From Pseudopedobacter saltans DSM 12145 (GTDB lineage: Bacteria > Bacteroidota > Bacteroidia > Sphingobacteriales > Sphingobacteriaceae), in NCBI RefSeq assembly GCF_000190735.1, contig NC_015177.1:3658001-3722000 (forward strand): 64,000 nucleotides of DNA. The letters are read 5' to 3'. The translations under genes were made by a program, and so were the position numbers. This document shows, in pieces, positions 1 through 64,000 of this stretch. The notes below the pieces were generated by a model. It was given only the letters and a program-made list of their open reading frames with translations. It was not told the DNA's origin and did no database searches. The first letter of the stretch is position 1. The number at the start of each line of letters is the position of its first letter.

Positions 1-3000
1 CTGTCCAGAATAATTATAATCCAGATATTTTAATTTACTATATGTTTTATCAATATAATGATAGCTATAAGTTAGTCTGTTTGTTGGGCTTCCTGTACTC
101 ATGGGAGACCAAATAGGTATCCAGGATAATACGTATGCAGAATTAGCATAGGGATAATTCAGAGACCATTTTGAGTTCGCTTTGCTGATTTCATCTAAGG
201 AAGCATCGTATAGCGCAACTAGCACTTCTGCTTTTGCGGGAAGATTGTCTTTATCAGTAACTTTTAATTTCCATTTATCCCGCTCTCCTGGTTGTACTTT
301 TTCTCTAAAAGAAGTTATCTGTACATTTAGATTATTATTGCTTTTAGCGGATTTGATTGTTTCGGTTGAAGTATAAAATCGTCCGTTAAACATTGTAGAA
401 AAAACCACTTTTAAGTCGGGTTCGCCATTGTATGGAATCTCTGTTTTTTCGTAACTATTACCAGATGTTTCTATCCATTTGAAATATTTTAAAACATCAC
501 TTTCGTACACTTCCATTAAAATAGTGTTAGCCTTATTAAAGCCGGTATAAAAAATGGCGTTTTCGCCTTTGTTTACGTATTCCGTTTCAGGAAATACCCA
601 GTCGGTTCGTGAAGAAGGCGTACCTATTTTTTTTGTTATCAATTTGGACATCCTATACAGGCGGATACTGTCTCCTAAATTATTGTAGGCCGTAAGCTCA
701 ATATTATATGTGCCGCAAGACAGATTTTGCAGGCCTGGAATATTTATATGTGTTTGGTCTTTATCCTTTATTACGATGTCTTTTTCTAATAAGAGTTCGG
801 TCTTTTTAGCATAAGGAGCGTCTATGTCAGGAAAATATCTGGTATATTCTTCCTCTGTTAATGAAGGAACAAAGGGATAGTTAGGATACCTGTACGAAGT
901 ATAGTCTGATTTACGATTTTCTTTAAAAATGCGGATTTTTATTCTCCCAGTTATGTTATTTCCATTTAAATCAGTTAGCGAAAAAGGTGTTTTTAAGGTG
1001 TCAGTAATAAAGTTTTTATTGGGAATGACTGCGGAAAATCTTAGTGAGGGTTTGCCAAAGGTAACAGATGTTTGGTTTTCCCGTGTCTCCCCATCGATGT
1101 CTGTAACTTTTACAACAATGTTATAGGTATATATTTTGTCCGTAGTTTCCGGAATAAAATCAATGAGAAATTTTCCTTGCTTATCTGTTTTTGCACTATC
1201 TGTGATTAAAGCTTCATTTGTACCTCTAAAAAATCCTGGGTTTTTATAAATCGTATAAGAAACCCTGGTTTCCTGTAAGGGATATCCGGCAAAGTTTTCT
1301 ACAAAGCCGGTAATCTTTACCGGTTCTTTTGCGATTGATTTCACCGGCGAGAATTTGATAAAGAAAGTAGGCTTTTTATATTCCTCAATTTTAATTGATT
1401 TCGTGTAATCGCCTGCTTTGATCTGAAAGGAGCCGCTTAATGCATTTTGTGGGATTTCGAAAGAAGAACTGAATGTCCCGAATTCATTAGTTCTTAATTT
1501 TACTTTTTGAAGAGTGAGCCGATTGCCGGAAAATATAACTTCGATGTCGTTATTAGCACAAACCTGGCTTTCTTTCTCCGAGTTTATGTACTTGATTCCT
1601 TTAAATTGAATAGTTTGTCCGGGACGATAAATTTCCCTATCGGTAAATATCGAAACTGCATCTTCTTCTCCCTCAATTTGGATTTGAGTTTTCCTATCAG
1701 GCAATGTATAAACGGAACTATGCCAAATATCATTCTTTAAACGAAGTGAATAGCTGTTGTATTTGTCTTTTTGTGTAATAAAGAAGCCATTAGCATCGGT
1801 TTTGCCTTTAGATGATACCTCTCTGGTCTTAATATTATGTGTAAATGTCGAGTGTTTATAAACAGATACCAAAACATGTTTCAATGGCATACCTGTAGCT
1901 CTGTCTGCAACACGTATTTTTTGTTTTCCGTTTTTAATATCAATTAAGCAAACCATATTGGTAACGTTGAAATGTGTAAACTTAATGTTTTCCGGTTCAA
2001 TGCCTTCATATTCCAAAACCAAGAAATAAATTCCAAGAGGTAAAGGGTCTACTTTTATTGAGGTAGTATTTTGTTTAAAATCATGAAGTTCTGGTAAATC
2101 AAAATCAACAGTTCTAAAACTTTTCTTCTTTTTAAGATATTCTATAATTTCCTGTTTGTTCTCTCCTTTTCTGTCCAGTATGGGCATGATCTCGTCAAGA
2201 TCATGCATATCAGCTTTATATAATGCATATTTTGCTTTTTCTATGTTTTTAAAGTCAACAGTAGCGAGTATATTTTTATTCGGAATATTATCATTGTCGA
2301 GCCTTATATTCAGTTCTTTTTTTCTCAATTGAAAAACCTTTACTTTAGCATTTTTTGCGGTATTGCTTTCAGGAAACAGATTAATAATGTCTTGAAAAAG
2401 CGCATAGGCAGTAACGTTATCCTGCATTCTTTCATAAATAAGGGCCTTTTGATAGCGTATATCTGCTATTACCAAAGAAGAAGAATATTGTTTCTCTATA
2501 ATGTTTAAGGCTTGCAGTTGTAATGAATCCCGATTTTTGGTACCCGAATATTGTTTGGATAAGTTAATGATACGATTAAGGAGTAAATCGGCAAGAGCAT
2601 CAATATTTTTGCGTTGTTTGTGAAAGTGATATAATTCAGCATAAATATCTGAAGATTTATGAAAAGCAGCATCATTATAAGGGGAAGTGACAGAAGTATT
2701 GTAGAAAAGACTATCCGTGTCGAACATAAAAGTGCTTTCGGATACATTCTGAAAATTAAATGTTTGTAGCTGATATTCCTGATTACTGTAGAATGAAAGT
2801 GCTCGCTGAGCTAGTAAATCAAAAAGTGTTGGGCGTAATATTTGATTATTCTCCGTTAAAACCTCTGTATATTCGTTTATGGGAGTATTCTGTAATATTT
2901 CTTGTGAGGAGAGTGAGGCATCGTACAATAAAGAGATTTCGTTAATTAGTGTACTGAAGTCCCAGTTTCGGAAATCATTTTCCCTGTTTTTTGTTGGAGT

Positions 3001-3384
3001 TCGATTGATTATCTTATAGCGATTTTGTTTATAATAGTTCCAATACGTTTCTGCCAGAACAGATTGAAGGATTGCTTTTAAGGGAAAAGCGGCGTTTTCA
3101 GTCTCCTTATTGAGGACTTCTATGTTTTTTTCGAGATTCTTTTCTGTTTGAGCAGTTAGATTCAGTTTGTAAAGGATAGCGTTCAGCCTTTGTATATCAT
3201 TTTTGTCGGCAACGGCTAGTGCTTTTAACTCGTGTACTTTTTCCAATGCAGATTTGGGTAGGTCCTGCGTTATCAACGAGTCAATCTGTTGTTGCAGAGC
3301 GCTATACTTGTTTTGGGCCGAAGTATAGGTGTAGAGCAAACAAAAGAAAATTAAAAGTAAAGCCGAACGATATTTTAAGCTCAT
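1..3384 (-). CDS. Alpha-2-macroglobulin-like (MG2 domain) protein, 3' end outside window
   Basis: Reading leftwards from an ATG at 3384, the frame stays open for 1128 codons to the window edge, so this is the N-terminal part of a very large exported protein. A signal peptide (hydrophobic run, then TSAQ) is followed by about 400 helical, repeat-like residues and then by beta-rich modules. Near residue 580 is the motif FTDREIYRPGQTIQFKG, the hallmark of the MG2 domain of bacterial alpha-2-macroglobulins. Known relatives are envelope proteins thought to trap foreign proteases; many bacterial ones carry a CxEQ thioester in the C-terminal part, which cannot be judged here. No partner gene such as pbpC is seen in the window. 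The family call is firm; the function is inferred. Confidence 0.82.
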   Translation of the reverse strand, partial: MSLKYRSALLLIFFCLLYTYTSAQNKYSALQQQIDSLITQDLPKSALEKVHELKALAVADKNDIQRLNAILYKLNLTAQTEKNLEKNIEVLNKETENAAFPLKAILQSVLAETYWNYYKQNRYKIINRTPTKNRENDFRNWDFSTLINEISLLYDASLSSQEILQNTPINEYTEVLTENNQILRPTLFDLLAQRALSFYSNQEYQLQTFNFQNVSESTFMFDTDSLFYNTSVTSPYNDAAFHKSSDIYAELYHFHKQRKNIDALADLLLNRIINLSKQYSGTKNRDSLQLQALNIIEKQYSSSLVIADIRYQKALIYERMQDNVTAYALFQDIINLFPESNTAKNAKVKVFQLRKKELNIRLDNDNIPNKNILATVDFKNIEKAKYALYKADMHDLDEIMPILDRKGENKQEIIEYLKKKKSFRTVDFDLPELHDFKQNTTSIKVDPLPLGIYFLVLEYEGIEPENIKFTHFNVTNMVCLIDIKNGKQKIRVADRATGMPLKHVLVSVYKHSTFTHNIKTREVSSKGKTDANGFFITQKDKYNSYSLRLKNDIWHSSVYTLPDRKTQIQIEGEEDAVSIFTDREIYRPGQTIQFKGIKYINSEKESQVCANNDIEVIFSGNRLTLQKVKLRTNEFGTFSSSFEIPQNALSGSFQIKAGDYTKSIKIEEYKKPTFFIKFSPVKSIAKEPVKITGFVENFAGYPLQETRVSYTIYKNPGFFRGTNEALITDSAKTDKQGKFLIDFIPETTDKIYTYNIVVKVTDIDGETRENQTSVTFGKPSLRFSAVIPNKNFITDTLKTPFSLTDLNGNNITGRIKIRIFKENRKSDYTSYRYPNYPFVPSLTEEEYTRYFPDIDAPYAKKTELLLEKDIVIKDKDQTHINIPGLQNLSCGTYNIELTAYNNLGDSIRLYRMSKLITKKIGTPSSRTDWVFPETEYVNKGENAIFYTGFNKANTILMEVYESDVLKYFKWIETSGNSYEKTEIPYNGEPDLKVVFSTMFNGRFYTSTETIKSAKSNNNLNVQITSFREKVQPGERDKWKLKVTDKDNLPAKAEVLVALYDASLDEISKANSKWSLNYPYANSAYVLSWIPIWSPMSTGSPTNRLTYSYHYIDKTYSKLKYLDYNYSGQ

Positions 3385-3513
3385 AATGGTTATGATTTTT
3401 TTCTTAAGATAAAATTACTGTTTTTGTAGATAAAATCAAGATGTTCATAAATCAGTATTCCTATCCTGAATAATTATCCCCATTTTTGAAGTTCAAAAGA
3501 CCGTAGCGAAAAC

Positions 3514-5352
3514 ATGAAAGTAGTTATAGCCGAAAAGCCATCAGTAGGAAGAGAATTAGCGAAAGTTTTTGGAGCAACCACCAGAAAGGACGGATATATT
3601 GAAGGTAAGGGTTATACATTTACATGGGCTTTTGGTCATCTTTTACAATTGGCTCCGCCTCAAGAATATGGTTTTTATGGCTGGCGGAAAGAAAATCTAC
3701 CTATGTTGCCACAGAAGTTCAAGCTTTCTATAAGAAAGATAAAGACAAAAGATGGCGTGGTAGAAGATCCGGCGGTAAAGAAACAATTGGATACTATAAA
3801 AAGATTGTTTGATGAATGTGATGAAATTATAGTAGCAACGGATGCCGGGAGAGAAGGGGAACTGATTTTCAGATACATTTACTATTATTTGAAATGTAAA
3901 AAGCCTTTTCGCAGACTTTGGATTTCGTCTCAAACCGACGAGGCTATAAAAAATGGTTTCAGAAACCTAAAGCCGGGAACAGAATACGATACCTTATTTA
4001 ACTCCGCTCATGCAAGGTCGCAGTCGGACTGGTTGGTTGGAATGAACGCTACACAAGCTTTAAGCATATCAGCCGGAAACAAATCTGTTCTTTCTTTGGG
4101 CAGAGTGCAAACACCTACTTTAGCAATGATATGTGCCCGCTTTTTAGAGATTAAAAATTTTGTTCCGAAGATATACTATCAGGTAGCGATTCAATTGTGT
4201 AAAGACGAACAGTTTTTTAAAGCCATATCAACCAAAAACTTTGATACTAAGGAAGAAGCAGAGGAAGTTTTAGCTAAAGTTTTAGATGTAGAGTCAGGAA
4301 GTCCAACTGGCGGCCACATTAAAAATGTAGAAGGAAAGGCGAAGAAAGAACCACCTCCGCTACTGCATGATCTAAGTTCCTTACAACAAGAAGCAAACAA
4401 AAAGAAAGGATATACAGCCGATCAAACGTTGGGTATCCTACAGAATTTATATGAAAGTAAGTTAGTCACTTATCCCAGAACAGGTAGTCGATATATAGGT
4501 GACGATATTTTCGCTACAGTTCCAGATTTGATTTCTAAATACAAAAATCATGGACTGTTCGGGAAATCAGCGGAATATTTGCTGGAGAATAAGCTAAACA
4601 AAAGAAGTGTAAATGCTAAAAAAGTAACAGACCACCACGCTGTTTTACCGACCGGAATAGATCCGGGCTATCTGCCAGAAGACAAGCAAGCCGTTTACGA
4701 TATGGTTGTAGGAAGAATGTTAGAAGCCTTTCATCAGGACTGTATTAAAGAAACAACTAAAATTTCTATAGAATCCGGAAGCGATTTTGTTGCCAATGGA
4801 ACAGTTATAAAAATAGCAGGTTGGCGTTCCGTTTTCAATGATCCCGACGACGAGAAAAAAGATGCATCAGAAAATGCAACCTTACCAAAAGTTGATAAAG
4901 GAGAGAATTTGCCAGTAACAAAGAAAGCTGTTGTGGAAAAGCAGACTAAGCCAAAACCGCAATATACCGAGGCAACCTTATTAAAAGCACTGGAAACATG
5001 CGGGAAAGATATTGAAGACGAAGAACTGCGTTACGCTATGAAAGATAGTGGATTGGGAACTCCAGCGACTCGGGCGGCAATTATAGAAACCTTAATTACA
5101 AGAGAGTACATTTCCAGAGAGAAAAAGAACCTTATTCCAACGTCTAAAGGATTGGCTATCTACGAAGTCGTTAAGGAGAAAAAAATAGCTCAGGCAGAAT
5201 TGACAGGACAGTGGGAGAAAAGATTGGAAGAGATCAGAGGAGGGGCTTCCGTTTTAGACTTTAAAAACGAGATTATAGATTATACCAGAAATATCACACA
5301 GGAATTACTGGCGGCCGGTATAGGATTAGAGAAAGTACTGGTTACCGGATAA
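3514..5352 (+). CDS. topB: DNA topoisomerase III (type IA)
   Basis: Type IA topoisomerase that passes single strands through a transient 5'-phosphotyrosine break, used to resolve recombination and replication intermediates. The N-terminal Toprim domain shows the acidic Glu in IAEKPS (residue 7) and the metal motif DAGREGE starting at Asp110. The catalytic tyrosine is Tyr320 in LVTYPRTGSRYI. The 612-residue length is usual for Bacteroidetes TopB, and it ends without a C-terminal zinc-finger tail. It is transcribed away from the macroglobulin gene and converges with the gldH operon. TopB rather than TopA is chosen because of the short form and the Toprim/active-site context. Confidence 0.93.
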   Translation: MKVVIAEKPSVGRELAKVFGATTRKDGYIEGKGYTFTWAFGHLLQLAPPQEYGFYGWRKENLPMLPQKFKLSIRKIKTKDGVVEDPAVKKQLDTIKRLFDECDEIIVATDAGREGELIFRYIYYYLKCKKPFRRLWISSQTDEAIKNGFRNLKPGTEYDTLFNSAHARSQSDWLVGMNATQALSISAGNKSVLSLGRVQTPTLAMICARFLEIKNFVPKIYYQVAIQLCKDEQFFKAISTKNFDTKEEAEEVLAKVLDVESGSPTGGHIKNVEGKAKKEPPPLLHDLSSLQQEANKKKGYTADQTLGILQNLYESKLVTYPRTGSRYIGDDIFATVPDLISKYKNHGLFGKSAEYLLENKLNKRSVNAKKVTDHHAVLPTGIDPGYLPEDKQAVYDMVVGRMLEAFHQDCIKETTKISIESGSDFVANGTVIKIAGWRSVFNDPDDEKKDASENATLPKVDKGENLPVTKKAVVEKQTKPKPQYTEATLLKALETCGKDIEDEELRYAMKDSGLGTPATRAAIIETLITREYISREKKNLIPTSKGLAIYEVVKEKKIAQAELTGQWEKRLEEIRGGASVLDFKNEIIDYTRNITQELLAAGIGLEKVLVTG

Positions 5353-5450
5353 AGATGTTTAAACCCATTTAAAGTTATTATCTGGTAAATTGATTCTCTA
5401 CTTTATGATCTTTTGCGATAAACTAATCTACGTCGAAAAGGAAGACTAAA

Positions 5451-5921
5451 TTATTTCACTGGCTCAATCCTTAGGCCAACATCCGTAATGGCTTTTAATG
5501 GATTGTCCCTCATGTTTTGCTCGATAATGAAAGTGTACTTCCCAACAGTATCGAATTTAAGACCCTCTTTGTAAATCAATCTGTAACTATAAAGATTGCC
5601 TGAACCTTTCCCAATCCATTTGCCGTCAGGCAGGGCCAGCTGAAACTCTTCGCGAACTGTTGTCTTTTTATTTGCAGGTGAAATTTCAGAAAGGCGTAGC
5701 CAGATATTGGAATACTTATAATCCTCTGTATGCCTAAAGTTTATATATATATTATACGGAATACTTGAGTCCTTAATATCGACAACGGTTTTTATTGGCT
5801 TATCATAAGACCAATTTTCTTTAGCAATTGCAGTGTATTCGTCAATAATTGCATTGTCTGAGCAGGAAGCTACAGACAATGCAATAACTATTGCCAAAAA
5901 GCATTTAAAGATCATTTTCAT
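5451..5921 (-). CDS. gldH: Gliding motility lipoprotein GldH
   Basis: A 156-residue lipoprotein: hydrophobic signal ending in VASCSDN, a lipobox with Cys20. The body (YTAIAKENWSYD near the N-terminus, ADPDGKW-like LALPDGKWIGKGSG in the middle) matches the GldH family. In Flavobacterium johnsoniae GldH is needed for gliding and for type 9 secretion; Bacteroidetes that do not glide also keep it. Its ATG overlaps the ricT stop in an ATGA, so it is translationally coupled as the last gene of holB-ricT-gldH. Whether this organism glides cannot be told from this window. Confidence 0.88.
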   Translation of the reverse strand: MKMIFKCFLAIVIALSVASCSDNAIIDEYTAIAKENWSYDKPIKTVVDIKDSSIPYNIYINFRHTEDYKYSNIWLRLSEISPANKKTTVREEFQLALPDGKWIGKGSGNLYSYRLIYKEGLKFDTVGKYTFIIEQNMRDNPLKAITDVGLRIEPVK

Positions 5922-7324
5922 GCTTGATCAGGCTTTTTATTATTGTTGTTATTCGGTTTTCTTTTCTTGAACTTTTTCTTCGATCTTTGTTCGCCGCCTT
6001 GCTCTTTAGCAGGTGCATTTTCTGCAGAAGCATTATTGTTTGGTCTCCTATCTTTGTCGGAAGGATTATTGCTTCTGTTCTGCTGATTATTTTGAGATTG
6101 CTGTTGTGGCTTCCTGTTATGTTGTTGCGAAGGCTGATTAGTACTTTGTTTAGCACTTCTGTTTTCTGCATTATTAGGATTGTTATTGCCCGATTTATTT
6201 TTTTTCTTTTTCTTTCTGGCTTTTTCGTCCAGTCGGGTTAAGCTGTCCTGACCAACAACATTTTCGTAATCAAAAGCTTTTTCTATGATTATTTCTTCTT
6301 CAAAAGAACCCAAATCTTTTAATTCTTCAGGCATCTGACCCTGCTTATTCAAAGTCAGAATTTCTTTTACGCGATCTATCGGAAGGGGAATCCATGTACT
6401 GTCTTCGCCGATATAGCTAAACCACATAATCTTCTTAAAGATGTCTGTTTTCTGTAGCTTTGCTTCTCCTTTTGATGTCTTCAAATGATCCGCATTGTCT
6501 GGAATATGCTTTAAGGCATCCATATAGCTATCTAATTCATAATTCAAACAGCATTTAAGCTTGCCACATTGTCCTGCCAGCTTCAAAGTGTTTAAAGACA
6601 AATTCTGATATCTGGCAGCTGCGGTAGAAACAGTTTTGAAATCTGTTAACCATGTAGAGCAACAAAGCTCTCGACCACAGGAACCAATTCCGCCTAGTCT
6701 GCTCGCTTCCTGGCGCATGCCAATCTGCCGCATTTCGATTCTAACTCTAAAAGCTTCAGCCAGTTTTTTTATCAGTTCCCTAAAATCTACACGACCTTCT
6801 GCTGTATAAAAGAAGGTTGCTTTTGTCTTGTCTCCCTGATATTCAACATCGCTTAATTTCATTTCTAAGCCCAATTCCAAAGCAATAGTTCTTGCCTTGT
6901 GCATGGTTTCATACTCTTTTTCTTTTGCACTTTTCCATTTTTCAACGTCTTGTGGAGTTGCTTTTCTGAAAATTTTTAGTGGCGCTTTCTCTTCACTTAC
7001 CTTTTTACGGTTCATTTGAACACGCACCAATTCTCCGGTAAGTGTAATGTGGCCAACGTCATATCCGCCACCTGTTGTTTCTACCACAACCAGTTCTCCG
7101 GCTTCTAAATAAATATTGTCGACGTTTCTGTAAAAATCTTTTCTAGAGCCTTTAAAGCGAACTTCTACAAAAGGAAAGGGTTTATAGTTAGCCGGCGAGT
7201 CCATATCGGAAAGCCAGTCGTAAACATCTAATTTGCTGCAACCTCCATCGGTCATACAAGAACCGTTACTTTTGCAGCCCGCGGGTGTACATCCTCCACC
7301 CGATGAGCAACTTCCACATCCCAT
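5918..7324 (-). CDS. ricT: PSP1-domain protein, RicT (YaaT) family
   Basis: A 468-residue member of the RicT/YaaT family, which in Bacillus works with RicA and RicF in an Fe-S complex that influences RNase Y-dependent mRNA processing. The PSP1 core lies at about residues 50-300 and holds the conserved cysteine patches GIGSCGRELCCSTWL and GQCGKLKCCLNYE. Two additions stand out: an extreme N-terminus with seven cysteines among the first 30 residues (CGSC, GGGC, AGC, GSC, GGC), and a C-terminal tail of more than 100 residues rich in Asn, Gln, Lys and Arg. It starts 2 nt after the holB stop and overlaps gldH by 4 nt. The family is firm; the role in Bacteroidetes is unknown. Confidence 0.85.
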   Translation of the reverse strand: MGCGSCSSGGGCTPAGCKSNGSCMTDGGCSKLDVYDWLSDMDSPANYKPFPFVEVRFKGSRKDFYRNVDNIYLEAGELVVVETTGGGYDVGHITLTGELVRVQMNRKKVSEEKAPLKIFRKATPQDVEKWKSAKEKEYETMHKARTIALELGLEMKLSDVEYQGDKTKATFFYTAEGRVDFRELIKKLAEAFRVRIEMRQIGMRQEASRLGGIGSCGRELCCSTWLTDFKTVSTAAARYQNLSLNTLKLAGQCGKLKCCLNYELDSYMDALKHIPDNADHLKTSKGEAKLQKTDIFKKIMWFSYIGEDSTWIPLPIDRVKEILTLNKQGQMPEELKDLGSFEEEIIIEKAFDYENVVGQDSLTRLDEKARKKKKKNKSGNNNPNNAENRSAKQSTNQPSQQHNRKPQQQSQNNQQNRSNNPSDKDRRPNNNASAENAPAKEQGGEQRSKKKFKKRKPNNNNNKKPDQA

Positions 7325-7326
7325 AG

Positions 7327-8478
7327 TTATATTAATATATGTTGAGTCCCTGTAAAAGGGAGCGTATTAAACTTTATAATTTTTACCAACTTCAAAGATA
7401 CATCTAAAAATAATATCTTCGGATTTGCATTCCGTTCTATGTGATAATGCGCTTTTTCGAACTCGTTTGCAATAGCTTCTGCTTTTGCTATGTCCAAAAC
7501 TTTCGAAAAGTTACTAATAAATTCTAATTCTTTTTCCGGTAAGTGTACTAAACCTGGTGTGCCACTAAGAAAAAGTATGCATTCGCGCATGAGATTGATG
7601 CCATAACGCAAAAGATTTTTTTGATTTTCGCGACCTAATTTGGCCAGATCATCTTCTGCAAGTGGAATAAATACAGATCCTTTATTGCTATAACAGGCTC
7701 TTAACCAATTGGCCATTTTTTCGTGAAAATCGTTTTCTTCCTGTTCGGAAAAAATAAGTGCATTTTGCAGACTTCCATTACTTAAATAAGCAATTTGTTC
7801 CGCTTTATTTTCAGACAGCCCTCGTTTTTCAACTAAAAACTGCTGAATATCTTCGTTTTTTTGTTTTGGGATTTTTACAATCTGCGTTCTAGACAGAATG
7901 GTATTTAATATCTGATCCTGATTTTGAGCAACTAACAGGAACAACGTTTTATGAGGAGGCTCTTCTATAATCTTCAATAAAGCGTTTCCTTCTTTGTCCA
8001 GATATTCGGGAAGCCACATGATTAAAATCTTATATTCAGATTCGAAAGGTTTTAAACTGAGTTTCTGAATAATACTGTGACACTCCGCAATGTTGATGTT
8101 TGCCTGTTTGTTGTCTGCACTCAGGTTGTCTCTCCATTCGTCTAAACCCAGGTATGGATTATTTAAAAAAGCTTTACGCCATTCTTCTATAAATGTTAAT
8201 GCAGTGTCTTCTTTATGTTTTGCAAAAAAAGGATAGGAAAAATGCAGATCGGGATGAATGATTTTCTGGTATTTCCGGCAAGAGCTGCATTCGCCACAAG
8301 AATCATTTTCCTGCTTGTTTTCGCAACAAATATATTGAGCAAAAGCCATTGCCAGGGCCAGACTTCCGGAACCTTCGGGGCTTAAAAAAAGCTGTGCATG
8401 GCTAATCCTTTGGTCTTTGACCATCTTAACCAAATGATTTTTAACCTCTTGTTGTCCTACAATATCTTTAAACTGCAT
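7327..8478 (-). CDS. holB: DNA polymerase III delta' subunit
   Basis: Clamp-loader subunit (AAA+ fold) that helps open the sliding clamp at replication forks. It opens with MQFKDIVGQQEVKNHL, typical of DnaX/HolB, followed by a nucleotide-site loop SPEGSGSLALA that lacks the Walker Lys, as expected of the non-hydrolysing delta' subunit. A four-cysteine zinc module follows (CCEN then CGECSSC). I start at the ATG at 8478, because the longer reading frame to 8526 adds 16 residues with no family match and runs into an intergenic inverted repeat. It is the first gene of the holB-ricT-gldH operon. Confidence 0.88.
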   Translation of the reverse strand: MQFKDIVGQQEVKNHLVKMVKDQRISHAQLFLSPEGSGSLALAMAFAQYICCENKQENDSCGECSSCRKYQKIIHPDLHFSYPFFAKHKEDTALTFIEEWRKAFLNNPYLGLDEWRDNLSADNKQANINIAECHSIIQKLSLKPFESEYKILIMWLPEYLDKEGNALLKIIEEPPHKTLFLLVAQNQDQILNTILSRTQIVKIPKQKNEDIQQFLVEKRGLSENKAEQIAYLSNGSLQNALIFSEQEENDFHEKMANWLRACYSNKGSVFIPLAEDDLAKLGRENQKNLLRYGINLMRECILFLSGTPGLVHLPEKELEFISNFSKVLDIAKAEAIANEFEKAHYHIERNANPKILFLDVSLKLVKIIKFNTLPFTGTQHILI

Positions 8479-8509
8479 CGTTGCAAAATAATAAATAAGT
8501 AGCAAGTAG

Positions 8510-8623
8510 AAAGTATCAGGTACCAAGTATTTACAATTAATTGATGATGTCAGAATAAGAAGATAAATCTTATTTTTGTAGTATCAAGAGACTTGATACT
8601 AGGTACTAAATACCTGATACTTT
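8510..8623. repeat. Nested inverted repeats of GTATC words between holB and ruvX
   Basis: AAAGTATCAGGTA at 8510-8522 is repeated in perfect inversion at 8611-8623, 13 bp per arm. Between them is a second perfect palindrome, GTATCAAG-AGA-CTTGATAC at 8581-8599, and a further loose copy (TAGGTACTAAA). The unit fills the divergent intergenic region and stops 5 nt before the ruvX start. A possible -7 box TATTTTTG at 8571-8578 lies inside it. It looks like a degenerate short intergenic repeat and may also fold in the ruvX leader. Confidence 0.7.
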
Positions 8624-8628
8624 CAAAT

Positions 8629-9045
8629 ATGGCTAGAATAATGTCCTTCGATTTCGGTACCAAGCGAATAGGAATTGCGGTAACTGATCCTATGAAGATT
8701 ATCGCAAATGGTTTAACCACAGTACACCCAAAAGATATAGTAGAGTTTCTTAAGAAATATTTATTGACGGAATCAGTTGAAACTTTTGTTGTGGGAGAAC
8801 CTAAGCAAATGGATGGTACAGACTCGCAGTCTGCAGTACACGTAAGGGCTTTTGTTAATTTATTGAAGAAGAATTTTTCTGAAATTCCGGTGGAGATGAT
8901 GGATGAAAGATTTACCTCGAAAATGGCCTCTGCAGCTATTTTGCAAAGTGGGGCAAAAAAGAAGACCAGACAAGATAAGGCGTTGGTAGATACAGTTTCG
9001 GCAACGATTATCCTGCAGTCTTATATGGAAAAGTTGGGTATGTAA
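8629..9045 (+). CDS. ruvX: Putative pre-16S rRNA nuclease / Holliday junction resolvase RuvX (YqgF)
   Basis: A 138-residue RNase H-fold nuclease. The first strand [21 protein letters not shown] contains the catalytic Asp of the family, and later motifs [19 protein letters not shown] and the C-terminal [17 protein letters not shown] match YqgF. In E. coli YqgF takes part in 5' maturation of 16S rRNA, and resolvase activity has also been proposed. The ATG at 8629 is chosen over an upstream in-frame start at 8593 because the family begins right before the first beta strand and the upstream 12 residues lie in the intergenic repeat. Confidence 0.9.
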
Positions 9046-9072
9046 GAAGATACCAACTATAGGAGTACCTGC

Positions 9073-9567
9073 CTATTCCGGATGTGACCCGAAAGTTGGG
9101 GCTTCAATGGTTTTTGTCATCTTATAATTTGTGAGTGTTATACTCTTTACGTTTACACTTTGTTCTTTTTTTACACTAAAGCCAATTCTTTCAAAAAACG
9201 GTCTGGCGGTTTTACTTACATTAGAGCTTAGTTCGGTTTGCCTTTGTCGTTTTGCTTCTTTTTCGATTTCAGCATAGAGTTTATAAGCAATTCCTTGGCG
9301 TTGACAATCTTTATGAACAAACATAAGATCAATGTAATTGCCGTTGTCAAGTGAACAGAAACCTATTATTTTTCCATTATTATCTTGTGCTACAATAACA
9401 TGCTGTTTGGCCATAACGGTTTGCCAGCGTTGTCGGTTTTCGATCCCTGAAGCCCAAACCTCAAGTTGTTCGTGGTTATAATCTTTCTGGCAGACAGCTT
9501 TTATTGTGTCTGAGAATAGTTTTTGCAGCTCTGTTAAATCGGTAGACAGTCCTTTTCTAATAATCAT
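9073..9567 (-). CDS. GNAT-family N-acetyltransferase
   Basis: A 164-residue acetyltransferase of the GNAT fold. The N-terminal strand MIIRKGLSTDLTELQKLF, the core strand IGFCSLDNGNYIDLMFVHKDCQRQGIAYKLYAEIE with the acetyl-CoA loop Q-R-Q-G-I-A, and the C-terminal RPFFERIGFSVKKE are all visible. It transfers an acetyl group from acetyl-CoA to an unknown amine; the sequence gives no substrate. It converges with ruvX and stands alone. Confidence 0.85.
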   Translation of the reverse strand: MIIRKGLSTDLTELQKLFSDTIKAVCQKDYNHEQLEVWASGIENRQRWQTVMAKQHVIVAQDNNGKIIGFCSLDNGNYIDLMFVHKDCQRQGIAYKLYAEIEKEAKRQRQTELSSNVSKTARPFFERIGFSVKKEQSVNVKSITLTNYKMTKTIEAPTFGSHPE

Positions 9568-9729
9568 TTTTATAGGGCATGTGATTTGTAAATTAAAAAA
9601 TCTAGTCCATTTTGTCTAAAATCCGCTGTAATCTTTTAGTAGTATTGGATTCTTCCAACTTTCTCCTAAATATATAAATAACAAAATTCGATAAATTGGC
9701 TCAAATTTGAATTAAATTGGAATGTTCAT

Positions 9730-9911
9730 TTATTCTTCTGTTGTACCAGTTCCCGATGGCTTGTTGTATGAGACGACGGAATAAGGGTTAGAGATATCAA
9801 TAACTTTTTTGCAATACTGTTCAAACTCATCACCATATTGCATTGTAAAGGGCTTTTCTTCCTTTAATACCTGCCTGTGAAAGGTAAGAACTCCTACGGA
9901 AATAAATACAG
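9730..9911 (-). pseudogene. C-terminal remnant of an isoprenylcysteine-type methyltransferase
   Basis: On the minus strand a frame runs from an in-frame stop (complement of 9912-9914) to a stop at 9730-9732 without a start codon. It reads LTFHRQVLKEEKPFTMQYG followed by DEFEQYCKKV. This resembles the C-terminal end of phospholipid/isoprenylcysteine carboxyl methyltransferase-like membrane proteins (typical ending: RQVLxEEKFLxxxYGxEFxxYxxxV). The membrane helices that should precede it are absent or scrambled upstream, so the gene is broken. The assignment rests on this one conserved block. Confidence 0.5.
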
Positions 9912-10259
9912 ATTAATGTGAGTTTGGGATAAGTTGTTTCAGCATCACATTATATCAGTATATATCTGCCTTTTTTACACTAAGCCATTTAATTATGGCT
10001 CTTTGTTGAGTTCTATATCTAATAGATGTTCAATACATCTCACAAGCTTCTTTAAAGCATCTCATGCCCTTCTCATTCCGTATGTATTCTTGTTTTTTGA
10101 AGAAAAACAGCCTTTAACGCTCAATTAATAGGGGATATGGCCTTAAATGATTCATATCAAATTGATTTTTAGCAATTATTTGGTTTTAGCCCGGAATCTT
10201 TTCTTCCATTGAGATAATACACTAAGCCTAAAGAAAAAGAGGGACTTTTGTTCTAAATA
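9912..10259. other. Gene-free stretch between remnant and glycosyltransferase
   Basis: About 350 bases rich in A and T with no reading frame that looks like a real protein on either strand. It may hold further decayed sequence: a minus-strand stretch near 10030-10080 reads like a short helical fragment, but I recognise no family. No clear promoter or terminator was seen. Confidence 0.4.
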
Positions 10260-11417
10260 TTATGCTTCAACTTTGTTCCCATCCATGCTTAAAATGTTTT
10301 TGTTGTTTAACATTGAATAGTAAACATTTGAATACGCTTCCGCAGAGATTTCTATATGATAATACGTTTTGAACGCGTTTATACAATTGTTTTGAATTAC
10401 CGCCTTTTCCGGAGAGAATAGTGCTTGTTTCAAAGTTTCATAGTAGCTCTCCAAAGAGATATCCTTGCTTAAAAAGCCAGTGATTCCGTGAGTAATCATT
10501 TGAGGGATACCTCCAACCGGAGTGCTAATAGGCATACAGCCCATTGATAATGCTTCTATTAAAACGATTGGCATTCCTTCGAAAGTACTGCCCATGCAAA
10601 AAGCATCAGCAATACTTAAATAGTCGCCAATGTTCTTTCTGACACCTAAAAACTCTATTTGAGGGTCGTTTTTAACTTTTTTTAATAATCTTTTATGCAG
10701 ATTTTCATCAATTCCTGTACCTATAATAAGTAACTTACACTTTTTACTTTCCAGCCTATTAAATTTTTGTACGACATCAATTAGCAGCGCTTGATTTTTT
10801 TCTTCCGAGATTCGCCCTATATGAACCAGAAGAAAATCATCTGAATTTGATTTATATAGATTATGAAGTCGTTCACGTTCTTCTGATAATTTTAAATTGG
10901 GTCTGCCATTTTCTATTCTAATGTCGTTTTTTAGGTTATAATGTTGTCTATAGGTTTCACTTCCATTACGCGAAATAGTTATAGGTTTCACTTTTCCATA
11001 TTTATAAAATAGTGTTCTCAAATATTTTGCTGGCAGAAATTTGGGGCTTTCGTGTTGTGCCATATTATGCAGTGTGTGAAAGAAGCGACTTTTTTTGCTT
11101 AATAAGCTATATAACAAGACATATTCAAATGCATTTAAATGTGTATGAACTATTTCCGGTTTAACATTAATGAACCACTTAGTAAGTTTTATATATACAG
11201 ACGGACTAAATCCACTCTTCTTATTAAAACACAAACATTTCACCTGTTTAGAAATATCCTGAGATATAACATCCTGTGAGTTGTTTTTACAAAGCGAAAT
11301 TATATAAACCTGGTAAAAGGCATTTTTTGCCAATTCGTTACATAAATCAACAGCAAATCTTTCAGCACCTCCGGTACTTAAACTGCCGATAATATGCACT
11401 ATTTTTATTTTATTCAT
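10260..11417 (-). CDS. Glycosyltransferase family 4 (GT-B fold)
   Basis: A 385-residue GT4-type sugar transferase. The N-terminus IVHIIGSLSTGGAERFAVDL is the typical acceptor-domain start; the C-terminal domain has LLVHIGRISEEKNQALLIDV, then ADAFCMGSTFEGMPIVLIEALSMG, which is the nucleotide-sugar site with the E-x7-E pair. Such enzymes build surface polysaccharides or glycolipids at the cytoplasmic face. No other polysaccharide gene is adjacent, so the glycan is unknown. It sits in a stretch with a pseudogene and small orphans, suggesting accessory DNA. Confidence 0.87.
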   Translation of the reverse strand: MNKIKIVHIIGSLSTGGAERFAVDLCNELAKNAFYQVYIISLCKNNSQDVISQDISKQVKCLCFNKKSGFSPSVYIKLTKWFINVKPEIVHTHLNAFEYVLLYSLLSKKSRFFHTLHNMAQHESPKFLPAKYLRTLFYKYGKVKPITISRNGSETYRQHYNLKNDIRIENGRPNLKLSEERERLHNLYKSNSDDFLLVHIGRISEEKNQALLIDVVQKFNRLESKKCKLLIIGTGIDENLHKRLLKKVKNDPQIEFLGVRKNIGDYLSIADAFCMGSTFEGMPIVLIEALSMGCMPISTPVGGIPQMITHGITGFLSKDISLESYYETLKQALFSPEKAVIQNNCINAFKTYYHIEISAEAYSNVYYSMLNNKNILSMDGNKVEA

Positions 11418-11566
11418 TTGTCACACTTTTAATTAGGTCATAAAAGGTCGTTTATAGCAATTTTACTTAGCTATTAAGCCTTGGTTTTATGTGTCATCTC
11501 TTTAAGATGATTCTGGTTTTCGATAAGCTGTTTACGATACTATAAAGAGAATTTCTAGTAGTCATT

Positions 11567-11911
11567 CTACTTCTTTACCAGCAATACATTTTCACGATCC
11601 AATAATAAATACCCAAAATCATAACAAAAGATGTAAGAAGTCCCCTTTTGTGTGGTATAGAGATGAGTATGATAATTAAAATCAAACCCTTTTTGCAAAA
11701 GCAGCTCTCTTTTGACTTTCGTTTTTCCGTCCGGATTACAGTTTTTTAAAATCTGATAATTCTTTTTTAAGATCAGGTTGATTTGTTTTAGCAAACTGTC
11801 ATCTGTTGCCTTTAATCTATTATTATAATTAGTTCGGCATTGATCATCGCAGAATTTTTTATCCGATCGGCCAACTACAGGAGTTTGGCAATCTAAACAA
11901 AGTTTTTTCAT
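11567..11911 (-). CDS. Small zinc-ribbon protein of unknown function
   Basis: A 114-residue cytosolic protein starting MKKLCLDCQTPVVGRSDKKFC, with paired cysteines (C5xxC8 and a later CDDQC) forming a likely zinc ribbon, like the DUF2116-type zinc-ribbon families. The remainder is a basic helical segment and a beta-rich C-terminus. I start at the ATG at 11911, because the longer frame to 11992 adds 27 residues unlike the family. It lies upstream of and divergent from the short ssb. The function is unknown. Confidence 0.6.
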   Translation of the reverse strand: MKKLCLDCQTPVVGRSDKKFCDDQCRTNYNNRLKATDDSLLKQINLILKKNYQILKNCNPDGKTKVKRELLLQKGFDFNYHTHLYTTQKGTSYIFCYDFGYLLLDRENVLLVKK

Positions 11912-12115
11912 ATAGCAATGTTTAGTGTTGAAGTTAAATAAATTTCCGGTCAATCCAAAAAATATGGTTGGCTTGTTAATACTCATTAACACTCACGTAT
12001 AAACGTGTATAAACGGATAATATACGACTAAAGCTTTGTACCATAGTCAACTTTGTATCGTCGATGGTCAGAAGATCATTGTTCGTTAAATAGTAAAAAC
12101 TTAAAATTTTAAAAC

Positions 12116-12454
12116 ATGGAAAATGTAATTAACAAAGTAATTCTATCTGGTTTCACAGGTACAGATGTAAATGTAAAAGATTTCGGTAAAAACAAAAGAA
12201 TGGCTCGGGTAAGCCTTGCCGTGAACGAATCGTATAGAACTACGAATGGGGAAGAGGTTAAAAAGACACAATGGTTTACGCTGATATTTTGGAATGCGAA
12301 GGCGACACTTGCAGAGGAGCAAATCAAGAAAGGCACTAAATTAACGGTGGAGGGACGTTTAAATAATAATATTTTCGAAGCAAAGGATGGCACAAAGCGA
12401 TACACTACAGATATTGTTGTCGATGATATAACCTTAGAGACCTCTAGAAAATAG
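12116..12454 (+). CDS. ssb: Short single-stranded DNA-binding protein paralogue
   Basis: A 112-residue SSB-type OB-fold protein: INKVILSGFTGTDVNVKDFG, then VSLAVNESY, then KKTQWFTLIFWNAKATLAEEQIKKGTKLTVEGRL, all canonical. It stops right after the OB fold (ITLETSRK), so it has neither the flexible linker nor the acidic DDDLPF tip that recruits repair partners. The main ssb of this genome lies at 59394-59825 and does have the tip. This is therefore a second, tail-less SSB, as often found on mobile or accessory DNA; it could coat DNA without recruiting partners. Confidence 0.85.
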   Translation: MENVINKVILSGFTGTDVNVKDFGKNKRMARVSLAVNESYRTTNGEEVKKTQWFTLIFWNAKATLAEEQIKKGTKLTVEGRLNNNIFEAKDGTKRYTTDIVVDDITLETSRK

Positions 12455-12584
12455 GAGACTATTGCTTTTGAAATGTGTATTGGAATTCGATTAAAATGAA
12501 CGCTTTGCGTAAGCCTATTTTAAACTCTGCCTGAAAATATGCACTATTTTATCAGACGTAGCTTTAAATCTCTTTCTCGGGATA

Positions 12585-12627
12585 TCTTCAGATCAAGTCT
12601 ACTGATCTAGTGGACTTGATCTGAAGA
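12585..12627. repeat. Perfect 15-bp inverted repeat / long hairpin
   Basis: TCTTCAGATCAAGTC at 12585-12599 pairs with GACTTGATCTGAAGA at 12613-12627 without mismatch. The 13-nt spacer itself can pair three more bases (ACT/AGT). No T run follows either arm, so it is not a standard terminator. It could be a protein-binding palindrome, a REP-like element or the scar of a small mobile element. Confidence 0.8.
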
Positions 12628-12744
12628 CAATCCGCAAGCATAATATGTGCAAACAGCTGTTTTATTTTTATGCTGATATCTAAAACTACCACTCGGTATT
12701 AAAAGTCATAGTTATCTTTAAAATGTTAAATAACGTTAACATGC

Positions 12745-12775
12745 TTTGTGAGGAAGGTATTGACCTGTATATTTG
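12745..12775 (+). promoter_or_regulatory. Strong Bacteroidetes-type promoter with no gene directly after it
   Basis: TTTG at 12745-12748, a spacer of exactly 19 nt and TATATTTG at 12768-12775 give a full match to the Bacteroidetes consensus (TTTG, about 19 nt, TAnnTTTG). Transcription would start near 12781. An intrinsic terminator follows within about 55 nt, before the next gene. Confidence 0.65.
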
Positions 12776-12780
12776 TGTCA

Positions 12781-12836
12781 GGTTTATAATTGGTTAGTTA
12801 AAAGCTTTCATTCTCCCCGTTTGAGAGCTTTTTTTA
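12781..12836 (+). ncRNA. Candidate tiny RNA (about 55 nt)
   Basis: Inferred from the promoter at 12745-12775 and the terminator at 12800-12835. The transcript would have a short A/T-rich 5' part and the terminator hairpin as its 3' half. No open frame of useful length lies inside. Alternatively it is a leader that is terminated before the methyltransferase gene. Confidence 0.35.
12800..12835 (+). terminator. Intrinsic terminator of the candidate tiny RNA
   Basis: AAAAGCTTTC at 12800-12809 pairs with GAGAGCTTTT at 12823-12832 (one G-T pair), with a 13-nt loop and a run of seven T at 12829-12835. Confidence 0.65.
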
Positions 12837-12967
12837 TGTCTTTAATTTTCGATAATCTAAAACAATAAATCTTAAATGAGTATTACTTCGCAAAAGATTA
12901 TAAAATTTTAAGCCCTTTAACAATCTTTTGAATTTTTACTTTTGGATTTGGGTACTACCTTTGCCAA

Positions 12968-13603
12968 ATGGAACTCATAAACGAGACACTCAGGCAATAT
13001 CTGGAGAACTACTGCGAGCCGGAACCAGAGTTGCTAAAGCATATTGACAGAGAAACCAATCTGAAGGTTTTATTGCCCAGAATGTTATCGGGGCATTATC
13101 AGGGTCGGGTTATCAGTATGATAACGAAGTTAGTGAATCCAAAAAGGATATTGGAAATAGGAACTTTTACCGGTTATGCAACACTCTGCTTTGCCGAAGG
13201 CTTAACCGAAGACGGAAAAATATTCACATTAGATATAAATGAAGAGTTGGAAGACAGGGTAAGAGACTATTTTAATCAATCCGATTATGCACAAAAAATA
13301 GATTATCGGATAGGCAATGCGCAGGAAATAATTCCGTTACTAGACGAAGTGTTCGATATCGTCTTTATTGACGCCGATAAGAAAAACAATTATTATTATT
13401 ATCTGCAGGTATTTGATAAAGTAAGAAAAGGTGGGATTGTTATTGTCGATAATGTGCTTTGGAGTGGCAAAGTGTTGGAAAATAAATCAGATAAAGACAC
13501 CAGCAATATCATGAATTTCAACGATGAAATTGCTAAAGATGATCGGGTAGAGAAGCTAATATTACCAGTAAGAGACGGACTATTTATAATCAGGAAAAAA
13601 TAA
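12968..13603 (+). CDS. O-methyltransferase family 3 (SAM-dependent)
   Basis: A 211-residue class I methyltransferase of the catechol/caffeoyl-CoA O-methyltransferase family. Visible motifs are the SAM loop ILEIGTFTGYATLCFA near residue 62, the acidic strand FTLDINEE, the metal-site motif FDIVFIDADKKNNYYYY and the later IVIVDNVLWSGKV. In Bacillus the family member TrmR methylates 5-hydroxyuridine in tRNA, which is a candidate role here too. A -7-like box TACCTTTG at 12956-12963 ends only 4 nt before the ATG, so the mRNA may be leaderless. The gene is 5 nt upstream of the glucosaminidase gene. Confidence 0.85.
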   Translation: MELINETLRQYLENYCEPEPELLKHIDRETNLKVLLPRMLSGHYQGRVISMITKLVNPKRILEIGTFTGYATLCFAEGLTEDGKIFTLDINEELEDRVRDYFNQSDYAQKIDYRIGNAQEIIPLLDEVFDIVFIDADKKNNYYYYLQVFDKVRKGGIVIVDNVLWSGKVLENKSDKDTSNIMNFNDEIAKDDRVEKLILPVRDGLFIIRKK

Positions 13604-13608
13604 AGCGC

Positions 13609-14673
13609 ATGAAATTTCATTTGTCAGTTAAGCATATCCTTTTTTTTGTATTAATTAGTATAGGTTTAAGTTCTTGTTCCTCAAAAAAGAAAGTAATCAA
13701 ACCTAATCATCACGGAGGTTCTACTTATCATCATAATAATAAAGAGATTGAAAAGGAGGTAAATAGGCAGACAAAAGGGAACTTTGTTACTTATACTGCA
13801 CAAACCTACATCGATCGCTTTAAGAACATTGCGATAACGGAAATGAATAAATATGGGATTCCGGCCAGTATTACCTTGGCACAGGGAATTCTGGAGTCAG
13901 GAAATGGAAATAGCGATCTGGCAAGGTATGCGAATAATCACTTTGGTATAAAATGTACAAGCGATTGGAGAGGAAAAGGTTATTATAAGGACGATGACGC
14001 AAAGGATGATTGCTTTAGGGTTTACAGTAATCCGGATGAGAGCTATCGGGATCATTCTGAATTTTTGAAAAGAAAGCGCTATGCCCCCCTTTTTGAATTG
14101 GAAAAAGACGATTATCAAGGTTGGGCGAGAGGATTAAAAGCTGCAGGTTATGCTACAAATCCACGCTATCCCGAATTATTAATTTCTATTATAGAACGAT
14201 ATGAATTGCACAAATTCGACAGAAAGGAAGGTAAAATAGAGAAGATTAGAAGGGAAGACCGTGTTCTGGCAGATATCAACAAAAATATTCCGGCAGAACC
14301 TATAAAAGATAAACCGGTAGATGCACCTGTAGCGATAGAAGGCGACTATTATATTGTTGTAAAAGGAGACACTCCTTATAGCTTATCTAAAAGGTTTGGT
14401 TTAACAGTAGACGAATTGCTACAAATGAATCAGATTTATGATGGCAACATTAAGATAGGGCAAAAATTGTTAATAAAGAAATCAGCCGATACAGCTTTGT
14501 ATAAAGGAAGTAAAGCACCTGTTTACAATCCGACAATTTATACGGTTGCGCCTGGCGACACGCTATTTAGCATTTCCAAACGTTTTAATGTAAGTATAGA
14601 TGATTTAACGAGATTGAATTATATCACAGACAATAATATAAAAGTTGGTCAGGAACTTATAATTAGGAAGTAA
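13609..14673 (+). CDS. Glucosaminidase lipoprotein with two LysM domains
   Basis: A 354-residue envelope enzyme that cuts peptidoglycan glycan strands. The signal peptide ends in GLSSCSSKKK, a lipobox with Cys23. The glucosaminidase domain (about 55-200) shows ASITLAQGILESGNGNSDLAR with the likely catalytic Glu, then NNHFGIKCTSDWRGKGYY and the RDHSEFLKRKRYAPLF block. Two LysM peptidoglycan-binding repeats follow (about 245-290 and 307-354: YYIVVKGDTPYSLSKRFGL and YTVAPGDTLFSISKRFNV). It probably acts in cell-wall remodelling and is followed at 6 nt by the next envelope gene. Confidence 0.9.
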   Translation: MKFHLSVKHILFFVLISIGLSSCSSKKKVIKPNHHGGSTYHHNNKEIEKEVNRQTKGNFVTYTAQTYIDRFKNIAITEMNKYGIPASITLAQGILESGNGNSDLARYANNHFGIKCTSDWRGKGYYKDDDAKDDCFRVYSNPDESYRDHSEFLKRKRYAPLFELEKDDYQGWARGLKAAGYATNPRYPELLISIIERYELHKFDRKEGKIEKIRREDRVLADINKNIPAEPIKDKPVDAPVAIEGDYYIVVKGDTPYSLSKRFGLTVDELLQMNQIYDGNIKIGQKLLIKKSADTALYKGSKAPVYNPTIYTVAPGDTLFSISKRFNVSIDDLTRLNYITDNNIKVGQELIIRK

Positions 14674-14679
14674 GGATTG

Positions 14680-15432
14680 ATGTTAAAAAGGACACCCTAT
14701 ATGCTATTGATAGCGATGCTATTTGCTGTTTCGAAATTGTTCGCACAGGAGATAGAAATGAATGGTGTCGTATTTGATCAACAGACAGGACAGAGAGTCA
14801 ATCGGGTAAATATCAATAACCTTAGGACGGGGATAAAGCTTTTCAATAATACTAAGGCTGAGTTTAAAATTAACGTTAAGCCAGGAGATAAGTTAGTGGC
14901 TGTTGCAGAGGGATATTATATCGATACTTTAATTTATGCAAATCAGACAGCTTTGGTTTTTTATCTGAAAAGAGTAGCTATTCCGTTAAAAGAGGTGCTG
15001 GTAAAGGATTCCGTGTTGTCAGCAATGAAAAGATATGAAGAATTAAGGAAGCAGTTTAGCAGCCTTAATCGGCTGACAAATAGAGATCTGCTTTCTTTTG
15101 GTCAGTCTGGCGTTGGTTTAAGCATAGACGCTTTATGGAACTCTTTTAGTAGAGAAGGCAGAAATGCAAAAAAACTACAGGAGGTTATGGAGCGTGATTA
15201 CATGAATAATTTTATTGATGAAAAATTCAATAAGTCGCTGGTAAGTAAATATACCGGGCTTAAAGGCGATCAATTAGAGTTATTTATGATTAATTATCGG
15301 CCATCATACTATTTTGTATACGGAGCAAGCGATTATGATTTGATCAGTTATGTGAAAATAGCATATATCCGATTTAAGAAAAAGCCATATCCTGACGAGG
15401 TTTCCAATTTAAAACCAATTGAGACGCCGTGA
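14680..15432 (+). CDS. Exported protein with carboxypeptidase-regulatory-like N-terminus
   Basis: A 250-residue exported protein: signal peptide ending in LFAQ, then a beta-sandwich (MNGVVFDQQTGQRVNRVNINNL, about 25-105) like the CarboxypepD_reg-like domain often seen in Bacteroidetes envelope proteins. The C-terminal 140 residues are helical and match no family I know. The ATG at 14680 is preferred over the TTG just before it. Its stop overlaps the next gene's GTG in a GTGA, so the two are translationally coupled and may work together. Confidence 0.7.
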   Translation: MLKRTPYMLLIAMLFAVSKLFAQEIEMNGVVFDQQTGQRVNRVNINNLRTGIKLFNNTKAEFKINVKPGDKLVAVAEGYYIDTLIYANQTALVFYLKRVAIPLKEVLVKDSVLSAMKRYEELRKQFSSLNRLTNRDLLSFGQSGVGLSIDALWNSFSREGRNAKKLQEVMERDYMNNFIDEKFNKSLVSKYTGLKGDQLELFMINYRPSYYFVYGASDYDLISYVKIAYIRFKKKPYPDEVSNLKPIETP

Positions 15433-15752
15433 GATGCCCAATTATTATTTGCTCGTGGCTTAGAGTAGATGGCATGGCCTTGTTTCCCTTTATTTTAATT
15501 AAAAGAAAAGGAATTGATTATAAAAGCCAGCTTATCTTTCACGAGCGCATACATATCAGACAGCAGTTGGAGCTTTTAGTGTTGCCTTTCTATGTTTTAT
15601 ATTTTTTTAATTATCTAATCAATTTGCTACGTTATAAAACCCACTATAAGGCCTATCGTAATATCATTTTTGAAAGGGAAGCTTTTGAAAATGATACTAA
15701 TCCGGATTATCTGGAAAGACGAAGATTTTGGGCTTTTTTGTCATATTTATGA
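15429..15752 (+). CDS. Small membrane protein with HExxH metallopeptidase-like motif
   Basis: A 107-residue protein starting at a GTG overlapping the previous stop; an ATG at 15474 is a second possible start. It holds HERIH (His38, Glu39, His42), the HExxH zinc motif, directly followed by a hydrophobic helix of about 20 residues, and 40 residues on by EREAFEND, which resembles the third-ligand glutamate segment (E..A...D) of M48/M56 membrane gluzincins. No further domain exists. It may be a minimal membrane peptidase or a degenerate relative. The function is unproven. Confidence 0.6.
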   Translation: MRCPIIICSWLRVDGMALFPFILIKRKGIDYKSQLIFHERIHIRQQLELLVLPFYVLYFFNYLINLLRYKTHYKAYRNIIFEREAFENDTNPDYLERRRFWAFLSYL

Positions 15753-15829
15753 CCTCCGTTAGGAAAATTATATACAAATTTGCGGTTTGATTACGTTGTT
15801 CTTTTTTAGATCTGAATAAAATTCGAATC

Positions 15830-16837
15830 ATGAATATACTTTTAAGAAGCTTGTTTGTATTTGTTATTTTTCTTTTAACCATAGCAGGTGCAAATGCGCA
15901 AGCAAGTTTTTCAGAATCAGATACCATTCCCACTTCTATCATTTATCCAAAGAAAAACCCATTTGTTACAAGGCCTAATTATTTCCAGATTACAAAAAAA
16001 ACTTTGCCTTTTTATTTGGTTCAGAGGAAAGTGAATTACTGGAAAACAACCGCATCTTTTGGAATTAACCTGAATCAGGCTGCATTTAGTGACAATTGGA
16101 GTAGTGGAGGGGTTAATTCTATTGCTATGACGGCTTTGATGAACTATAAGTCTGAATATAAAAAGGATGCGAAAAACCTGTCTACAGAGTTTATATTGCA
16201 ATATGGAAAATTGAAAAATAAAGGTCAGATGGAACGCAAGACCAATGACCGTATTTTTTGGGACAACAAAGCCTCTCTGCAGATGTCTAAAAACTGGTAT
16301 TTTTTCGGTTCATTAAGTTTCGAGTCGCAATTTGATATCGGTTATACTTATTTTAAAAGTAAAACAACAGGTAGAGATACCGCAACAGCCATCTCTAAAT
16401 TTATGGCACCAGGCTATCTTACAGAATCTATAGGTTTCGAGTATAAACCGGTAAAATATTTTAGTACGCGTTTAGGTACCGGGACCGCCAGACAGACATT
16501 TATGTTAGACACCACGCTGTATAGAAATAATAGTAAAAACTTTGGTGTTCCTAGAGGAGATAAAGTGAAAAATGAGTTGGCATTTCAGATAGTATCTAAT
16601 TTAGATAAAGATATAGCAACCAATATGAACTTGAAGGCAAGGTATATGATGTTTGTGGCATACGATAAATTGAGTCAAATTGATCATAGGCTGGATGCTA
16701 CCTTAACGGCGAAAGTGAACCGAATGGTGAATGTTACTATAAATGGAACGGCTTTATACGATAATAATTCGGGCGATGGGAAAATTCAGTCCATGCAGTC
16801 TTTAGCGCTGGGTCTGGTTTATAAACTTCCAAGATAA
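15830..16837 (+). CDS. DUF3078 outer-membrane protein
   Basis: A 335-residue exported protein with a cleavable signal peptide (ending near GANAQA). The block NYWKTTASFGINLNQAAFSDNWSSGG is the hallmark of DUF3078, a Bacteroidetes family predicted to form an outer-membrane beta barrel; the rest alternates amphipathic strands and ends in an aromatic-rich barrel strand (SLALGLVYKLPR). The role is unknown. A terminator follows at once. Confidence 0.8.
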   Translation: MNILLRSLFVFVIFLLTIAGANAQASFSESDTIPTSIIYPKKNPFVTRPNYFQITKKTLPFYLVQRKVNYWKTTASFGINLNQAAFSDNWSSGGVNSIAMTALMNYKSEYKKDAKNLSTEFILQYGKLKNKGQMERKTNDRIFWDNKASLQMSKNWYFFGSLSFESQFDIGYTYFKSKTTGRDTATAISKFMAPGYLTESIGFEYKPVKYFSTRLGTGTARQTFMLDTTLYRNNSKNFGVPRGDKVKNELAFQIVSNLDKDIATNMNLKARYMMFVAYDKLSQIDHRLDATLTAKVNRMVNVTINGTALYDNNSGDGKIQSMQSLALGLVYKLPR

Positions 16838-16845
16838 GAGATATA

Positions 16846-16875
16846 AAAATGCCCCACGTTCCGGGGCATTTTTTC
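16846..16875 (+). terminator. Intrinsic terminator after DUF3078 gene
   Basis: AAAATGCCCC pairs with GGGGCATTTT around a 6-nt loop, followed by a T run; it lies 10 nt after the stop. Confidence 0.85.
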
Positions 16876-17160
16876 TGCATAACACTAACTAACTAATTTT
16901 ATTTCCTCGCAGATAGAAATAATATGTTTTTTATTAAAAGTTTAATAATCAGATTTCTAATCCCTTAAATATACATTTTTTAAGTGTGAAACTTAAACAG
17001 TTTTAACAATCTTTAACAAGAATTTTAAGCTTATTTATAATAAGACGCCAAAACATTACCACTTGTTACAAAAGGAAATAAAAAAGTTCTAAAAAATAAG
17101 GTTACACCCTTTCAATCAAAATGATAACTTTGTGGTTTATATAAAAAATCAGATTAGCAG
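16876..17160. promoter_or_regulatory. ffh upstream region with -7 box
   Basis: An A/T-rich stretch without a gene. TAACTTTG at 17125-17132 fits the Bacteroidetes -7 consensus and sits 28 nt before the ffh start; the -33 element is weak. No other structure was seen. Confidence 0.5.
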
Positions 17161-18507
17161 ATGTTTGACAATCTACAGGAAAAGCTCGAAGGGGCGTTTA
17201 AGGTTTTAAAAGGACAAGGAAGCATTACCGAGATTAACGTGGCCGAAACGATGAAAGAGATTAGAAAAGCTCTTTTAGATGCAGACGTTAACTATAAAAC
17301 AGCTAAATCTTTTACTGATGAAGTTAAGCAAAAGGCCTTAGGTCAGAATGTATTGACCGCCATTTCTCCAGGCCAGTTGCTAACCAAGGTCATGAACGAT
17401 GAGCTTACCCTTTTAATGGGTGGTTCTGTTACCGAATTAGATTTAAAACAAAATCCAACTATTATATTAATTGCAGGATTAAATGGTGCTGGTAAAACAA
17501 CTTTTACAGGTAAGTTAGCCAACTTTTTAAAAACGCAAAAAAATAAAAAACCTTTATTAGTTGCAGGCGACGTTTACCGCCCGGCCGCGATTGACCAATT
17601 GGAAGTCCTTGCAGGACAAGTGGGTGCAGAAGTTTATACCAATAGAGAATCTAAAGATCCTGTTGCTATTGCTTTAGAGGGTATTGCCCATGGAAAGCAA
17701 AATGGAAACAATGTAATTATCATCGATACGGCGGGTCGTTTAACTTTAGACGATGCTTTAATGGATGAGATTGCAGAGGTTAAAAAGGCAACCAACCCGC
17801 AGGAGATTCTATTTGTTGTAGATGCAATGACCGGTCAGGATGCGGTAAATACAGCGAAAGCATTTAATGACCGGTTGGATTTTACCGGAGTTGTGTTAAC
17901 TAAATTGGATGGTGATACACGCGGGGGAGCGGCTTTGTCAATCAAATCGGTAGTTAACAAGCCAATTAAGTTTGTTGGTACCGGCGAGAAAATGGATGCA
18001 TTGGATGTATTCTACCCGGACAGGATGGCATCCCGTATCCTCGGAATGGGAGACGTAGTTTCTTTGGTAGAAAGAGCTCAACAACAGTTTGACGAGAAAA
18101 AAGCTGCCGAACTACAAAAGAAGATCAGGAAGAATAAATTTGATTTTAACGACTTCTTAGGTCAGATTCAGCAGATCAAAAAAATGGGTAACATCAAAGA
18201 TTTGATGGGAATGATTCCGGGTGTTGGCAAAATGATGAAAAATATAGAAGTGGACGATAACGCTTTTAAAGGAATTGAAGCTATTATCCATTCTATGACA
18301 CCTTATGAGCGAGAAAACCCGGACACGATTAATCCAAGCAGAAGGCAAAGAATAGCTAAAGGTTCAGGAACAGATATCGCGGAAGTAAACAAGTTGATTA
18401 AGCAGTTTGAGGATATGAGAAAAGTGATGAAACAGTTCTCAGACCCATCAGCTATGGCAAAAATGCAAAGAATGATGAAGAATATGCCAGGAGGAATGGG
18501 CAGATAG
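17161..18507 (+). CDS. ffh: Signal recognition particle GTPase Ffh (SRP54)
   Basis: A 448-residue protein that, with 4.5S RNA, delivers nascent membrane proteins to FtsY. The N domain is at 1-90; the G domain has G1 GLNGAGKTTFTGKLA, G2/G3 DVYRPAAIDQL and DTAGR, and G4 TKLDGDTRGG. The methionine-rich M domain follows from about residue 325, with the RNA-binding helix-turn-helix RRQRIAKGSGTDIAEVNKL and a C-terminal MAKMQRMMKNMPGGMG. Full length and intact. It stands alone between a promoter and a terminator. Confidence 0.97.
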   Translation: MFDNLQEKLEGAFKVLKGQGSITEINVAETMKEIRKALLDADVNYKTAKSFTDEVKQKALGQNVLTAISPGQLLTKVMNDELTLLMGGSVTELDLKQNPTIILIAGLNGAGKTTFTGKLANFLKTQKNKKPLLVAGDVYRPAAIDQLEVLAGQVGAEVYTNRESKDPVAIALEGIAHGKQNGNNVIIIDTAGRLTLDDALMDEIAEVKKATNPQEILFVVDAMTGQDAVNTAKAFNDRLDFTGVVLTKLDGDTRGGAALSIKSVVNKPIKFVGTGEKMDALDVFYPDRMASRILGMGDVVSLVERAQQQFDEKKAAELQKKIRKNKFDFNDFLGQIQQIKKMGNIKDLMGMIPGVGKMMKNIEVDDNAFKGIEAIIHSMTPYERENPDTINPSRRQRIAKGSGTDIAEVNKLIKQFEDMRKVMKQFSDPSAMAKMQRMMKNMPGGMGR

Positions 18508-18527
18508 TCCTTTATTGACAGAATATG

Positions 18528-18565
18528 AAAGCCTCTCTGATTATAATGTCAGAGAGGCTTTTTTG
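18528..18565 (+). terminator. Intrinsic terminator after ffh
   Basis: AAAGCCTCTCTGA (18528-18540) pairs perfectly with TCAGAGAGGCTTT (18549-18561), loop of 8 nt, followed by T residues. Confidence 0.88.
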
Positions 18566-18736
18566 ATAAGTCTAAAGTATTTTGATAGGAGTGACTTCTG
18601 TCTGCTTAGGATAGTTTTTTTGAGGTTTCTCACCTGAGAAAAAATGTACTACATTTATGCCGATATAAGCATAACTTTAAACCGGCACTGTTTATATTTA
18701 CTTGGCATTCCTATTTAATATTAAGGCGAAATTGAT

Positions 18737-19294
18737 TTGAACTCATTAAAGCATATTTTCGATAATGTTTTTAAAAGAAAGTCTAGTGATGAGCATTCTT
18801 TCAGAATATTTGTAAATACGTATCAAGACAAAGTTTTCCGTTTTATTTCATTATTTGTTAAAGACAGTCATGTATGTGAAGAACTAATGTCGGATGTGTT
18901 TTTTTCTTTGTGGAATAAACGAGAACAATTAGAGGAGGTGGAGAATCTGGAGAGCTATGTTTTTATAATAGCTAAAAATAAAGCACTTAATTTTCTGCGT
19001 AAAAAGAAGATGGAATTGTCTAATATTAATGATGTTGATATAGATTTATTTTATAATACCACTACTAATCCAGAATCTATATATATAAGCCAAGAGACTA
19101 TTGTAGCCTTAAATAAAGCTATAGAGGAACTGCCTACTAAAACTAAACTTGCTTTTCTTATGATTCGTGAAAATGAGATGAAATATAAAGATGCTGCCGA
19201 GGTTTTGGGAGTCTCTGTAAAGACATTAGAAAAGCAGGTTGCGGCAGCAGTAGCTAAGCTGAAGGAAGCATTACAAAATAACAAAGACTTATAG
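18737..19294 (+). CDS. RNA polymerase ECF sigma factor (Bacteroidetes FecI-like)
   Basis: A 185-residue ECF sigma factor of the Bacteroidetes expansion family. Region 2 covers about 20-95 (FRIFVNTYQDKVFRFI, then CEELMSDVFFSLW and LESYVFIIAKNKALNFLRK). Region 4 covers about 128-180 (ELPTKTKLAFLMIRE, KYKDAAEVLGVSVKTLEKQV). No ATG fits; it appears to start at a TTG at 18737, with AAGGCGAA upstream. It should be held by the FecR at 21977 and direct RNA polymerase to this locus. Unusually, two genes lie between it and fecR. Confidence 0.9.
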   Translation: MNSLKHIFDNVFKRKSSDEHSFRIFVNTYQDKVFRFISLFVKDSHVCEELMSDVFFSLWNKREQLEEVENLESYVFIIAKNKALNFLRKKKMELSNINDVDIDLFYNTTTNPESIYISQETIVALNKAIEELPTKTKLAFLMIRENEMKYKDAAEVLGVSVKTLEKQVAAAVAKLKEALQNNKDL

Positions 19295-19332
19295 CAGGAA
19301 TGTAAAGGAATCTTTTTCTTTTTTAGTTTATG

Positions 19333-19360
19333 GGGGATTATCCCTCAACAGGTGTCTTTA
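19333..19360 (+). promoter_or_regulatory. Putative ECF-sigma promoter, copy 1
   Basis: GGGGATT at 19333-19339, 14 nt, GTCTTTA at 19354-19360, 31 nt before the hydrolase ATG. It matches two other sites in this locus in both boxes and spacing. The GTC at the -10 position is what ECF/FecI-type sigma factors usually read. Assignment to the sigma at 18737 is inference. Confidence 0.7.
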
Positions 19361-19390
19361 GCAGCATAAACTAAATCATTAAAATCAAAC

Positions 19391-20314
19391 ATGAAAAAGA
19401 TTACGCTAATGTTTTTTGCGACTGTCTTAGTTAATTCTATCGCTCAAGCTCAAAAGGGGGAAGAGATCGCTTTATATGCCCAAGTACCGGGAGCTATAAA
19501 TTCTGACAGTTACAAAGAACAAACAGAGACGGTTATAAACGTACATCCTGTACTATGGACAACTAAGGTGTCTAAACCAAGTTTAACTTATTTCAAAGCG
19601 GCTAATTCATCTAAAACGGATGCTGCTGTGATTATTTGTCCGGGAGGAGGCTATGGAGGATTAGCTATCAGTCATGAAGGATATGATGTGGCTGCAAAAT
19701 TTGCAGAAATGGGCGTTTCTGCATTTGTATTAAAATATCGCTTACCAAGTGATGAAATCATGATGGATAGAAAGATTGGACCATTGCAAGACGCACAACA
19801 AGCTATAAAGTATGTTCGTGAAAATGCATTTAAGTATGGTATAAACCCAAATAAGATAGGAATTATGGGGTTCTCTGCCGGTGGTCATTTAGCTTCTACA
19901 GCCTCAACTCATTTCAAGAGAGAATGTGTAGAAAATAAAAAACACACTAGTTTGCGTCCTGATTTTTCCATTCTCATGTATCCTGTAATCACTTTTTGGG
20001 AAAATACGCATATAGGGTCTAGAGAAAATCTAATCGGAAAAAATCCCCCTCAAGAACTAATTGATTTGTATTCTAATGAAAAGCAAGTGACAAAAGAAAC
20101 CCCTATAACATTCATTATTCACTCTAATGACGATGATGTTGTTCCTATAGAAAACGCTTTCGGTTATATAAGGGCACTAAACAATTTTGGAGTGAAAAAT
20201 GAAGCTCATATATATGCTTTAGGAGGCCATGGCTATGGATTGGATTTTAAAAGAGTGAATGATGTCTGGTTTGATAGGTTGACTAACTGGATGAAAAACA
20301 ATGACTTATTGTAG
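19391..20314 (+). CDS. Exported alpha/beta hydrolase, acetyl-xylan-esterase-like
   Basis: A 307-residue exported esterase-like enzyme. A signal peptide (ends IAQAQ) precedes an alpha/beta hydrolase fold with the oxyanion segment CPGGGYGGLAISHEGYDVA, the nucleophile elbow GIMGFSAGGHLAST, the acid in IIHSNDDDVVP and the His in LGGHGYGL. Relatives deacetylate plant or microbial glycans and are common in polysaccharide loci. It lies behind its own copy of the GGGGATT-N14-GTCTTTA promoter and probably removes ester groups so the glycosidases downstream can act. The actual substrate is unknown. Confidence 0.82.
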   Translation: MKKITLMFFATVLVNSIAQAQKGEEIALYAQVPGAINSDSYKEQTETVINVHPVLWTTKVSKPSLTYFKAANSSKTDAAVIICPGGGYGGLAISHEGYDVAAKFAEMGVSAFVLKYRLPSDEIMMDRKIGPLQDAQQAIKYVRENAFKYGINPNKIGIMGFSAGGHLASTASTHFKRECVENKKHTSLRPDFSILMYPVITFWENTHIGSRENLIGKNPPQELIDLYSNEKQVTKETPITFIIHSNDDDVVPIENAFGYIRALNNFGVKNEAHIYALGGHGYGLDFKRVNDVWFDRLTNWMKNNDLL

Positions 20315-20362
20315 GTGTGTGAAGAGAATTAAAGTTATTCTTTTTTATTTTAAAACTTGATG

Positions 20363-20390
20363 GGGGATTATTAAAAATCTGGTGTCTTTA
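20363..20390 (+). promoter_or_regulatory. Putative ECF-sigma promoter, copy 2
   Basis: GGGGATT at 20363-20369, 14 nt, GTCTTTA at 20384-20390. It precedes the lipoprotein gene by about 180 nt, leaving an unusually long leader. Confidence 0.7.
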
Positions 20391-20396
20391 GTATAA

Positions 20397-20569
20397 GAAA
20401 ACACACAGAAAATATGATGAAAAATAACCAAAAAGTATAACCTGAAATCAAAATGAATTTTGAAAGATTTTTTTGTTTTATCAACTCATAACAGTTGATG
20501 AATAGGGATTTCTATGTTCAAATAAAATGAAAAAATTTTAAATAAAGTTAACCAATAAAAAATGTAAAC
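20397..20569 (+). other. Long 5' leader of the lipoprotein gene
   Basis: About 170 nt between promoter copy 2 and the ATG at 20570. It holds an 8-codon frame (ATG ATG AAA AAT AAC CAA ... TAA from 20414) whose opening resembles that of the real gene, and a small hairpin TCAACT...AGTTGA at 20481-20498. It could be a regulatory leader or the residue of a duplicated gene start. Confidence 0.35.
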
Positions 20570-21907
20570 ATGAAAAATCAATTATTACTAACATGTGTTA
20601 TAATGCTCTTTGTTCTAGGGTGTAAAAAATCAGACAATGATGGCGGATCGTCTGTAGATTTAAAAATCGAAACCGCTGCAGTTTCTAATTTAACAGCAGT
20701 AAGTGTTAAGACTGGAGGTGTAATATCGGGTTCAGAACCGATAAATGAAAGAGGGGTTTGTTGGGGGGCTGAAAATAATCCTACCGTGGAAGGCGGTAAA
20801 TTTGTTGCGGATATAGACGTTGCAACAGGAGAATATTCTGTTAAAATAAAAGATTTAGACCCAGAAAAAGTTTACTATGTGAGGGCTTATGCAAAGACAA
20901 AATCAGGTAAAACAGTTTATGGAAAGACGCTAGAAATAGCTACAAAAACACTAACCGCTTTAGCAGAATCAAATAGTTATTTGACAGTTTTTGACGATGC
21001 GTTAGTAATACCGGTATCAAGAGCGAACAAAACCTCTTTAGGAACACAAATATCATCGACAGAAACCTTAACAGCAGAACTATTGTGGATGGATAATTAT
21101 GACGTTATTGATGATGTAAAAATTGTTGGTACAGGTGCTTCTGCCAAAGTCGTTGTTTCAGCAGGAAATGTAAATGGTAATGCTGTGGTAGCTGTAAAAA
21201 ACGCAAGTAATGAAATAAAATGGTCTTGGCATATCTGGGTAGTAGAAGATTTAAAAGCAATAGGCACGATTACATTGCCTTCTGGAGCCAAAATTATGGA
21301 CAGAAATTTAGGAGCCATTAACAAAAACCCTGAAGATGCAGGTGCAATAGGTTTACAATATCAATTCGGCCGTAAGGATCCATTTACTGCTTCTACTAGT
21401 TTTGGTACCCCAAGTGAGGTTTTGCTAATTGACTTGGCAGGGAAAAATCCGGCTTTTCAATTTGAGGCCGGACCTAAAACGCTTGCTTATTCCATAAAAA
21501 AACCGCTATCATTTATTAAAAGTGCAGGTGTTGATTGGGAAGAAAACGGAAGCACTTTATTTTGGACTAATGATTTAGGTACAAAAACTGTTTATGACCC
21601 TTGTCCGCTAGGTTATAAAGTGCCTGCCAAGGAAATTACGGAAGGCTTAGAAAAAACGCATTTTAATACAGCTCAAAACGGAGGATTTCTGTTTTTATAT
21701 AATAATCAAAATAATATTTTTCCATATACCGGTTATCGTGAAGCTAACGGAAGTTTAGATGCCACAGCTTTTTCTGGTAATTTGTGGTTTAATAGTTCGT
21801 TAGAAGGTTTTGCTTTTTTAACAACCTATCAAAATGGAGCAGTATATCAAATTAATGGATCTCCGAGAGCTAGAGCGATGTGTATACGTTGTATAGAGGA
21901 TAAATAA
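20570..21907 (+). CDS. Surface lipoprotein with fibronectin-like N-terminus
   Basis: A 445-residue lipoprotein: signal ending in VLGCKKSDNDGG (Cys18 plus acidic residues, a surface-export-like signal of Bacteroidetes). Residues 30-130 form a beta sandwich with INERGVCWGAENNPTVEGGKF and VYYVRAYAKTKSGKTVYG, typical of the repeats found in Bacteroides surface proteins. The C-terminal half (WSWHIWV, IMDRNLGA, GLQYQFGRKDPF, YDPCPLGYKVP, TGYREANGSL) matches the Bacteroidetes family of large surface lipoproteins sometimes called major paralogous domain. It is probably a glycan-binding or adhesin-type accessory of the locus. Confidence 0.72.
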   Translation: MKNQLLLTCVIMLFVLGCKKSDNDGGSSVDLKIETAAVSNLTAVSVKTGGVISGSEPINERGVCWGAENNPTVEGGKFVADIDVATGEYSVKIKDLDPEKVYYVRAYAKTKSGKTVYGKTLEIATKTLTALAESNSYLTVFDDALVIPVSRANKTSLGTQISSTETLTAELLWMDNYDVIDDVKIVGTGASAKVVVSAGNVNGNAVVAVKNASNEIKWSWHIWVVEDLKAIGTITLPSGAKIMDRNLGAINKNPEDAGAIGLQYQFGRKDPFTASTSFGTPSEVLLIDLAGKNPAFQFEAGPKTLAYSIKKPLSFIKSAGVDWEENGSTLFWTNDLGTKTVYDPCPLGYKVPAKEITEGLEKTHFNTAQNGGFLFLYNNQNNIFPYTGYREANGSLDATAFSGNLWFNSSLEGFAFLTTYQNGAVYQINGSPRARAMCIRCIEDK

Positions 21908-21920
21908 AATGTGTAAATTA

Positions 21921-21948
21921 GGGGATTGGTTATAAGCTCGAGTCTTTA
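21921..21948 (+). promoter_or_regulatory. Putative ECF-sigma promoter, copy 3
   Basis: GGGGATT at 21921-21927, 14 nt, GTCTTTA at 21942-21948, 28 nt before the fecR ATG. It argues against the longer fecR frame that would begin inside this element. Confidence 0.7.
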
Positions 21949-21976
21949 TAAAAAGAAGTGTTGTTTTTTAATTGTT

Positions 21977-22948
21977 ATGGAAGATCGATTTTCGGTATTG
22001 GTTTCAAAAGTACTTTCTGAGGAAGTTTCAGAAAAGGAAAAGGAAGAGTTTTTTCAAATTCTTTCTCAGAATCCTGATTATAATTTAAGATATAATCAAC
22101 TAAAAGAATACTGGAATGCCGATATTCAATATCATGCAATTGAGAAGAGAGAACAAGTTGGAGATCGAATAATGGAAAGAATAAAGTCTGCCAGTACTGT
22201 AACTACAGTTAGATTGAGTTCTTTGAGAATTATTGCTGCTGCTGCTATTTTGTTCTTTATAACCACTTCGGCATTAATACTGTATATAGTAGAAAATAAC
22301 TCTTCATCAAGAAATGCGTTTACTTATGCTGCTCAAACTATACCCGTTGAATATCTTTTAACAGATGGTTCTAAGGTGACATTGAATAAAAATAGTTCTA
22401 TTACAATAGATTCTGATTTTGGTGATAAATATAGAAATGTGAAGTTGGAAGGGGAAGCTTATTTTTCTGTATCCAAAGATAAGTATCGGCCATTTGTGGT
22501 CGAGACTAAAGGAACTAAAACTAAGGTATTAGGAACAAGTTTCAATGTTAAATCGAAAGATCACAATGTGATTACAACTTTAGTGGAAGGATCCATATTA
22601 TTTACATCAAATAATTGTGAAAAGATTCTTCGTCCTAATGAGGAGCTAAGGTATAATGTAGAAACATTTGAATATGAGAAATATAATTGCGATGTTCAAT
22701 TAAATACGGCATGGGTTTCTGGGAGATTTAATTATTCAGGAATTTCATTTGAAACATTAGTCAATAAGCTTGAAGTTATCTATAATAAGAAAATTAATAT
22801 AAGGGATAGCAAATTGGCAAATCATATAGTTTCTGCTTCTTTTTTGGTTGATGAACCATTAGAGAATATTCTTGATGCTTTAAAAGGAGAGTTGAAGTTT
22901 AGCTATGTTACTGATGATGCTAATCATATACGAATTATGAGCAAATAA
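21977..22948 (+). CDS. FecR-family anti-sigma factor
   Basis: A 323-residue single-pass inner-membrane protein. Residues 1-80 are the cytoplasmic sigma-binding part, about 83-104 the membrane helix (RIIAAAAILFFITTSALILYIV), followed by the periplasmic FecR domain (VEYLLTDGSKVTLNKNSSI, VKLEGEAYFSVSKD, FVVETKGTKTKVLGTSFNVKS) and the C-terminal DUF4974-type domain (FNYSGISFETLVNKLEVIYNKKI). It should hold the ECF sigma until SusC's signalling domain contacts it. The start at 21977 is chosen because an upstream TTG frame lies inside a promoter-like element. Confidence 0.92.
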   Translation: MEDRFSVLVSKVLSEEVSEKEKEEFFQILSQNPDYNLRYNQLKEYWNADIQYHAIEKREQVGDRIMERIKSASTVTTVRLSSLRIIAAAAILFFITTSALILYIVENNSSSRNAFTYAAQTIPVEYLLTDGSKVTLNKNSSITIDSDFGDKYRNVKLEGEAYFSVSKDKYRPFVVETKGTKTKVLGTSFNVKSKDHNVITTLVEGSILFTSNNCEKILRPNEELRYNVETFEYEKYNCDVQLNTAWVSGRFNYSGISFETLVNKLEVIYNKKINIRDSKLANHIVSASFLVDEPLENILDALKGELKFSYVTDDANHIRIMSK

Positions 22949-22953
22949 TAAAG

Positions 22954-22978
22954 AGCTTTTTATTATAAAAGCCTTTAA
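22954..22978 (+). terminator. Weak hairpin between fecR and susC
   Basis: GCTTTT (22955-22960) pairs with AAAAGC (22967-22972), followed by CTTT. The 6-bp stem is weak, so it may only reduce read-through from the fecR promoter into susC, which has no GGGGATT-N14-GTCTTTA site of its own. Confidence 0.35.
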
Positions 22979-23110
22979 AATCAACCTTAAAATTTCATAC
23001 TAAATTAATCGCTAGTCTCTAGTGTTTGAATTGTGTTTTTGCACAAAATGGGAGCGATTTGCTCTAAATTTTCTATAGAAAGTGATTAAATATTACCCTA
23101 AATAAATTTT

Positions 23111-26100
23111 ATGAAAAAAAGCATTGTCAATAGTTTTAAACAGACAATTATGCAATTAGGCCTGTTTGTCTGCTTGTTGTTTCTGCATCTAACGGATGTT
23201 CAGGCTCAGGCAGGGGCAACAAAGTTGAGAGCGAGTATCCAACTGAATAATGTTACCGTTCAACAGCTGGTTGATAGATTGGGAAAGGATTTTAAATATT
23301 CTTTTTTCATTTTGGATGATCAGGTAAGTAAAACACGAGTTACTGTAAATAAAAGTAATGCCACAATCAATGAAATTCTGGACGAGGCTTTCCGTTCAAA
23401 AGAGATTACTTACCAGATTCAAGCGAAGAATATAATCATATCAAAGAAAAAAACAACTAGCAGTGTCTCTGATACTGAAAAGCTGATTTCTATAAAAGGA
23501 ACTGTTATGGATGCTAACCAGCAACCAATAATTGGAGCTATCATAGAGGTACAAAACAGAAAACAAAAAGCAATTTCTGATATAGATGGTAAATTTAGTA
23601 TAGAGGTTCCAGAAAAAGGACAAATACTGGTTTCTGCTATGGGCTATAAAATGCAAGTTCTTACCCTTTCAGGAATTTCTGCCTACAAAATTGTTTTAGA
23701 AGAAGAGGTTCATGCTTTGGAGGAACTGGTTGTTGTTGGCTATGGAACTCAAAAAAGGGCCAATCTTACGGGATCTGTTTCTACTTTAAAGACTGAAAAT
23801 TTAACTATTGCCCCGATTACAAATGTTACAAATGCATTAACGGGGCAATTACCTGGACTTAGAACTAAGCAAACTTCTGGAATTCCGGGATCTGATGGTT
23901 CGCAATTAAGTATTAGAGGATTTAGTAGTCCTTTAGTTATTGTAGATGGGGTTGAAACTAATTTTGACAATATTGATGCTTCCCAGATAGAATCAATATC
24001 TATTCTAAAAGATGGTGCTGCTTCTGTTTATGGTGCAAGAGCTGGAAATGGAGTTATACTGGTGACTTTAAAAAGAGGAAAAGAAGGAAAAGTAACCGTT
24101 ATAGCAAATGCTTCTCAGACCATGCAGAATTCCACCGCATTGATTGCTACGGGAAGTTCAGGACAACGGGCAGAATGGGAACGTGAGGCGCATATAAATG
24201 CAGGTTTACCCGCATCGCAAATTCCCTGGAAGTTGTCAGACATTGAAGAGTTTTATTCAGGGACGAACCCTAATTATTTAAATACAGACTGGTTTTCTGC
24301 TGCAATAAGATCTTGGGCTCCACAGCAAAATCATAATATTTCCGTAAGTGGTGGAAGTGATAAAGTAAACTTTTATTCTTACGTAGGTTATAATAAACAA
24401 ACAACGATTGCCAGAAAGGATGGCGGAGCTTATGATCGTATAAACACTCAGACAAGTCTTGATGCTAAATTAACAGATAGGTTATTATTGTCTTCAAGTT
24501 TCAACTACATAGGTGAACTTAGAGACTTTACCTCTATGAATCTAGGTCACTCTAATTTTTACAATTCTTTATATGAAAGTGATCCTAAGTATCCTTTAAC
24601 CTTACCAGATCCGACTATGTTGTCTTATGCAGGAACTTCCACTGGAAATGCTGTTTTTGTATCTAATAAAGGATTGGCAGGTTATAGTAGGAATACGAAT
24701 AAAAGCCTGAGACTTAATTCTGCTTTGACTTATGAGTTTAAAAGTATCGAAGGGCTTAAGGCAAAAGCTTTTATAAATTATAATAGCGGTACAGGTTTTT
24801 CAAAACTTTTTAGAAAACAACCAAACTTTTATTCTTACAGGGCGGCTACCGATGAATATATTTTTGAAAGGAAGTCTGCTAACCCAACAATGCTTTATTT
24901 AGGATCGTATAATTCCAGTGATATTACCCAACAATATTCTTTTACTTATGATAGGGTATTCAACAATGACCATCGATTTTCGGGTATGTTGCTTCATGAA
25001 AGAATAAATTATAATAATGAAAGTTTTGATACACAGCGAGGTAATTTGGCTTCGGAAGTAATTGATCAGCTTTTTGTTGGCGATCCTAACACTGCGTCAA
25101 ATAATGGGTCTGCTTCTGAAATGGCCAGAAAAAGCTATGTTGGGCGTTTTAACTACGGTTATAAAGGAAAATATTTAATTGAAACAATATTTAGGGCGGA
25201 TGCGTCTGCAAAATTTCCTAAAGATGGAAGATGGGGGTATTTTCCGAGTGTTTCAGTAGGTTGGGTATTGTCTAAAGAAAAGTTCCTGGAGAACTCAACC
25301 AAAGTAGACAACTTGAAGCTAAGAGCAAGTGCCGGACAATCTGGCGATGATGGGATTGGTAACTACCAATATTACGCAGGATATTCTTATGACATGTCCT
25401 ACATTTTAGGAGATGAAATAAAGCAGGGACTTTATTTGACCGGCTTGGCAAATCCAAACCTTTCTTGGGAAAAATTAGGAATATATAACGTGGGTTTAGA
25501 TTTTTCCCTTTTTAATAGCGGAATTTATGGTACGGTAGAGGGGTTTTACCGTTTAAGAGAAGGTATACCCGGATATCGGGTTAATTCTGTGCCATCAAGT
25601 TTTGGAGCGGCCTTACCTCTGGAAAACATGAATAGCATAGATACAAGAGGATTTGAGTTTGAATTGGGAACGAAGGGGAAAATTAATCAGGTGTCATATG
25701 ATATTTCTGGAAATATTTCTTGGGCCAGAAGCAAATGGGTGAAGTATGATGAACCCGATTATGTAGATGCTGATATTAAAAGGATTAATGGTGTACAAGG
25801 TAAATGGACAGATGAAAGATGGGGCTATGTTTCAGATGGGTTATTTACGTCGATGGATGAAATCAGAGCTTTGCCATATACTTATGTTGACCTGGGAGGT
25901 AATGACGGTATCCGTCCTGGGGACGTAAAATATGTAGACCTTAATGGAGATGGTAAGCTTGATTGGAAAGACAGGATCGAAATAGGTAAAGGCACAGTCC
26001 CAAATTGGATGGCGGGTCTGTTATTTAATGTTTCATATAAAAGCCTCCATTTAAATAGTGTTTTTCAAGGAGCTTGGGGCTATACTACTTACATAGATTT

Positions 26101-26461
26101 AGAGACGGCTCCAACAACTCTTAAATATGACAACAGGTGGACTAGCGAAAAAAACAACTCGGATGCATTAGTTCCAAGGCCTGGAAGTAAAAATGTTGCC
26201 AATTGGTGGTATTCAGACTATAGAAATCATAATACAAGATATTTAAGATTAAGAAGTCTCTCTTTAGGCTATGAGTTTAATGATAGAATACTAAAGTCAT
26301 TAAAGATGAGTAAACTACGGGTTTATGCGGCAGGAAGTAACCTTTTTACAATAACAAATTTATCTAAGTTGGGTGTCGATCCGGAAGCACCGGAAGGAAG
26401 CGCAGCATATTATTATCCACAGCAAAGAACTGTTAGCATAGGTCTAAGTTTAAATTATTAG
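23111..26461 (+). CDS. SusC-family TonB-dependent outer-membrane receptor with STN domain
   Basis: A 1116-residue glycan importer. The signal peptide ends near VQAQA; residues about 33-105 form an STN domain (IQLNNVTVQQLVDRLGKDFKYSF), which signals to FecR. A carboxypeptidase-like domain follows (ISIKGTVMDANQQPIIGAII), then the SusC motif LEELVVVGYGTQKRANLTGSV that begins the plug, with ILKDGAASVYGARAGNGVILVTLK, and the beta barrel ending in TVSIGLSLNY. It imports oligosaccharides with SusD at TonB's expense and reports their presence. It is 15 nt from susD. Confidence 0.95.
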   Translation: MKKSIVNSFKQTIMQLGLFVCLLFLHLTDVQAQAGATKLRASIQLNNVTVQQLVDRLGKDFKYSFFILDDQVSKTRVTVNKSNATINEILDEAFRSKEITYQIQAKNIIISKKKTTSSVSDTEKLISIKGTVMDANQQPIIGAIIEVQNRKQKAISDIDGKFSIEVPEKGQILVSAMGYKMQVLTLSGISAYKIVLEEEVHALEELVVVGYGTQKRANLTGSVSTLKTENLTIAPITNVTNALTGQLPGLRTKQTSGIPGSDGSQLSIRGFSSPLVIVDGVETNFDNIDASQIESISILKDGAASVYGARAGNGVILVTLKRGKEGKVTVIANASQTMQNSTALIATGSSGQRAEWEREAHINAGLPASQIPWKLSDIEEFYSGTNPNYLNTDWFSAAIRSWAPQQNHNISVSGGSDKVNFYSYVGYNKQTTIARKDGGAYDRINTQTSLDAKLTDRLLLSSSFNYIGELRDFTSMNLGHSNFYNSLYESDPKYPLTLPDPTMLSYAGTSTGNAVFVSNKGLAGYSRNTNKSLRLNSALTYEFKSIEGLKAKAFINYNSGTGFSKLFRKQPNFYSYRAATDEYIFERKSANPTMLYLGSYNSSDITQQYSFTYDRVFNNDHRFSGMLLHERINYNNESFDTQRGNLASEVIDQLFVGDPNTASNNGSASEMARKSYVGRFNYGYKGKYLIETIFRADASAKFPKDGRWGYFPSVSVGWVLSKEKFLENSTKVDNLKLRASAGQSGDDGIGNYQYYAGYSYDMSYILGDEIKQGLYLTGLANPNLSWEKLGIYNVGLDFSLFNSGIYGTVEGFYRLREGIPGYRVNSVPSSFGAALPLENMNSIDTRGFEFELGTKGKINQVSYDISGNISWARSKWVKYDEPDYVDADIKRINGVQGKWTDERWGYVSDGLFTSMDEIRALPYTYVDLGGNDGIRPGDVKYVDLNGDGKLDWKDRIEIGKGTVPNWMAGLLFNVSYKSLHLNSVFQGAWGYTTYIDLETAPTTLKYDNRWTSEKNNSDALVPRPGSKNVANWWYSDYRNHNTRYLRLRSLSLGYEFNDRILKSLKMSKLRVYAAGSNLFTITNLSKLGVDPEAPEGSAAYYYPQQRTVSIGLSLNY

Positions 26462-26476
26462 TACAACAGATTAGAT

Positions 26477-28387
26477 ATGAAAAAGATATATATTGTAATT
26501 GTCTTATTTGGGACTTTATTTAGTTCATGTAAAGATGATTTATTGGATAAAGCTCCTCTTGATAGATTTACAGACGCAGTAGTATGGAAAGATCCAGCCT
26601 TAATAGATGCATTCTTACTATCTCAATATGCATATACTCCGGTAATGATAAACGATGCTACAACAGTATTTACGAGTTGGGAAGGATCACCTTCAAATAG
26701 AGATCCTCGTAGTGGAAACCTGAGATACTGGTTTGGAAATAGTGCTCAGACATTTGGTCCGGGATTGTCTATTGAGATTAGCGATGAAGCAAAATATACT
26801 TCTGGAGCGTGGACGAATGTTTTAGCAGAAAAAATATTTGGTATATCTGCAGAGGGAGGTGTTATGGAATGGTGGGAAAACTCTTACTATACAATAAGAA
26901 ACCTTAATGAATTTATTGAGAGAGTTCCCTCTTCGCCTTTGAGTGAAAGAAATAAAGCTATTAGAGTCGCCGAAGCTAGATTTTTGAGAGCATTCTGTTA
27001 TTTCGCTATGGTTAAGCGGTATGGGGGAGTTCCTTTGTTAACCACAGTACCTCAGTTAGATTCGCCAGAAGATTTATTGTATCCTAAACGAAACACAGAG
27101 CAAGAATTATGGGACTTTATTCTTAGTGAGACTAAAGAGATTTCTGAAATCTTACCTTCCGTCCAGGATGAATATGGTAGAGCGAATAAATGGGCCGCAT
27201 TATCTTTACATGCTAGAGCCGCGCTGTTTGCAGGAAGTATAGCAAAATATGGAACATTAAATGCCAATAAATTAACAGGGTTACCATCAAATTTATCTCA
27301 ATCTTATTTCCAAAAAGCTTATGATGCATCTAAATCTATAATCGAAGATTCTCCTTATAGGTTGTATACTGAAGATGTTAGAGGAAATGATTTAGAAGGT
27401 AGAGTACAAAATTTCAAGAATATTTTTCTTAAAAAGAGGAATTCTGAAATCATTATGGCTAAACAGCATGGCGGAAAAAGTTTTGATCCGGGAGGTGGGA
27501 CAAGTACATGGTCTTGGGATATTTGTCATGCACCTCGACCGTCTGTTTGGGGACAAGGGAATTATCAAGCACCTTATTTAGAATTAATCGAAGCCTTTGA
27601 TTATATAGATGGCACTTCTGGAACACTTGATAGAAACTATGTTCAATCGAGATTATGGACTATGGGTGAATTATGGAAAAATAGAGACCCTAGATTTTAT
27701 GCTTCTATATGGACTAATGGAACGCCATGGAGAGATGCTGTTGCAAGTAATTTTGGTAAGGATACTATAAACTTTCATCATGGTCTAATTACTGAAAACG
27801 GGACATTGCTTACAAATTTTACAGCGTCTTATAAGGGGATGCCGGCAGTTGGCGATCAATCTTATTTTCATGCTTCTACGGGTATTTCTAATACAGGTTT
27901 TGGTATTATGAAGTATTTAGATCCCTCTGCAGATAATATGGTTTGGCTAATGGAGTCCCGGACTGACTATGCGATCTTTAGATTAGGCGAAACCTATCTG
28001 AATTTTGCGGAAGCAGCATATGAATTGTCTAAAGTCAATGATGCATTAACGGCAGTTAATGAAATTAGATCCAGAGCAGGTGTGCAACAGCTTTCTTCTA
28101 TTACTATGGATAAAATTCGTAAAGAAAGACAGGTAGAGTTGGCCTTTGAAAATCATAGGTATTGGGACTTAAGAAGATGGCGTCAGGCAGAAACAAAATT
28201 AAGCAGATCGTTTAGTGGAATTCAATATGTTTTAGACTATAGCACAAAAAAATATAAGGTTCTGATACATGATAAAATTGACGGGGAAGTAGATCCTATG
28301 TTTCCTGCCAGAAATTATTATTTCCCAATAACTGTTACCAGAAGAGGGCAAAATAAAAATTTAGAGGAGAATCCAGGTTATAACTAG
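26477..28387 (+). CDS. SusD-family glycan-binding lipoprotein
   Basis: A 636-residue surface lipoprotein that caps SusC. The signal ends in LFSSCKDDLLDKAPLDRFTD, with the lipobox Cys and the conserved LD.xP opening of SusD/RagB. The TPR-like core includes VAEARFLRAFCYFAMVKRYGGVPLLTT, typical of the family, and the C-terminal part includes NEIRSRAGVQQL, IRKERQVELAFENHRYWDLRRWR and FPARNYYFPIT. It binds the target oligosaccharide and feeds it to SusC. At over 600 residues it is on the long side for SusD proteins. Confidence 0.94.
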   Translation: MKKIYIVIVLFGTLFSSCKDDLLDKAPLDRFTDAVVWKDPALIDAFLLSQYAYTPVMINDATTVFTSWEGSPSNRDPRSGNLRYWFGNSAQTFGPGLSIEISDEAKYTSGAWTNVLAEKIFGISAEGGVMEWWENSYYTIRNLNEFIERVPSSPLSERNKAIRVAEARFLRAFCYFAMVKRYGGVPLLTTVPQLDSPEDLLYPKRNTEQELWDFILSETKEISEILPSVQDEYGRANKWAALSLHARAALFAGSIAKYGTLNANKLTGLPSNLSQSYFQKAYDASKSIIEDSPYRLYTEDVRGNDLEGRVQNFKNIFLKKRNSEIIMAKQHGGKSFDPGGGTSTWSWDICHAPRPSVWGQGNYQAPYLELIEAFDYIDGTSGTLDRNYVQSRLWTMGELWKNRDPRFYASIWTNGTPWRDAVASNFGKDTINFHHGLITENGTLLTNFTASYKGMPAVGDQSYFHASTGISNTGFGIMKYLDPSADNMVWLMESRTDYAIFRLGETYLNFAEAAYELSKVNDALTAVNEIRSRAGVQQLSSITMDKIRKERQVELAFENHRYWDLRRWRQAETKLSRSFSGIQYVLDYSTKKYKVLIHDKIDGEVDPMFPARNYYFPITVTRRGQNKNLEENPGYN

Positions 28388-28393
28388 AATAAA

Positions 28394-30013
28394 ATGATGA
28401 AGCATAAAATAAAGTTATTAGTCTTTTTTTATTTCTGCAGTATACTGTGGGTATTTGGAGCAAAAGACAGGTTAAATATTATACCCTACCCAAATAAGGT
28501 ACAAATATATGAGGGTTTTTGTGACCTTTCTAAAGGGGTTAACGTTGTTGGAGGTGAATTGATTAAAAAACAAACTTACTCTTCTTTAGAACATGATTTT
28601 GGGATTTTACAGAATAAGAGCGGTATTAAATTATCCTTCCTAATATCTCCAGAAATAACCAATAAAGAGGGATATGTTTTAAATATAGATTATAACGCTA
28701 TAAATATAAAAGCCTCAAGTAAAGAAGGTCATTTTTATGCTTTGCAAACATTGAAACAGCTTGTTTCTAATAAAAAATTACCTCGAGTAGAAATTATTGA
28801 TGAGCCGCGGTTTTCTTGGAGGTCCTTTATGTTGGATGAAGCGAGATATTTTCACGGGAAAAAAGTTGTTAAGAATTTGTTAGATGAAATGGCGGCTTTA
28901 AAGATGAACACGTTTCATTGGCATTTAACAGATGATGCGGGTTGGAGAATTGACATTAAAAAATATCCTTTATTAACTAAAATTGGAGCTAAGAGAGATA
29001 GTACACAAATTGAAGACCCAACGCTGCAAGTGCCGGGAGAAACAGGAGATCCAGCATATGATGAGTTTCTTAGAAGGTATCAAAGTAATAAATTTGACGG
29101 AAAACTTCATCAAGGATATTATAGTCATAGCGACATTAAAGAAATAGTTGCTTATGCAAGAGATAGAGGTATTCAAATAATCCCAGAAATTAGTATGCCA
29201 GGACACGCTTCCGCGGCGATAGCGGCTTATCCGTGGCTAGGGACACTTGATCAAAAAATCAAAGTGCCTACCCGTTTTGGAGTTATGGAAAATGTTTTTG
29301 ACCCATCATCAAAGAAAACCATTCAATTTTTTAAAGATGTACTTGCAGAAGTTAGTTCGCTTTTTCCGGCACCATATATTCATATAGGAGGGGACGAAGT
29401 AAAACATAATCAATGGAAAGCCTCAGAAAACATCACCAAATACATGACGGAAAATAATTTGAAAAATTATAAAGATGTTCAAGTGAAGTTTACCAATGAG
29501 ATAAGTGATTACGTTGAGAAAGAGCTAGGGAAAAGTATTATCGGGTGGAGCGAAATATTGGGCGTAGATACACACGTTTGGCAAAAGGATACAGGGAAAG
29601 TAACTCAGCAATTGTCAAAAAATGCCATTGTTCAGTTTTGGTCAGGGAATAAGGATATTTTAAAATATGCTTTAGACAATAACTATAAAGTTGTCAATTC
29701 TTATCATGAAGATACCTATCTGAACTATTCTTACGATCAGTTACCGCTTAAAAAATCTTATTCACTTCAAGTGGTTCCGCAAGGATATGAAAGATCTTCA
29801 GTAATTGGGTTAGGCTGTCAATTATGGACAGAATGGATTTCAGATATGGCAGCAATTCAGTATCATATATTTCCAAGAATAGCAGCTTATGCTGAGTTAG
29901 GCTGGACAAAGGAAGAATATAGGTCTTATGACAGGTTTTTGCTTAATCTTAAGCCTCTTGTGAACAAATGGAAAGAAAAAGGATATAATCTTCCTGAAAA
30001 TGAGTTTAATTAA
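28394..30013 (+). CDS. Beta-N-acetylhexosaminidase (GH20)
   Basis: A 539-residue exported exo-hexosaminidase that removes terminal GlcNAc or GalNAc by substrate-assisted catalysis. After the signal peptide there is the GH20b domain (IIPYPNKVQIYEGFC to about 135), then the catalytic barrel from SWRSFMLDEARYFHGKKVVK. The NTFHWHLTDDAGWRIDIKKYPLLTKIGA block and the catalytic pair Asp334-Glu335 in HIGGDEVKHNQW are intact. It is 6 nt behind susD and so belongs to the same operon; it indicates a target glycan with N-acetylhexosamine. Confidence 0.94.
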   Translation: MMKHKIKLLVFFYFCSILWVFGAKDRLNIIPYPNKVQIYEGFCDLSKGVNVVGGELIKKQTYSSLEHDFGILQNKSGIKLSFLISPEITNKEGYVLNIDYNAINIKASSKEGHFYALQTLKQLVSNKKLPRVEIIDEPRFSWRSFMLDEARYFHGKKVVKNLLDEMAALKMNTFHWHLTDDAGWRIDIKKYPLLTKIGAKRDSTQIEDPTLQVPGETGDPAYDEFLRRYQSNKFDGKLHQGYYSHSDIKEIVAYARDRGIQIIPEISMPGHASAAIAAYPWLGTLDQKIKVPTRFGVMENVFDPSSKKTIQFFKDVLAEVSSLFPAPYIHIGGDEVKHNQWKASENITKYMTENNLKNYKDVQVKFTNEISDYVEKELGKSIIGWSEILGVDTHVWQKDTGKVTQQLSKNAIVQFWSGNKDILKYALDNNYKVVNSYHEDTYLNYSYDQLPLKKSYSLQVVPQGYERSSVIGLGCQLWTEWISDMAAIQYHIFPRIAAYAELGWTKEEYRSYDRFLLNLKPLVNKWKEKGYNLPENEFN

Positions 30014-30039
30014 TTTGAAAATACTTAAGTATAGATAGT

Positions 30040-31356
30040 ATGAAGGCTTTATTAATGGTAATCATGTTAAGTGCGATGCAGGTTCTTTCTGCATGTAAAA
30101 AAAATGCTGAAGGATCTAAAGATGATAACGGCGGCACAACAACAGAGAACAAGTATGATATCTTAAATATTAACGAAATAGCGATAGGCTTATGGGTTAC
30201 CCCCCCTGCCAATAATCAGACTAGTGACGAATATAAAAGGATAAAGGATTGCGGGATAAATTTTGTAAATGGTTTTTATCATTACGAAAACAGCAACAGT
30301 AGAATTTTAAATGTGTTAGACCATTGTCAAACTCATGGACTAAAATATTTCGCTAATAGAGCAACCGTTACTGATGATATAAAAAAATATGCTCAAAATC
30401 CAGACGCGGCTTTATTAACAAAATTTACAAATGGAATAAAGCCCTATGCTAATCATCCCGCTTTTGTAGGAGAACTATTAATGGATGAGCCAGGAAAACC
30501 GCTTTTTAATGCTGTTGAAGCATTTGCTTCCGCCTTAAAGAAAACTTATCCTGATAAACTTTGGCATGTTAATTTACTCCCATCTTATGCAACCGGCGGA
30601 ATTCAAACATCCAGTTATGCAGACTATATCAACTCATGGATGCAGACAATGTCTCCACATTATTTGTCTTATGATAGCTATCCTTTATTAACAGACGGTA
30701 CAATAGCCAAAGACTATTATTCTAATTTGGATTTTATCAGAGCAAAATCAAGATTCAAGGAAATTCCTTTTTGGACATTTGTTCAAACCCTGTCTATCTC
30801 AGGAACGCCAGGAGTACCGGATAAGAGAGAGCCAAGCGAAGCAGATATCCGTTGGCAGGTATGGTCAAATCTCGCTTTTGGAGCCAAAGGAATACAATAT
30901 TTTTGTTATTGGTCACCCGGTAGCGGTAGTGAAAATTTTGGAGAAGCTTTGATTGGTTTAAACGGAGAAAAAACAGTTCGTTATGATTATGTAAAGAAAT
31001 TGAATTCGGATATCAATGCCATTGGAAAAATCTTGCTGAACTGTCATGCAGAGGGTGTAATCCAAACAGCTGTTAAGCCATATAATATGTATGAGCCTTT
31101 ATCTGAATTTGGGGAAGTTGTTGCGGTATCTGGCGACGATAATGTTGTTGGCTGTTTTAAATCCAAAGAAGGAAAGAATAAAGTTTTAATAACGACATTA
31201 AATCCAGACAAAGCGGCAAATGTAACACTGTCTCTTAAAAATACGGTTGGTAAAGTAAAGGTTTGGAGAAATAATGTATCAACAGAAGAGGTGCCTGCTA
31301 ACAATAAACTTAATTTTTCAATAAAAGCAGGAGATGCGGTTTTTGTAGAGTTTTAG
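30040..31356 (+). CDS. Probable TIM-barrel glycoside hydrolase lipoprotein, family not assigned
   Basis: A 438-residue lipoprotein (signal ending in VLSACKKNAEG). The central part looks like a beta/alpha barrel: IAIGLWVTPPANNQTSDEY at the start, then HPAFVGELLMDEPG around residue 150, where the Glu/Asp pair sits at a barrel strand end like the acid/base of clan GH-A enzymes, then LSYDSYPLL and a late WSNLAFGAKGIQYFCYWSPG. The C-terminal 90 residues form a beta sandwich. It resembles GH42-like and other uncharacterised Bacteroidetes glycosidases without matching a family I can name. Operon position between GH20 and GH78 supports a role on the same glycan. Confidence 0.6.
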   Translation: MKALLMVIMLSAMQVLSACKKNAEGSKDDNGGTTTENKYDILNINEIAIGLWVTPPANNQTSDEYKRIKDCGINFVNGFYHYENSNSRILNVLDHCQTHGLKYFANRATVTDDIKKYAQNPDAALLTKFTNGIKPYANHPAFVGELLMDEPGKPLFNAVEAFASALKKTYPDKLWHVNLLPSYATGGIQTSSYADYINSWMQTMSPHYLSYDSYPLLTDGTIAKDYYSNLDFIRAKSRFKEIPFWTFVQTLSISGTPGVPDKREPSEADIRWQVWSNLAFGAKGIQYFCYWSPGSGSENFGEALIGLNGEKTVRYDYVKKLNSDINAIGKILLNCHAEGVIQTAVKPYNMYEPLSEFGEVVAVSGDDNVVGCFKSKEGKNKVLITTLNPDKAANVTLSLKNTVGKVKVWRNNVSTEEVPANNKLNFSIKAGDAVFVEF

Positions 31357-31402
31357 ACTTCATTATTAATCTTTGTTTAGTTATAATGTCAATTTAAAAA
31401 AT

Positions 31403-34207
31403 ATGAAGAATATACATAGGCATATTTTTTTAATGCCTTTGATAATATTATTATGCGTAGTAGAGGCTTTTTCTCAGCAAAAAACAGGGTCTATTAAACC
31501 TGTTCAACTTCGATGCGAATATCTCGAAAATCCTTTAGGATTAGATTTAGAAAAGCCTCGTCTAAGCTGGGTTTTACAACCTGTTCGAGATACCGAGTAT
31601 GGTCAAATGCAAACTGCATATAGAATAATTGTAGCGTCAAGTGTAGATTTATTAGAAAAATCTCAGGGTGATGTTTGGGATACAAAATGGGTAACATCGG
31701 ATCAAATGCAGCTTATTGATTATTCAGGAAAAGCCCTTGTTTCAGATCGTACTTATTTTTGGAAAGTAAAAGTTAAGGACGAAAAAGGCAGAGAATCTGC
31801 TTGGAGTGATCTGGCCTTTTGGAGTACTGGTTTGTTTGATCAAAAAGATTGGTCTGCAAAATGGATTGGAAGTGATGAACTGTACGATAAATCTTCGTCT
31901 ACAAACAATATATCTGATCCATGGTTTCGTAAATCTTTCGAATTAAATAAAAAACCGGGGAAAGCATCTTTATTTGTGGCTTCTGTTGGTTATCATGAAG
32001 TTTATGTAAACGGAGAGCGTATTGGAGATCATGTTTTAGCGCCAGCGGTCTCTAATCATACCAAAAGAGCGAGATATATTGCGTATGATATTGCAGATAA
32101 ACTTGTAAAAGGTAAAAATGTAATTGCTGTTTGGTTGGGCACATCCTGGTCTATATTTCCCGGATACATTTTAAACGATGACCGTCCGCTTACTCCAATA
32201 GTAAAAGCACAGGTTGCTGTTTATGAAGAAAGCAATCCATCGTTTAACATAAGGCCTATTACCCGTATTTCTACTGATGAGACCTGGAAAACTAAACCAA
32301 GTCCTAATAAATTGTTGGGTAAATGGGACTTTAAGCGAATGGGTGGCGAGATTTGGGATGCCAGACTTGAAGATAAATCATGGAACCAAATAAAATGTGA
32401 TGAAAGTAAGTGGAAGCCGTCAATTGTATATCCAACTAAACTCATATTATCTTCTCAAGCCGTAGAACATAATAGAGTTTTTGAAGAAATAAAACCGGTT
32501 AACATAAAAAAAAGAAAAGACGGTTCTTATAGAGTAGACATGGGAGTAAACTTCGCCGGATGGACTCAGGTAAATGTGAGCGGAACTCCGGGAGATACCA
32601 TTAAATTTCAATACTCAGAAAGAGAGCAAAATAACATGACCTTTGGTTTGCATAGTGCCTATGTGCTTAATCAAAGCGGAACGGGAACTTTTACAAACCG
32701 TTTTAACTATAGTTCTGGTAGATGGATTACTGTTAAAGGGTTGAAAAAAGAATTGACAGCTGAAGATGTTAAAGGATGGATGGTGCGAACGGACTTTAAG
32801 AACGCATCCAGTTTTCAAAGTTCAGACACTTTGCAAAATTGGATGTATGATCGTATAAAATGGACTTTCGAAAATCTCTCATTAGGCGGTTTTATTGTAG
32901 ATTGTCCACAGCGAGAAAGAATGGGCTACGGAGGAGATGCGCATGCAACCAGCGAAACGGGGATGTTTAATTATCAAATGGGCGCATTTTACACCAAATG
33001 GATGGAAGACTGGAGAGATGTGCAGGGAACAGAGTCTATGGTTGGAGATATGCTTGATACCAGTTATGCAAGAAAGCATGTTACAAGTGGCAGAATCTTG
33101 AATAATGGTGTAATACCTCATACAGCACCAACTATTTGGGGAGGTGGAGGACCAGCGTGGGGTGGTATCGTGATTACTTTGCCATGGTTTATGTATCAAC
33201 ATTATGGTGATATTCAAGTTTTGGAAAAGAACTTTGAAATGATGAAAGGCTGGCTGTCATTTTTAGACACCCATGTAGAAGGAAATTTGATGAGAAGATT
33301 TGGAGGAGAATGGGATTTTCTGGGAGATTGGTTATGGCCTAATGCTACAGCAGAGGGAATGAATAATGACTCGCCCCAGAATCTATGCTTAAACAACTCT
33401 TATTACATTTTCAATTTGCGAACTGCGGCAAAAGTAGCTCGGCTTATAGGTAAGAACGATGATGCGGCTATTTGGGAGAAAAAAGCGGAGTTATCGTCAA
33501 AAGCTGTTAATGAAATGTTTTATAATAAAAACGATTATAGCTATTCTGATGGTACTATGTCAAATCTTGCTGCGGCATTATTGGCAGAAGTTCCTCCTAA
33601 AGAATTGAGAGAGAAAGTGCTTAAACGCCTAGAAAAAGAAATTCTTGAGGTTAGAAAAGGCCATATTCATGCGGGAATTACAGGAGGTGCGCTATTGTTT
33701 AAATTGTTGAGAGATGAAGGCAGAGATGATCTTATTTATTCTATAACTTCAAAGAAAACATATCCAAGTTGGGGTTATATGAAAGATAACGATGCGACTA
33801 CAATTTGGGAAATGTGGGAAAAGGACTTGCCAGGGCATTCTTTATTGCACAGTTCGTATTTATATCCGGGAGCATGGTTTATTGATGGGATTGGTGGAAT
33901 TAGAAGGCATCCTGATTATGTCGGTTTTAAGCATTTTATAATAAGACCACCAGCTTATCAGGCAACTGAAATTAAGAGCGCTCAAACTAAGTTTGAATCT
34001 CCTGTGGGAGGTATTGAAGTTAATTGGGAGAGAATTGGAAAACAATTATCATTGGAGGTTGTGGTACCTCCTAATAGTGTTGGGGTATTACAGTTAAAAC
34101 CTCAGGATATTATTGATATAAGTAAATATAAAACGGTTAAGAAATTACCTAATACGGGAGATTTGCTACAATATGAAATTTTACCGGGTAAATATAGTTT
34201 TAAATAA
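31403..34207 (+). CDS. Alpha-L-rhamnosidase (GH78)
   Basis: A 934-residue exported enzyme that releases terminal alpha-L-rhamnose. Order: signal peptide, the N-terminal beta domain LRCEYLENPLGLDLEKPRLSWVL typical of GH78, the carbohydrate-binding beta sandwiches (LFVASVGYHEVYVNGERIGDHVLAPA), the pre-barrel MGVNFAGWTQVNVSGTPGD, then the alpha/alpha barrel with DCPQRERMGYGGDAHA from Asp500 and, later, TIWEMWEKDLPGHSLLHSSYLYPG. The ATG at 31403 is preferred to a TTG 30 nt earlier. It is the last gene of the locus, directly before a strong terminator. Confidence 0.93.
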   Translation: MKNIHRHIFLMPLIILLCVVEAFSQQKTGSIKPVQLRCEYLENPLGLDLEKPRLSWVLQPVRDTEYGQMQTAYRIIVASSVDLLEKSQGDVWDTKWVTSDQMQLIDYSGKALVSDRTYFWKVKVKDEKGRESAWSDLAFWSTGLFDQKDWSAKWIGSDELYDKSSSTNNISDPWFRKSFELNKKPGKASLFVASVGYHEVYVNGERIGDHVLAPAVSNHTKRARYIAYDIADKLVKGKNVIAVWLGTSWSIFPGYILNDDRPLTPIVKAQVAVYEESNPSFNIRPITRISTDETWKTKPSPNKLLGKWDFKRMGGEIWDARLEDKSWNQIKCDESKWKPSIVYPTKLILSSQAVEHNRVFEEIKPVNIKKRKDGSYRVDMGVNFAGWTQVNVSGTPGDTIKFQYSEREQNNMTFGLHSAYVLNQSGTGTFTNRFNYSSGRWITVKGLKKELTAEDVKGWMVRTDFKNASSFQSSDTLQNWMYDRIKWTFENLSLGGFIVDCPQRERMGYGGDAHATSETGMFNYQMGAFYTKWMEDWRDVQGTESMVGDMLDTSYARKHVTSGRILNNGVIPHTAPTIWGGGGPAWGGIVITLPWFMYQHYGDIQVLEKNFEMMKGWLSFLDTHVEGNLMRRFGGEWDFLGDWLWPNATAEGMNNDSPQNLCLNNSYYIFNLRTAAKVARLIGKNDDAAIWEKKAELSSKAVNEMFYNKNDYSYSDGTMSNLAAALLAEVPPKELREKVLKRLEKEILEVRKGHIHAGITGGALLFKLLRDEGRDDLIYSITSKKTYPSWGYMKDNDATTIWEMWEKDLPGHSLLHSSYLYPGAWFIDGIGGIRRHPDYVGFKHFIIRPPAYQATEIKSAQTKFESPVGGIEVNWERIGKQLSLEVVVPPNSVGVLQLKPQDIIDISKYKTVKKLPNTGDLLQYEILPGKYSFK

Positions 34208-34230
34208 AGGGCTAAATAGTCGGGTTAAGT

Positions 34231-34272
34231 AGAGGCGCAGGCAGTGTAAAACACTGCCTGCGCCTCTTTTTT
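34231..34272. terminator. Strong terminator at the end of the glycan locus
   Basis: A perfect 17-bp stem (34231-34247 with 34251-34267) with a 3-nt loop, followed by six or more T. It separates the rhamnosidase gene from the convergent TonB receptor gene and, given an A-rich left flank that is short, acts mainly on the plus strand. Confidence 0.92.
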
Positions 34273-36736
34273 AAAACTTCACATTCAAGCTAAACATAAA
34301 GCTAGTACCTGCCTGAGGGAAATAAAAGTTCTCTGTAACCAGATTCCCATCAAAAATATATCCATAAGTATAACCGTTGCTCTCATACTTCTCGTTGAAT
34401 ATATTGTTTACTTGTAAAGCAAGACCAATATTTCTTAATCCCAAAGCTTGGAACTGATATCCCAATCTGATATCGTTTACAAAAAATGCATCTAATTTAC
34501 GAGCTTCGTTTGAGGTATTGTCCAAATATTGCTTGCTTACATATTTAGAAATAAAAGCCGCTTCTACACCTTTGCAAGGTTTATAAGCAAACTCATTTCC
34601 AGCTATGAACTTTGGTGCAAAAGCAATATTGGTGTTTTTGTAAACATTTTCTTGTTGTCCAATAGGCGCGAAATTGGCATCGTATTCATCAAAAAATTCA
34701 TGAAATTCTTTAATCTTATGATCGCTTAAGCTTGCATTTACGCCCCATGAGAATTTAGGTGATACCGCCCATTTCGAATCGAACTCAACTCCGATTCTAT
34801 AGCTATCGTCTACGTTGCTTCTAACATAAGAGCCCACGTCATTAATTTCTCCAGTTAGTATCAGCTGGTCTTTATAGAACATGCCGAATAGATTCAAACC
34901 GGCAGTAACATTGTTTCTTAAATATCGGTATCCAAGCTCAATATCATGTAATTGCTCTGGTTTTGGTCTGCTGTTTGTAGACGACTCTGTGTAGTCCTTT
35001 CTGCTAGGTTCCTTATTCGCTATGGCATAAGAAGCATAAATATTACTTTTTTCATCTAATTGATAAGTTGCACCTACTTTAGGATTAAAGAAATTAGATA
35101 CCGCATTTTGTTCAAGGTCTACTCCATTATGATCTTTTCCAACAAAAGTATAATCTACTCTTCTGTATTGTAAATCGGCGAAAAGATTCAGTTGATTAAA
35201 TTTAGCTGTTGCCTTTCCAAAAACGTTGAAGTCTTTTTTCGTAGCGTCGTTATCATAATAACGATAGTCGTTTTCTGTTTGTGATGCATATCTTGCCCAG
35301 ATGACTTCGCCAAAATGTTCTCCTTTATACTCGTTATATGCACCACCAAGAACAAAATCGAAAATATTAGAAGGACGGTAATTTAAAGCATAAGTTAGGC
35401 CATAAAAGTGGTTATCCAACCAGCGTCTTCTAACTAAATCTGTTTTATTAATTGTTGTTCCGTTAATTGTAATCGGAGTTAATCCGTATTTATTGAACTT
35501 TTGTCCGTATTTGTATTCTTCGTAATAACCTGCGCCTTTAGTATAATGTAAAGCACCATTAAAACTTAATTGGTTGTTGATTTCTTTAGAATACAAAAGC
35601 TGGTGATTGTTCTGCGTATAGTTATCCGTTTGGTTTTTATAGCTGAACATGTTGAATTTTCTTGGATCAGAATTGAATAGATTCAAAGAATCTTCAACGG
35701 TATTATAAAGATCACCCTGGTTACGGTAATAATGATCTAATAAATCAGCCTGGCTACCTTTCAGTTTAGCCTCTGGTATACCGTTCCATGCCTGATAGGT
35801 TTTCTCCTGTCCAGAGAAAGTAACTGCTCTAAGAATACTTTTCTTTCCATAATAAGCACCAGAAAGGTAATAAGACTTCAAGTTGGACGAACCTCTGTCG
35901 ATGTATCCGTCACTGATAATTCTGGATAAACGGCCGTCAAAAGTCCATTTTCCGTTGATCAATCCGGTACCAACTTTTACGGTGTTTTTTAATGTTCCGT
36001 AAGAACCTGCAGCATTGTTAATTTCGGCATAAGCAGAATCTGTAAGGACAGAGGTTTGGATATTCAGGCTTGCACCAAACGCACCAGCACCATTTGTAGA
36101 TGTGCCAACACCTCTTTGCAGCTGCATATTGTCAACCGAAGAAGCAAAATCGGGAAGATTAACAAAGAAAGAACCCTGACTTTCAGCGTCATTATAAGGG
36201 ATGCCATTAATAGTGACATTTACTCGTGTAGCATCAGAGCCGCGAACGCGCATAGAGGTATAACCAACGCCAGCTCCGGCATCAGAAGAAACAACCATGG
36301 AAGGCATTTGATTCAATAGATAGGGAATATCCTGCCCAAAGTTGTTTTTTTCTATTTCTTCTTTATTGATATTCTTAAATGTGGTTGCCGAATTTGCCGA
36401 AGCTCTGGTTGCGTTTACAATAACTTCGTCTGCTAGCAATAAGGCTTTTTCCAGGCTAAGACTAATGTGTGTATTGCCATTTACTTGAACGACTTTTTCT
36501 AAAGGCTTAAACCCAATGTAGGAAACCTGAAGAAGGTATCTTCCATTTTTTAAATTCTTAAATGTAAAACCTCCGCTTCCATTTGTTTGTGTTGTTACAT
36601 TGTAGTCCTTTAATGTAACAGAAGCTCCAACCATGACATCTGATGAAGACGCATCGGTAATTTTACCCGTCAAAACAGATTCTTGTGCAAACAAGAAAAT
36701 GGGTGTGAAGAAAGCGATCAACATCGCTAATTTCAT
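34271..36736 (-). CDS. TonB-dependent receptor, probable thiamine transporter
   Basis: An 821-residue outer-membrane receptor. After the signal (FLFAQ) comes a carboxypeptidase-like domain (LTGKITDASSSDVMVGASVTLKDY), then the plug with NEEVIV-like ADEVIVNATRASANSATTFKNI and MRVRGSDATRVNVTINGIPYND, then a barrel ending in TSFMFSLNVKF. A TPP riboswitch lies in its leader, so expression should fall when thiamine pyrophosphate is plentiful; the likely cargo is thiamine or a precursor. The ATG at 36736 is preferred; the frame also has a TTG at 36745. It has no SusD partner. Confidence 0.85.
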   Translation of the reverse strand: MKLAMLIAFFTPIFLFAQESVLTGKITDASSSDVMVGASVTLKDYNVTTQTNGSGGFTFKNLKNGRYLLQVSYIGFKPLEKVVQVNGNTHISLSLEKALLLADEVIVNATRASANSATTFKNINKEEIEKNNFGQDIPYLLNQMPSMVVSSDAGAGVGYTSMRVRGSDATRVNVTINGIPYNDAESQGSFFVNLPDFASSVDNMQLQRGVGTSTNGAGAFGASLNIQTSVLTDSAYAEINNAAGSYGTLKNTVKVGTGLINGKWTFDGRLSRIISDGYIDRGSSNLKSYYLSGAYYGKKSILRAVTFSGQEKTYQAWNGIPEAKLKGSQADLLDHYYRNQGDLYNTVEDSLNLFNSDPRKFNMFSYKNQTDNYTQNNHQLLYSKEINNQLSFNGALHYTKGAGYYEEYKYGQKFNKYGLTPITINGTTINKTDLVRRRWLDNHFYGLTYALNYRPSNIFDFVLGGAYNEYKGEHFGEVIWARYASQTENDYRYYDNDATKKDFNVFGKATAKFNQLNLFADLQYRRVDYTFVGKDHNGVDLEQNAVSNFFNPKVGATYQLDEKSNIYASYAIANKEPSRKDYTESSTNSRPKPEQLHDIELGYRYLRNNVTAGLNLFGMFYKDQLILTGEINDVGSYVRSNVDDSYRIGVEFDSKWAVSPKFSWGVNASLSDHKIKEFHEFFDEYDANFAPIGQQENVYKNTNIAFAPKFIAGNEFAYKPCKGVEAAFISKYVSKQYLDNTSNEARKLDAFFVNDIRLGYQFQALGLRNIGLALQVNNIFNEKYESNGYTYGYIFDGNLVTENFYFPQAGTSFMFSLNVKF

Positions 36737-36777
36737 TTTTTTCAATTTGTTTTTTAATTAAAATAATAAAACCATAA

Positions 36778-36801
36778 AGTGGTAAAAGGGGTTAAACCAC
36801 T
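36778..36801 (-). terminator. Possible expression-platform hairpin of the TPP riboswitch
   Basis: On the minus strand AGTGGT and ACCACT pair around a 12-nt loop, followed by U-rich sequence before the receptor ATG. It could be the terminator that forms when ligand is bound. Confidence 0.4.
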
Positions 36802-36814
36802 AGTTTTAATATTA

Positions 36815-36922
36815 CATTCCCTCCGCCGGCATTATCCGGATCAGGTGTTCATCATAAATTATAATCATTATGATGAAGGGTATGATCTCAGCCTTTATTC
36901 GTGTAATTAAACAAGGCACCCC
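36815..36922 (-). promoter_or_regulatory. TPP riboswitch (THI element)
   Basis: Read on the minus strand it opens GGGGTGCC, contains the conserved GGCTGAGATCATACCC, a 10-bp P3 extension (TTCATCATAA pairing with TTATGATGAA), then CCTGATCCGGATAATGCCGG and closes with CGGAGGGAA. All conserved thi-box blocks are in order. It lies about 80 nt before the TonB receptor start and senses thiamine pyrophosphate. Confidence 0.96.
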
Positions 36923-36933
36923 ATTTGATGAGG

Positions 36934-36941
36934 CAAATATA
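36934..36941 (-). promoter_or_regulatory. -7 box of the riboswitch transcript
   Basis: TATATTTG on the minus strand, 12 nt before the first riboswitch base, matches the TAnnTTTG consensus. The -33 element is weak. Confidence 0.55.
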
Positions 36942-37050
36942 GCGCTAATAGTCAATAAATAAAAATCGTGGTATTTTCCATGTTTATCCTAACTAACAAT
37001 AGATTATGATTTTTACTTTTTACCTTTGGTTTTTGACTTTGTATAAAAAG

Positions 37051-37058
37051 TAAATTTG
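37051..37058 (+). promoter_or_regulatory. -7 box of the M16 peptidase gene
   Basis: TAAATTTG, matching TAnnTTTG, 24 nt before the ATG at 37083; a TTTG lies 22 nt upstream at 37025-37028, a slightly long spacing. Confidence 0.45.
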
Positions 37059-37082
37059 TCTATCTTTTATTAAAAAATCTCT

Positions 37083-39929
37083 ATGGTGAAATATTCATAC
37101 ATAACCATTGCGGCCTTAACATTGGCTGTTTCCGCTTGTACTCCAAAGGTTAAGGTGGAAAGTCCGCAAGCAGTTCAGCAAACGCTTTCCAAAGCTATTC
37201 CAACAGATAGTAATGTAGTAATAGGAAAATTGTCTAATGGACTTACCTATTATATCAGAAAAAATACTGAACCGAAAAACAGGGCTGAACTTTATTTGGT
37301 AAATAAAATAGGTTCTATTGTTGAGGATGATGATCAGCTAGGTCTGGCTCATTTTACGGAGCATATGGCGTTTAATGGAACAAGAGATTTCCCGAAAAAC
37401 GAATTGATTAATTATTTGCAAAAGGCCGGAGTTCGATTTGGAGCTGATCTAAATGCTTATACCGGATTTGACCAGACGGTTTATCAATTGCCTTTGCCAA
37501 CGGACAGCGCCAATTTGTTTAAGAAAGGTTTTGATATTTTATCCAACTGGGCGGGCTTCGTAACTTTTGATGATTTCGAAATAGATCAGGAAAGAGGAGT
37601 AATCATTGAAGAAGACAGACAGCGCGGTAAAAATGCTCAGGAAAGAATGACGAAACAAATTCTACCCGTATTGTTGGCGAATTCCAGATATGCAGAAAGA
37701 TTACCGATAGGAAAGGTAGATATCTTAAAGAGCTTTAAGTATGAGGCTATCAAACGTTTTTATAAGGATTGGTACAGACCAGATTTACAGGCGGTGATAG
37801 CTGTAGGAGACTTTGATATTGCCGAAGTTGAGCAATTGATAAAAGAGAATTTCTCTGAACTTAAAAATCCAGAGAATGCGCGGAACAGAGAGGCCTATGG
37901 CTTACCGGGAAATAAGGAGCCTCTGGTTAAAATTGTTACCGATCCCGAGTATCCTTATAATGTCGCTTCGGTTACTTATAAACATCAGGAGGTTGTTGAG
38001 AAAACAGAGGCTGATCTTTTATTGAAAATGGAAACAGGTCTGATTAATGAGATGTTGTCCAACAGATTAAATGAAATTCTTCAAAAAGGAAATGCGCCAT
38101 TTGTTTTTGCACAGAGTTCATACGGTGCTTTTCAGGGCGGCTTAGCCAATGCAGATGCCTTTAGTAGTTTCGTTGTTGCAAAGGACGGGACAGGTTTAAA
38201 AAATGCGACAGAAGCTGTGCTGGCAGAAAATATCCGCATGAAAAAATTCGGATTTACAGAAACCGAACTTACAAGAGCTAAAACAAACTTGTTAACTGCA
38301 ATAGAAAAGCAATATAAAGAGAAAGATAAAACACAGTCGTCTGTTTATGTAGATGCATATACGGAGAATTTTTTGAAGGGTCAGGCTATTCCAAGTATAG
38401 ACTTTGTTTTCAGTTTTTATAAAGCCAATATGGACCAGATAACATTGAATAATGTAAATAAACTGGCCGCAGGGATGGTGACTGATGAAAATATGATTGC
38501 TATCATTCAGGCGCCGGACAAAGAGAAAGCAAACTTACCAACTGATGCTGAGTTTCTATCCTGGATAAAAAATGCAGGGACAAATGTTACCGCCTATGTT
38601 GATGAAGTAATCGACCAACCTTTAATGGCCAACAAACCAGCTGCCGGACAAATAATTTCTGAAAAGAAAGTTGTAGAAATTGGCGTTACTGAGCTTAATT
38701 TATCTAATGGAATAAAAGTTGTCCTGAAACCGACAGACTTTAAAAATGATCAGATTTTATTCACAGCATCTAAAAACGGAGGATCTTCGTTAGCTTCTGA
38801 TGCAGATTTCCGTTCAGCAGAAATGGCAGATGGTTTAGTTGACGCGTCTGGTATTGCAAATTTTGATCCTGTACAATTAGGTAAATTACTCACCGGAAAA
38901 TCTTTATCGGTAACACCATTTATCTCAAATTACAAAGAAGGAATAAAGGGATCTTCATCACCTAAAGATATAGAAACTACATTTCAGCTGATCTATTTGT
39001 ATTTTACACAGCCAAGAAAAGATGTAAATATCTTCAATACGCAAATAGAGGAAACGAAAGCAGTTTTGGCTAACCGCTCTTCTAATCCGACTTCAGTATA
39101 TCAGGATACTATCTCCGCTGTTCTGAATAATTACCACAAAAGGGCAAATGTTGTTACAGAGGGCGAGCTTAAAAATATTAGTTTAGACAAGGCTCTGGAT
39201 TTTTATAAGCAACTGTTCTCTAACGCAGCAGACTTTACCTTCACCTTTGTTGGAAATTTCGACGAAGCAGAGATGAAAGAGTTACTGAAAACCTATATTG
39301 CCAGTTTACCAGCAAAACCTGCTGAAAAATCAAATTACAAAGATTTAGGCTTTTATCCTGCCAAAGGGAAATTAGTTAAAAAGGTTTATAAAGGATTAGA
39401 AGATAAAGCCTCGGTTTTATTGGTATATCATGGCGATTATGAATACAGTAGGGAAGCAAATATGCAATTGAATGCATTGAAATCAGTTTTAGATTTCAAG
39501 ATTTTGGAAAGACTAAGAGAGAAAGAAAGTGGTGTTTATAGTCCAAGAGTTTCTTTGTCATACGATGATATTCCTAAATCAACATATAGTATTTCTGTTT
39601 CTTTTAGCTGTGCGCCTGCTAATGTAGATAAATTGATTGCGGCAGCCGAGGATGAAATTGCTACGCTTAAGAAAAACGGTGCAACTGCTGATGATTTAGT
39701 GAAATTTAAAGCAACTCAAAACAGACAATACGAGCTGGCTTTAAGGGAAAATGGTTATTGGTTGCAGTATTTACAAAAAGCTTATACCGATAATGGTAAG
39801 CCATTGGATGTATTGAGTTATCTAGATAACCTGAAGACGGTTAATAACGAATCGACCAAACAGTCCGCAAATAAATATTTGAATCCAAATAATCAAAAGC
39901 AGTTTATCTTGCTGCCAGAGAAGAAATAG
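37083..39929 (+). CDS. M16-family zinc metallopeptidase lipoprotein
   Basis: A 948-residue periplasmic or outer-membrane lipoprotein (signal ending in AVSACTPKVK). The first M16 unit has the inverted zinc motif HFTEH (His90, Glu93, His94), then ADLNAYTGFDQTVY and the distal glutamate block VIIEEDRQRGKNAQERM. The second, catalytically inactive unit begins near residue 535 (VTELNLSNGIKVVLKPTDFKND). Length and two-unit layout are typical of pitrilysin-like peptidases. The substrate is unknown; it is a single-gene unit with its own terminator. Confidence 0.92.
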   Translation: MVKYSYITIAALTLAVSACTPKVKVESPQAVQQTLSKAIPTDSNVVIGKLSNGLTYYIRKNTEPKNRAELYLVNKIGSIVEDDDQLGLAHFTEHMAFNGTRDFPKNELINYLQKAGVRFGADLNAYTGFDQTVYQLPLPTDSANLFKKGFDILSNWAGFVTFDDFEIDQERGVIIEEDRQRGKNAQERMTKQILPVLLANSRYAERLPIGKVDILKSFKYEAIKRFYKDWYRPDLQAVIAVGDFDIAEVEQLIKENFSELKNPENARNREAYGLPGNKEPLVKIVTDPEYPYNVASVTYKHQEVVEKTEADLLLKMETGLINEMLSNRLNEILQKGNAPFVFAQSSYGAFQGGLANADAFSSFVVAKDGTGLKNATEAVLAENIRMKKFGFTETELTRAKTNLLTAIEKQYKEKDKTQSSVYVDAYTENFLKGQAIPSIDFVFSFYKANMDQITLNNVNKLAAGMVTDENMIAIIQAPDKEKANLPTDAEFLSWIKNAGTNVTAYVDEVIDQPLMANKPAAGQIISEKKVVEIGVTELNLSNGIKVVLKPTDFKNDQILFTASKNGGSSLASDADFRSAEMADGLVDASGIANFDPVQLGKLLTGKSLSVTPFISNYKEGIKGSSSPKDIETTFQLIYLYFTQPRKDVNIFNTQIEETKAVLANRSSNPTSVYQDTISAVLNNYHKRANVVTEGELKNISLDKALDFYKQLFSNAADFTFTFVGNFDEAEMKELLKTYIASLPAKPAEKSNYKDLGFYPAKGKLVKKVYKGLEDKASVLLVYHGDYEYSREANMQLNALKSVLDFKILERLREKESGVYSPRVSLSYDDIPKSTYSISVSFSCAPANVDKLIAAAEDEIATLKKNGATADDLVKFKATQNRQYELALRENGYWLQYLQKAYTDNGKPLDVLSYLDNLKTVNNESTKQSANKYLNPNNQKQFILLPEKK

Positions 39930-39948
39930 CCTTCATTATAGCATATCA

Positions 39949-39986
39949 AAAAAGGGCGACTGAAAATTTTCAGCCGCCCTTTTTAC
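39949..39986 (+). terminator. Intrinsic terminator after the M16 gene
   Basis: AAAAAAGGGCG-ACTGAAAATTTTCAG-CCGCCCTTTTT: an outer GGGCG/CGCCC stem with an inner CTGAAAATTTTCAG palindrome and a T run. A-rich on the left, so it can work for both strands. Confidence 0.85.
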
Positions 39987-40006
39987 AAAAAAAATCTAAA
40001 ATTAAA

Positions 40007-40693
40007 TTAGTCTCTTCTTCCCAATAACATGGAAGCATAGTAAACCAAAGTTGCTAAAGATGATAGCGCGGCTACTACGTAAGTCATTGCAGCCCACCAA
40101 AGCGCACTTTTAGCTTGTTGATGCTCGACAGTAGTCTGCATAATACCTTTGTTAGACTGTAACCAGGCTAAAGCTCTGTTGCTGGCGTCAAACTCGACAG
40201 GAAGTGTAACAAAGCTAAAGATAGTTGTAATTGCTAAAGCCCCAACACCAATTGCCAGAACATAAGGATTTCCACCAAAAACCATTAACATAACGCCAAT
40301 CATTAATACCCATTGTACCAGATTAGATGCAATGCTAACAATTGGAACCATTGCCGATCTGAATTGTAACCAGCTGTAAGCCTTTGCGTGTTGTACCGCA
40401 TGACCACATTCGTGGGCAGCAACAGCAGCAGCAGCAATACTTCTTCCATGATAAACATCAGGAGATAAGTTTACAGTTCTGTTTTGTGGGTTATAGTGGT
40501 CTGTTAACTGTCCGTCAACAGAAATAATTTCAACATCGTAAATACCGTTATCATGCAGCATTTTTTCAGCTACTTCTGCGCCGCTCATGCCTGAACTTAG
40601 TGGTTCTTCAGAGAATTGTTTGAATTTACTCTTGAATCGCCATTGTACGATAAAACTGATAACTGCAATACCAATAAAAAGAATTAATGCCAT
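40007..40693 (-). CDS. YugP-type zinc metallopeptidase (PF04298)
   Basis: A 228-residue membrane protein with an N-terminal membrane helix, the zinc motif HECGHAVQHAKAY near residue 93 and two or three C-terminal helices (SIASNLVQWVLMIGVMLMVFGG and others), which matches the YugP family of membrane metallopeptidases. The physiological target is unknown. Its upstream region carries a cluster of TGACAG words. Confidence 0.87.
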   Translation of the reverse strand: MALILFIGIAVISFIVQWRFKSKFKQFSEEPLSSGMSGAEVAEKMLHDNGIYDVEIISVDGQLTDHYNPQNRTVNLSPDVYHGRSIAAAAVAAHECGHAVQHAKAYSWLQFRSAMVPIVSIASNLVQWVLMIGVMLMVFGGNPYVLAIGVGALAITTIFSFVTLPVEFDASNRALAWLQSNKGIMQTTVEHQQAKSALWWAAMTYVVAALSSLATLVYYASMLLGRRD

Positions 40694-40841
40694 AGTTTTT
40701 TTAATTAATCAAAATTCATTTTTCAAAAATCGTTCCCCTTATAGTGCTTCGCAAATCCCGAAAGAAGGAAAAAGAGCGCTTAATGCCTCGTTAACCGATT
40801 TTATCTTTCCCAATAATAATAAAATTCTTTTAGGATAATAT

Positions 40842-40895
40842 TGACAGGGTGACAGAAATTTGTCGATTTTGGGCAAAAGACAGAAATTTTGACAG
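40842..40895. promoter_or_regulatory. Cluster of TGACAG / GACAGAAATTT words
   Basis: TGACAG appears at 40842-40847, 40850-40855 and 40890-40895, with GACAGAAATTT twice (40851 and 40879) and a TGTC at 40861-40864. It lies upstream of the YugP-type gene and after the acetyltransferase stop. It could be a multi-site operator; no known regulator is assigned. Confidence 0.35.
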
Positions 40896-40907
40896 AACTA
40901 TGGGAAA

Positions 40908-41396
40908 TTACGAGATGGGCTTGTGCATCACATAATCATCCAGGATATATTGATGATAAGGAGTGTCAATCGCCTTCTTTATTAAAAAACCTACTTTCTC
41001 GTAAAAATCAACAGCTGGATTGCTGCGGTTAACAAAAAGCTCGATTGTAGAAGCGCCTTCGGCCTTTGCTATTTGTTCGACTTTATTAATCAGAGCTTTA
41101 CCGATACCTTTTCCCTGTCCCTTCGGACTGATATATAATTTATGAATTTTTATGATAGAAGGTTCTTCCGTTTCAGAATAACTGACAAAGCCCAGTGGGA
41201 TATCTTCACCTGCTAAGATAAAATGATGTCCGTTGTCCATTTGCAAAGCCAGCGAATCCTCAGTATAAAACTCATTTAACATGGTCTCTATTTGCCCCTC
41301 AGGTAAAAATTTACTATAAGTTGGCCACCAGGTTTCCTCTGCTATTTGTTTAATTGACTTTAAATCTTCTTTTCGGGCGAACCTGAACGTTATCAT
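40908..41396 (-). CDS. GNAT-family N-acetyltransferase
   Basis: A 162-residue GNAT enzyme. Motifs: ITFRFARKEDLKSIKQIAEETW at the start, IHKLYISPKGQGKGIGKALINKVEQIA with the acetyl-CoA loop QGKGIGKA, and the C-terminal NPAVDFYEKVGFLIKK. The acceptor is unknown. Its ATG overlaps the stop of the gene upstream (ATGA), so it is the last gene of a three-gene operon. Confidence 0.87.
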   Translation of the reverse strand: MITFRFARKEDLKSIKQIAEETWWPTYSKFLPEGQIETMLNEFYTEDSLALQMDNGHHFILAGEDIPLGFVSYSETEEPSIIKIHKLYISPKGQGKGIGKALINKVEQIAKAEGASTIELFVNRSNPAVDFYEKVGFLIKKAIDTPYHQYILDDYVMHKPIS

Positions 41397-41965
41397 AAGT
41401 TTTCAGAGATGAAAATGAATTTATTTGAGAAAGTCAGTTTATAAAAACCATCTTTTTCTGTTAAATATGAATTTTCGGAAATTTGTTTTAAACCTGCCGA
41501 CTGAAAATCTGCTGCTTTGGATAATACGGTAATCGTTTCTCCCGCTGATTTCCATTTACTAAATCCAGATCTTACAACAAAAGCTCGTTCCGAATTTTTT
41601 AGCAGAACAATATCTATTTTCTCAATATATTTTGATAAAGCATCGATGTCGAAATGACCTGTAATAATGTTTACGGCAGAATATCCTTCCTGTATTAAAA
41701 ATAGAAGCGAAGCATCCAAAAAAGATTCTTCAGATGCTTCAATATGCTTTGTATGTTCCTGAAAAACTGCACTGTTATCCTTTTCGGCAACAATAATATC
41801 CATTTTTAATCCAAGTGAATGGATTTTCTCAACATCGTTTTTAAAAACAATCACGGTAGGTGACCATTCTAATAACTGTCCCAGATTTTCTAAATCAAAA
41901 CCCTGGATATCGGCAATTATCAAAGCGGGCTCCTGCTTTTCCCTGATGATGTGATGAGATGACAT
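41393..41965 (-). CDS. Thiamine-pyrophosphokinase-like protein lacking the catalytic motifs
   Basis: A 190-residue protein whose layout (opening SSHHIIREKQEPALIIAD, then LLEWSPTVIVFKNDVEKIHSLGLKMDIIVAEKDN, then LDASLLFLIQEGYSAVNIITGHFD) follows Bacteroidetes thiamine pyrophosphokinases. However, where the kinase has the GDFDS metal motif this protein has AEKDN, and the DxTDxEKAL and TGGRxDH segments read ASEESFLDASL and TGHFDIDAL. If the family is right, the protein is probably catalytically dead. It is sandwiched by 0 and -4 nt spacings between the methyltransferase and acetyltransferase genes. Confidence 0.5.
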   Translation of the reverse strand: MSSHHIIREKQEPALIIADIQGFDLENLGQLLEWSPTVIVFKNDVEKIHSLGLKMDIIVAEKDNSAVFQEHTKHIEASEESFLDASLLFLIQEGYSAVNIITGHFDIDALSKYIEKIDIVLLKNSERAFVVRSGFSKWKSAGETITVLSKAADFQSAGLKQISENSYLTEKDGFYKLTFSNKFIFISENL

Positions 41966-43129
41966 TTATTTTTCTTTTGAACCTGCGTAAAGCTCGTATT
42001 CCAAAAGCCGACAATCTAATTTTCCATTATAAAATTCGATGCGTCTGGATGCACGAAGGCCGATTTTCTTTGCCAAATCCGGGTTACCTGTAAAAATATA
42101 TCCATGGTAGCCCTTACAGGACTGTTTCATGAAATCGCCTATGCGCTTATAAGTAACTTCAAGCTTGGTATGCACACCTAAACGTTCCCCGTATTCCGGA
42201 TTGAACATAATTGCCCCATTTCCTTCGGGAACTTCAGTTTCCGCAAAATCACAAACCTGAAAATCTATCAAACTATCTACCCCTGCAGTTTTTGCATTTT
42301 TCCTGCTGATGTCTACCGCATCTTCAGAGATATCCGAAGCGACGATTTTAAAGTCAATTTTTTTAATAACCTGATCTTTCAGCCTTCTTCTTTCTGCAAA
42401 GAAAACCTCCTCATCATATCCCATAATATGCATAAAGCCATAATTCATCCTGAAAAGGCCCGGAGATCTGTTGGTTGCAATAAGAGCGGCCTCAATCGCC
42501 AAGGTTCCCGACCCGCACATTGGATTCACGAAATGAGATTTGCGGTCCCATTTTGTTGCATATATGGTGCCAGAAGCCAAAGCTTCGAGCATTGGGGCTT
42601 TTCCAGGAATTTTTCTGTAGCTATGTTTAGCCAGCGTTTCGCCAGAAGTATCCAGAAAAATTTCTGCCCTGTCATTTTTCCAGTAAAGATGAACAACAGT
42701 TTTAGAGTAATCCGCACCAGAGTTCGGTCTGATCTTGTGGATCGACTTAATCCTGTCCGCAATTGCATCCTTCACTTTTAAATTTGCAAATAATGGAGTC
42801 GTTATGGTTGGGTTATCCACATTTGAAGTCACCGCAAAAAAGCCACTGAAATCTATCAGTTTTTCCCATTCTATACCGGTGATTTTTTGGTACAATTCAT
42901 CAGGGGTGTCTGCCTTAAATTCCTTCAAGCTATACAGTACCTGACTGGCACATCTTAGATTGAGATTCAGCCTGATACATTCGTTAATACTTACTTTTAA
43001 TTCTACGCCCGTAGGAAAAGTTCTGACAGGTTTGAATCCTAAATTTTTGACTTCATCTTCCAGATAAGAAGCCAGTCTTTTATTACAGGTTATGATAACC
43101 TTTGAGGGAGTGTTGAAAACTTGCGCCAT
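41966..43129 (-). CDS. THUMP-domain rRNA methyltransferase, RlmL-N-terminal/YpsC type
   Basis: A 387-residue SAM-dependent RNA N2-guanine methyltransferase. The N-terminal ferredoxin-like and THUMP part (residues 1-160, with VELKVSINECIRLNLNLRCASQVLYSL) is followed by the Rossmann methyltransferase (FVNPMCGSGTLAIEAALIATN). The catalytic loop reads NPEYGERLG, where most relatives have NPPYGER. By family it would modify a 23S rRNA guanine (as RlmL does at G2445). ATG at 43129 is used; the longer frame starts at a TTG. Confidence 0.86.
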   Translation of the reverse strand: MAQVFNTPSKVIITCNKRLASYLEDEVKNLGFKPVRTFPTGVELKVSINECIRLNLNLRCASQVLYSLKEFKADTPDELYQKITGIEWEKLIDFSGFFAVTSNVDNPTITTPLFANLKVKDAIADRIKSIHKIRPNSGADYSKTVVHLYWKNDRAEIFLDTSGETLAKHSYRKIPGKAPMLEALASGTIYATKWDRKSHFVNPMCGSGTLAIEAALIATNRSPGLFRMNYGFMHIMGYDEEVFFAERRRLKDQVIKKIDFKIVASDISEDAVDISRKNAKTAGVDSLIDFQVCDFAETEVPEGNGAIMFNPEYGERLGVHTKLEVTYKRIGDFMKQSCKGYHGYIFTGNPDLAKKIGLRASRRIEFYNGKLDCRLLEYELYAGSKEK

Positions 43130-43196
43130 AAGAATGTGCAAATTAACGATAAAAATATAGAGATTTGAGCCAAGTTTTTTAAATACCCTTTAGGAG

Positions 43197-43571
43197 ATGG
43201 ATATAAAAGGAAAAGTTCATGAGGTTTCGGAAGTAATGAATGTTACCGAAACATTTAGAAAAAGAGAGTTGGTTTTAGAAATTGCAGAAAATCCACAGTA
43301 TCCAGAGTACGTAAAATTTGAAGCAATTCAGGATCGTTGCTCTTTAATGGACCCTGTGAAAGTTGGAGATGATGTTGAGGTTTTTTTCAATTTAAAAGGA
43401 AGACCGTGGACAGATCCTAAAACAGGAAGAAAAAACTATTTCAATACATTACAAATTTGGAGAGTTAATGTATTGACTGGTCAGGGAGGTATGTCTGCTC
43501 CTGCTCCACAATACGCGCCGCCGGTAGATATGAGTGCTGCGCCAGGAGAGGATGACGATCTTCCATTCTAA
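43197..43571 (+). CDS. DUF3127 protein with an SSB-like C-terminal tip
   Basis: A 124-residue protein of the Bacteroidetes family DUF3127. The N-terminal 95 residues look like a small OB-fold (IKGKVHEVSEVMNVTETFRKRELVLEI, then VKVGDDVEVFFNLKGRPWTDPKTGRKNYFNTLQIWRV). A Pro/Ala-rich linker follows and the protein ends in GEDDDLPF. The last six residues are identical to the end of the canonical SSB in this window (59394-59825), the tip that docks SSB partner proteins. The role is unknown; it is a plausible nucleic-acid-binding partner or competitor of SSB. Confidence 0.8.
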   Translation: MDIKGKVHEVSEVMNVTETFRKRELVLEIAENPQYPEYVKFEAIQDRCSLMDPVKVGDDVEVFFNLKGRPWTDPKTGRKNYFNTLQIWRVNVLTGQGGMSAPAPQYAPPVDMSAAPGEDDDLPF

Positions 43572-43599
43572 ATTAGCCTATTTTCTGATTACAATGCGA

Positions 43600-43640
43600 T
43601 AAAAAGCGGCGCCTATCCCAACGGTGACCGCTTTTTCTTT
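43600..43640 (+). terminator. Intrinsic terminator after the DUF3127 gene
   Basis: AAAAAGCGGC pairs with the downstream CCGCTTTTT, with partial further pairing GCC/GGT inside, followed by a T-rich run. Confidence 0.75.
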
Positions 43641-43699
43641 GTTAAATTATGTTAAACCAATACCTTAACCTGTCTGTCTTTTTTTATATTTGATTGGGT

Positions 43700-45553
43700 A
43701 TGAAGCGAAAAAGCATAAGTTTTATTATTGGCTTGATGAGTTTGGCTATGCTGGGAGTGATAGCGATGCAGTATTATTTCCTTAAGGAATCTTATGTTTT
43801 AAAATCGCAACTTTTTGATCAGTCGGTAAATGATGCGCTGAAAACGGTGGCCTTGAAGATTGAGAGAAGTGAAGCCGCCGAGTTTTTGGTAAAGCGGGCT
43901 GATTCTGAAAAGAAAGAGGAAGAGGAGCGTCGCTTAAAAGAAAAATTGCGACTAGCAAGAAATGAGGACAATAAAGGTAGAAAAGAAGATCCTACGCTAA
44001 CTTTTATCAGAAAGCTTAAAGCCGATCAGGCCAAGTCTGACAGTTTGTTTAAAGTGAGGGATAGCCTCTTAAGAAACCGATATCCAAATATTCTGGTATA
44101 CAACGGCCCTATAAAAACAGATTTTGTAGAGAACACGGCAAATGTTCGTTACGATTTTGAGGAAATAGTAGACGAATTTGGATACAGGCAAGTGGTTAAA
44201 GAAACATATCAACCAACAAAAAACCATAAATTTTCGAAAAAGATAGGTAACGTTGTAATCGATTCGATTAAACAATATGTTGTTGTTGATCCTAATTTGG
44301 GGCCGGTGGTAAAAACTTTAGGAAAGCCTAACTATCTGTCCAGTATTTCCCCTAAACAGTTAGAAGAGGCCAATAAGAAGGAACTGCTTCAGAAACAAAA
44401 AGCTAAAGAAGTGAAACTTTACCTGGATTCTTTAGAGAGTTTAAAGAATAGAAGAGATCTCTTTGATGATATAGCTTCCGAATACCAGAGGGTAAATATT
44501 CCGCTAACTAAAAGAATTCAGAAACATATTTTAGATTCCCTATTAATTCTGGAGCTTGCTAACAATGGTGTCCTAATGAAGTTCAATTACACCGTTGTGA
44601 CCAATAACAACCGGATTGTTTTCGCAAGTCAAAGACATCTCACAGATCCTGATTCAGAAAAGAATGTATATAAAACCGCACTTTTTCCAAGAGATATGGT
44701 TCGGGACGGGGGGATACTGAAGGTAAGTTTCCCTGATAAAAAAAGTTTGATATTGAGTAACATGGATACCGTTTTGGTATCTTCGGGGGCTTTACTGTTG
44801 GTTTTATTCGGCTGTTTTTCATTCACCATATTCTCTATCATACGCCAAAAGAAAATTTCTGAAATGAAAACAGACTTTATTAACAATATGACTCACGAAT
44901 TCAAGACACCCGTTGCAACCATTATGATTGCCAGCGAAGCTTTGAAAGATCCGGAAGTTAATGAAGATAAGGCAAGGGTGCAGCGACTAGCTGGGGTTAT
45001 TTATGACGAAAATGTGCGGCTTGGAGATCATATTGAAAGAGTTCTGAATATTGCTAAAATAGAAAGAGATGATTTCAAACTGGAGAATGTTCCGGTTAAT
45101 ATCCATGATTTAATAATTGGTGTTACAGATAGTATGAGTTTACAGCTGCAGAAGAATAACGCCAACGTAGATTTACAACTAGAGGCTACCTCTCCATTGA
45201 TTATGGGCGATGAATTGCACTTAACAAATGTAATTTATAATTTAATGGATAACGCGAATAAATATGGAGGCGATAACCCGGAAATCACTATTACAACTTA
45301 TAACAAAGGAAAAGAACTGATCATGACGGTTGCGGATAAGGGGATTGGTATGAGCAGAGAACAACAAAACCGAATATTCGATCAGTTTTATAGGGTTCCC
45401 AAAGGAAACGTTCATGATGTTAAGGGATTTGGTCTTGGCCTGAATTATGTGAGTATGATGGTAAAAAAGATGGGTGGTTCTGTAAGTGTGAAAAGTGAAA
45501 AGGATGTCGGTTCTGAATTTGAATTAAGATTTATATCTTATAAATATGACTAA
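43700..45553 (+). CDS. Sensor histidine kinase
   Basis: A 617-residue membrane kinase. One membrane helix lies near residues 7-27, then a long periplasmic or extracytoplasmic part with an acidic/basic coiled segment (residues 60-110), then a second helix (VLVSSGALLLVLFGCFSFTIFSII, about 355-380). The phosphoacceptor is His399 in NNMTHEFKTPVATIM, and the ATPase domain shows NLMDNANKYGG, ADKGIGM and GFGLGLNYV. The input signal is unknown. ATG at 43700 is preferred to a TTG at 43694. It overlaps the response regulator by 8 nt. Confidence 0.94.
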   Translation: MKRKSISFIIGLMSLAMLGVIAMQYYFLKESYVLKSQLFDQSVNDALKTVALKIERSEAAEFLVKRADSEKKEEEERRLKEKLRLARNEDNKGRKEDPTLTFIRKLKADQAKSDSLFKVRDSLLRNRYPNILVYNGPIKTDFVENTANVRYDFEEIVDEFGYRQVVKETYQPTKNHKFSKKIGNVVIDSIKQYVVVDPNLGPVVKTLGKPNYLSSISPKQLEEANKKELLQKQKAKEVKLYLDSLESLKNRRDLFDDIASEYQRVNIPLTKRIQKHILDSLLILELANNGVLMKFNYTVVTNNNRIVFASQRHLTDPDSEKNVYKTALFPRDMVRDGGILKVSFPDKKSLILSNMDTVLVSSGALLLVLFGCFSFTIFSIIRQKKISEMKTDFINNMTHEFKTPVATIMIASEALKDPEVNEDKARVQRLAGVIYDENVRLGDHIERVLNIAKIERDDFKLENVPVNIHDLIIGVTDSMSLQLQKNNANVDLQLEATSPLIMGDELHLTNVIYNLMDNANKYGGDNPEITITTYNKGKELIMTVADKGIGMSREQQNRIFDQFYRVPKGNVHDVKGFGLGLNYVSMMVKKMGGSVSVKSEKDVGSEFELRFISYKYD

Positions 45554-46244
45554 AAAACGAGTGCTTTTAGTGGAAGATGATCCCAATTTGGGAGCGATTC
45601 TGGAAGACTACCTTTCTTTAAAAGGCAAGTTTGATGTTAAGTTATGTAAAAATGGCGAAGAGGGTTTAAAAGCCTTTACTTCTAACGAATTCGATATTTG
45701 CATATTGGATGTAATGATGCCCAAGAAAGACGGCCTTTCCCTTGGTAAAGATATCAGAAAGATCAATTCAACGGTGCCGATTATCTTTGCAACCGCTAAG
45801 GGGATGCTGGAAGACAAGACAGAAGCTTTTGGTTTGGGCGGAGATGATTACATAACCAAACCTTTTCGTATAGAAGAGCTTTTATTGCGAATAAATGCTT
45901 TGTTAAAAAGAGTTGGTAATCAGGACGGGAGTCCTGAAGAGAAAGCAAAAATCTTCAATATAGGAGAATACGTTTTTGATTATCAAAGTCAGGTCATTAA
46001 CAGAAAAGGAGAGCAACAAAAGCTAAGTACAAAGGAAGCAGAATTGCTTCGATTACTATGTCTTAAAATGAACGACGTACTCACTCGGGAAGAAGCATTA
46101 CTTCAAATATGGCATGATGATAATTACTTCAACGGAAGAAGTATGGATGTTTTTCTAAGCAAGCTGAGAAAATATCTTAGAGACGATCCGAAGGTAGAGA
46201 TCATCAATGTTCATGGAAAAGGGTATAAGCTATTGGTAAGCTAA
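45546..46244 (+). CDS. OmpR-family response regulator
   Basis: A 232-residue two-component regulator. The receiver domain has the acidic pair VEDD, the phosphoacceptor Asp55 in CILDVMMPKKDG and Lys in DDYITKPFR. The C-terminal winged helix has LSTKEAELLRLLC and MDVFLSKLRKYLRDDPKVEIINVHGKGYKL. It is co-translated with the kinase and likely drives genes elsewhere; the membrane protein 38 nt downstream may be part of the same operon. Confidence 0.95.
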   Translation: MTKKRVLLVEDDPNLGAILEDYLSLKGKFDVKLCKNGEEGLKAFTSNEFDICILDVMMPKKDGLSLGKDIRKINSTVPIIFATAKGMLEDKTEAFGLGGDDYITKPFRIEELLLRINALLKRVGNQDGSPEEKAKIFNIGEYVFDYQSQVINRKGEQQKLSTKEAELLRLLCLKMNDVLTREEALLQIWHDDNYFNGRSMDVFLSKLRKYLRDDPKVEIINVHGKGYKLLVS

Positions 46245-46282
46245 GCTATAAAGCATAATTTAGGGGAAACGTTTACCAAATT

Positions 46283-48127
46283 ATGAAGTTTCCCAGCATT
46301 TATCAATTATGGTTAGCCTTGGTAAAAGTAGGTAATAGATTTACTTTTCCTCTTTTATATGCACTTTTAGCAACAATATGTGGCTTATTAATCACTGCTG
46401 AATATAAAGATCTTCAATCAACCTCTTTGCTCACTAAAGGAGTATATCTCGGTAATTTAGGTCTGACGCTATCTCTGGCTTTTGCCCTTTTTTCGGAGAG
46501 CAGAGGTGTTTCAGCATCAAGAAAAATTGCTGGAAACATCTTCATCGTTTTCCTGTTAGCAACTATTGGTTTTCTTACCAATCCATTTAGACGAGAGGCG
46601 GATATACTTGTTTTAGTAATATTGGCTTTCGCTTTTCATTTACTGGTAGCCGTTTCTGCTTTTTCATCCTCTAAAGAAAACAACGGATTCTGGCAAATAA
46701 ATAAAAATTTTTTCTTACGTTTTGCGACAGCTGCATTATACAGTGCTGTTTTATTCGCTGGCTTATCTATTGCTTTATTTAGCATTCAAACACTTTTTTC
46801 TATTAATTGGGAAGGCCAAATTTATTTTAGACTGTGGATTATTATTGTCGGACTATTCAACACACTATTCTTTCTGTCGGGAATCACTTCGCCAATACAA
46901 CAATTAAATGCCGATACATCTTATCCAAAAGGACTAAAGATTTTTACACAATATGTGTTAATCCCGCTAGCAAGCATTTACTTGCTTATTCTGTTGGCTT
47001 ATGAAATTAAAATAGCCTTAGCCTGGGAGTTACCAAACGGTTCGGTTTCTGTTTTAATTTTAGGCTATGCCGTATTTGGGATTCTCTCTTTATTACTCGT
47101 ACACCCATTAAGAAACGATGATGATAGCAAATGGGTGAAACTCTTTAGTAAGTGGTTTTACTTTTTAATGGTTCCATTACTAGTTCTCTTGATTCTGGCT
47201 GTTTATAAACGAGTTGATAATTACGGTATTACAGAAAGCAGATATATCTTAATCGGTTTGGCCATTTGGTTAAGCTTTATTACAGGCTATTTTATCATAA
47301 AAGGGCAAGAGCAAATAAGGATAATCCCAATAAGTTTAATGTTTATAGCACTGATAACAACTTTTGGCCCCTGGGGAATAAGCTATGTTTCGAAAACTTC
47401 GCAACAAAATCGTTTAGGAGAAATATTGAAAGAGAAGTCATTGCCTAAGCGAAATAATGAGATACGGAATCTGGTAACTTATTTAAACAACAAACACGGG
47501 ATAAGTTCACTTCAGCAATTTGTGACACCAGATTTGAAAGCCATTGATGAGGAATTTCAGGCTAAAGCAGATACGGCATCAAAATTCGATAATTCTTACC
47601 TGTTAAAATGGCAAGCAAGAGATACTGTCTTGTCAATGATGAAGATTTCAAAAGCGTATGAGCCTGAAGATTTAGGAATTAACAGTGATGTGGTAAAATA
47701 TTTTTATAACCTAGAAGAAGATATCATCGACGTCGCTGGCGCAGATAAAATTATCGCTTTCAATTCTAATATGAGCCATCAGGACAAAAAAACGAGATCC
47801 TTCAACATTGGTAAAGACAATTTTGTTTTAAGTGTTGATACCGCGAATAAGATACATTTGAAATCGAACACCAATGTAACACTGGTTTTTGATACCCGAA
47901 CTTTATTAAGTAATCTGCTTAAGGTAAACTCTTATAAGGTGAGAAACGACAATAATGAAAATTCCTATGATGTACCTGCAAACGTTATGACTATAAAAAA
48001 GGAAACAGATTTGTACAGATTTGTTTGCCGACTGGAACAGATTAACGGTGGACCAGAGTCCGGCGACAGAAAGCATTTACAAAAGGCTTTATATTATTCC
48101 GGCTATCTGATCATTTATAAAAAGTAG
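46283..48127 (+). CDS. DUF4153 multi-pass membrane protein
   Basis: A 614-residue protein. The first 360 residues hold about ten hydrophobic helices; the last 240 are soluble. The helix-rich part (TFPLLYALLATICGLLI, LLATIGFLTNPFRREADILVLVILAF, AALYSAVLFAGLSIALFSIQTLF) fits the DUF4153 family of Bacteroidetes and other bacteria. The function is unknown. It lies right after the two-component system. Confidence 0.75.
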   Translation: MKFPSIYQLWLALVKVGNRFTFPLLYALLATICGLLITAEYKDLQSTSLLTKGVYLGNLGLTLSLAFALFSESRGVSASRKIAGNIFIVFLLATIGFLTNPFRREADILVLVILAFAFHLLVAVSAFSSSKENNGFWQINKNFFLRFATAALYSAVLFAGLSIALFSIQTLFSINWEGQIYFRLWIIIVGLFNTLFFLSGITSPIQQLNADTSYPKGLKIFTQYVLIPLASIYLLILLAYEIKIALAWELPNGSVSVLILGYAVFGILSLLLVHPLRNDDDSKWVKLFSKWFYFLMVPLLVLLILAVYKRVDNYGITESRYILIGLAIWLSFITGYFIIKGQEQIRIIPISLMFIALITTFGPWGISYVSKTSQQNRLGEILKEKSLPKRNNEIRNLVTYLNNKHGISSLQQFVTPDLKAIDEEFQAKADTASKFDNSYLLKWQARDTVLSMMKISKAYEPEDLGINSDVVKYFYNLEEDIIDVAGADKIIAFNSNMSHQDKKTRSFNIGKDNFVLSVDTANKIHLKSNTNVTLVFDTRTLLSNLLKVNSYKVRNDNNENSYDVPANVMTIKKETDLYRFVCRLEQINGGPESGDRKHLQKALYYSGYLIIYKK

Positions 48128-48263
48128 GCAATGCATTTTAATCATGAGTATCCTAATTAAAAGGTCTTTTTATTAAAGTAGCTGGCTGTATTTACGGGAG
48201 TCCGTTTTTAATTTAATGTATCAGAATTAATCGGCTTGTCGTATTTGACATAAAGCCGAGATT

Positions 48264-48656
48264 ATGAAACCTTTAACTTTAATTTTTATTTGTACGTTTT
48301 TCATTTCAATATCCTGTAAAAAGGAATCCTCAAGAAAAGAAGATGAAAGAAGACTTTCCACGATGTTTGCCGAATTACAACAATTATCCGAGAGTGTTAT
48401 TTGTAATAATGCGGATGACTGGAGAGTTATAGGAATTGGCGCCAAAGCTTGTGGCGGTGTAATGAGTTTTATTGCTTATTCGTCTAAAATTGATACCATA
48501 AGCTTTTTAAGTAAAGCGGAGAAGTATACGTCTGCCACTGTAGAATTTAATAAAAAGTGGGGGATTATTTCAGACTGTTCTTTAATCGTAGCTCCCGATG
48601 GTGTTATTTGTGAAGACGGAAAACCGAAATTTAAGTATAAGGATCGATTTAATTAA
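48264..48656 (+). CDS. Small lipoprotein of unknown function
   Basis: A 130-residue lipoprotein (signal ending in FISISCKKESSRKEDERR). The mature part has four cysteines (VICNNADDW, GAKACGG, ISDCSLI, GVICEDG), so two disulphides are possible. I recognise no family, although the segment DDWRVIGIGAKACGGVMSFIAYS resembles small Bacteroidetes lipoproteins sometimes annotated as hypothetical. It stands alone with a terminator behind it. Confidence 0.65.
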   Translation: MKPLTLIFICTFFISISCKKESSRKEDERRLSTMFAELQQLSESVICNNADDWRVIGIGAKACGGVMSFIAYSSKIDTISFLSKAEKYTSATVEFNKKWGIISDCSLIVAPDGVICEDGKPKFKYKDRFN

Positions 48657-48696
48657 ATGTGCGTGGAGGACATTTATTTATATAATTTCCCAAAAC

Positions 48697-48732
48697 AAAA
48701 AAGCCTTTCTTAGCTTAAGAAAGGCTTTTTTG
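48697..48732. terminator. Bidirectional terminator
   Basis: AAAAAAGCCTTTCTTA pairs with TAAGAAAGGCTTTTTT around a tiny loop, 16 bp with A on the left and T on the right. It serves the lipoprotein gene and the convergent pyruvate dehydrogenase gene. Confidence 0.9.
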
Positions 48733-48756
48733 CGATATGTTTATAACATAATTATT

Positions 48757-50379
48757 TTATGCTAATAATCTGATAGGCTCTTCAATTAAACTTTTTAGGG
48801 TTTGTAAGAAAGCAGCACCAGTAGCACCGTCAATTACTCTATGGTCGCAACCTAAAGTTAATTTCATGATGTTTCCTGGAACAACAGCTCCGTTTTTAAC
48901 AACAGGAACTTGTTGGATTGCACCTACCGAAAGGATTGCACCATCAGGAGAGTTGATAATTGAAGTAAATTCGTCAATACCAAACATACCTAAGTTGGAA
49001 ACTGTAAATGTGCTTCCTTCCCAATCTGAAGGTTGTAATTTCTTAGCTTTTGCTTTTTTAGCATACTCTTTAACTTCAGCAGAGATGTGAGATAAAGATT
49101 TGCCATCTGCAAAGCGAACTACAGGAACCAATAAGCCATCCTCAACAGCCATAGCAACACCAATGTTAGTATGCTCATTGAAACGGATTTTGTCGCCTCT
49201 GTAAGAAGAGTTTACAGCAGGGTGTTGTTTCAATGCAACGGCAACCGCTTTAATAACGATATCGTTAAATGAAACTTTTACAGGAGCAATAGCATTAATT
49301 TGCGTACGGGCAGCCATCGCATTATCCATATCAACACTTACTGTTAAGTAGAAGTGCGGAGCCGTGAATAAGCTTTCGCCTAAACGACGAGCGATAACTT
49401 TTCTCATTTGAGAAACAGGTTGCTCTGTATATCTTTCTTCACCAACGTAAGTTGGGATAGTAAATCCTTTCTCTTCTTTAGGAGCTTCGGCAGCAGCTGC
49501 AACTTCTTTAGTAGAAGGAGTGAATCCTTCAACGTCTTTCTTTACAATTCTTCCGCCTTCAGCACTTCCTTTTACTTCGCTTAAGTTGATGCCTTTTTCT
49601 TCAGCCAGTTTCTTAGCCAAAGGAGAAGCTTTAATTCTGCTGTCAGTGTTAGAAGAAGTTACTTCTTTGGCTGACTCTGCAGGAGCTGATGCGGTTTCTT
49701 TCGCAGATTCTTCTTTTTTCTCTTTTTTAGTACCAGGGTTTCCGGCTTTTAAAAGAGGTGTTATATCAGTACCTTCCTCACCAACAATAGCGATAATATC
49801 GTTTACCTTTGCTGCTTTACCTTCCTCAACACCAATGTATAATAAAGTTCCTTCTTCGTAACCAACAACTTCCATTGTTGCTTTATCGGTTTCAACATCA
49901 GCTAAAGAATCGTCTGATTTAACTTTGTCTCCAACTTTAAAATTCCATTTATTGATAACACCCTCTGTCATGGTGTCGCTTAGCAAAGGCATGCGGATAA
50001 CAGCCGCAGGAATACTGGATAAATCTACATCTTCAGCGCCACCGTCTTTATCCTCAGCTGCTTCTTCAGCAGGAGCTTCTTCTTTTGATGCCGGAGCAGC
50101 AGCACCGCTATCAGCATTTAAAACTGATTTATAGTCCTCGCCCTCGGCTCCGATAACAGCAATAACCGCATCTACAGGAACAGCCTGTCCTTCCTCAACA
50201 CCAATATATAGCAAGGTACCTTCCTGAAAGGATTCAAAATCCATAGTTGCTTTATCTGTTTCCACTTCAGCAACTACGTCACCAGCTTTAATTTGATCAC
50301 CAACTTTTTTATGCCATTTAGCCAAAACACCTTCGGTCATGGTGTCGCTCATTTTAGGCATTCTTATTGCTTCAGCCAT
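48757..50379 (-). CDS. pdhC: Pyruvate dehydrogenase E2, dihydrolipoamide acetyltransferase
   Basis: A 540-residue E2 core of pyruvate dehydrogenase. Two lipoyl domains are present, with lipoyl lysines Lys43 (ETDKATMDF) and Lys166 (ETDKATMEV), each behind an Ala/Glu-rich linker. The E3/E1-binding domain is near 250-290 (ASPLAKKLAEEKGINLSEVKG). The catalytic domain ends in DHRVIDGATGAAFLQTLK with the active-site His. It hands acetyl groups from pyruvate to CoA. It is downstream of E1-alpha in the same direction, with a 93-nt gap. Confidence 0.96.
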   Translation of the reverse strand: MAEAIRMPKMSDTMTEGVLAKWHKKVGDQIKAGDVVAEVETDKATMDFESFQEGTLLYIGVEEGQAVPVDAVIAVIGAEGEDYKSVLNADSGAAAPASKEEAPAEEAAEDKDGGAEDVDLSSIPAAVIRMPLLSDTMTEGVINKWNFKVGDKVKSDDSLADVETDKATMEVVGYEEGTLLYIGVEEGKAAKVNDIIAIVGEEGTDITPLLKAGNPGTKKEKKEESAKETASAPAESAKEVTSSNTDSRIKASPLAKKLAEEKGINLSEVKGSAEGGRIVKKDVEGFTPSTKEVAAAAEAPKEEKGFTIPTYVGEERYTEQPVSQMRKVIARRLGESLFTAPHFYLTVSVDMDNAMAARTQINAIAPVKVSFNDIVIKAVAVALKQHPAVNSSYRGDKIRFNEHTNIGVAMAVEDGLLVPVVRFADGKSLSHISAEVKEYAKKAKAKKLQPSDWEGSTFTVSNLGMFGIDEFTSIINSPDGAILSVGAIQQVPVVKNGAVVPGNIMKLTLGCDHRVIDGATGAAFLQTLKSLIEEPIRLLA

Positions 50380-50472
50380 TTATTATTAATGTTTTACCGT
50401 GTTTATTGTGAACAGTTTATTTTAACACTAAACCGGAACTTATGTTTTCAAAAATTCCGGTTCGGTATTTAT

Positions 50473-51468
50473 TTAGTCTTTAATGAAATCGTAATCTTGC
50501 TGCACATAGACATCTGTGTATAGTTCAGATGGATCTGGCCAAGGAGACTCTTCTGCAAATTTCACAGCTTCATCAATTTCTGCTTTTATTTTTGCTGCAA
50601 CTTCATCAAACCAAGCCTGGTCTGCCCATTTCTCTTGCAGAATTTTTTCTTTCACAACTTCAATAGGATCTTTTGCTTTGTATTCCTCTACCTCTTCTTT
50701 TGTACGGTATTTTTGAGGGTCAGACATAGAATGTCCTTTATATCTGTAAGTTCTGATCTCAAGGAAAGTAGGTCCCTCGTCTCTTCTTGCTCTTTGTACA
50801 GCTTCGTCAATAGCGTTGTGTACAGCAACAGGATCCATACCATCAACAGGCATAGAAGGCATTTCGTAACCCAGTCCTAATTTGTAAATGTCTTGTGTAT
50901 TTGCTGTTCTGGCAACAGACGTACCCATTGCGTAACCGTTATTTTCAACAATAAACACAACCGGTAATTTCCAGTTCATCGCCATGTTGAAAGTTTCATT
51001 AAGCGCACCTTGTCTAACAGCACCATCGCCCATATAACATAGGTTTACGTTGTCTGTTCCTAAGTATTTTTCAGCAAAAGCGATACCCGCACCAAGTGGA
51101 ATTTGACCACCTACAATTCCGTGTCCGCCGTAGAAATTATTCTCTTTGTCAAAAAAGTGCATAGAACCACCTTTTCCTTTAGAACAACCTGTCGCTTTAC
51201 CATACATCTCGGCCATAGCTGCTTTTGCAGACATTCCTTTTGCAAGCGCATGCGCATGATCTCTATAAGTAGTGATTAAACTATCTCCTTTTTTGGTAGC
51301 TGACATTGTTCCGGCAATCACGGCTTCCTGGCCAATATATAAATGGCAGAAACCTCTGATTTTTTGTTGTCCGTATAACTGACCAGTTTTCTCTTCGAAT
51401 CTTCTTAAGAAAAGCATTAATTCATACCAATATAGATATGTCTCTTTTGTTATTGCAACTGAACTCAT
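50473..51468 (-). CDS. pdhA: Pyruvate dehydrogenase E1 component, alpha subunit
   Basis: A 331-residue thiamine-pyrophosphate enzyme that decarboxylates pyruvate and loads the E2 lipoyl arm. Present are the N-terminal LMLFLRRFEEKTGQLYGQQKIRGFCHLYIGQEA, the TPP motif GDGAVRQGALNETFNMAMNW to VVFIVENN, and the regulatory loop YRYKGHSMSDPQKYR. The E1-beta gene is not in the window, so it must be elsewhere. Likely the first gene of a pdhA-pdhC operon; TAGATTTG on the minus strand (51497-51504) is a candidate -7 box. Confidence 0.95.
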   Translation of the reverse strand: MSSVAITKETYLYWYELMLFLRRFEEKTGQLYGQQKIRGFCHLYIGQEAVIAGTMSATKKGDSLITTYRDHAHALAKGMSAKAAMAEMYGKATGCSKGKGGSMHFFDKENNFYGGHGIVGGQIPLGAGIAFAEKYLGTDNVNLCYMGDGAVRQGALNETFNMAMNWKLPVVFIVENNGYAMGTSVARTANTQDIYKLGLGYEMPSMPVDGMDPVAVHNAIDEAVQRARRDEGPTFLEIRTYRYKGHSMSDPQKYRTKEEVEEYKAKDPIEVVKEKILQEKWADQAWFDEVAAKIKAEIDEAVKFAEESPWPDPSELYTDVYVQQDYDFIKD

Positions 51469-51596
51469 GCGTAATAAACTATATTAAATGGGACAGCAAA
51501 TCTATTAATATATCGACAAATTTAAAACTATACCTGCGCTTTTTTAACTATTTTAGCTTTAGGCTGTTAATTTTTGTTAAAATATTCATATTATTG

Positions 51597-51627
51597 TTGG
51601 ATGCTTGGTGCAGAAGGGTTACTTTTG
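51597..51627 (+). promoter_or_regulatory. Promoter of the NlpC/P60 gene
   Basis: TTGG at 51597-51600, 19 nt, TACTTTTG at 51620-51627: a good match to the Bacteroidetes promoter in -7 box and spacing. Confidence 0.55.
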
Positions 51628-51704
51628 TGCCTTTACTAAAATAAAGTTGAAAAAGTATCGTTACTTAATCTGTTACGAAAATTTCAAACCTAAAAAGTAT
51701 TTGA

Positions 51705-52259
51705 ATGAAGAAAATTATAATTTTTACACTTTTAATTAGCTCGGTGCTAGTTGGTAAAGCGCAAAATTCTAAAACAACATCTTCAAATAGCGTTCCAAAA
51801 ACAGAAACTTCGGATCCTGATAATTTAGCAAGTCAGTTTTTCTCACAAGTAATGGGCGTGGCAATATCAGCTACTTCTAATACTAAAATGTACCAATTCA
51901 TTTACGATTGGATAGGTACTCCTTATCGTTTTGGTGGTAATACCAAGAAAGGAATTGATTGCTCAGGATTCGCTAAAACAATGTATGATAAAGTATTCAA
52001 TACAACGCTGTTGCGCAATTCGAGAGATATTTTTAGCATGACTAACCCTCTTTCCAAAGAAGAACTGAAAGTTGGAGATTTAGTGTTCTTTAAAATCAAA
52101 AGCCGCAGTATTACTCATGTTGGTGTGTATTTGGGAGACAATCGTTTCGCACATGCTTCAACATCAAAAGGAGTAGTAATCAGTGATTTGGATGAACCTT
52201 ATTATAGCAGGTATTTCTATAAGGGTGGCAGAATTGTAGAATCTTTAAACGAAGAATAA
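51705..52259 (+). CDS. C40 (NlpC/P60) cell-wall peptidase
   Basis: A 184-residue exported endopeptidase that cuts peptidoglycan stem peptides. Signal peptide to about residue 19 (ends GKAQ), then the NlpC/P60 domain with catalytic Cys86 in KKGIDCSGFAKTMYDKVF, His138 in RSITHVGVYLGDNRFAHAST and the downstream His in that same block. It has no binding domain. Alone, with promoter and terminator of its own. Confidence 0.92.
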   Translation: MKKIIIFTLLISSVLVGKAQNSKTTSSNSVPKTETSDPDNLASQFFSQVMGVAISATSNTKMYQFIYDWIGTPYRFGGNTKKGIDCSGFAKTMYDKVFNTTLLRNSRDIFSMTNPLSKEELKVGDLVFFKIKSRSITHVGVYLGDNRFAHASTSKGVVISDLDEPYYSRYFYKGGRIVESLNEE

Positions 52260-52283
52260 TAGGAAAATATAAGATGTTGAAAA

Positions 52284-52319
52284 AGTCCTTTCGGTAAAAA
52301 CTGAAAGGACTTTTTTTGT
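52284..52319 (+). terminator. Intrinsic terminator after the NlpC/P60 gene
   Basis: AAAAGTCCTTTC pairs with GAAAGGACTTTT, loop of about 8 nt, followed by T residues. Confidence 0.87.
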
Positions 52320-52423
52320 TTTTATGTAGCTAGTTTAAGAGTCAGAAAAAAATTATTGCATAAATTTTAAACAGGTTATAAGGATAATGTTGTTTCTTAT
52401 AATATAAAGCCAGATCATATCGG

Positions 52424-53389
52424 ATGAAAAATAAAATCTATACCATATTTACGCTAATTCTTTTATCAGCTATACTTTCCTGTAAAGGCCAGAGTTCAGA
52501 ACCTATTGTAGATATAAAAGAGACACAACGCATTCTGAAAACATTGGCTTCTGATGATATGAGGGGAAGGAATGTATTGGTACCAGAGGATATTAATCGG
52601 GCAGCTATGTTTATCGCTAAAGAATTTGCCAAAATTGGGTTGAAAGGTTTTGAAGGAGATACATCCTATTATCAGGAGTTTGAGAAGCGATATAAAGGAC
52701 GCCGGCTCAATTTGAAAAATGTGATAGGTGTACTGCCAGGTAAAAAAAGGCCAAATGAATTTGTAGTTTTTTCTGCACATTACGATCATATTGGCATCCT
52801 GCCTGCTATAGGTCAGGATTCAATAGCGAACGGAGCAGATGATAATGCCTCGGGAGTTTCGGCTATGATACAGCTGGCCAAAATCTTCAAAAACCAAAAC
52901 GCCAACGAAAGGACATTGCTATTTGTCGCATTTACCGGAGAAGAAGTTGGCTTCTGGGGCTCCGAATATTTTTCGGATAAAGTGAACGCAAAAAATATAG
53001 TCGCTATGTTGAACCTGGAGATGATAGGTAAAGAATCCAAATTTGGTAAAAACACAGCTTATATTACCGGATTCAGGTTTAGCGATTTGGGTAAAATCAT
53101 GCAAAACCATTTAAAAAACACAAAATTTATGCTGTATGAAGACCCCTATACAACACAGCAGCTGTTTTATCGTTCCGATAATATGCCCTTGGTAAAGAAA
53201 GGCATTCCGGCCCATACACTTTCTACGGTACAAATCAATAAAGATGAGACTTATCATACAGTAAAGGATGAAGTTGAACAACTGGATGTCGATAATATTG
53301 CGGGGGTAATAAAAATGGTTGCTATTGGAATGTCGGGCATTGTGTCCGGAGAAGAAACTCCGACAAGGATTAAAGCGAACAGAAGATGA
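52424..53389 (+). CDS. M28-family zinc aminopeptidase
   Basis: A 321-residue exported dizinc peptidase, lipoprotein-like (ILSCKGQSSEP). Metal ligands are in FSAHYDHIGIL, NGADDNASGVSAM, FTGEEVGFWGSEYF (the catalytic Glu), LNLEMIGKE and the late DETYHTVKDE. It likely removes amino-terminal residues from imported or periplasmic peptides. It overlaps the S9 peptidase gene in an ATGA, so the two are made together and may act in sequence on peptides. Confidence 0.93.
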   Translation: MKNKIYTIFTLILLSAILSCKGQSSEPIVDIKETQRILKTLASDDMRGRNVLVPEDINRAAMFIAKEFAKIGLKGFEGDTSYYQEFEKRYKGRRLNLKNVIGVLPGKKRPNEFVVFSAHYDHIGILPAIGQDSIANGADDNASGVSAMIQLAKIFKNQNANERTLLFVAFTGEEVGFWGSEYFSDKVNAKNIVAMLNLEMIGKESKFGKNTAYITGFRFSDLGKIMQNHLKNTKFMLYEDPYTTQQLFYRSDNMPLVKKGIPAHTLSTVQINKDETYHTVKDEVEQLDVDNIAGVIKMVAIGMSGIVSGEETPTRIKANRR

Positions 53390-55560
53390 TGAATATAGGA
53401 AAAGGTTTAAGACTGATTTTACTGTTAATATTAACACTTGGAAATAAAGTTTTCGGACAGTACGAAACTGTGCAATGGTCTGCAGATGGAAATTCGTTTT
53501 ATGAGATTCGTGAAGACGGGATTTATGAAATTAATGCCAAAAACAGAAAAGACCAAAAAGTATTTGTTTCAAAAGCAATGCTTACTCCTGCTGGAGGGGA
53601 GGCGATAGAACCCGTGAGATTTTCTTTGAGTGAAGACAAAAAGAAATTATTGATTGCAACCAACACGCAAAAAGTTTGGAGGTACGATACCCGAGGCGAC
53701 TACTGGGTTTTTAACAGAAGCAGTAAAAAGTTAAGCAAAATTGGTAAGCAGCAACCGATATCGTCTCTGATGTTTGCCAAATTTTCTCCCGACGGAAATA
53801 AAGTGGCATACGTATCCCGAAATAATATTTATGTAGAGGATTTGGATAGCGGTGCCGCTACCGCTTTAACGAAAGATGGAACAGGCAGGTTGATAAACGG
53901 AACATTTGACTGGGTGTACGAAGAAGAGTTTGGTTGCAGAGATGGGTTCAGGTGGTCTCCCGATGGGAAATCGATTGCTTATTGGCAACTGGATGCGCGA
54001 AAAACCAGGAATTATTTAATGATTAATAATACAGATTCACCGTATCCTTTTACAATCCCTGTAGAATACCCGGTAGTGGGGGAAGATCCGAGTTTGTGTC
54101 GGATAGGAGTGGTGTCTGCCAATGGAGGAGATACCAGATGGATGAATATTCCCGGAGATCCGGTTCAGCATTATATCCCAAGAATGGAATGGGCGAATTC
54201 TTCAGAGATTATTGTTCAGCAATTGAACCGCCGTCAGAATATAAGTAAAGTTATCATCGCCAATTCGGGTTCAGGGATATCTAAAACGATACATGAAGAA
54301 ACTGAGACTGCCTGGATAGATATTAAGGATCGATGGAGTGATGAAGGGCCTGCAGGCTGGGATTGGATTAATAATGGAAACAAATTTATTTGGGTAAGCG
54401 AAAAAGGTGGTTGGAGACAGATTTATGCTATAGACTTGAAAGGGAATGAGCGCCTTATAACAAAAGAGAATTACGACGTTATTTCCGTAAAGCTTATAGA
54501 CAATATTTCTAAGCATATTTATTTTATGGCTTCTCCGGATAACGCAACAGAAAGTTATCTCTATAGGATTGCTTTAGACGGTAATACCAAGGCACAGCGG
54601 TTAAGCCCGATTATACAAAAAGGAACACACCGATATGATATTTCCCCAAATGGTAAAATAGGAATTCATAAATTTTCCAGTGTCAGGCAGGTTCCCATAA
54701 CAGAAACAGTCAGCTTGCCCGATCATAATGTTTTGATTAAAGGTGAAGTAAAGGAGTTGCCCAAAGATTATCCGAATGTAGAGTTTTTTACAGTGAAGAC
54801 TGTTGATGGAATAGAAATGGACGGTTGGATGGTGAAGCCTACCAATTTTGATCCAAACAAGAAATATCCATTAGTTTTTTATGTCTACGGAGAACCTGCC
54901 GGGCAAACGGTAAAGAATACTTATGGAACAGGGCTCAACAGACTCTATGATGGGGATATGGCAAATGACGGTTATATCTACCTGTCTGTTGAAGGCAGGG
55001 GAGCGCCTGCACCAAAAGGCCGCGAATGGAGAAAGTCTATCTACCAGAATATTGGTGTGCAGAATATCAGAGATCAGGCTATGGCAGCTCAGGAGATTCT
55101 AAAATGGAATTTTGTCGATCCAACACGAATTGCTGTTTGGGGATGGAGTGGAGGGGGATCTACTACTTTGAATCTGTTGTTTCAATATCCGGATATTTAC
55201 CAGACAGGTATATCCATAGCTGCTGTAGATAATCAGCTCAATTACGATAATATTTATCAGGAACGTTATATGGGCTTATTGCCGGAAGACAGGCATTTTT
55301 TTGTTCAGGGGTCACCAATAACACATGCGAAAAATCTGAAAGGTGATTTATTGCTGATTCATGGAACGGGAGACGATAATGTGCATTACAACAATGCCGA
55401 ACAGATGATCAATGAATTGATTAAGCATGGAAAAACTTTTCAGATGATGAGCTATCCAAACCGTTCGCATAGTATTTCTGAGGGAGAAGGCACTGCAAAA
55501 CATCTGGCTTTAACTTTTACTAAGTTTTTAAGGGAGCATTGTCCTCCGGGCGGCAGGTAG
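53386..55560 (+). CDS. S9-family dipeptidyl peptidase (DPP4-like)
   Basis: A 724-residue exported serine peptidase. After the signal peptide there is the N-terminal beta propeller (SPDGNKVAYVSRNNIYVEDL, FDWVYEEEFGCRDGFRWSPDGKSIAYWQLD, with the DPP4 double-glutamate motif EEEFG), then the alpha/beta hydrolase domain with Ser588 in WGWSGGGSTT, Asp in LLIHGTGDDNVHYNNA and His in YPNRSHSISEG. It cleaves X-Pro or X-Ala dipeptides by family. Co-expressed with the M28 peptidase. Confidence 0.94.
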   Translation: MMNIGKGLRLILLLILTLGNKVFGQYETVQWSADGNSFYEIREDGIYEINAKNRKDQKVFVSKAMLTPAGGEAIEPVRFSLSEDKKKLLIATNTQKVWRYDTRGDYWVFNRSSKKLSKIGKQQPISSLMFAKFSPDGNKVAYVSRNNIYVEDLDSGAATALTKDGTGRLINGTFDWVYEEEFGCRDGFRWSPDGKSIAYWQLDARKTRNYLMINNTDSPYPFTIPVEYPVVGEDPSLCRIGVVSANGGDTRWMNIPGDPVQHYIPRMEWANSSEIIVQQLNRRQNISKVIIANSGSGISKTIHEETETAWIDIKDRWSDEGPAGWDWINNGNKFIWVSEKGGWRQIYAIDLKGNERLITKENYDVISVKLIDNISKHIYFMASPDNATESYLYRIALDGNTKAQRLSPIIQKGTHRYDISPNGKIGIHKFSSVRQVPITETVSLPDHNVLIKGEVKELPKDYPNVEFFTVKTVDGIEMDGWMVKPTNFDPNKKYPLVFYVYGEPAGQTVKNTYGTGLNRLYDGDMANDGYIYLSVEGRGAPAPKGREWRKSIYQNIGVQNIRDQAMAAQEILKWNFVDPTRIAVWGWSGGGSTTLNLLFQYPDIYQTGISIAAVDNQLNYDNIYQERYMGLLPEDRHFFVQGSPITHAKNLKGDLLLIHGTGDDNVHYNNAEQMINELIKHGKTFQMMSYPNRSHSISEGEGTAKHLALTFTKFLREHCPPGGR

Positions 55561-55867
55561 TTTACCCTGTGCTGACGAAGAGTTAGCCCGGCAAAATACC
55601 GTAGAACCCGATCTTTGACCTTTAGGCGCTAAACTAATTAAGCTTATTCTATTGTCGACATTGTTAACCTAACCATCACATTAACAGATTCTTTATAAAT
55701 CCAAATATTATCTATAATAAATCCAATTAGAGTCCATGTTTTAGTTAAAAAACATGGACTTTATATGCTTTGATATTAAGCAAATATTTATAAAAAGCAG
55801 TATCAGCTAAGGTGAATTAAGGGATAAATTGTATATATTAGGTTTATTATTAACCAATTAGACCAAC
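55561..55867. other. 307-bp gap before the G+C-rich gene
   Basis: No gene. The first 60 bases are richer in G+C than the rest. A terminator-like hairpin lies at 55731-55764. I see no other structure. Confidence 0.5.
55731..55764 (+). terminator. Hairpin terminator upstream of the G+C-rich gene
   Basis: AGTCCATGTTTT pairs with AAAACATGGACT around a 6-nt loop (55731-55742 with 55749-55760), then TTTAT. It is 170 nt after the S9 peptidase stop. Confidence 0.75.
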
Positions 55868-56875
55868 ATGGCAATAATAGACAGCAGAGGAAGGCTTCAC
55901 GGGAAAGTCGGCAATGTGGTTTACCGTACCGTGGGCAACATGAACATCGTACAGTCCAAACCTGCCAGGGTAAGGCAAGCGCTCTCTACCAAAGAAAGTG
56001 CACTGGAATTCGGACTGGTAAGCAATTGCGGGCGCATCCTGCGAAGTTTATATTCTTCTTTTGCCTATCACAGCGATGGCCGACTGCTCAACCGTATGAA
56101 TGTAGCCCTGCTGAAGAGCCTGAAAGATACCGAAAAGCCACGTGGCGAACGGGATCTGCATGACGGCAACCCGCAACATTTAAAGGGATTACAGTTCAAT
56201 ATCAATTCACCGCTGACTGAAGCGCTTGCCGTTCGGCCGGTATGTTCCATGGTGGATGGAGGGATCATGGTACAGATACCTGCTTTCAATGTATCTGAAG
56301 ATCTGCAACTGCCCAAATATACCAAGAACGCTATCCTTCGCCTGATGGTGGCTGCCATTAGTTTCAGGGAAGGTTATTACGAATACCTGGACTATAAGGA
56401 TATCCCTTTGCAGTATGGAAAGGTTATACCGGAACAGGAATGGTTATCTGATGTTGCACTGCCTGCGGGAAGCATCGTTCTGGTGAGCGCTTCGCTGCAC
56501 TGTTTCGGGATGAAAGGTATTGATGGGGAGCCGCTGAGCCTGAACGGCAAGGAATACAGCCCGGCGGAGATTATAGGAGCTTACAGGATAGATCATGAGG
56601 TTAAAGTAGAAGATGAGGATAAGGATAAGGTTGAGAATGAGGTTAAGAGTGGGACAGCTGATCAGACGGTACTAGAGAAAGCTTTTCCTAACCGCCATCG
56701 CTTGACCAATTACCGCGGGGAAGAGATACTGAAGGAGATAGCCAGAAAGCGCAAGCGGGACAAAAAGTACCAGGAACGCCTTGCTCGGGAGAAGATCTGG
56801 ACAAGCGAAGAAGAAACCGTTGTGGATGGAATGAAACTGCCTGCAATTGGAAAAGTGTTTTATAAGAAGGAATAG
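55868..56875 (+). CDS. Uncharacterised Bacteroidetes protein, DUF6266-like start
   Basis: A 335-residue soluble protein without a signal peptide. Its opening (SRGRLHGKVGNVVYRTVGN, then MNIVQSKPARVRQ) resembles the DUF6266 family of repeated Bacteroidetes proteins; the similarity is weak. The middle is a beta-rich region, then a charged stretch (DHEVKVEDEDKDKVENE), and the C-terminus is highly basic (ARKRKRDKKYQERLAREK). The gene is clearly richer in G and C than every neighbour and uses other codons, which suggests recent transfer. The function is unknown. Confidence 0.6.
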   Translation: MAIIDSRGRLHGKVGNVVYRTVGNMNIVQSKPARVRQALSTKESALEFGLVSNCGRILRSLYSSFAYHSDGRLLNRMNVALLKSLKDTEKPRGERDLHDGNPQHLKGLQFNINSPLTEALAVRPVCSMVDGGIMVQIPAFNVSEDLQLPKYTKNAILRLMVAAISFREGYYEYLDYKDIPLQYGKVIPEQEWLSDVALPAGSIVLVSASLHCFGMKGIDGEPLSLNGKEYSPAEIIGAYRIDHEVKVEDEDKDKVENEVKSGTADQTVLEKAFPNRHRLTNYRGEEILKEIARKRKRDKKYQERLAREKIWTSEEETVVDGMKLPAIGKVFYKKE

Positions 56876-57337
56876 GCTGAAAACCGGAGGGGCTTGATTT
56901 ATTTCTTTATTCGTGTAACAGAAGGAGCTGTCTCCTATATTTGCTGGTACAAACATATGAGACAGCCTCGGTAAGACTTGAACTAGGCGCGAGATTGCTT
57001 CGTGGGCTCGCAAGTAATCTCTTATCAACCAATTGAAAGATTGCCGCGTTGTTCCTCCTCGCGATGGCGAAATAGGAGTGTAATTGCTCCAAAGGAGTTT
57101 CTTTCGAACGAACCCGGGAAGCAATCTTTGATAGTAAAGCCAATCACGCTCAAGTTTTCTGTGTAAAGGTGTAGAGCGAAAGGTGACTTGCACTTTTATG
57201 ATACAAGCTCAAGTTATATCCTGGTTTGCATTTTTGCTTTTAAGTTATAATGTTCGGTAAAGAGAAATAAGGCTAAGTCATGCCTTCTAAAATTTGAACC
57301 AGTGTGAACTAAGTGCGTTTTCTATATGTTTTTTGAG
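56876..57337. other. 462-bp intergenic region with repeat copies
   Basis: No gene. An inverted pair GCTGTCTC (56927-56934) and GAGACAGC (56959-56966) lies close to the G+C-rich gene's stop, and three related AGATTGCTTC copies follow. The last 140 bases are plain A/T-rich sequence. Confidence 0.5.
56987..57127. repeat. Three degenerate AGATTGCTTC-type repeat copies
   Basis: Copy 1 is near 56991 (GAGATTGCTTCGTGGGCTCGC), copy 2 near 57038 (AGATTGCCGCGTTGTTCC then TCCTCGCGATGGCG), copy 3 inverted at 57107-57127 (reads AGATTGCTTCCCGGGTTCG on the minus strand). They match the AGATTGCTTCGT...CTCGCAATGACG type of dispersed intergenic repeat known in several bacteria. Copies in both orientations suggest a palindromic element. 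Confidence 0.55.
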
Positions 57338-57748
57338 TTATTTTTTATCTACAGAATACTTTCCTGGGCCTGTAAAGATTAAAGCAACAAAAACTAGTCC
57401 TAGTTCCATAGCATGTGATGCAACGGATATGCCATCTCCGCTATTCAGGTGAACTAAGGTTGCAATCAACATGGTGAAAGCTAGCAAAGCACTTACAGGA
57501 CGGTGAAACAAACCAAGAATTAATAAGAATGAACCGAATGTTTCTGTTGCTGCTGCTGCAAAGCCCCACACTACAGGTAAGAAATCAATTCCTATAACTT
57601 TCATTCCGCTTCCTACCGCTTTCCATTTGTCAACACCCCCGGTAATTTTAGGAAGTCCGTGTAAGGTAAGCATCGATATGCCGATGCCTGCTCTTAAAAT
57701 CAATAAACCGAAATCTCTATTTTTTAAAAAACTGTTTTTTGTAGCCAT
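57338..57748 (-). CDS. DoxX-family membrane protein
   Basis: A 136-residue four-helix membrane protein: FGLLILRAGIGISMLTLHGLPKI, then the GVDKWKAVGSGM loop, then FAAAATETFGSFLLILGLFHRPVSALLAFTMLIATLVHL, and a final helix LGLVFVALIFTGPGKYSVD. This is the DoxX pattern. In other bacteria DoxX works with thiosulfate or redox systems, but most members have no known role. Single gene, divergent from the lipoprotein gene. Confidence 0.85.
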   Translation of the reverse strand: MATKNSFLKNRDFGLLILRAGIGISMLTLHGLPKITGGVDKWKAVGSGMKVIGIDFLPVVWGFAAAATETFGSFLLILGLFHRPVSALLAFTMLIATLVHLNSGDGISVASHAMELGLVFVALIFTGPGKYSVDKK

Positions 57749-57810
57749 GCTGTAAATATAAAGATTAAAGCAATTTTGTTATATTGTATTTGCATGCTAA
57801 ATGTAAACTT

Positions 57811-58536
57811 ATGAAAACAAGACGATTAGTGTTAAATCTATTAATTTTAATTATTATTCTTCAAAGCTGTAATAGGGTTAATGTTGATATTAACTCCTTG
57901 ACGGGGTCTTTTTCCAACAAAAATAGTGTATTATCTTATGATGTAGAGTTATACACAAACCAAGGGGAAGTGAAGTCTAAAAATGAAATAGAAAATTTCA
58001 TGAGAAATAAGGAATTGGCGACAGATTTAAGTGCCGATAAAGAAACTATGAGTAGACTTTATGAGAATATCCCAGAGAGTATTGAGTTGAAAAGAGACGG
58101 ATCTTTTTTTGCGCCTTATGCTTCCGGGATAGTAGAAAATATAGATGAGAAGAGAGCCTTGTTAGTTGGTAATGATTCTATCATTATAAGGCATGATTTT
58201 ATTTTAGAATTCCAAACGCAATCTAATCTTTCTAATTACGATGTTGATTTTATAAATCAATTTCCTGAATCTGTAAATTGTGTCTCTTTGCCAAAGAGGA
58301 CTGGGTATTCACAAGTTTGTAAAGCCAGGTTTGTTATACCTATAAAAGCTGAGAATAACACTACTTTAACCGTACCCTCATATACTGTTTATTATTGGTC
58401 GAATCGTGACGGTAAACACGGAACTTTCACATTAGCAGATCGGACTAATTTTATAAAAGACGATTTTTACAAAAGTTTAATGGACGGAGATACCGTTTTA
58501 ATACAGCGAAAGGAACATGTTTTTGAGAAAATATAA
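57811..58536 (+). CDS. Lipoprotein of unknown function
   Basis: A 241-residue lipoprotein (KTRRLVLNLLILIIILQSCNRVN, lipobox Cys). The mature part is beta-rich with repeated short strands and a cysteine pair (NCVSLPKRTGYSQVCKARF). I recognise no family. The ATG at 57811 is preferred over a TTG 27 nt earlier. Its stop overlaps the hydrolase ATG in a TAATG, so the two are coupled. Confidence 0.65.
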   Translation: MKTRRLVLNLLILIIILQSCNRVNVDINSLTGSFSNKNSVLSYDVELYTNQGEVKSKNEIENFMRNKELATDLSADKETMSRLYENIPESIELKRDGSFFAPYASGIVENIDEKRALLVGNDSIIIRHDFILEFQTQSNLSNYDVDFINQFPESVNCVSLPKRTGYSQVCKARFVIPIKAENNTTLTVPSYTVYYWSNRDGKHGTFTLADRTNFIKDDFYKSLMDGDTVLIQRKEHVFEKI

Positions 58537-59357
58537 TGGATTTTAAAATAGCAGGATTTAATAATAAATCTATATTGGGAGACATCACTTTTTCGGATTC
58601 AGGAAGTAAGGTGTTCGCTTTGTTTGTTCACGGTTTTAAGGGATTTAAAGACTGGGGAGCACATAACCTGGTTGCTAAATATTTTGCCGATCATGGTATT
58701 GACTATGTTAAGTTTAATTTTTCACATAGTGGGGTTCCGGTGGACGATCCAAAGGACGTGACTAATCTGGAAGATTTTGCCAATAACACACCAGTTAAGG
58801 AACTATTCGATTTGGAAAAGGTAATTTCCTACCTAAAACAGGAACATGAAGACTCTAAAATTATTTTAATTGGGCATAGCAGAGGAGGAGGAATAAGCAT
58901 TTTACAAGCGGAAAGGGATAAAAGGGTGAATGCCTTAATTACATGGGCGGCTATTAATGATTTTAGCAGTTTATGGAAAAAGGAACAGGAAGACGAGTGG
59001 AAGGCGACAGGAAAGATCGAGACTTTTAACGCGAGGACAAAAGAATATATGCCTCTCAATTTAATTCTATTGCAGGATTATGAGGAAAATAAAGAAAGCC
59101 TGGATATTAAAAAGGCAGCAGAGAAATTGCAAAAGCCATGGTTGATTATTCATGGAGACGAAGATATCAACGTTAGTCTTAGCGTGGCAGAAGAATTTAG
59201 ATGGCTCAATCCAAAAGCAAAGTTTGAACTCATAAAAAATGCAAACCATGTGTTTGGAGCAAGCCATCCTTATCATGGGACCATATTGCCAGATTATTTA
59301 TTAACAGTATGCAAAGAGAGTGTTCGGTTTATAATGTCTCTAAGTTTTCTTAAGTAG
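58536..59357 (+). CDS. Alpha/beta hydrolase
   Basis: A 273-residue cytosolic hydrolase of the dienelactone-hydrolase/AXE type. Oxyanion hole FVHGFKGFKDWG, nucleophile elbow IILIGHSRGGGISILQAE, acid in LIIHGDEDINVSLSVAEEF and His in KNANHVFGASHPYHG. Substrate unknown. It has no signal peptide, so it should act on something inside the cell. Confidence 0.88.
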   Translation: MDFKIAGFNNKSILGDITFSDSGSKVFALFVHGFKGFKDWGAHNLVAKYFADHGIDYVKFNFSHSGVPVDDPKDVTNLEDFANNTPVKELFDLEKVISYLKQEHEDSKIILIGHSRGGGISILQAERDKRVNALITWAAINDFSSLWKKEQEDEWKATGKIETFNARTKEYMPLNLILLQDYEENKESLDIKKAAEKLQKPWLIIHGDEDINVSLSVAEEFRWLNPKAKFELIKNANHVFGASHPYHGTILPDYLLTVCKESVRFIMSLSFLK

Positions 59358-59393
59358 ATTGAATGGGGAAATATTCCCTGTTTAATCTAGTCT

Positions 59394-59825
59394 TTAAAAT
59401 GGCAAATCATCATCTAAAGGGTCTAAGCTTAAATCCTCGTTACTAACAGAAGCACTGGCGGTTTTTTCACCACCGCTCTGAGGGGCTTCAAAGTCGCTTT
59501 TTCTGCCAAGCATGGTGAAGTTTTCAGCAACAACCTCTGTGGTGTATTTTTTGTTGCCCTCTTTATCCTCGAAAGATCTTGTTCTTAGTTTTCCTTCTAT
59601 GTAAACAAGCTTCCCTTTTTGCAGATACTTTGAAGCAACTTCTGCCAGACCGCGCCACATAACGATGTTGTGCCATTCTGTTTGTTCAATTCTTTTACCG
59701 TCTTTGTTGAAAGTTTCTGACGTCGCTAAAGGGAAACTAGCTACGGTAACATTTCCGTCTAAATGTCTCACTTCGGGATCTTTCCCTAAGTGTCCTACTA
59801 AAATAACCTTGTTGATACCTGACAT
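59394..59825 (-). CDS. ssb: Single-stranded DNA-binding protein (main copy)
   Basis: A 143-residue SSB: OB-fold start SGINKVILVGHLGKDPEVRHL, core EQTEWHNIVMWRGLAEVASKYLQKGKLVYIEGKLRTRSFEDKEGNKKYTTEVVAENFTMLG, a short linker and the acidic tip LDPLDDDLPF that recruits repair and replication partners. It coats ssDNA as a tetramer. Its start follows the mutY stop closely; the ATG at 59825 is used because the frame's upstream start is a TTG. Confidence 0.95.
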   Translation of the reverse strand: MSGINKVILVGHLGKDPEVRHLDGNVTVASFPLATSETFNKDGKRIEQTEWHNIVMWRGLAEVASKYLQKGKLVYIEGKLRTRSFEDKEGNKKYTTEVVAENFTMLGRKSDFEAPQSGGEKTASASVSNEDLSLDPLDDDLPF

Positions 59826-59834
59826 AATTTGCAA

Positions 59835-60896
59835 TTAAATTTCATTCAATTTATAGAAGTTTTTTAAAAAAGCAAAAATTAATTTCGGTTTGGCCAATTT
59901 GTCTAACTGCTTGACGTTTACCCAGAACCAATTATTTTCTTTTATGAATTCCGTATTTAAATCGGATACTTCAATAAATGTCCCAAAAAGCCTTTGGTGT
60001 GTTAAAATATGCTTTATTGAATTGGAAACACTTGATATCTTAGATTGTTCTGGAATTAGATTTTTAAACTCAATTGTTTCTGCCAAATTATCGAATGTAA
60101 GTGGAGTGGGGCTTTCGATCATGGGGAAATCGTGAAGACCAGCCCATATATCGCTCTCGCCCCTTCTTTTTACCAGTATTTTGTTGTCTTTTATCACAAT
60201 AAAGTAATAGAAGTGCCTCTCTTTTATTTTCAGGTTTTTATTTTTAACTGGTAATTCGCTTACTAAATTGTTTTGGAATGCATGGCATGAGATATTTAGC
60301 GGGCAAATATCGCAATTAGGGTTTTTAGGTTTGCATTGAAGTGCCCCAAACTCGATGATTGCCTGGTTATGTTCTCCTGCATTCTTTTCATTTAACAGGC
60401 TGTTTGCAAGCTCCTGAAATTGTTTTTTTCCCTGAGTGGTGTTAATAGGTGTGTCAATACCAAAATGTCTGGCCAATAGTCGGTAAACATTTCCGTCAAC
60501 TACAGCCTTTGCCTCATTAGAAGAAAAAGAAGATATAGCCGCTGCCGTATATTCGCCTATACCAACGAGTTTGATAAGCTGAGCGTAATTGTTCGGAAAA
60601 ATGCCCCGATGTTCTTCCATTACTTTTCTGGCGGTTTTCAGCATATTCCTTCCCCGGGAGTAATATCCTAATCCCTGCCAGTAATGAAGTATTTGATCTT
60701 CAGACGCTTCAGCGAAGCTTTTAACATCCGGGAAGTTTTCAGCAAACCTGAAATAATAGGGCATCCCTTGTTCTACGCGAGTCTGCTGTAGGATTATTTC
60801 TGAAAGCCAAATATGGTATGGATCGCTAGTATTGCGCCATGGAAGGTCTCTTTTGTTAATTCTATACCATTTTATCAATTCGTCTGAGAAATTCAT
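59835..60896 (-). CDS. mutY: A/G-specific adenine DNA glycosylase
   Basis: A 353-residue base-excision repair enzyme that removes adenine opposite 8-oxoguanine. Catalytic Glu33 lies in SEIILQQTRVEQG; the helix-hairpin-helix LVGIGEYTAAAISS is followed by Asp134 in AVVDGNVYRLLARHFGID. A [4Fe-4S] site is complete at Cys188, 195, 198 and 204 (CKPKNPNCDICPLNISC). The C-terminal NUDIX-like domain checks for 8-oxoG. ATG at 60896 is preferred to the TTG at 60902. It precedes ssb in the same direction with no gap. Confidence 0.95.
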   Translation of the reverse strand: MNFSDELIKWYRINKRDLPWRNTSDPYHIWLSEIILQQTRVEQGMPYYFRFAENFPDVKSFAEASEDQILHYWQGLGYYSRGRNMLKTARKVMEEHRGIFPNNYAQLIKLVGIGEYTAAAISSFSSNEAKAVVDGNVYRLLARHFGIDTPINTTQGKKQFQELANSLLNEKNAGEHNQAIIEFGALQCKPKNPNCDICPLNISCHAFQNNLVSELPVKNKNLKIKERHFYYFIVIKDNKILVKRRGESDIWAGLHDFPMIESPTPLTFDNLAETIEFKNLIPEQSKISSVSNSIKHILTHQRLFGTFIEVSDLNTEFIKENNWFWVNVKQLDKLAKPKLIFAFLKNFYKLNEI

Positions 60897-61011
60897 ACGC
60901 AAAATTACATTTAAAGCCTTATATTCATTGCCTAAAAGCTTAAGTGTTGTATTATAGGCGTTTGAAATAAAAAAATTAAGTTTTTTATTTCCCTTATTCC
61001 GATAAAAGCCC

Positions 61012-61019
61012 TACTTTTG
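61012..61019 (+). promoter_or_regulatory. -7 box of the HU gene
   Basis: TACTTTTG, a match to TAnnTTTG, 46 nt before the HU ATG; the -33 region is weak. Confidence 0.5.
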
Positions 61020-61065
61020 CAACCCCAAATCAAGGGAAGGAAAAAATAAAAAAGATATATAAGAC

Positions 61066-61371
61066 ATGACAAAGGCAGAAATTATTGCAGAAATTGCTAA
61101 TAAGACCGGAATCGAGAAGGTAGATGTACAAGAAACTGTAGAGGCATTCTTTAAAGTAGTTAAAAATTCTATGATTAGTGGCGAGAATGTTTACGTTAGA
61201 GGGTTTGGTAGTTTTGTAGTAAAGAAAAGAGCAGAGAAAACAGCAAGAAATATCTCTAAAAACACAGCTATTATTATCCCAGAGCATTTTGTGCCTAGCT
61301 TTAAGCCAGCAAAAGCTTTTGTTGATAAAGTAAAAGTAGGAAACAAAAAAGCAAAAGCAGTAAATGCATAA
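61066..61371 (+). CDS. HU/IHF-family DNA-binding protein
   Basis: A 101-residue nucleoid protein: MTKAEIIAEIANKTGIEKVDVQETVEAFFKVVKNSM, then the beta arms GENVYVRGFGSFVVKKRAEKTARNISKNTAIIIPEHFVPSFKPAKAF, with the intercalating proline arm intact. It ends in a lysine-rich tail (VKVGNKKAKAVNA). It bends DNA and shapes the chromosome. The TPR gene follows at 17 nt, so the two may share a transcript. Confidence 0.93.
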   Translation: MTKAEIIAEIANKTGIEKVDVQETVEAFFKVVKNSMISGENVYVRGFGSFVVKKRAEKTARNISKNTAIIIPEHFVPSFKPAKAFVDKVKVGNKKAKAVNA

Positions 61372-61387
61372 ATAAAGCAATATTGAT

Positions 61388-62239
61388 ATGAAGACAAAAC
61401 AATATATAGTAATTGGTTCGGTGGTAGTGTTAATGGGAATATTATTGAGTCTTGATATCAAGGGTTTGGTTAAGAAGGAAGATGCTTCTGGTGCGGAAGC
61501 TGAAACAGCAGCAACTGCAGAGAAAAAAGTTGTTTCGGGTTTTTCCAGAGAAAGTGTTCTGGCTATAGCCAAGCAGAATGTTAGCCCTAGTTTGCTTACT
61601 GATATTGAAAAGGTAGAGAACTCTTTAAAGAAAGCTTCGGGCGACGAGGAAGTATCTCTTCAGGAACAATTGGCAAAAAAATGGGATGACGTAAATCAGC
61701 CGGCTGCATCAGCATTTGCTTATGAGGCTATTGCTGAAAAGAAGCCTACATACCAAAACTGGATGAAGGCAGGAGACAGATTTACAGAGGGATATCAAAA
61801 TTTTCCGGATACTACATCTGTACAGGGCTTAACAGAAAAGGCAATTCATGCGTATAATAAGGCGCTTGAACTGAATGCTGAAAGCCTTGATGCGCAAACG
61901 GGATTAGGCATTGCTTATGTAACCGGAACTAATAATCCTATGCAGGGCATTCAGTTGTTGTTGAAGGTAGTGGAGAAAGATCCTGAAAATTTAAAAGCCA
62001 ATATGAGCCTGGGTTTGTTTTCAATGAAATCAGGACAGTTTGGTAAAGCTGTAGATCGTTTCAAAACAGTAGTTAAAGTTAAGAAAGATCCGGAAGCATA
62101 TTTTTATATGGCTACAAGCTATGAAAATATGGGGATGAAAACGGCTGCGGTTGAGGCTTACGAAGAAGCTAAGAGACTCGCTGGAGATCCAGGATTAAGT
62201 TCTTTCATAGACAGAAAAATTAAAGAGTTAAATAATTAA
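61388..62239 (+). CDS. TPR-repeat protein with N-terminal membrane anchor
   Basis: A 283-residue protein anchored by one helix (QYIVIGSVVVLMGILLSLDIKGLVK), followed by a low-complexity linker and three or more tetratricopeptide repeats (about residues 120-280: AIHAYNKALELNAESLDAQTGLGIAYV, GIQLLLKVVEKDPENLKANMSLGLFSM, AVDRFKTVVKVKKDPEAYFYMATSYENMG). TPRs bind partner proteins; the partner is unknown. It lies between the HU gene and the small basic gene. Confidence 0.85.
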   Translation: MKTKQYIVIGSVVVLMGILLSLDIKGLVKKEDASGAEAETAATAEKKVVSGFSRESVLAIAKQNVSPSLLTDIEKVENSLKKASGDEEVSLQEQLAKKWDDVNQPAASAFAYEAIAEKKPTYQNWMKAGDRFTEGYQNFPDTTSVQGLTEKAIHAYNKALELNAESLDAQTGLGIAYVTGTNNPMQGIQLLLKVVEKDPENLKANMSLGLFSMKSGQFGKAVDRFKTVVKVKKDPEAYFYMATSYENMGMKTAAVEAYEEAKRLAGDPGLSSFIDRKIKELNN

Positions 62240-62262
62240 TAAATACTTAAACATTAAAGATT

Positions 62263-62352
62263 ATGCCAAGCGGTAAAAAAAGAAAAAGACATAAAATGGC
62301 TACCCACAAACGTAAAAAACGTTTAAGAAAAAACAGACATAAGAAAAAATAG
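62263..62352 (+). CDS. 29-residue highly basic protein, AURKAIP1/COX24-like
   Basis: A tiny frame encoding MPSGKKRKRHKMATHKRKKR followed by nine more residues, ending in HKKK and TAG. More than half of its residues are Lys or Arg. The block KKRKRHKMATHKRKKRLRK looks like the AURKAIP1/COX24 C-terminal motif of the mitochondrial ribosomal protein mS38, and small proteins of this type are found in Bacteroidetes. It is placed between the TPR gene and RNase E/G. I infer a ribosome-associated role. The ATG is the only possible start. Confidence 0.6.
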   Translation: MPSGKKRKRHKMATHKRKKRLRKNRHKKK

Positions 62353-62368
62353 GTAACTAAATAATATA

Positions 62369-62400
62369 TTGCTCTCTAGGTTAAAGCTTAGGGAGCAAAT
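62369..62400 (+). terminator. Hairpin after the small basic gene
   Basis: TTGCTCTCTA pairs with TAGGGAGCAA (with G-T pairs) around an 11-nt loop, followed by ATTTGTTTCTG and a T run. It may end the HU-TPR-small-basic transcript. Confidence 0.55.
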
Positions 62401-62478
62401 TTGTTTCTGTTTTTATTTAATATTTCCTCTGTTGGTAAGGAAGGTTCTATTGACTAGAACATATTAAAAAAGTAGCTG

Positions 62479-64000
62479 TTGGTAAAAGAGTTAATTATTA
62501 ATTCGGCCCCAGGAGGGGTTACTATTGCATTAGTGCAAGACAAGCAACTTGTAGAACTCAACAAAGAGCAAATCAACAACAATTATGCTGTTGGAGACAT
62601 TTATCTGGGACGAATTAAAAAAATTATGCCCGGGCTTAATGCTGCTTTTGTAGATGTGGGTTACGAGAAGGATGCTTTTTTGCATTATTTGGATTTAGGA
62701 CCACAGGTTCAATCTTTATTAAAACTAACAAGGCAAGCTAGAAATGGCAATTTCACAGACTATCTTCTTAGCAGTTTTAAAAGAGAAGAAGATATCGACA
62801 AGTCTGGAAAAATCTCTACGATTTTATCAAAAGACTTATTGCTGCCTGTGCAGATTGCCAAAGAACCTATTTCTACTAAAGGCCCAAGGTTAAGTTCTGA
62901 TCTTTCTATAGCCGGTAGATTTGTTGTTTTAGTTCCTTTTTCGGATGTAATTTCTATCTCCAAAAAGATCAAGAGCAATACAGAGCGTACCCGCTTAAGA
63001 AAGATAGTAGAAGGAATTAAGCCAAAAGGCTTTGGAATTATTATTAGGACGGTTTCTGAGAAAAAAGGCGTAGCGGAAATCCAAAAGGATATTCTGGATC
63101 TGGTATCGAAGTGGGAAACTCTGATGAAGAAAATCCCTAAAACCGGACCGGCAAAAAGAATACTCGGAGAAATGGGAAGAACATCTACCATTCTTCGGGA
63201 CATACTGAACGCTGATTTTACACATGTTTATGTTGATGATCCGGCATTGTTTGAGGAAGTAAAGTCTTATGTACATGAAATTTCTCCGGAAATGGAAAGT
63301 ATTGTTAAGCTTTACAAAGGCAAAGAGCCTATTTTCGAACATTTTGGACTGGAAAAACAAATTAAAGCCTCTTTTGGCAAGACAGTTAATCTTGCAGGTG
63401 GTGCATATCTGGTAATAGAGCATACGGAAGCACTGCATGTAATCGACGTAAATAGCGGAAACAGAACAGCTAATCCTGAAAATCAGGAAGAGAATGCATT
63501 GCAGGTTAATAAGGAAGCGGCAAAAGAAATTGCCAGACAACTTCGCTTGCGAGATATGGGAGGTATTGTAGTAATCGATTTTATCGATATGCACAAAGCT
63601 CCAAATCGTAAAGAGTTGTTCGATTTTCTGAAAACTGAAATGAGCCATGATAGGGCTAAGCATACTATTCTTCCTCCAAGCAAGTTTGGATTGGTACAGA
63701 TTACTCGTCAAAGGGTAAGACCGGAGATGAATATTGTAACCAGCGAAAAATGTCCTACTTGTGGCGGAACAGGAGAGATTAAAGCGAGTATCGTCCTGAT
63801 TGATGATATAGAGAATAATCTGAATTACATTTTAAACGAACAAGCGGAAAAAGGGATTACACTAGCTGTTCATCCTTATGTAGAAGCGTTTATTAAAAGA
63901 GGGTTTTTGTCTAAGCAAGTGAAATGGTTCTTTAAGTACGGGCAATGGGTAAAAGTAAAAGGTATTACCTCATACCACTTAACGGAATTTGCCTTTATGA
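62479..64000 (+). CDS. rng: Ribonuclease E/G family protein, 3' end outside window
   Basis: 507 codons, open to the window edge; the family has about 515-520, so only the last few residues are missing. An S1 domain (GDIYLGRIKKIMPGLNAAFVDVGYEKDAFLHYLD) precedes the catalytic part with metal ligands Asp323 (IDVNSG) and Asp367 (IDFIDM), equivalent to Asp303 and Asp346 of E. coli RNase E, and the zinc-link CPTCGGTG from Cys425. It processes rRNA and decays mRNA. No ATG fits: TAG, CTG, TTG, GTA precede the conserved start, so initiation is probably at the TTG at 62479. Confidence 0.93.
   Translation, partial: MVKELIINSAPGGVTIALVQDKQLVELNKEQINNNYAVGDIYLGRIKKIMPGLNAAFVDVGYEKDAFLHYLDLGPQVQSLLKLTRQARNGNFTDYLLSSFKREEDIDKSGKISTILSKDLLLPVQIAKEPISTKGPRLSSDLSIAGRFVVLVPFSDVISISKKIKSNTERTRLRKIVEGIKPKGFGIIIRTVSEKKGVAEIQKDILDLVSKWETLMKKIPKTGPAKRILGEMGRTSTILRDILNADFTHVYVDDPALFEEVKSYVHEISPEMESIVKLYKGKEPIFEHFGLEKQIKASFGKTVNLAGGAYLVIEHTEALHVIDVNSGNRTANPENQEENALQVNKEAAKEIARQLRLRDMGGIVVIDFIDMHKAPNRKELFDFLKTEMSHDRAKHTILPPSKFGLVQITRQRVRPEMNIVTSEKCPTCGGTGEIKASIVLIDDIENNLNYILNEQAEKGITLAVHPYVEAFIKRGFLSKQVKWFFKYGQWVKVKGITSYHLTEFAFM

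Follow-up and report, generated by a model that had tools for sequence, protein, structure and literature searches.

Three identical two-box sites in a sugar-uptake locus of Pseudopedobacter saltans are probable promoters of the locally encoded FecR-type ECF σ factor

The sequence GGGGATT-N14-GTCTTTA occurs three times, always on the plus strand and between genes, in a glycan locus of Pseudopedobacter saltans DSM 12145 (19333–19360, 20363–20390, and 21921–21948, here sites 1, 2, and 3; positions refer to the window, the whole 64,000-nucleotide stretch of contig NC_015177.1 that was analysed). We consider it probable, at roughly 85%, that these sites are promoters of the FecR-type ECF σ factor encoded at 18737–19294. 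Two boxes with a fixed 14-nt spacer lie ahead of three genes in the locus of this σ factor. The first-pass annotation had called them very probably its promoter, and this reading gains support from copies ahead of fecR in relatives and from the recurrence of the geometry in an independent collection of regions upstream of fecR. That the local σ factor is the one reading the sites we infer from linkage and orthology.

By its predicted products the locus is a FecI/FecR-type signalling system combined with a sugar-uptake cluster, with all genes on the plus strand. The ECF σ factor gene (185 amino acids, TTG start as listed; Pfam Sigma70_r2 and Sigma70_r4_2) is followed by an esterase/hydrolase gene of the BD-FAE family at 19391–20314 (Pfam BD-FAE, 1.5e-24), a lipoprotein-like gene at 20570–21907 (no Pfam family at 0.001), fecR at 21977–22948 (anti-σ/σ regulator; Pfam FecR and FecR_C), a gene for a SusC-like TonB-dependent receptor with an STN domain at 23111–26461 (Pfam STN, CarbopepD_reg_2, and Plug), a susD-like gene at 26477–28387 (Pfam SusD_RagB), and GH20, GH42-like, and GH78 genes at 28394–30013, 30040–31356, and 31373–34207 (assigned by Pfam). 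The Pfam families agree with the earlier description of a locus opened by an ECF σ gene and continued by an anti-σ gene and an STN-type susC, and the FecI/FecR gene set of ECF σ gene, fecR, and STN-domain receptor is found together in this one locus. Among the proteins scanned with Pfam, there was no other regulator gene between the σ gene and the GH78 gene. The fecR open reading frame had been listed with a start at 21926, a TTG within site 3; the ATG at 21977 is the most likely start, as the alignment with both relatives discussed below then begins at the first residue of the protein.

Intergenic gaps from susC to the GH78 gene measure 6–26 nt. The gap between fecR and susC is 162 nt, and read-through from site 3 into susCD is therefore presumed. 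Two terminator-like stems lie in this gap (22949–23110; fold z score −1.43), and by eye short hairpin-like inverted repeats seem to recur in the fecR–susC gaps of loci L094, L095, L097, L098, L099, and L102. Antisense RNAs occur at such fecR–susC places. Transfer may have brought the locus into the genome, since its closest relatives found lie in a Paludibacter MAG and in a genome from a different family, no protein in 399 family genomes matches the lipoprotein over its full length apart from itself (the next best being a 34% partial match), and the G+C content of positions 18507–34207 is 35.4%, compared with 36.8% in the rest of the window.

An exact scan bore out the earlier observation that the three sites share both boxes base for base at the same spacing. 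The argument that such a thrice-repeated spacing is not expected by chance also held, as the mean number of exact copies in 100 dinucleotide shuffles was 0.00. In a search blind to the motif, covering all gapped words of the form 7+N(8–20)+7, GGGGATT-N14-GTCTTTA was the sole word of the window present three times within 5 kb, and each of 20 shuffles of the window contained none. The genome scan proposed in the annotation placed every exact match in the glycan locus: across 4,635,236 bases and spacings of 12–16 nt there were three matches, against none for the reversed pattern. With N14 and up to two mismatches, 37 matches were obtained (three exact, none with one mismatch, and 34 with two) versus 60 for the reversed control, so that all matches beyond the three exact ones are attributable to chance. 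Upstream of the σ factor gene no copy was found even at three or fewer mismatches; thus, the σ factor seems not to drive its own gene via this motif. A simple σ70 scan was uninformative (14 sites versus 20.2 in shuffles).

As described in the annotation, each site lies ahead of a gene of the locus, ending 30 nt (esterase), 179 nt (lipoprotein), or 28 nt (fecR) before the next ATG. The spacers between the boxes are not conserved among the sites. The further statement that nothing else nearby is conserved is correct for site 3 but not for sites 1 and 2, which additionally share ATG before GGGG, AT after GGGGATT, GGT before GTCTTTA, and G after it; site 3 is without these extra bases. Sites 1 and 2 may have arisen by copying. 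They would serve two genes located between the σ gene and fecR that are not so placed in the relatives, while site 3 occupies the position of the single copy found in each relative. Downstream of site 2 (20391–20569), the first ATG, about 23 nt on, opens a reading frame of just 8 codons (by eye), for which a leader ORF or a gene remnant is a suggested reading.

The two closest relatives found of the σ factor are 64% identical (locus L054 of the Paludibacter MAG, the sole related locus returned from the genome contigs) and 68% identical over 161 residues (genome G1031, from another family of the same class). In L054, the σ gene and fecR are 66 nt apart, and between them, at 28 nt from the fecR ATG, lies GGGGAAA-N14-GTCTTTA, a match quality reached in 73 of 200,000 single-base shuffles of the 66-nt gap. 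In the whole 16-kb stretch a match with three or fewer mismatches is expected by chance (mean 1.68); the improbable event is so good a match within the gap. In G1031 (locus L088/L092), GGGGCTT-N14-GTCTTTA lies 29 nt before fecR in a 205-nt σ–fecR gap, and the match was reached in one of 60,000 shuffles of that gap. Thus, the candidate promoter is conserved beside the orthologous σ gene in both closest relatives found, with 12 or 13 of 14 letters matching, 28–29 nt before fecR; the spacing is 14 nt in all five copies seen. Genome-wide, GGGG-N17-GTCTTTA occurs once in the L054 genome (control 1) and twice in G1031 (control 0), and for this reason position rather than rarity is the evidence in the relatives.

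The identities of L054 to the window are 65% for SusC, 75% for the sequenced part of SusD, 51% for the lipoprotein (a 445-residue protein in L054), and 48% for FecR. In L092 of G1031, the σ factor (68%) and FecR (50%) are conserved and SusC is only 33% identical, which implies that σ factor, FecR, and promoter are shared but the receptor is not; an exchange of the receptor, with the switch and its promoter retained, seems to have taken place. A region-4 stretch, SVKT(L/I)EKQVA, is common to the three σ factors accompanied by the site and is missing in the 15 others aligned (the alignment contained no σ match of L093, and no σ factor was found in L098). Region 4 of σ factors reads the −35 box.

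Searches for further σ relatives returned 3 of 295 genomes of the class (threshold 1e-30), 5 of 393 genomes of the order of G503 (1e-35; G1031 among them), 2 of 13 genomes of the family of G1031 (1e-35), and 2 of 395 genomes of the phylum (1e-38), own and repeated genomes being included in each count. Among these sampled genomes there was no further σ relative above 47% identity, and the more distant relatives (33–43% over the alignment; L105–L109) are without the exact motif. Ahead of both the σ gene and fecR, L105 and L107 (σ factors 43% and 35% identical) carry a pair of the AAGGGTTT...TGCGACTA type with GGG-N17-GAC geometry, a placement that, in contrast to the window, suggests that these σ factors regulate their own genes. 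As a family-wide signal the exact motif was rejected: 18 of 201 family genomes (own included) have a match, and outside this genome 20 matches compare with 23 for the reversed control, so the exact pattern is at chance level elsewhere in the family.

A looser form of the motif was found ahead of other fecR genes. In a first set of 20 fecR genes, which were taken from this genome and its relatives and include three loci already discussed, GGG-Nx-GTC was present in seven (x = 17), six (x = 18), two (x = 19), and one (x = 10), a run of four G counting at two spacings, and in none at other spacings from 8 to 25. The prediction was then fixed before testing on an independent set of 117 regions upstream of fecR, which came from 48 other genomes of 20 families. 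These were drawn from the best 150 FecR matches by E-value, a selection that favours strong FecR domains; 13 matches of this genome, five others (four from G1079/G1083 and one close to the end of its contig), and the 12 at the bottom of the list were left out, and three near-duplicates were removed from the 120 regions fetched. The region used was −160 to +90, where the prediction had foreseen −150 to +60. GGG-Nx-GTC occurred in 13 (x = 17), 14 (x = 18), and 8 (x = 19) of the 117 regions and in 0–3 at other spacings, while mirrored and reverse-complement patterns were flat (0–4 and 1–5). With all pairs of 3-mers at spacings 8–26, GGT-N15-TGT and GGG-N16-TGT came out on top with 25 regions each (means over spacings 4.2 and 4.8); they have the same geometry as the window sites. 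The top 25 pairs also include some unrelated to the motif, such as CGA-N13-GAA. TGTCTT was present near the fecR start in 19 regions, and its 29 permutations in at most nine.

Fitting a motif to the independent set gave the consensus AGGGTA, a gap, and TGTCTTAT; the median distance between the fitted block and the longest fecR start was 20 nt. The 56 of 117 regions scored positive by this fit were not used as evidence, because the same fit also scored many control regions positive (117 on the reverse complement, 117 on the reversed set, 32 to 117 in eight shuffles, and 93 on the stretch just upstream). Since, moreover, the total likelihood was 240 for the reverse complement and 311 for the upstream stretch versus 211 for the real set, the fit evidently drifts to other signals. 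In its place we relied on the fixed-pattern scan, the permutation count, and a scan leaving out one family at a time. The latter found 20 regions at a score of 14 (against 0 for the reverse complement, 1 for the reversed set, and 0.4 for shuffles) and 27 at a score of 12 (4, 4, and 2.2 in the same order), and was weak at the low cut-off of 8 (51 versus 31, 29, and 22.2). The strong general motif is thus present in only 20 of 117 regions; some of the related clusters of the phylum, but not all, have a signal built on this plan ahead of fecR. A CTAC-like second −35 class, suspected from inspection of this genome by eye, found no support in the independent set.

The general model, fitted without this genome, was applied to both strands of the window. 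The promoter-like sites 1 and 2 jointly scored highest of all positions (16.9 each; next 15.8), and site 3, likewise promoter-like, did not stand out (11.9). In L054 and L092, the site ahead of fecR has the highest score of its stretch (18.5 and 13.3). The genome holds 13 FecR matches. Among its 12 other FecR loci, L103 has its site at rank 1 (22.9; GGGGTAAT...GGTGTCTTAA) and L096 at rank 2 (15.6), the rank-2 match of L104 falls inside the gene, and the remaining nine have ranks from 16 to 388; thus, only some of the fecR loci come under the general motif. This result, the low score of site 3, and the 179-nt distance of site 2 from its gene count against the promoter reading. The L103 site (near base 2,662,414 of the genome, minus strand) reads GGGGTAA-N14-GTCTTAA, differing in 4 of 14 letters from the window motif; it precedes a small ORF just ahead of fecR and has the top score in its 13 kb. 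A relaxed pattern, GGGG-N16..18-GTCTTW, occurs in the genome at chance level (23 matches, control 29), though one match is this L103 locus.

A genome with so many FecR matches invites the question whether the sites, while being ECF promoters, respond fully or in part to some other FecR-linked σ factor. L103 follows the same plan, and in Bacteroides thetaiotaomicron an ECF σ factor regulates a distant sugar locus (PMC12596196). We nevertheless regard such cross-talk as unlikely in P. saltans: the exact letters are confined to this locus and are kept beside the closest relatives of the local σ factor, and the L103 σ factor is only 22% identical to it. Still less likely is that the sites bind a transcription factor, such as a hybrid two-component regulator or a repressor, with the true promoters nearby. 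Repeated sites ahead of several genes of one locus do have the look of operators, but the boxes are not repeats of each other, the unit is directional, and its spacing is invariant in every copy. This geometry also recurs ahead of fecR in other genomes, where reversed and reverse-complement controls are flat, and among the proteins scanned with Pfam there was no other candidate regulator within the locus.

Least credible of all is that the three copies are a coincidence, part of a repeat element, or an element acting at the RNA level. The bases shared by sites 1 and 2 beyond the boxes are what duplicated DNA would leave; however, the spacers are not conserved, the shuffles yielded no such word, and the site is conserved in the σ–fecR gaps of two other genomes. 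As to RNA, no Rfam family reached the gathering score in the 20 kb searched, and the leaders fold no better than shuffles.

Taking the sites as promoters of the local σ factor, we propose that GGGGATT would act as the −35 and GTCTTTA as the −10 element, read by RNA polymerase carrying the σ factor encoded at 18737–19294, with transcription predicted to start a few bases past each −10 box. FecR would hold the σ factor in check until glycan uptake by the STN-bearing SusC sends a signal through FecR that frees or activates it, a sequence of events suggested by the gene set. The output would comprise the esterase, the lipoprotein, and fecR, together with the susC–susD–glycosidase genes behind it if transcription reads through.

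This arrangement resembles the FecI/FecR/FecA system of E. coli, where an ECF σ gene also lies beside fecR, the receptor is of the STN type, and the promoter of the linked σ factor is not, in the text available, ahead of the σ gene itself; there, the σ and regulator genes are under another σ factor (PMC9249621). Unlike fec, with one target promoter before fecA and iron as its subject, the glycan locus has three sites, one of them before fecR; the comparison is one of arrangement and not of the letters of the fecA promoter. The order of σ, anti-σ, SusC/SusD, and hydrolase genes resembles that of Bacteroides sugar loci under ECF σ/anti-σ control such as PUL24 (BT1877/BT1876), in which a start site without a housekeeping promoter was mapped (PMC11501099). 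Coupling of SusC uptake to the anti-σ factor, freeing the σ factor, is described for Bacteroides (PMC11501099). The PUL24 start before the SusC gene, however, lies in the 3′ part of the anti-σ gene and not ahead of it, where site 3 lies here, and the available portion of that paper gives no promoter motif for comparison with the window sites (PMC11501099). PUL24 retains basal expression without its own σ factor (PMC11501099); given this and the B. thetaiotaomicron σ factor that acts at a distance (PMC12596196), the local σ–promoter pair need not be the whole story.

Short −10 elements rich in G, T, and C have been proposed for ECF σ factors elsewhere in the phylum (PMC12596196, PMC7366714, PMC9723704). 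In B. thetaiotaomicron a TGTT element near −10 (PM2) is tied to two ECF σ factors, the motif being non-significant for one (PMC12596196), and in Flavobacterium psychrophilum a CGT −10 motif (SM6) is given (PMC9723704). In the parts of these papers available, both are tied to oxidative stress or type IX secretion genes, and their likeness to the window sites concerns the −10 element and not the −35/−30 boxes. According to a 2020 paper, none of the ECF σ factors of B. thetaiotaomicron had a known recognition motif, while EcfO of B. fragilis had one (PMC7366714). Our literature search, which drew on partial texts and had the main ECF motif catalogue outside the comparison, found no report of this motif for a fecR-linked Bacteroidota σ factor.

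Many ECF σ factors of Bacteroidota are tied to sugar uptake, and the locus offers a concrete candidate σ–promoter pair, with three copies here and one more next to the σ gene of each of the two closest relatives found. Although its exact letters are private to the locus, the motif appears to be a local form of a more widespread promoter plan linked to fecR, and the general motif can be tested for part of the fecR-linked loci. If this reading is right, sequence alone could serve to predict regulons, and the construction of insulated switches for these bacteria would come within reach. Tentatively, and at slightly less than even odds, we extend this to FecR-type ECF σ factors of Bacteroidota at large: they may follow one plan, with a G-rich −35 box (GGGTA or GGGG), a fixed gap, and a TGTC-type −10 box shortly before fecR, on which each σ factor has private letters that close its regulon to its own locus. 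If this is true, the many such σ factors of one genome would act as switches insulated from one another, and the σ–fecR gap would reveal their promoters.
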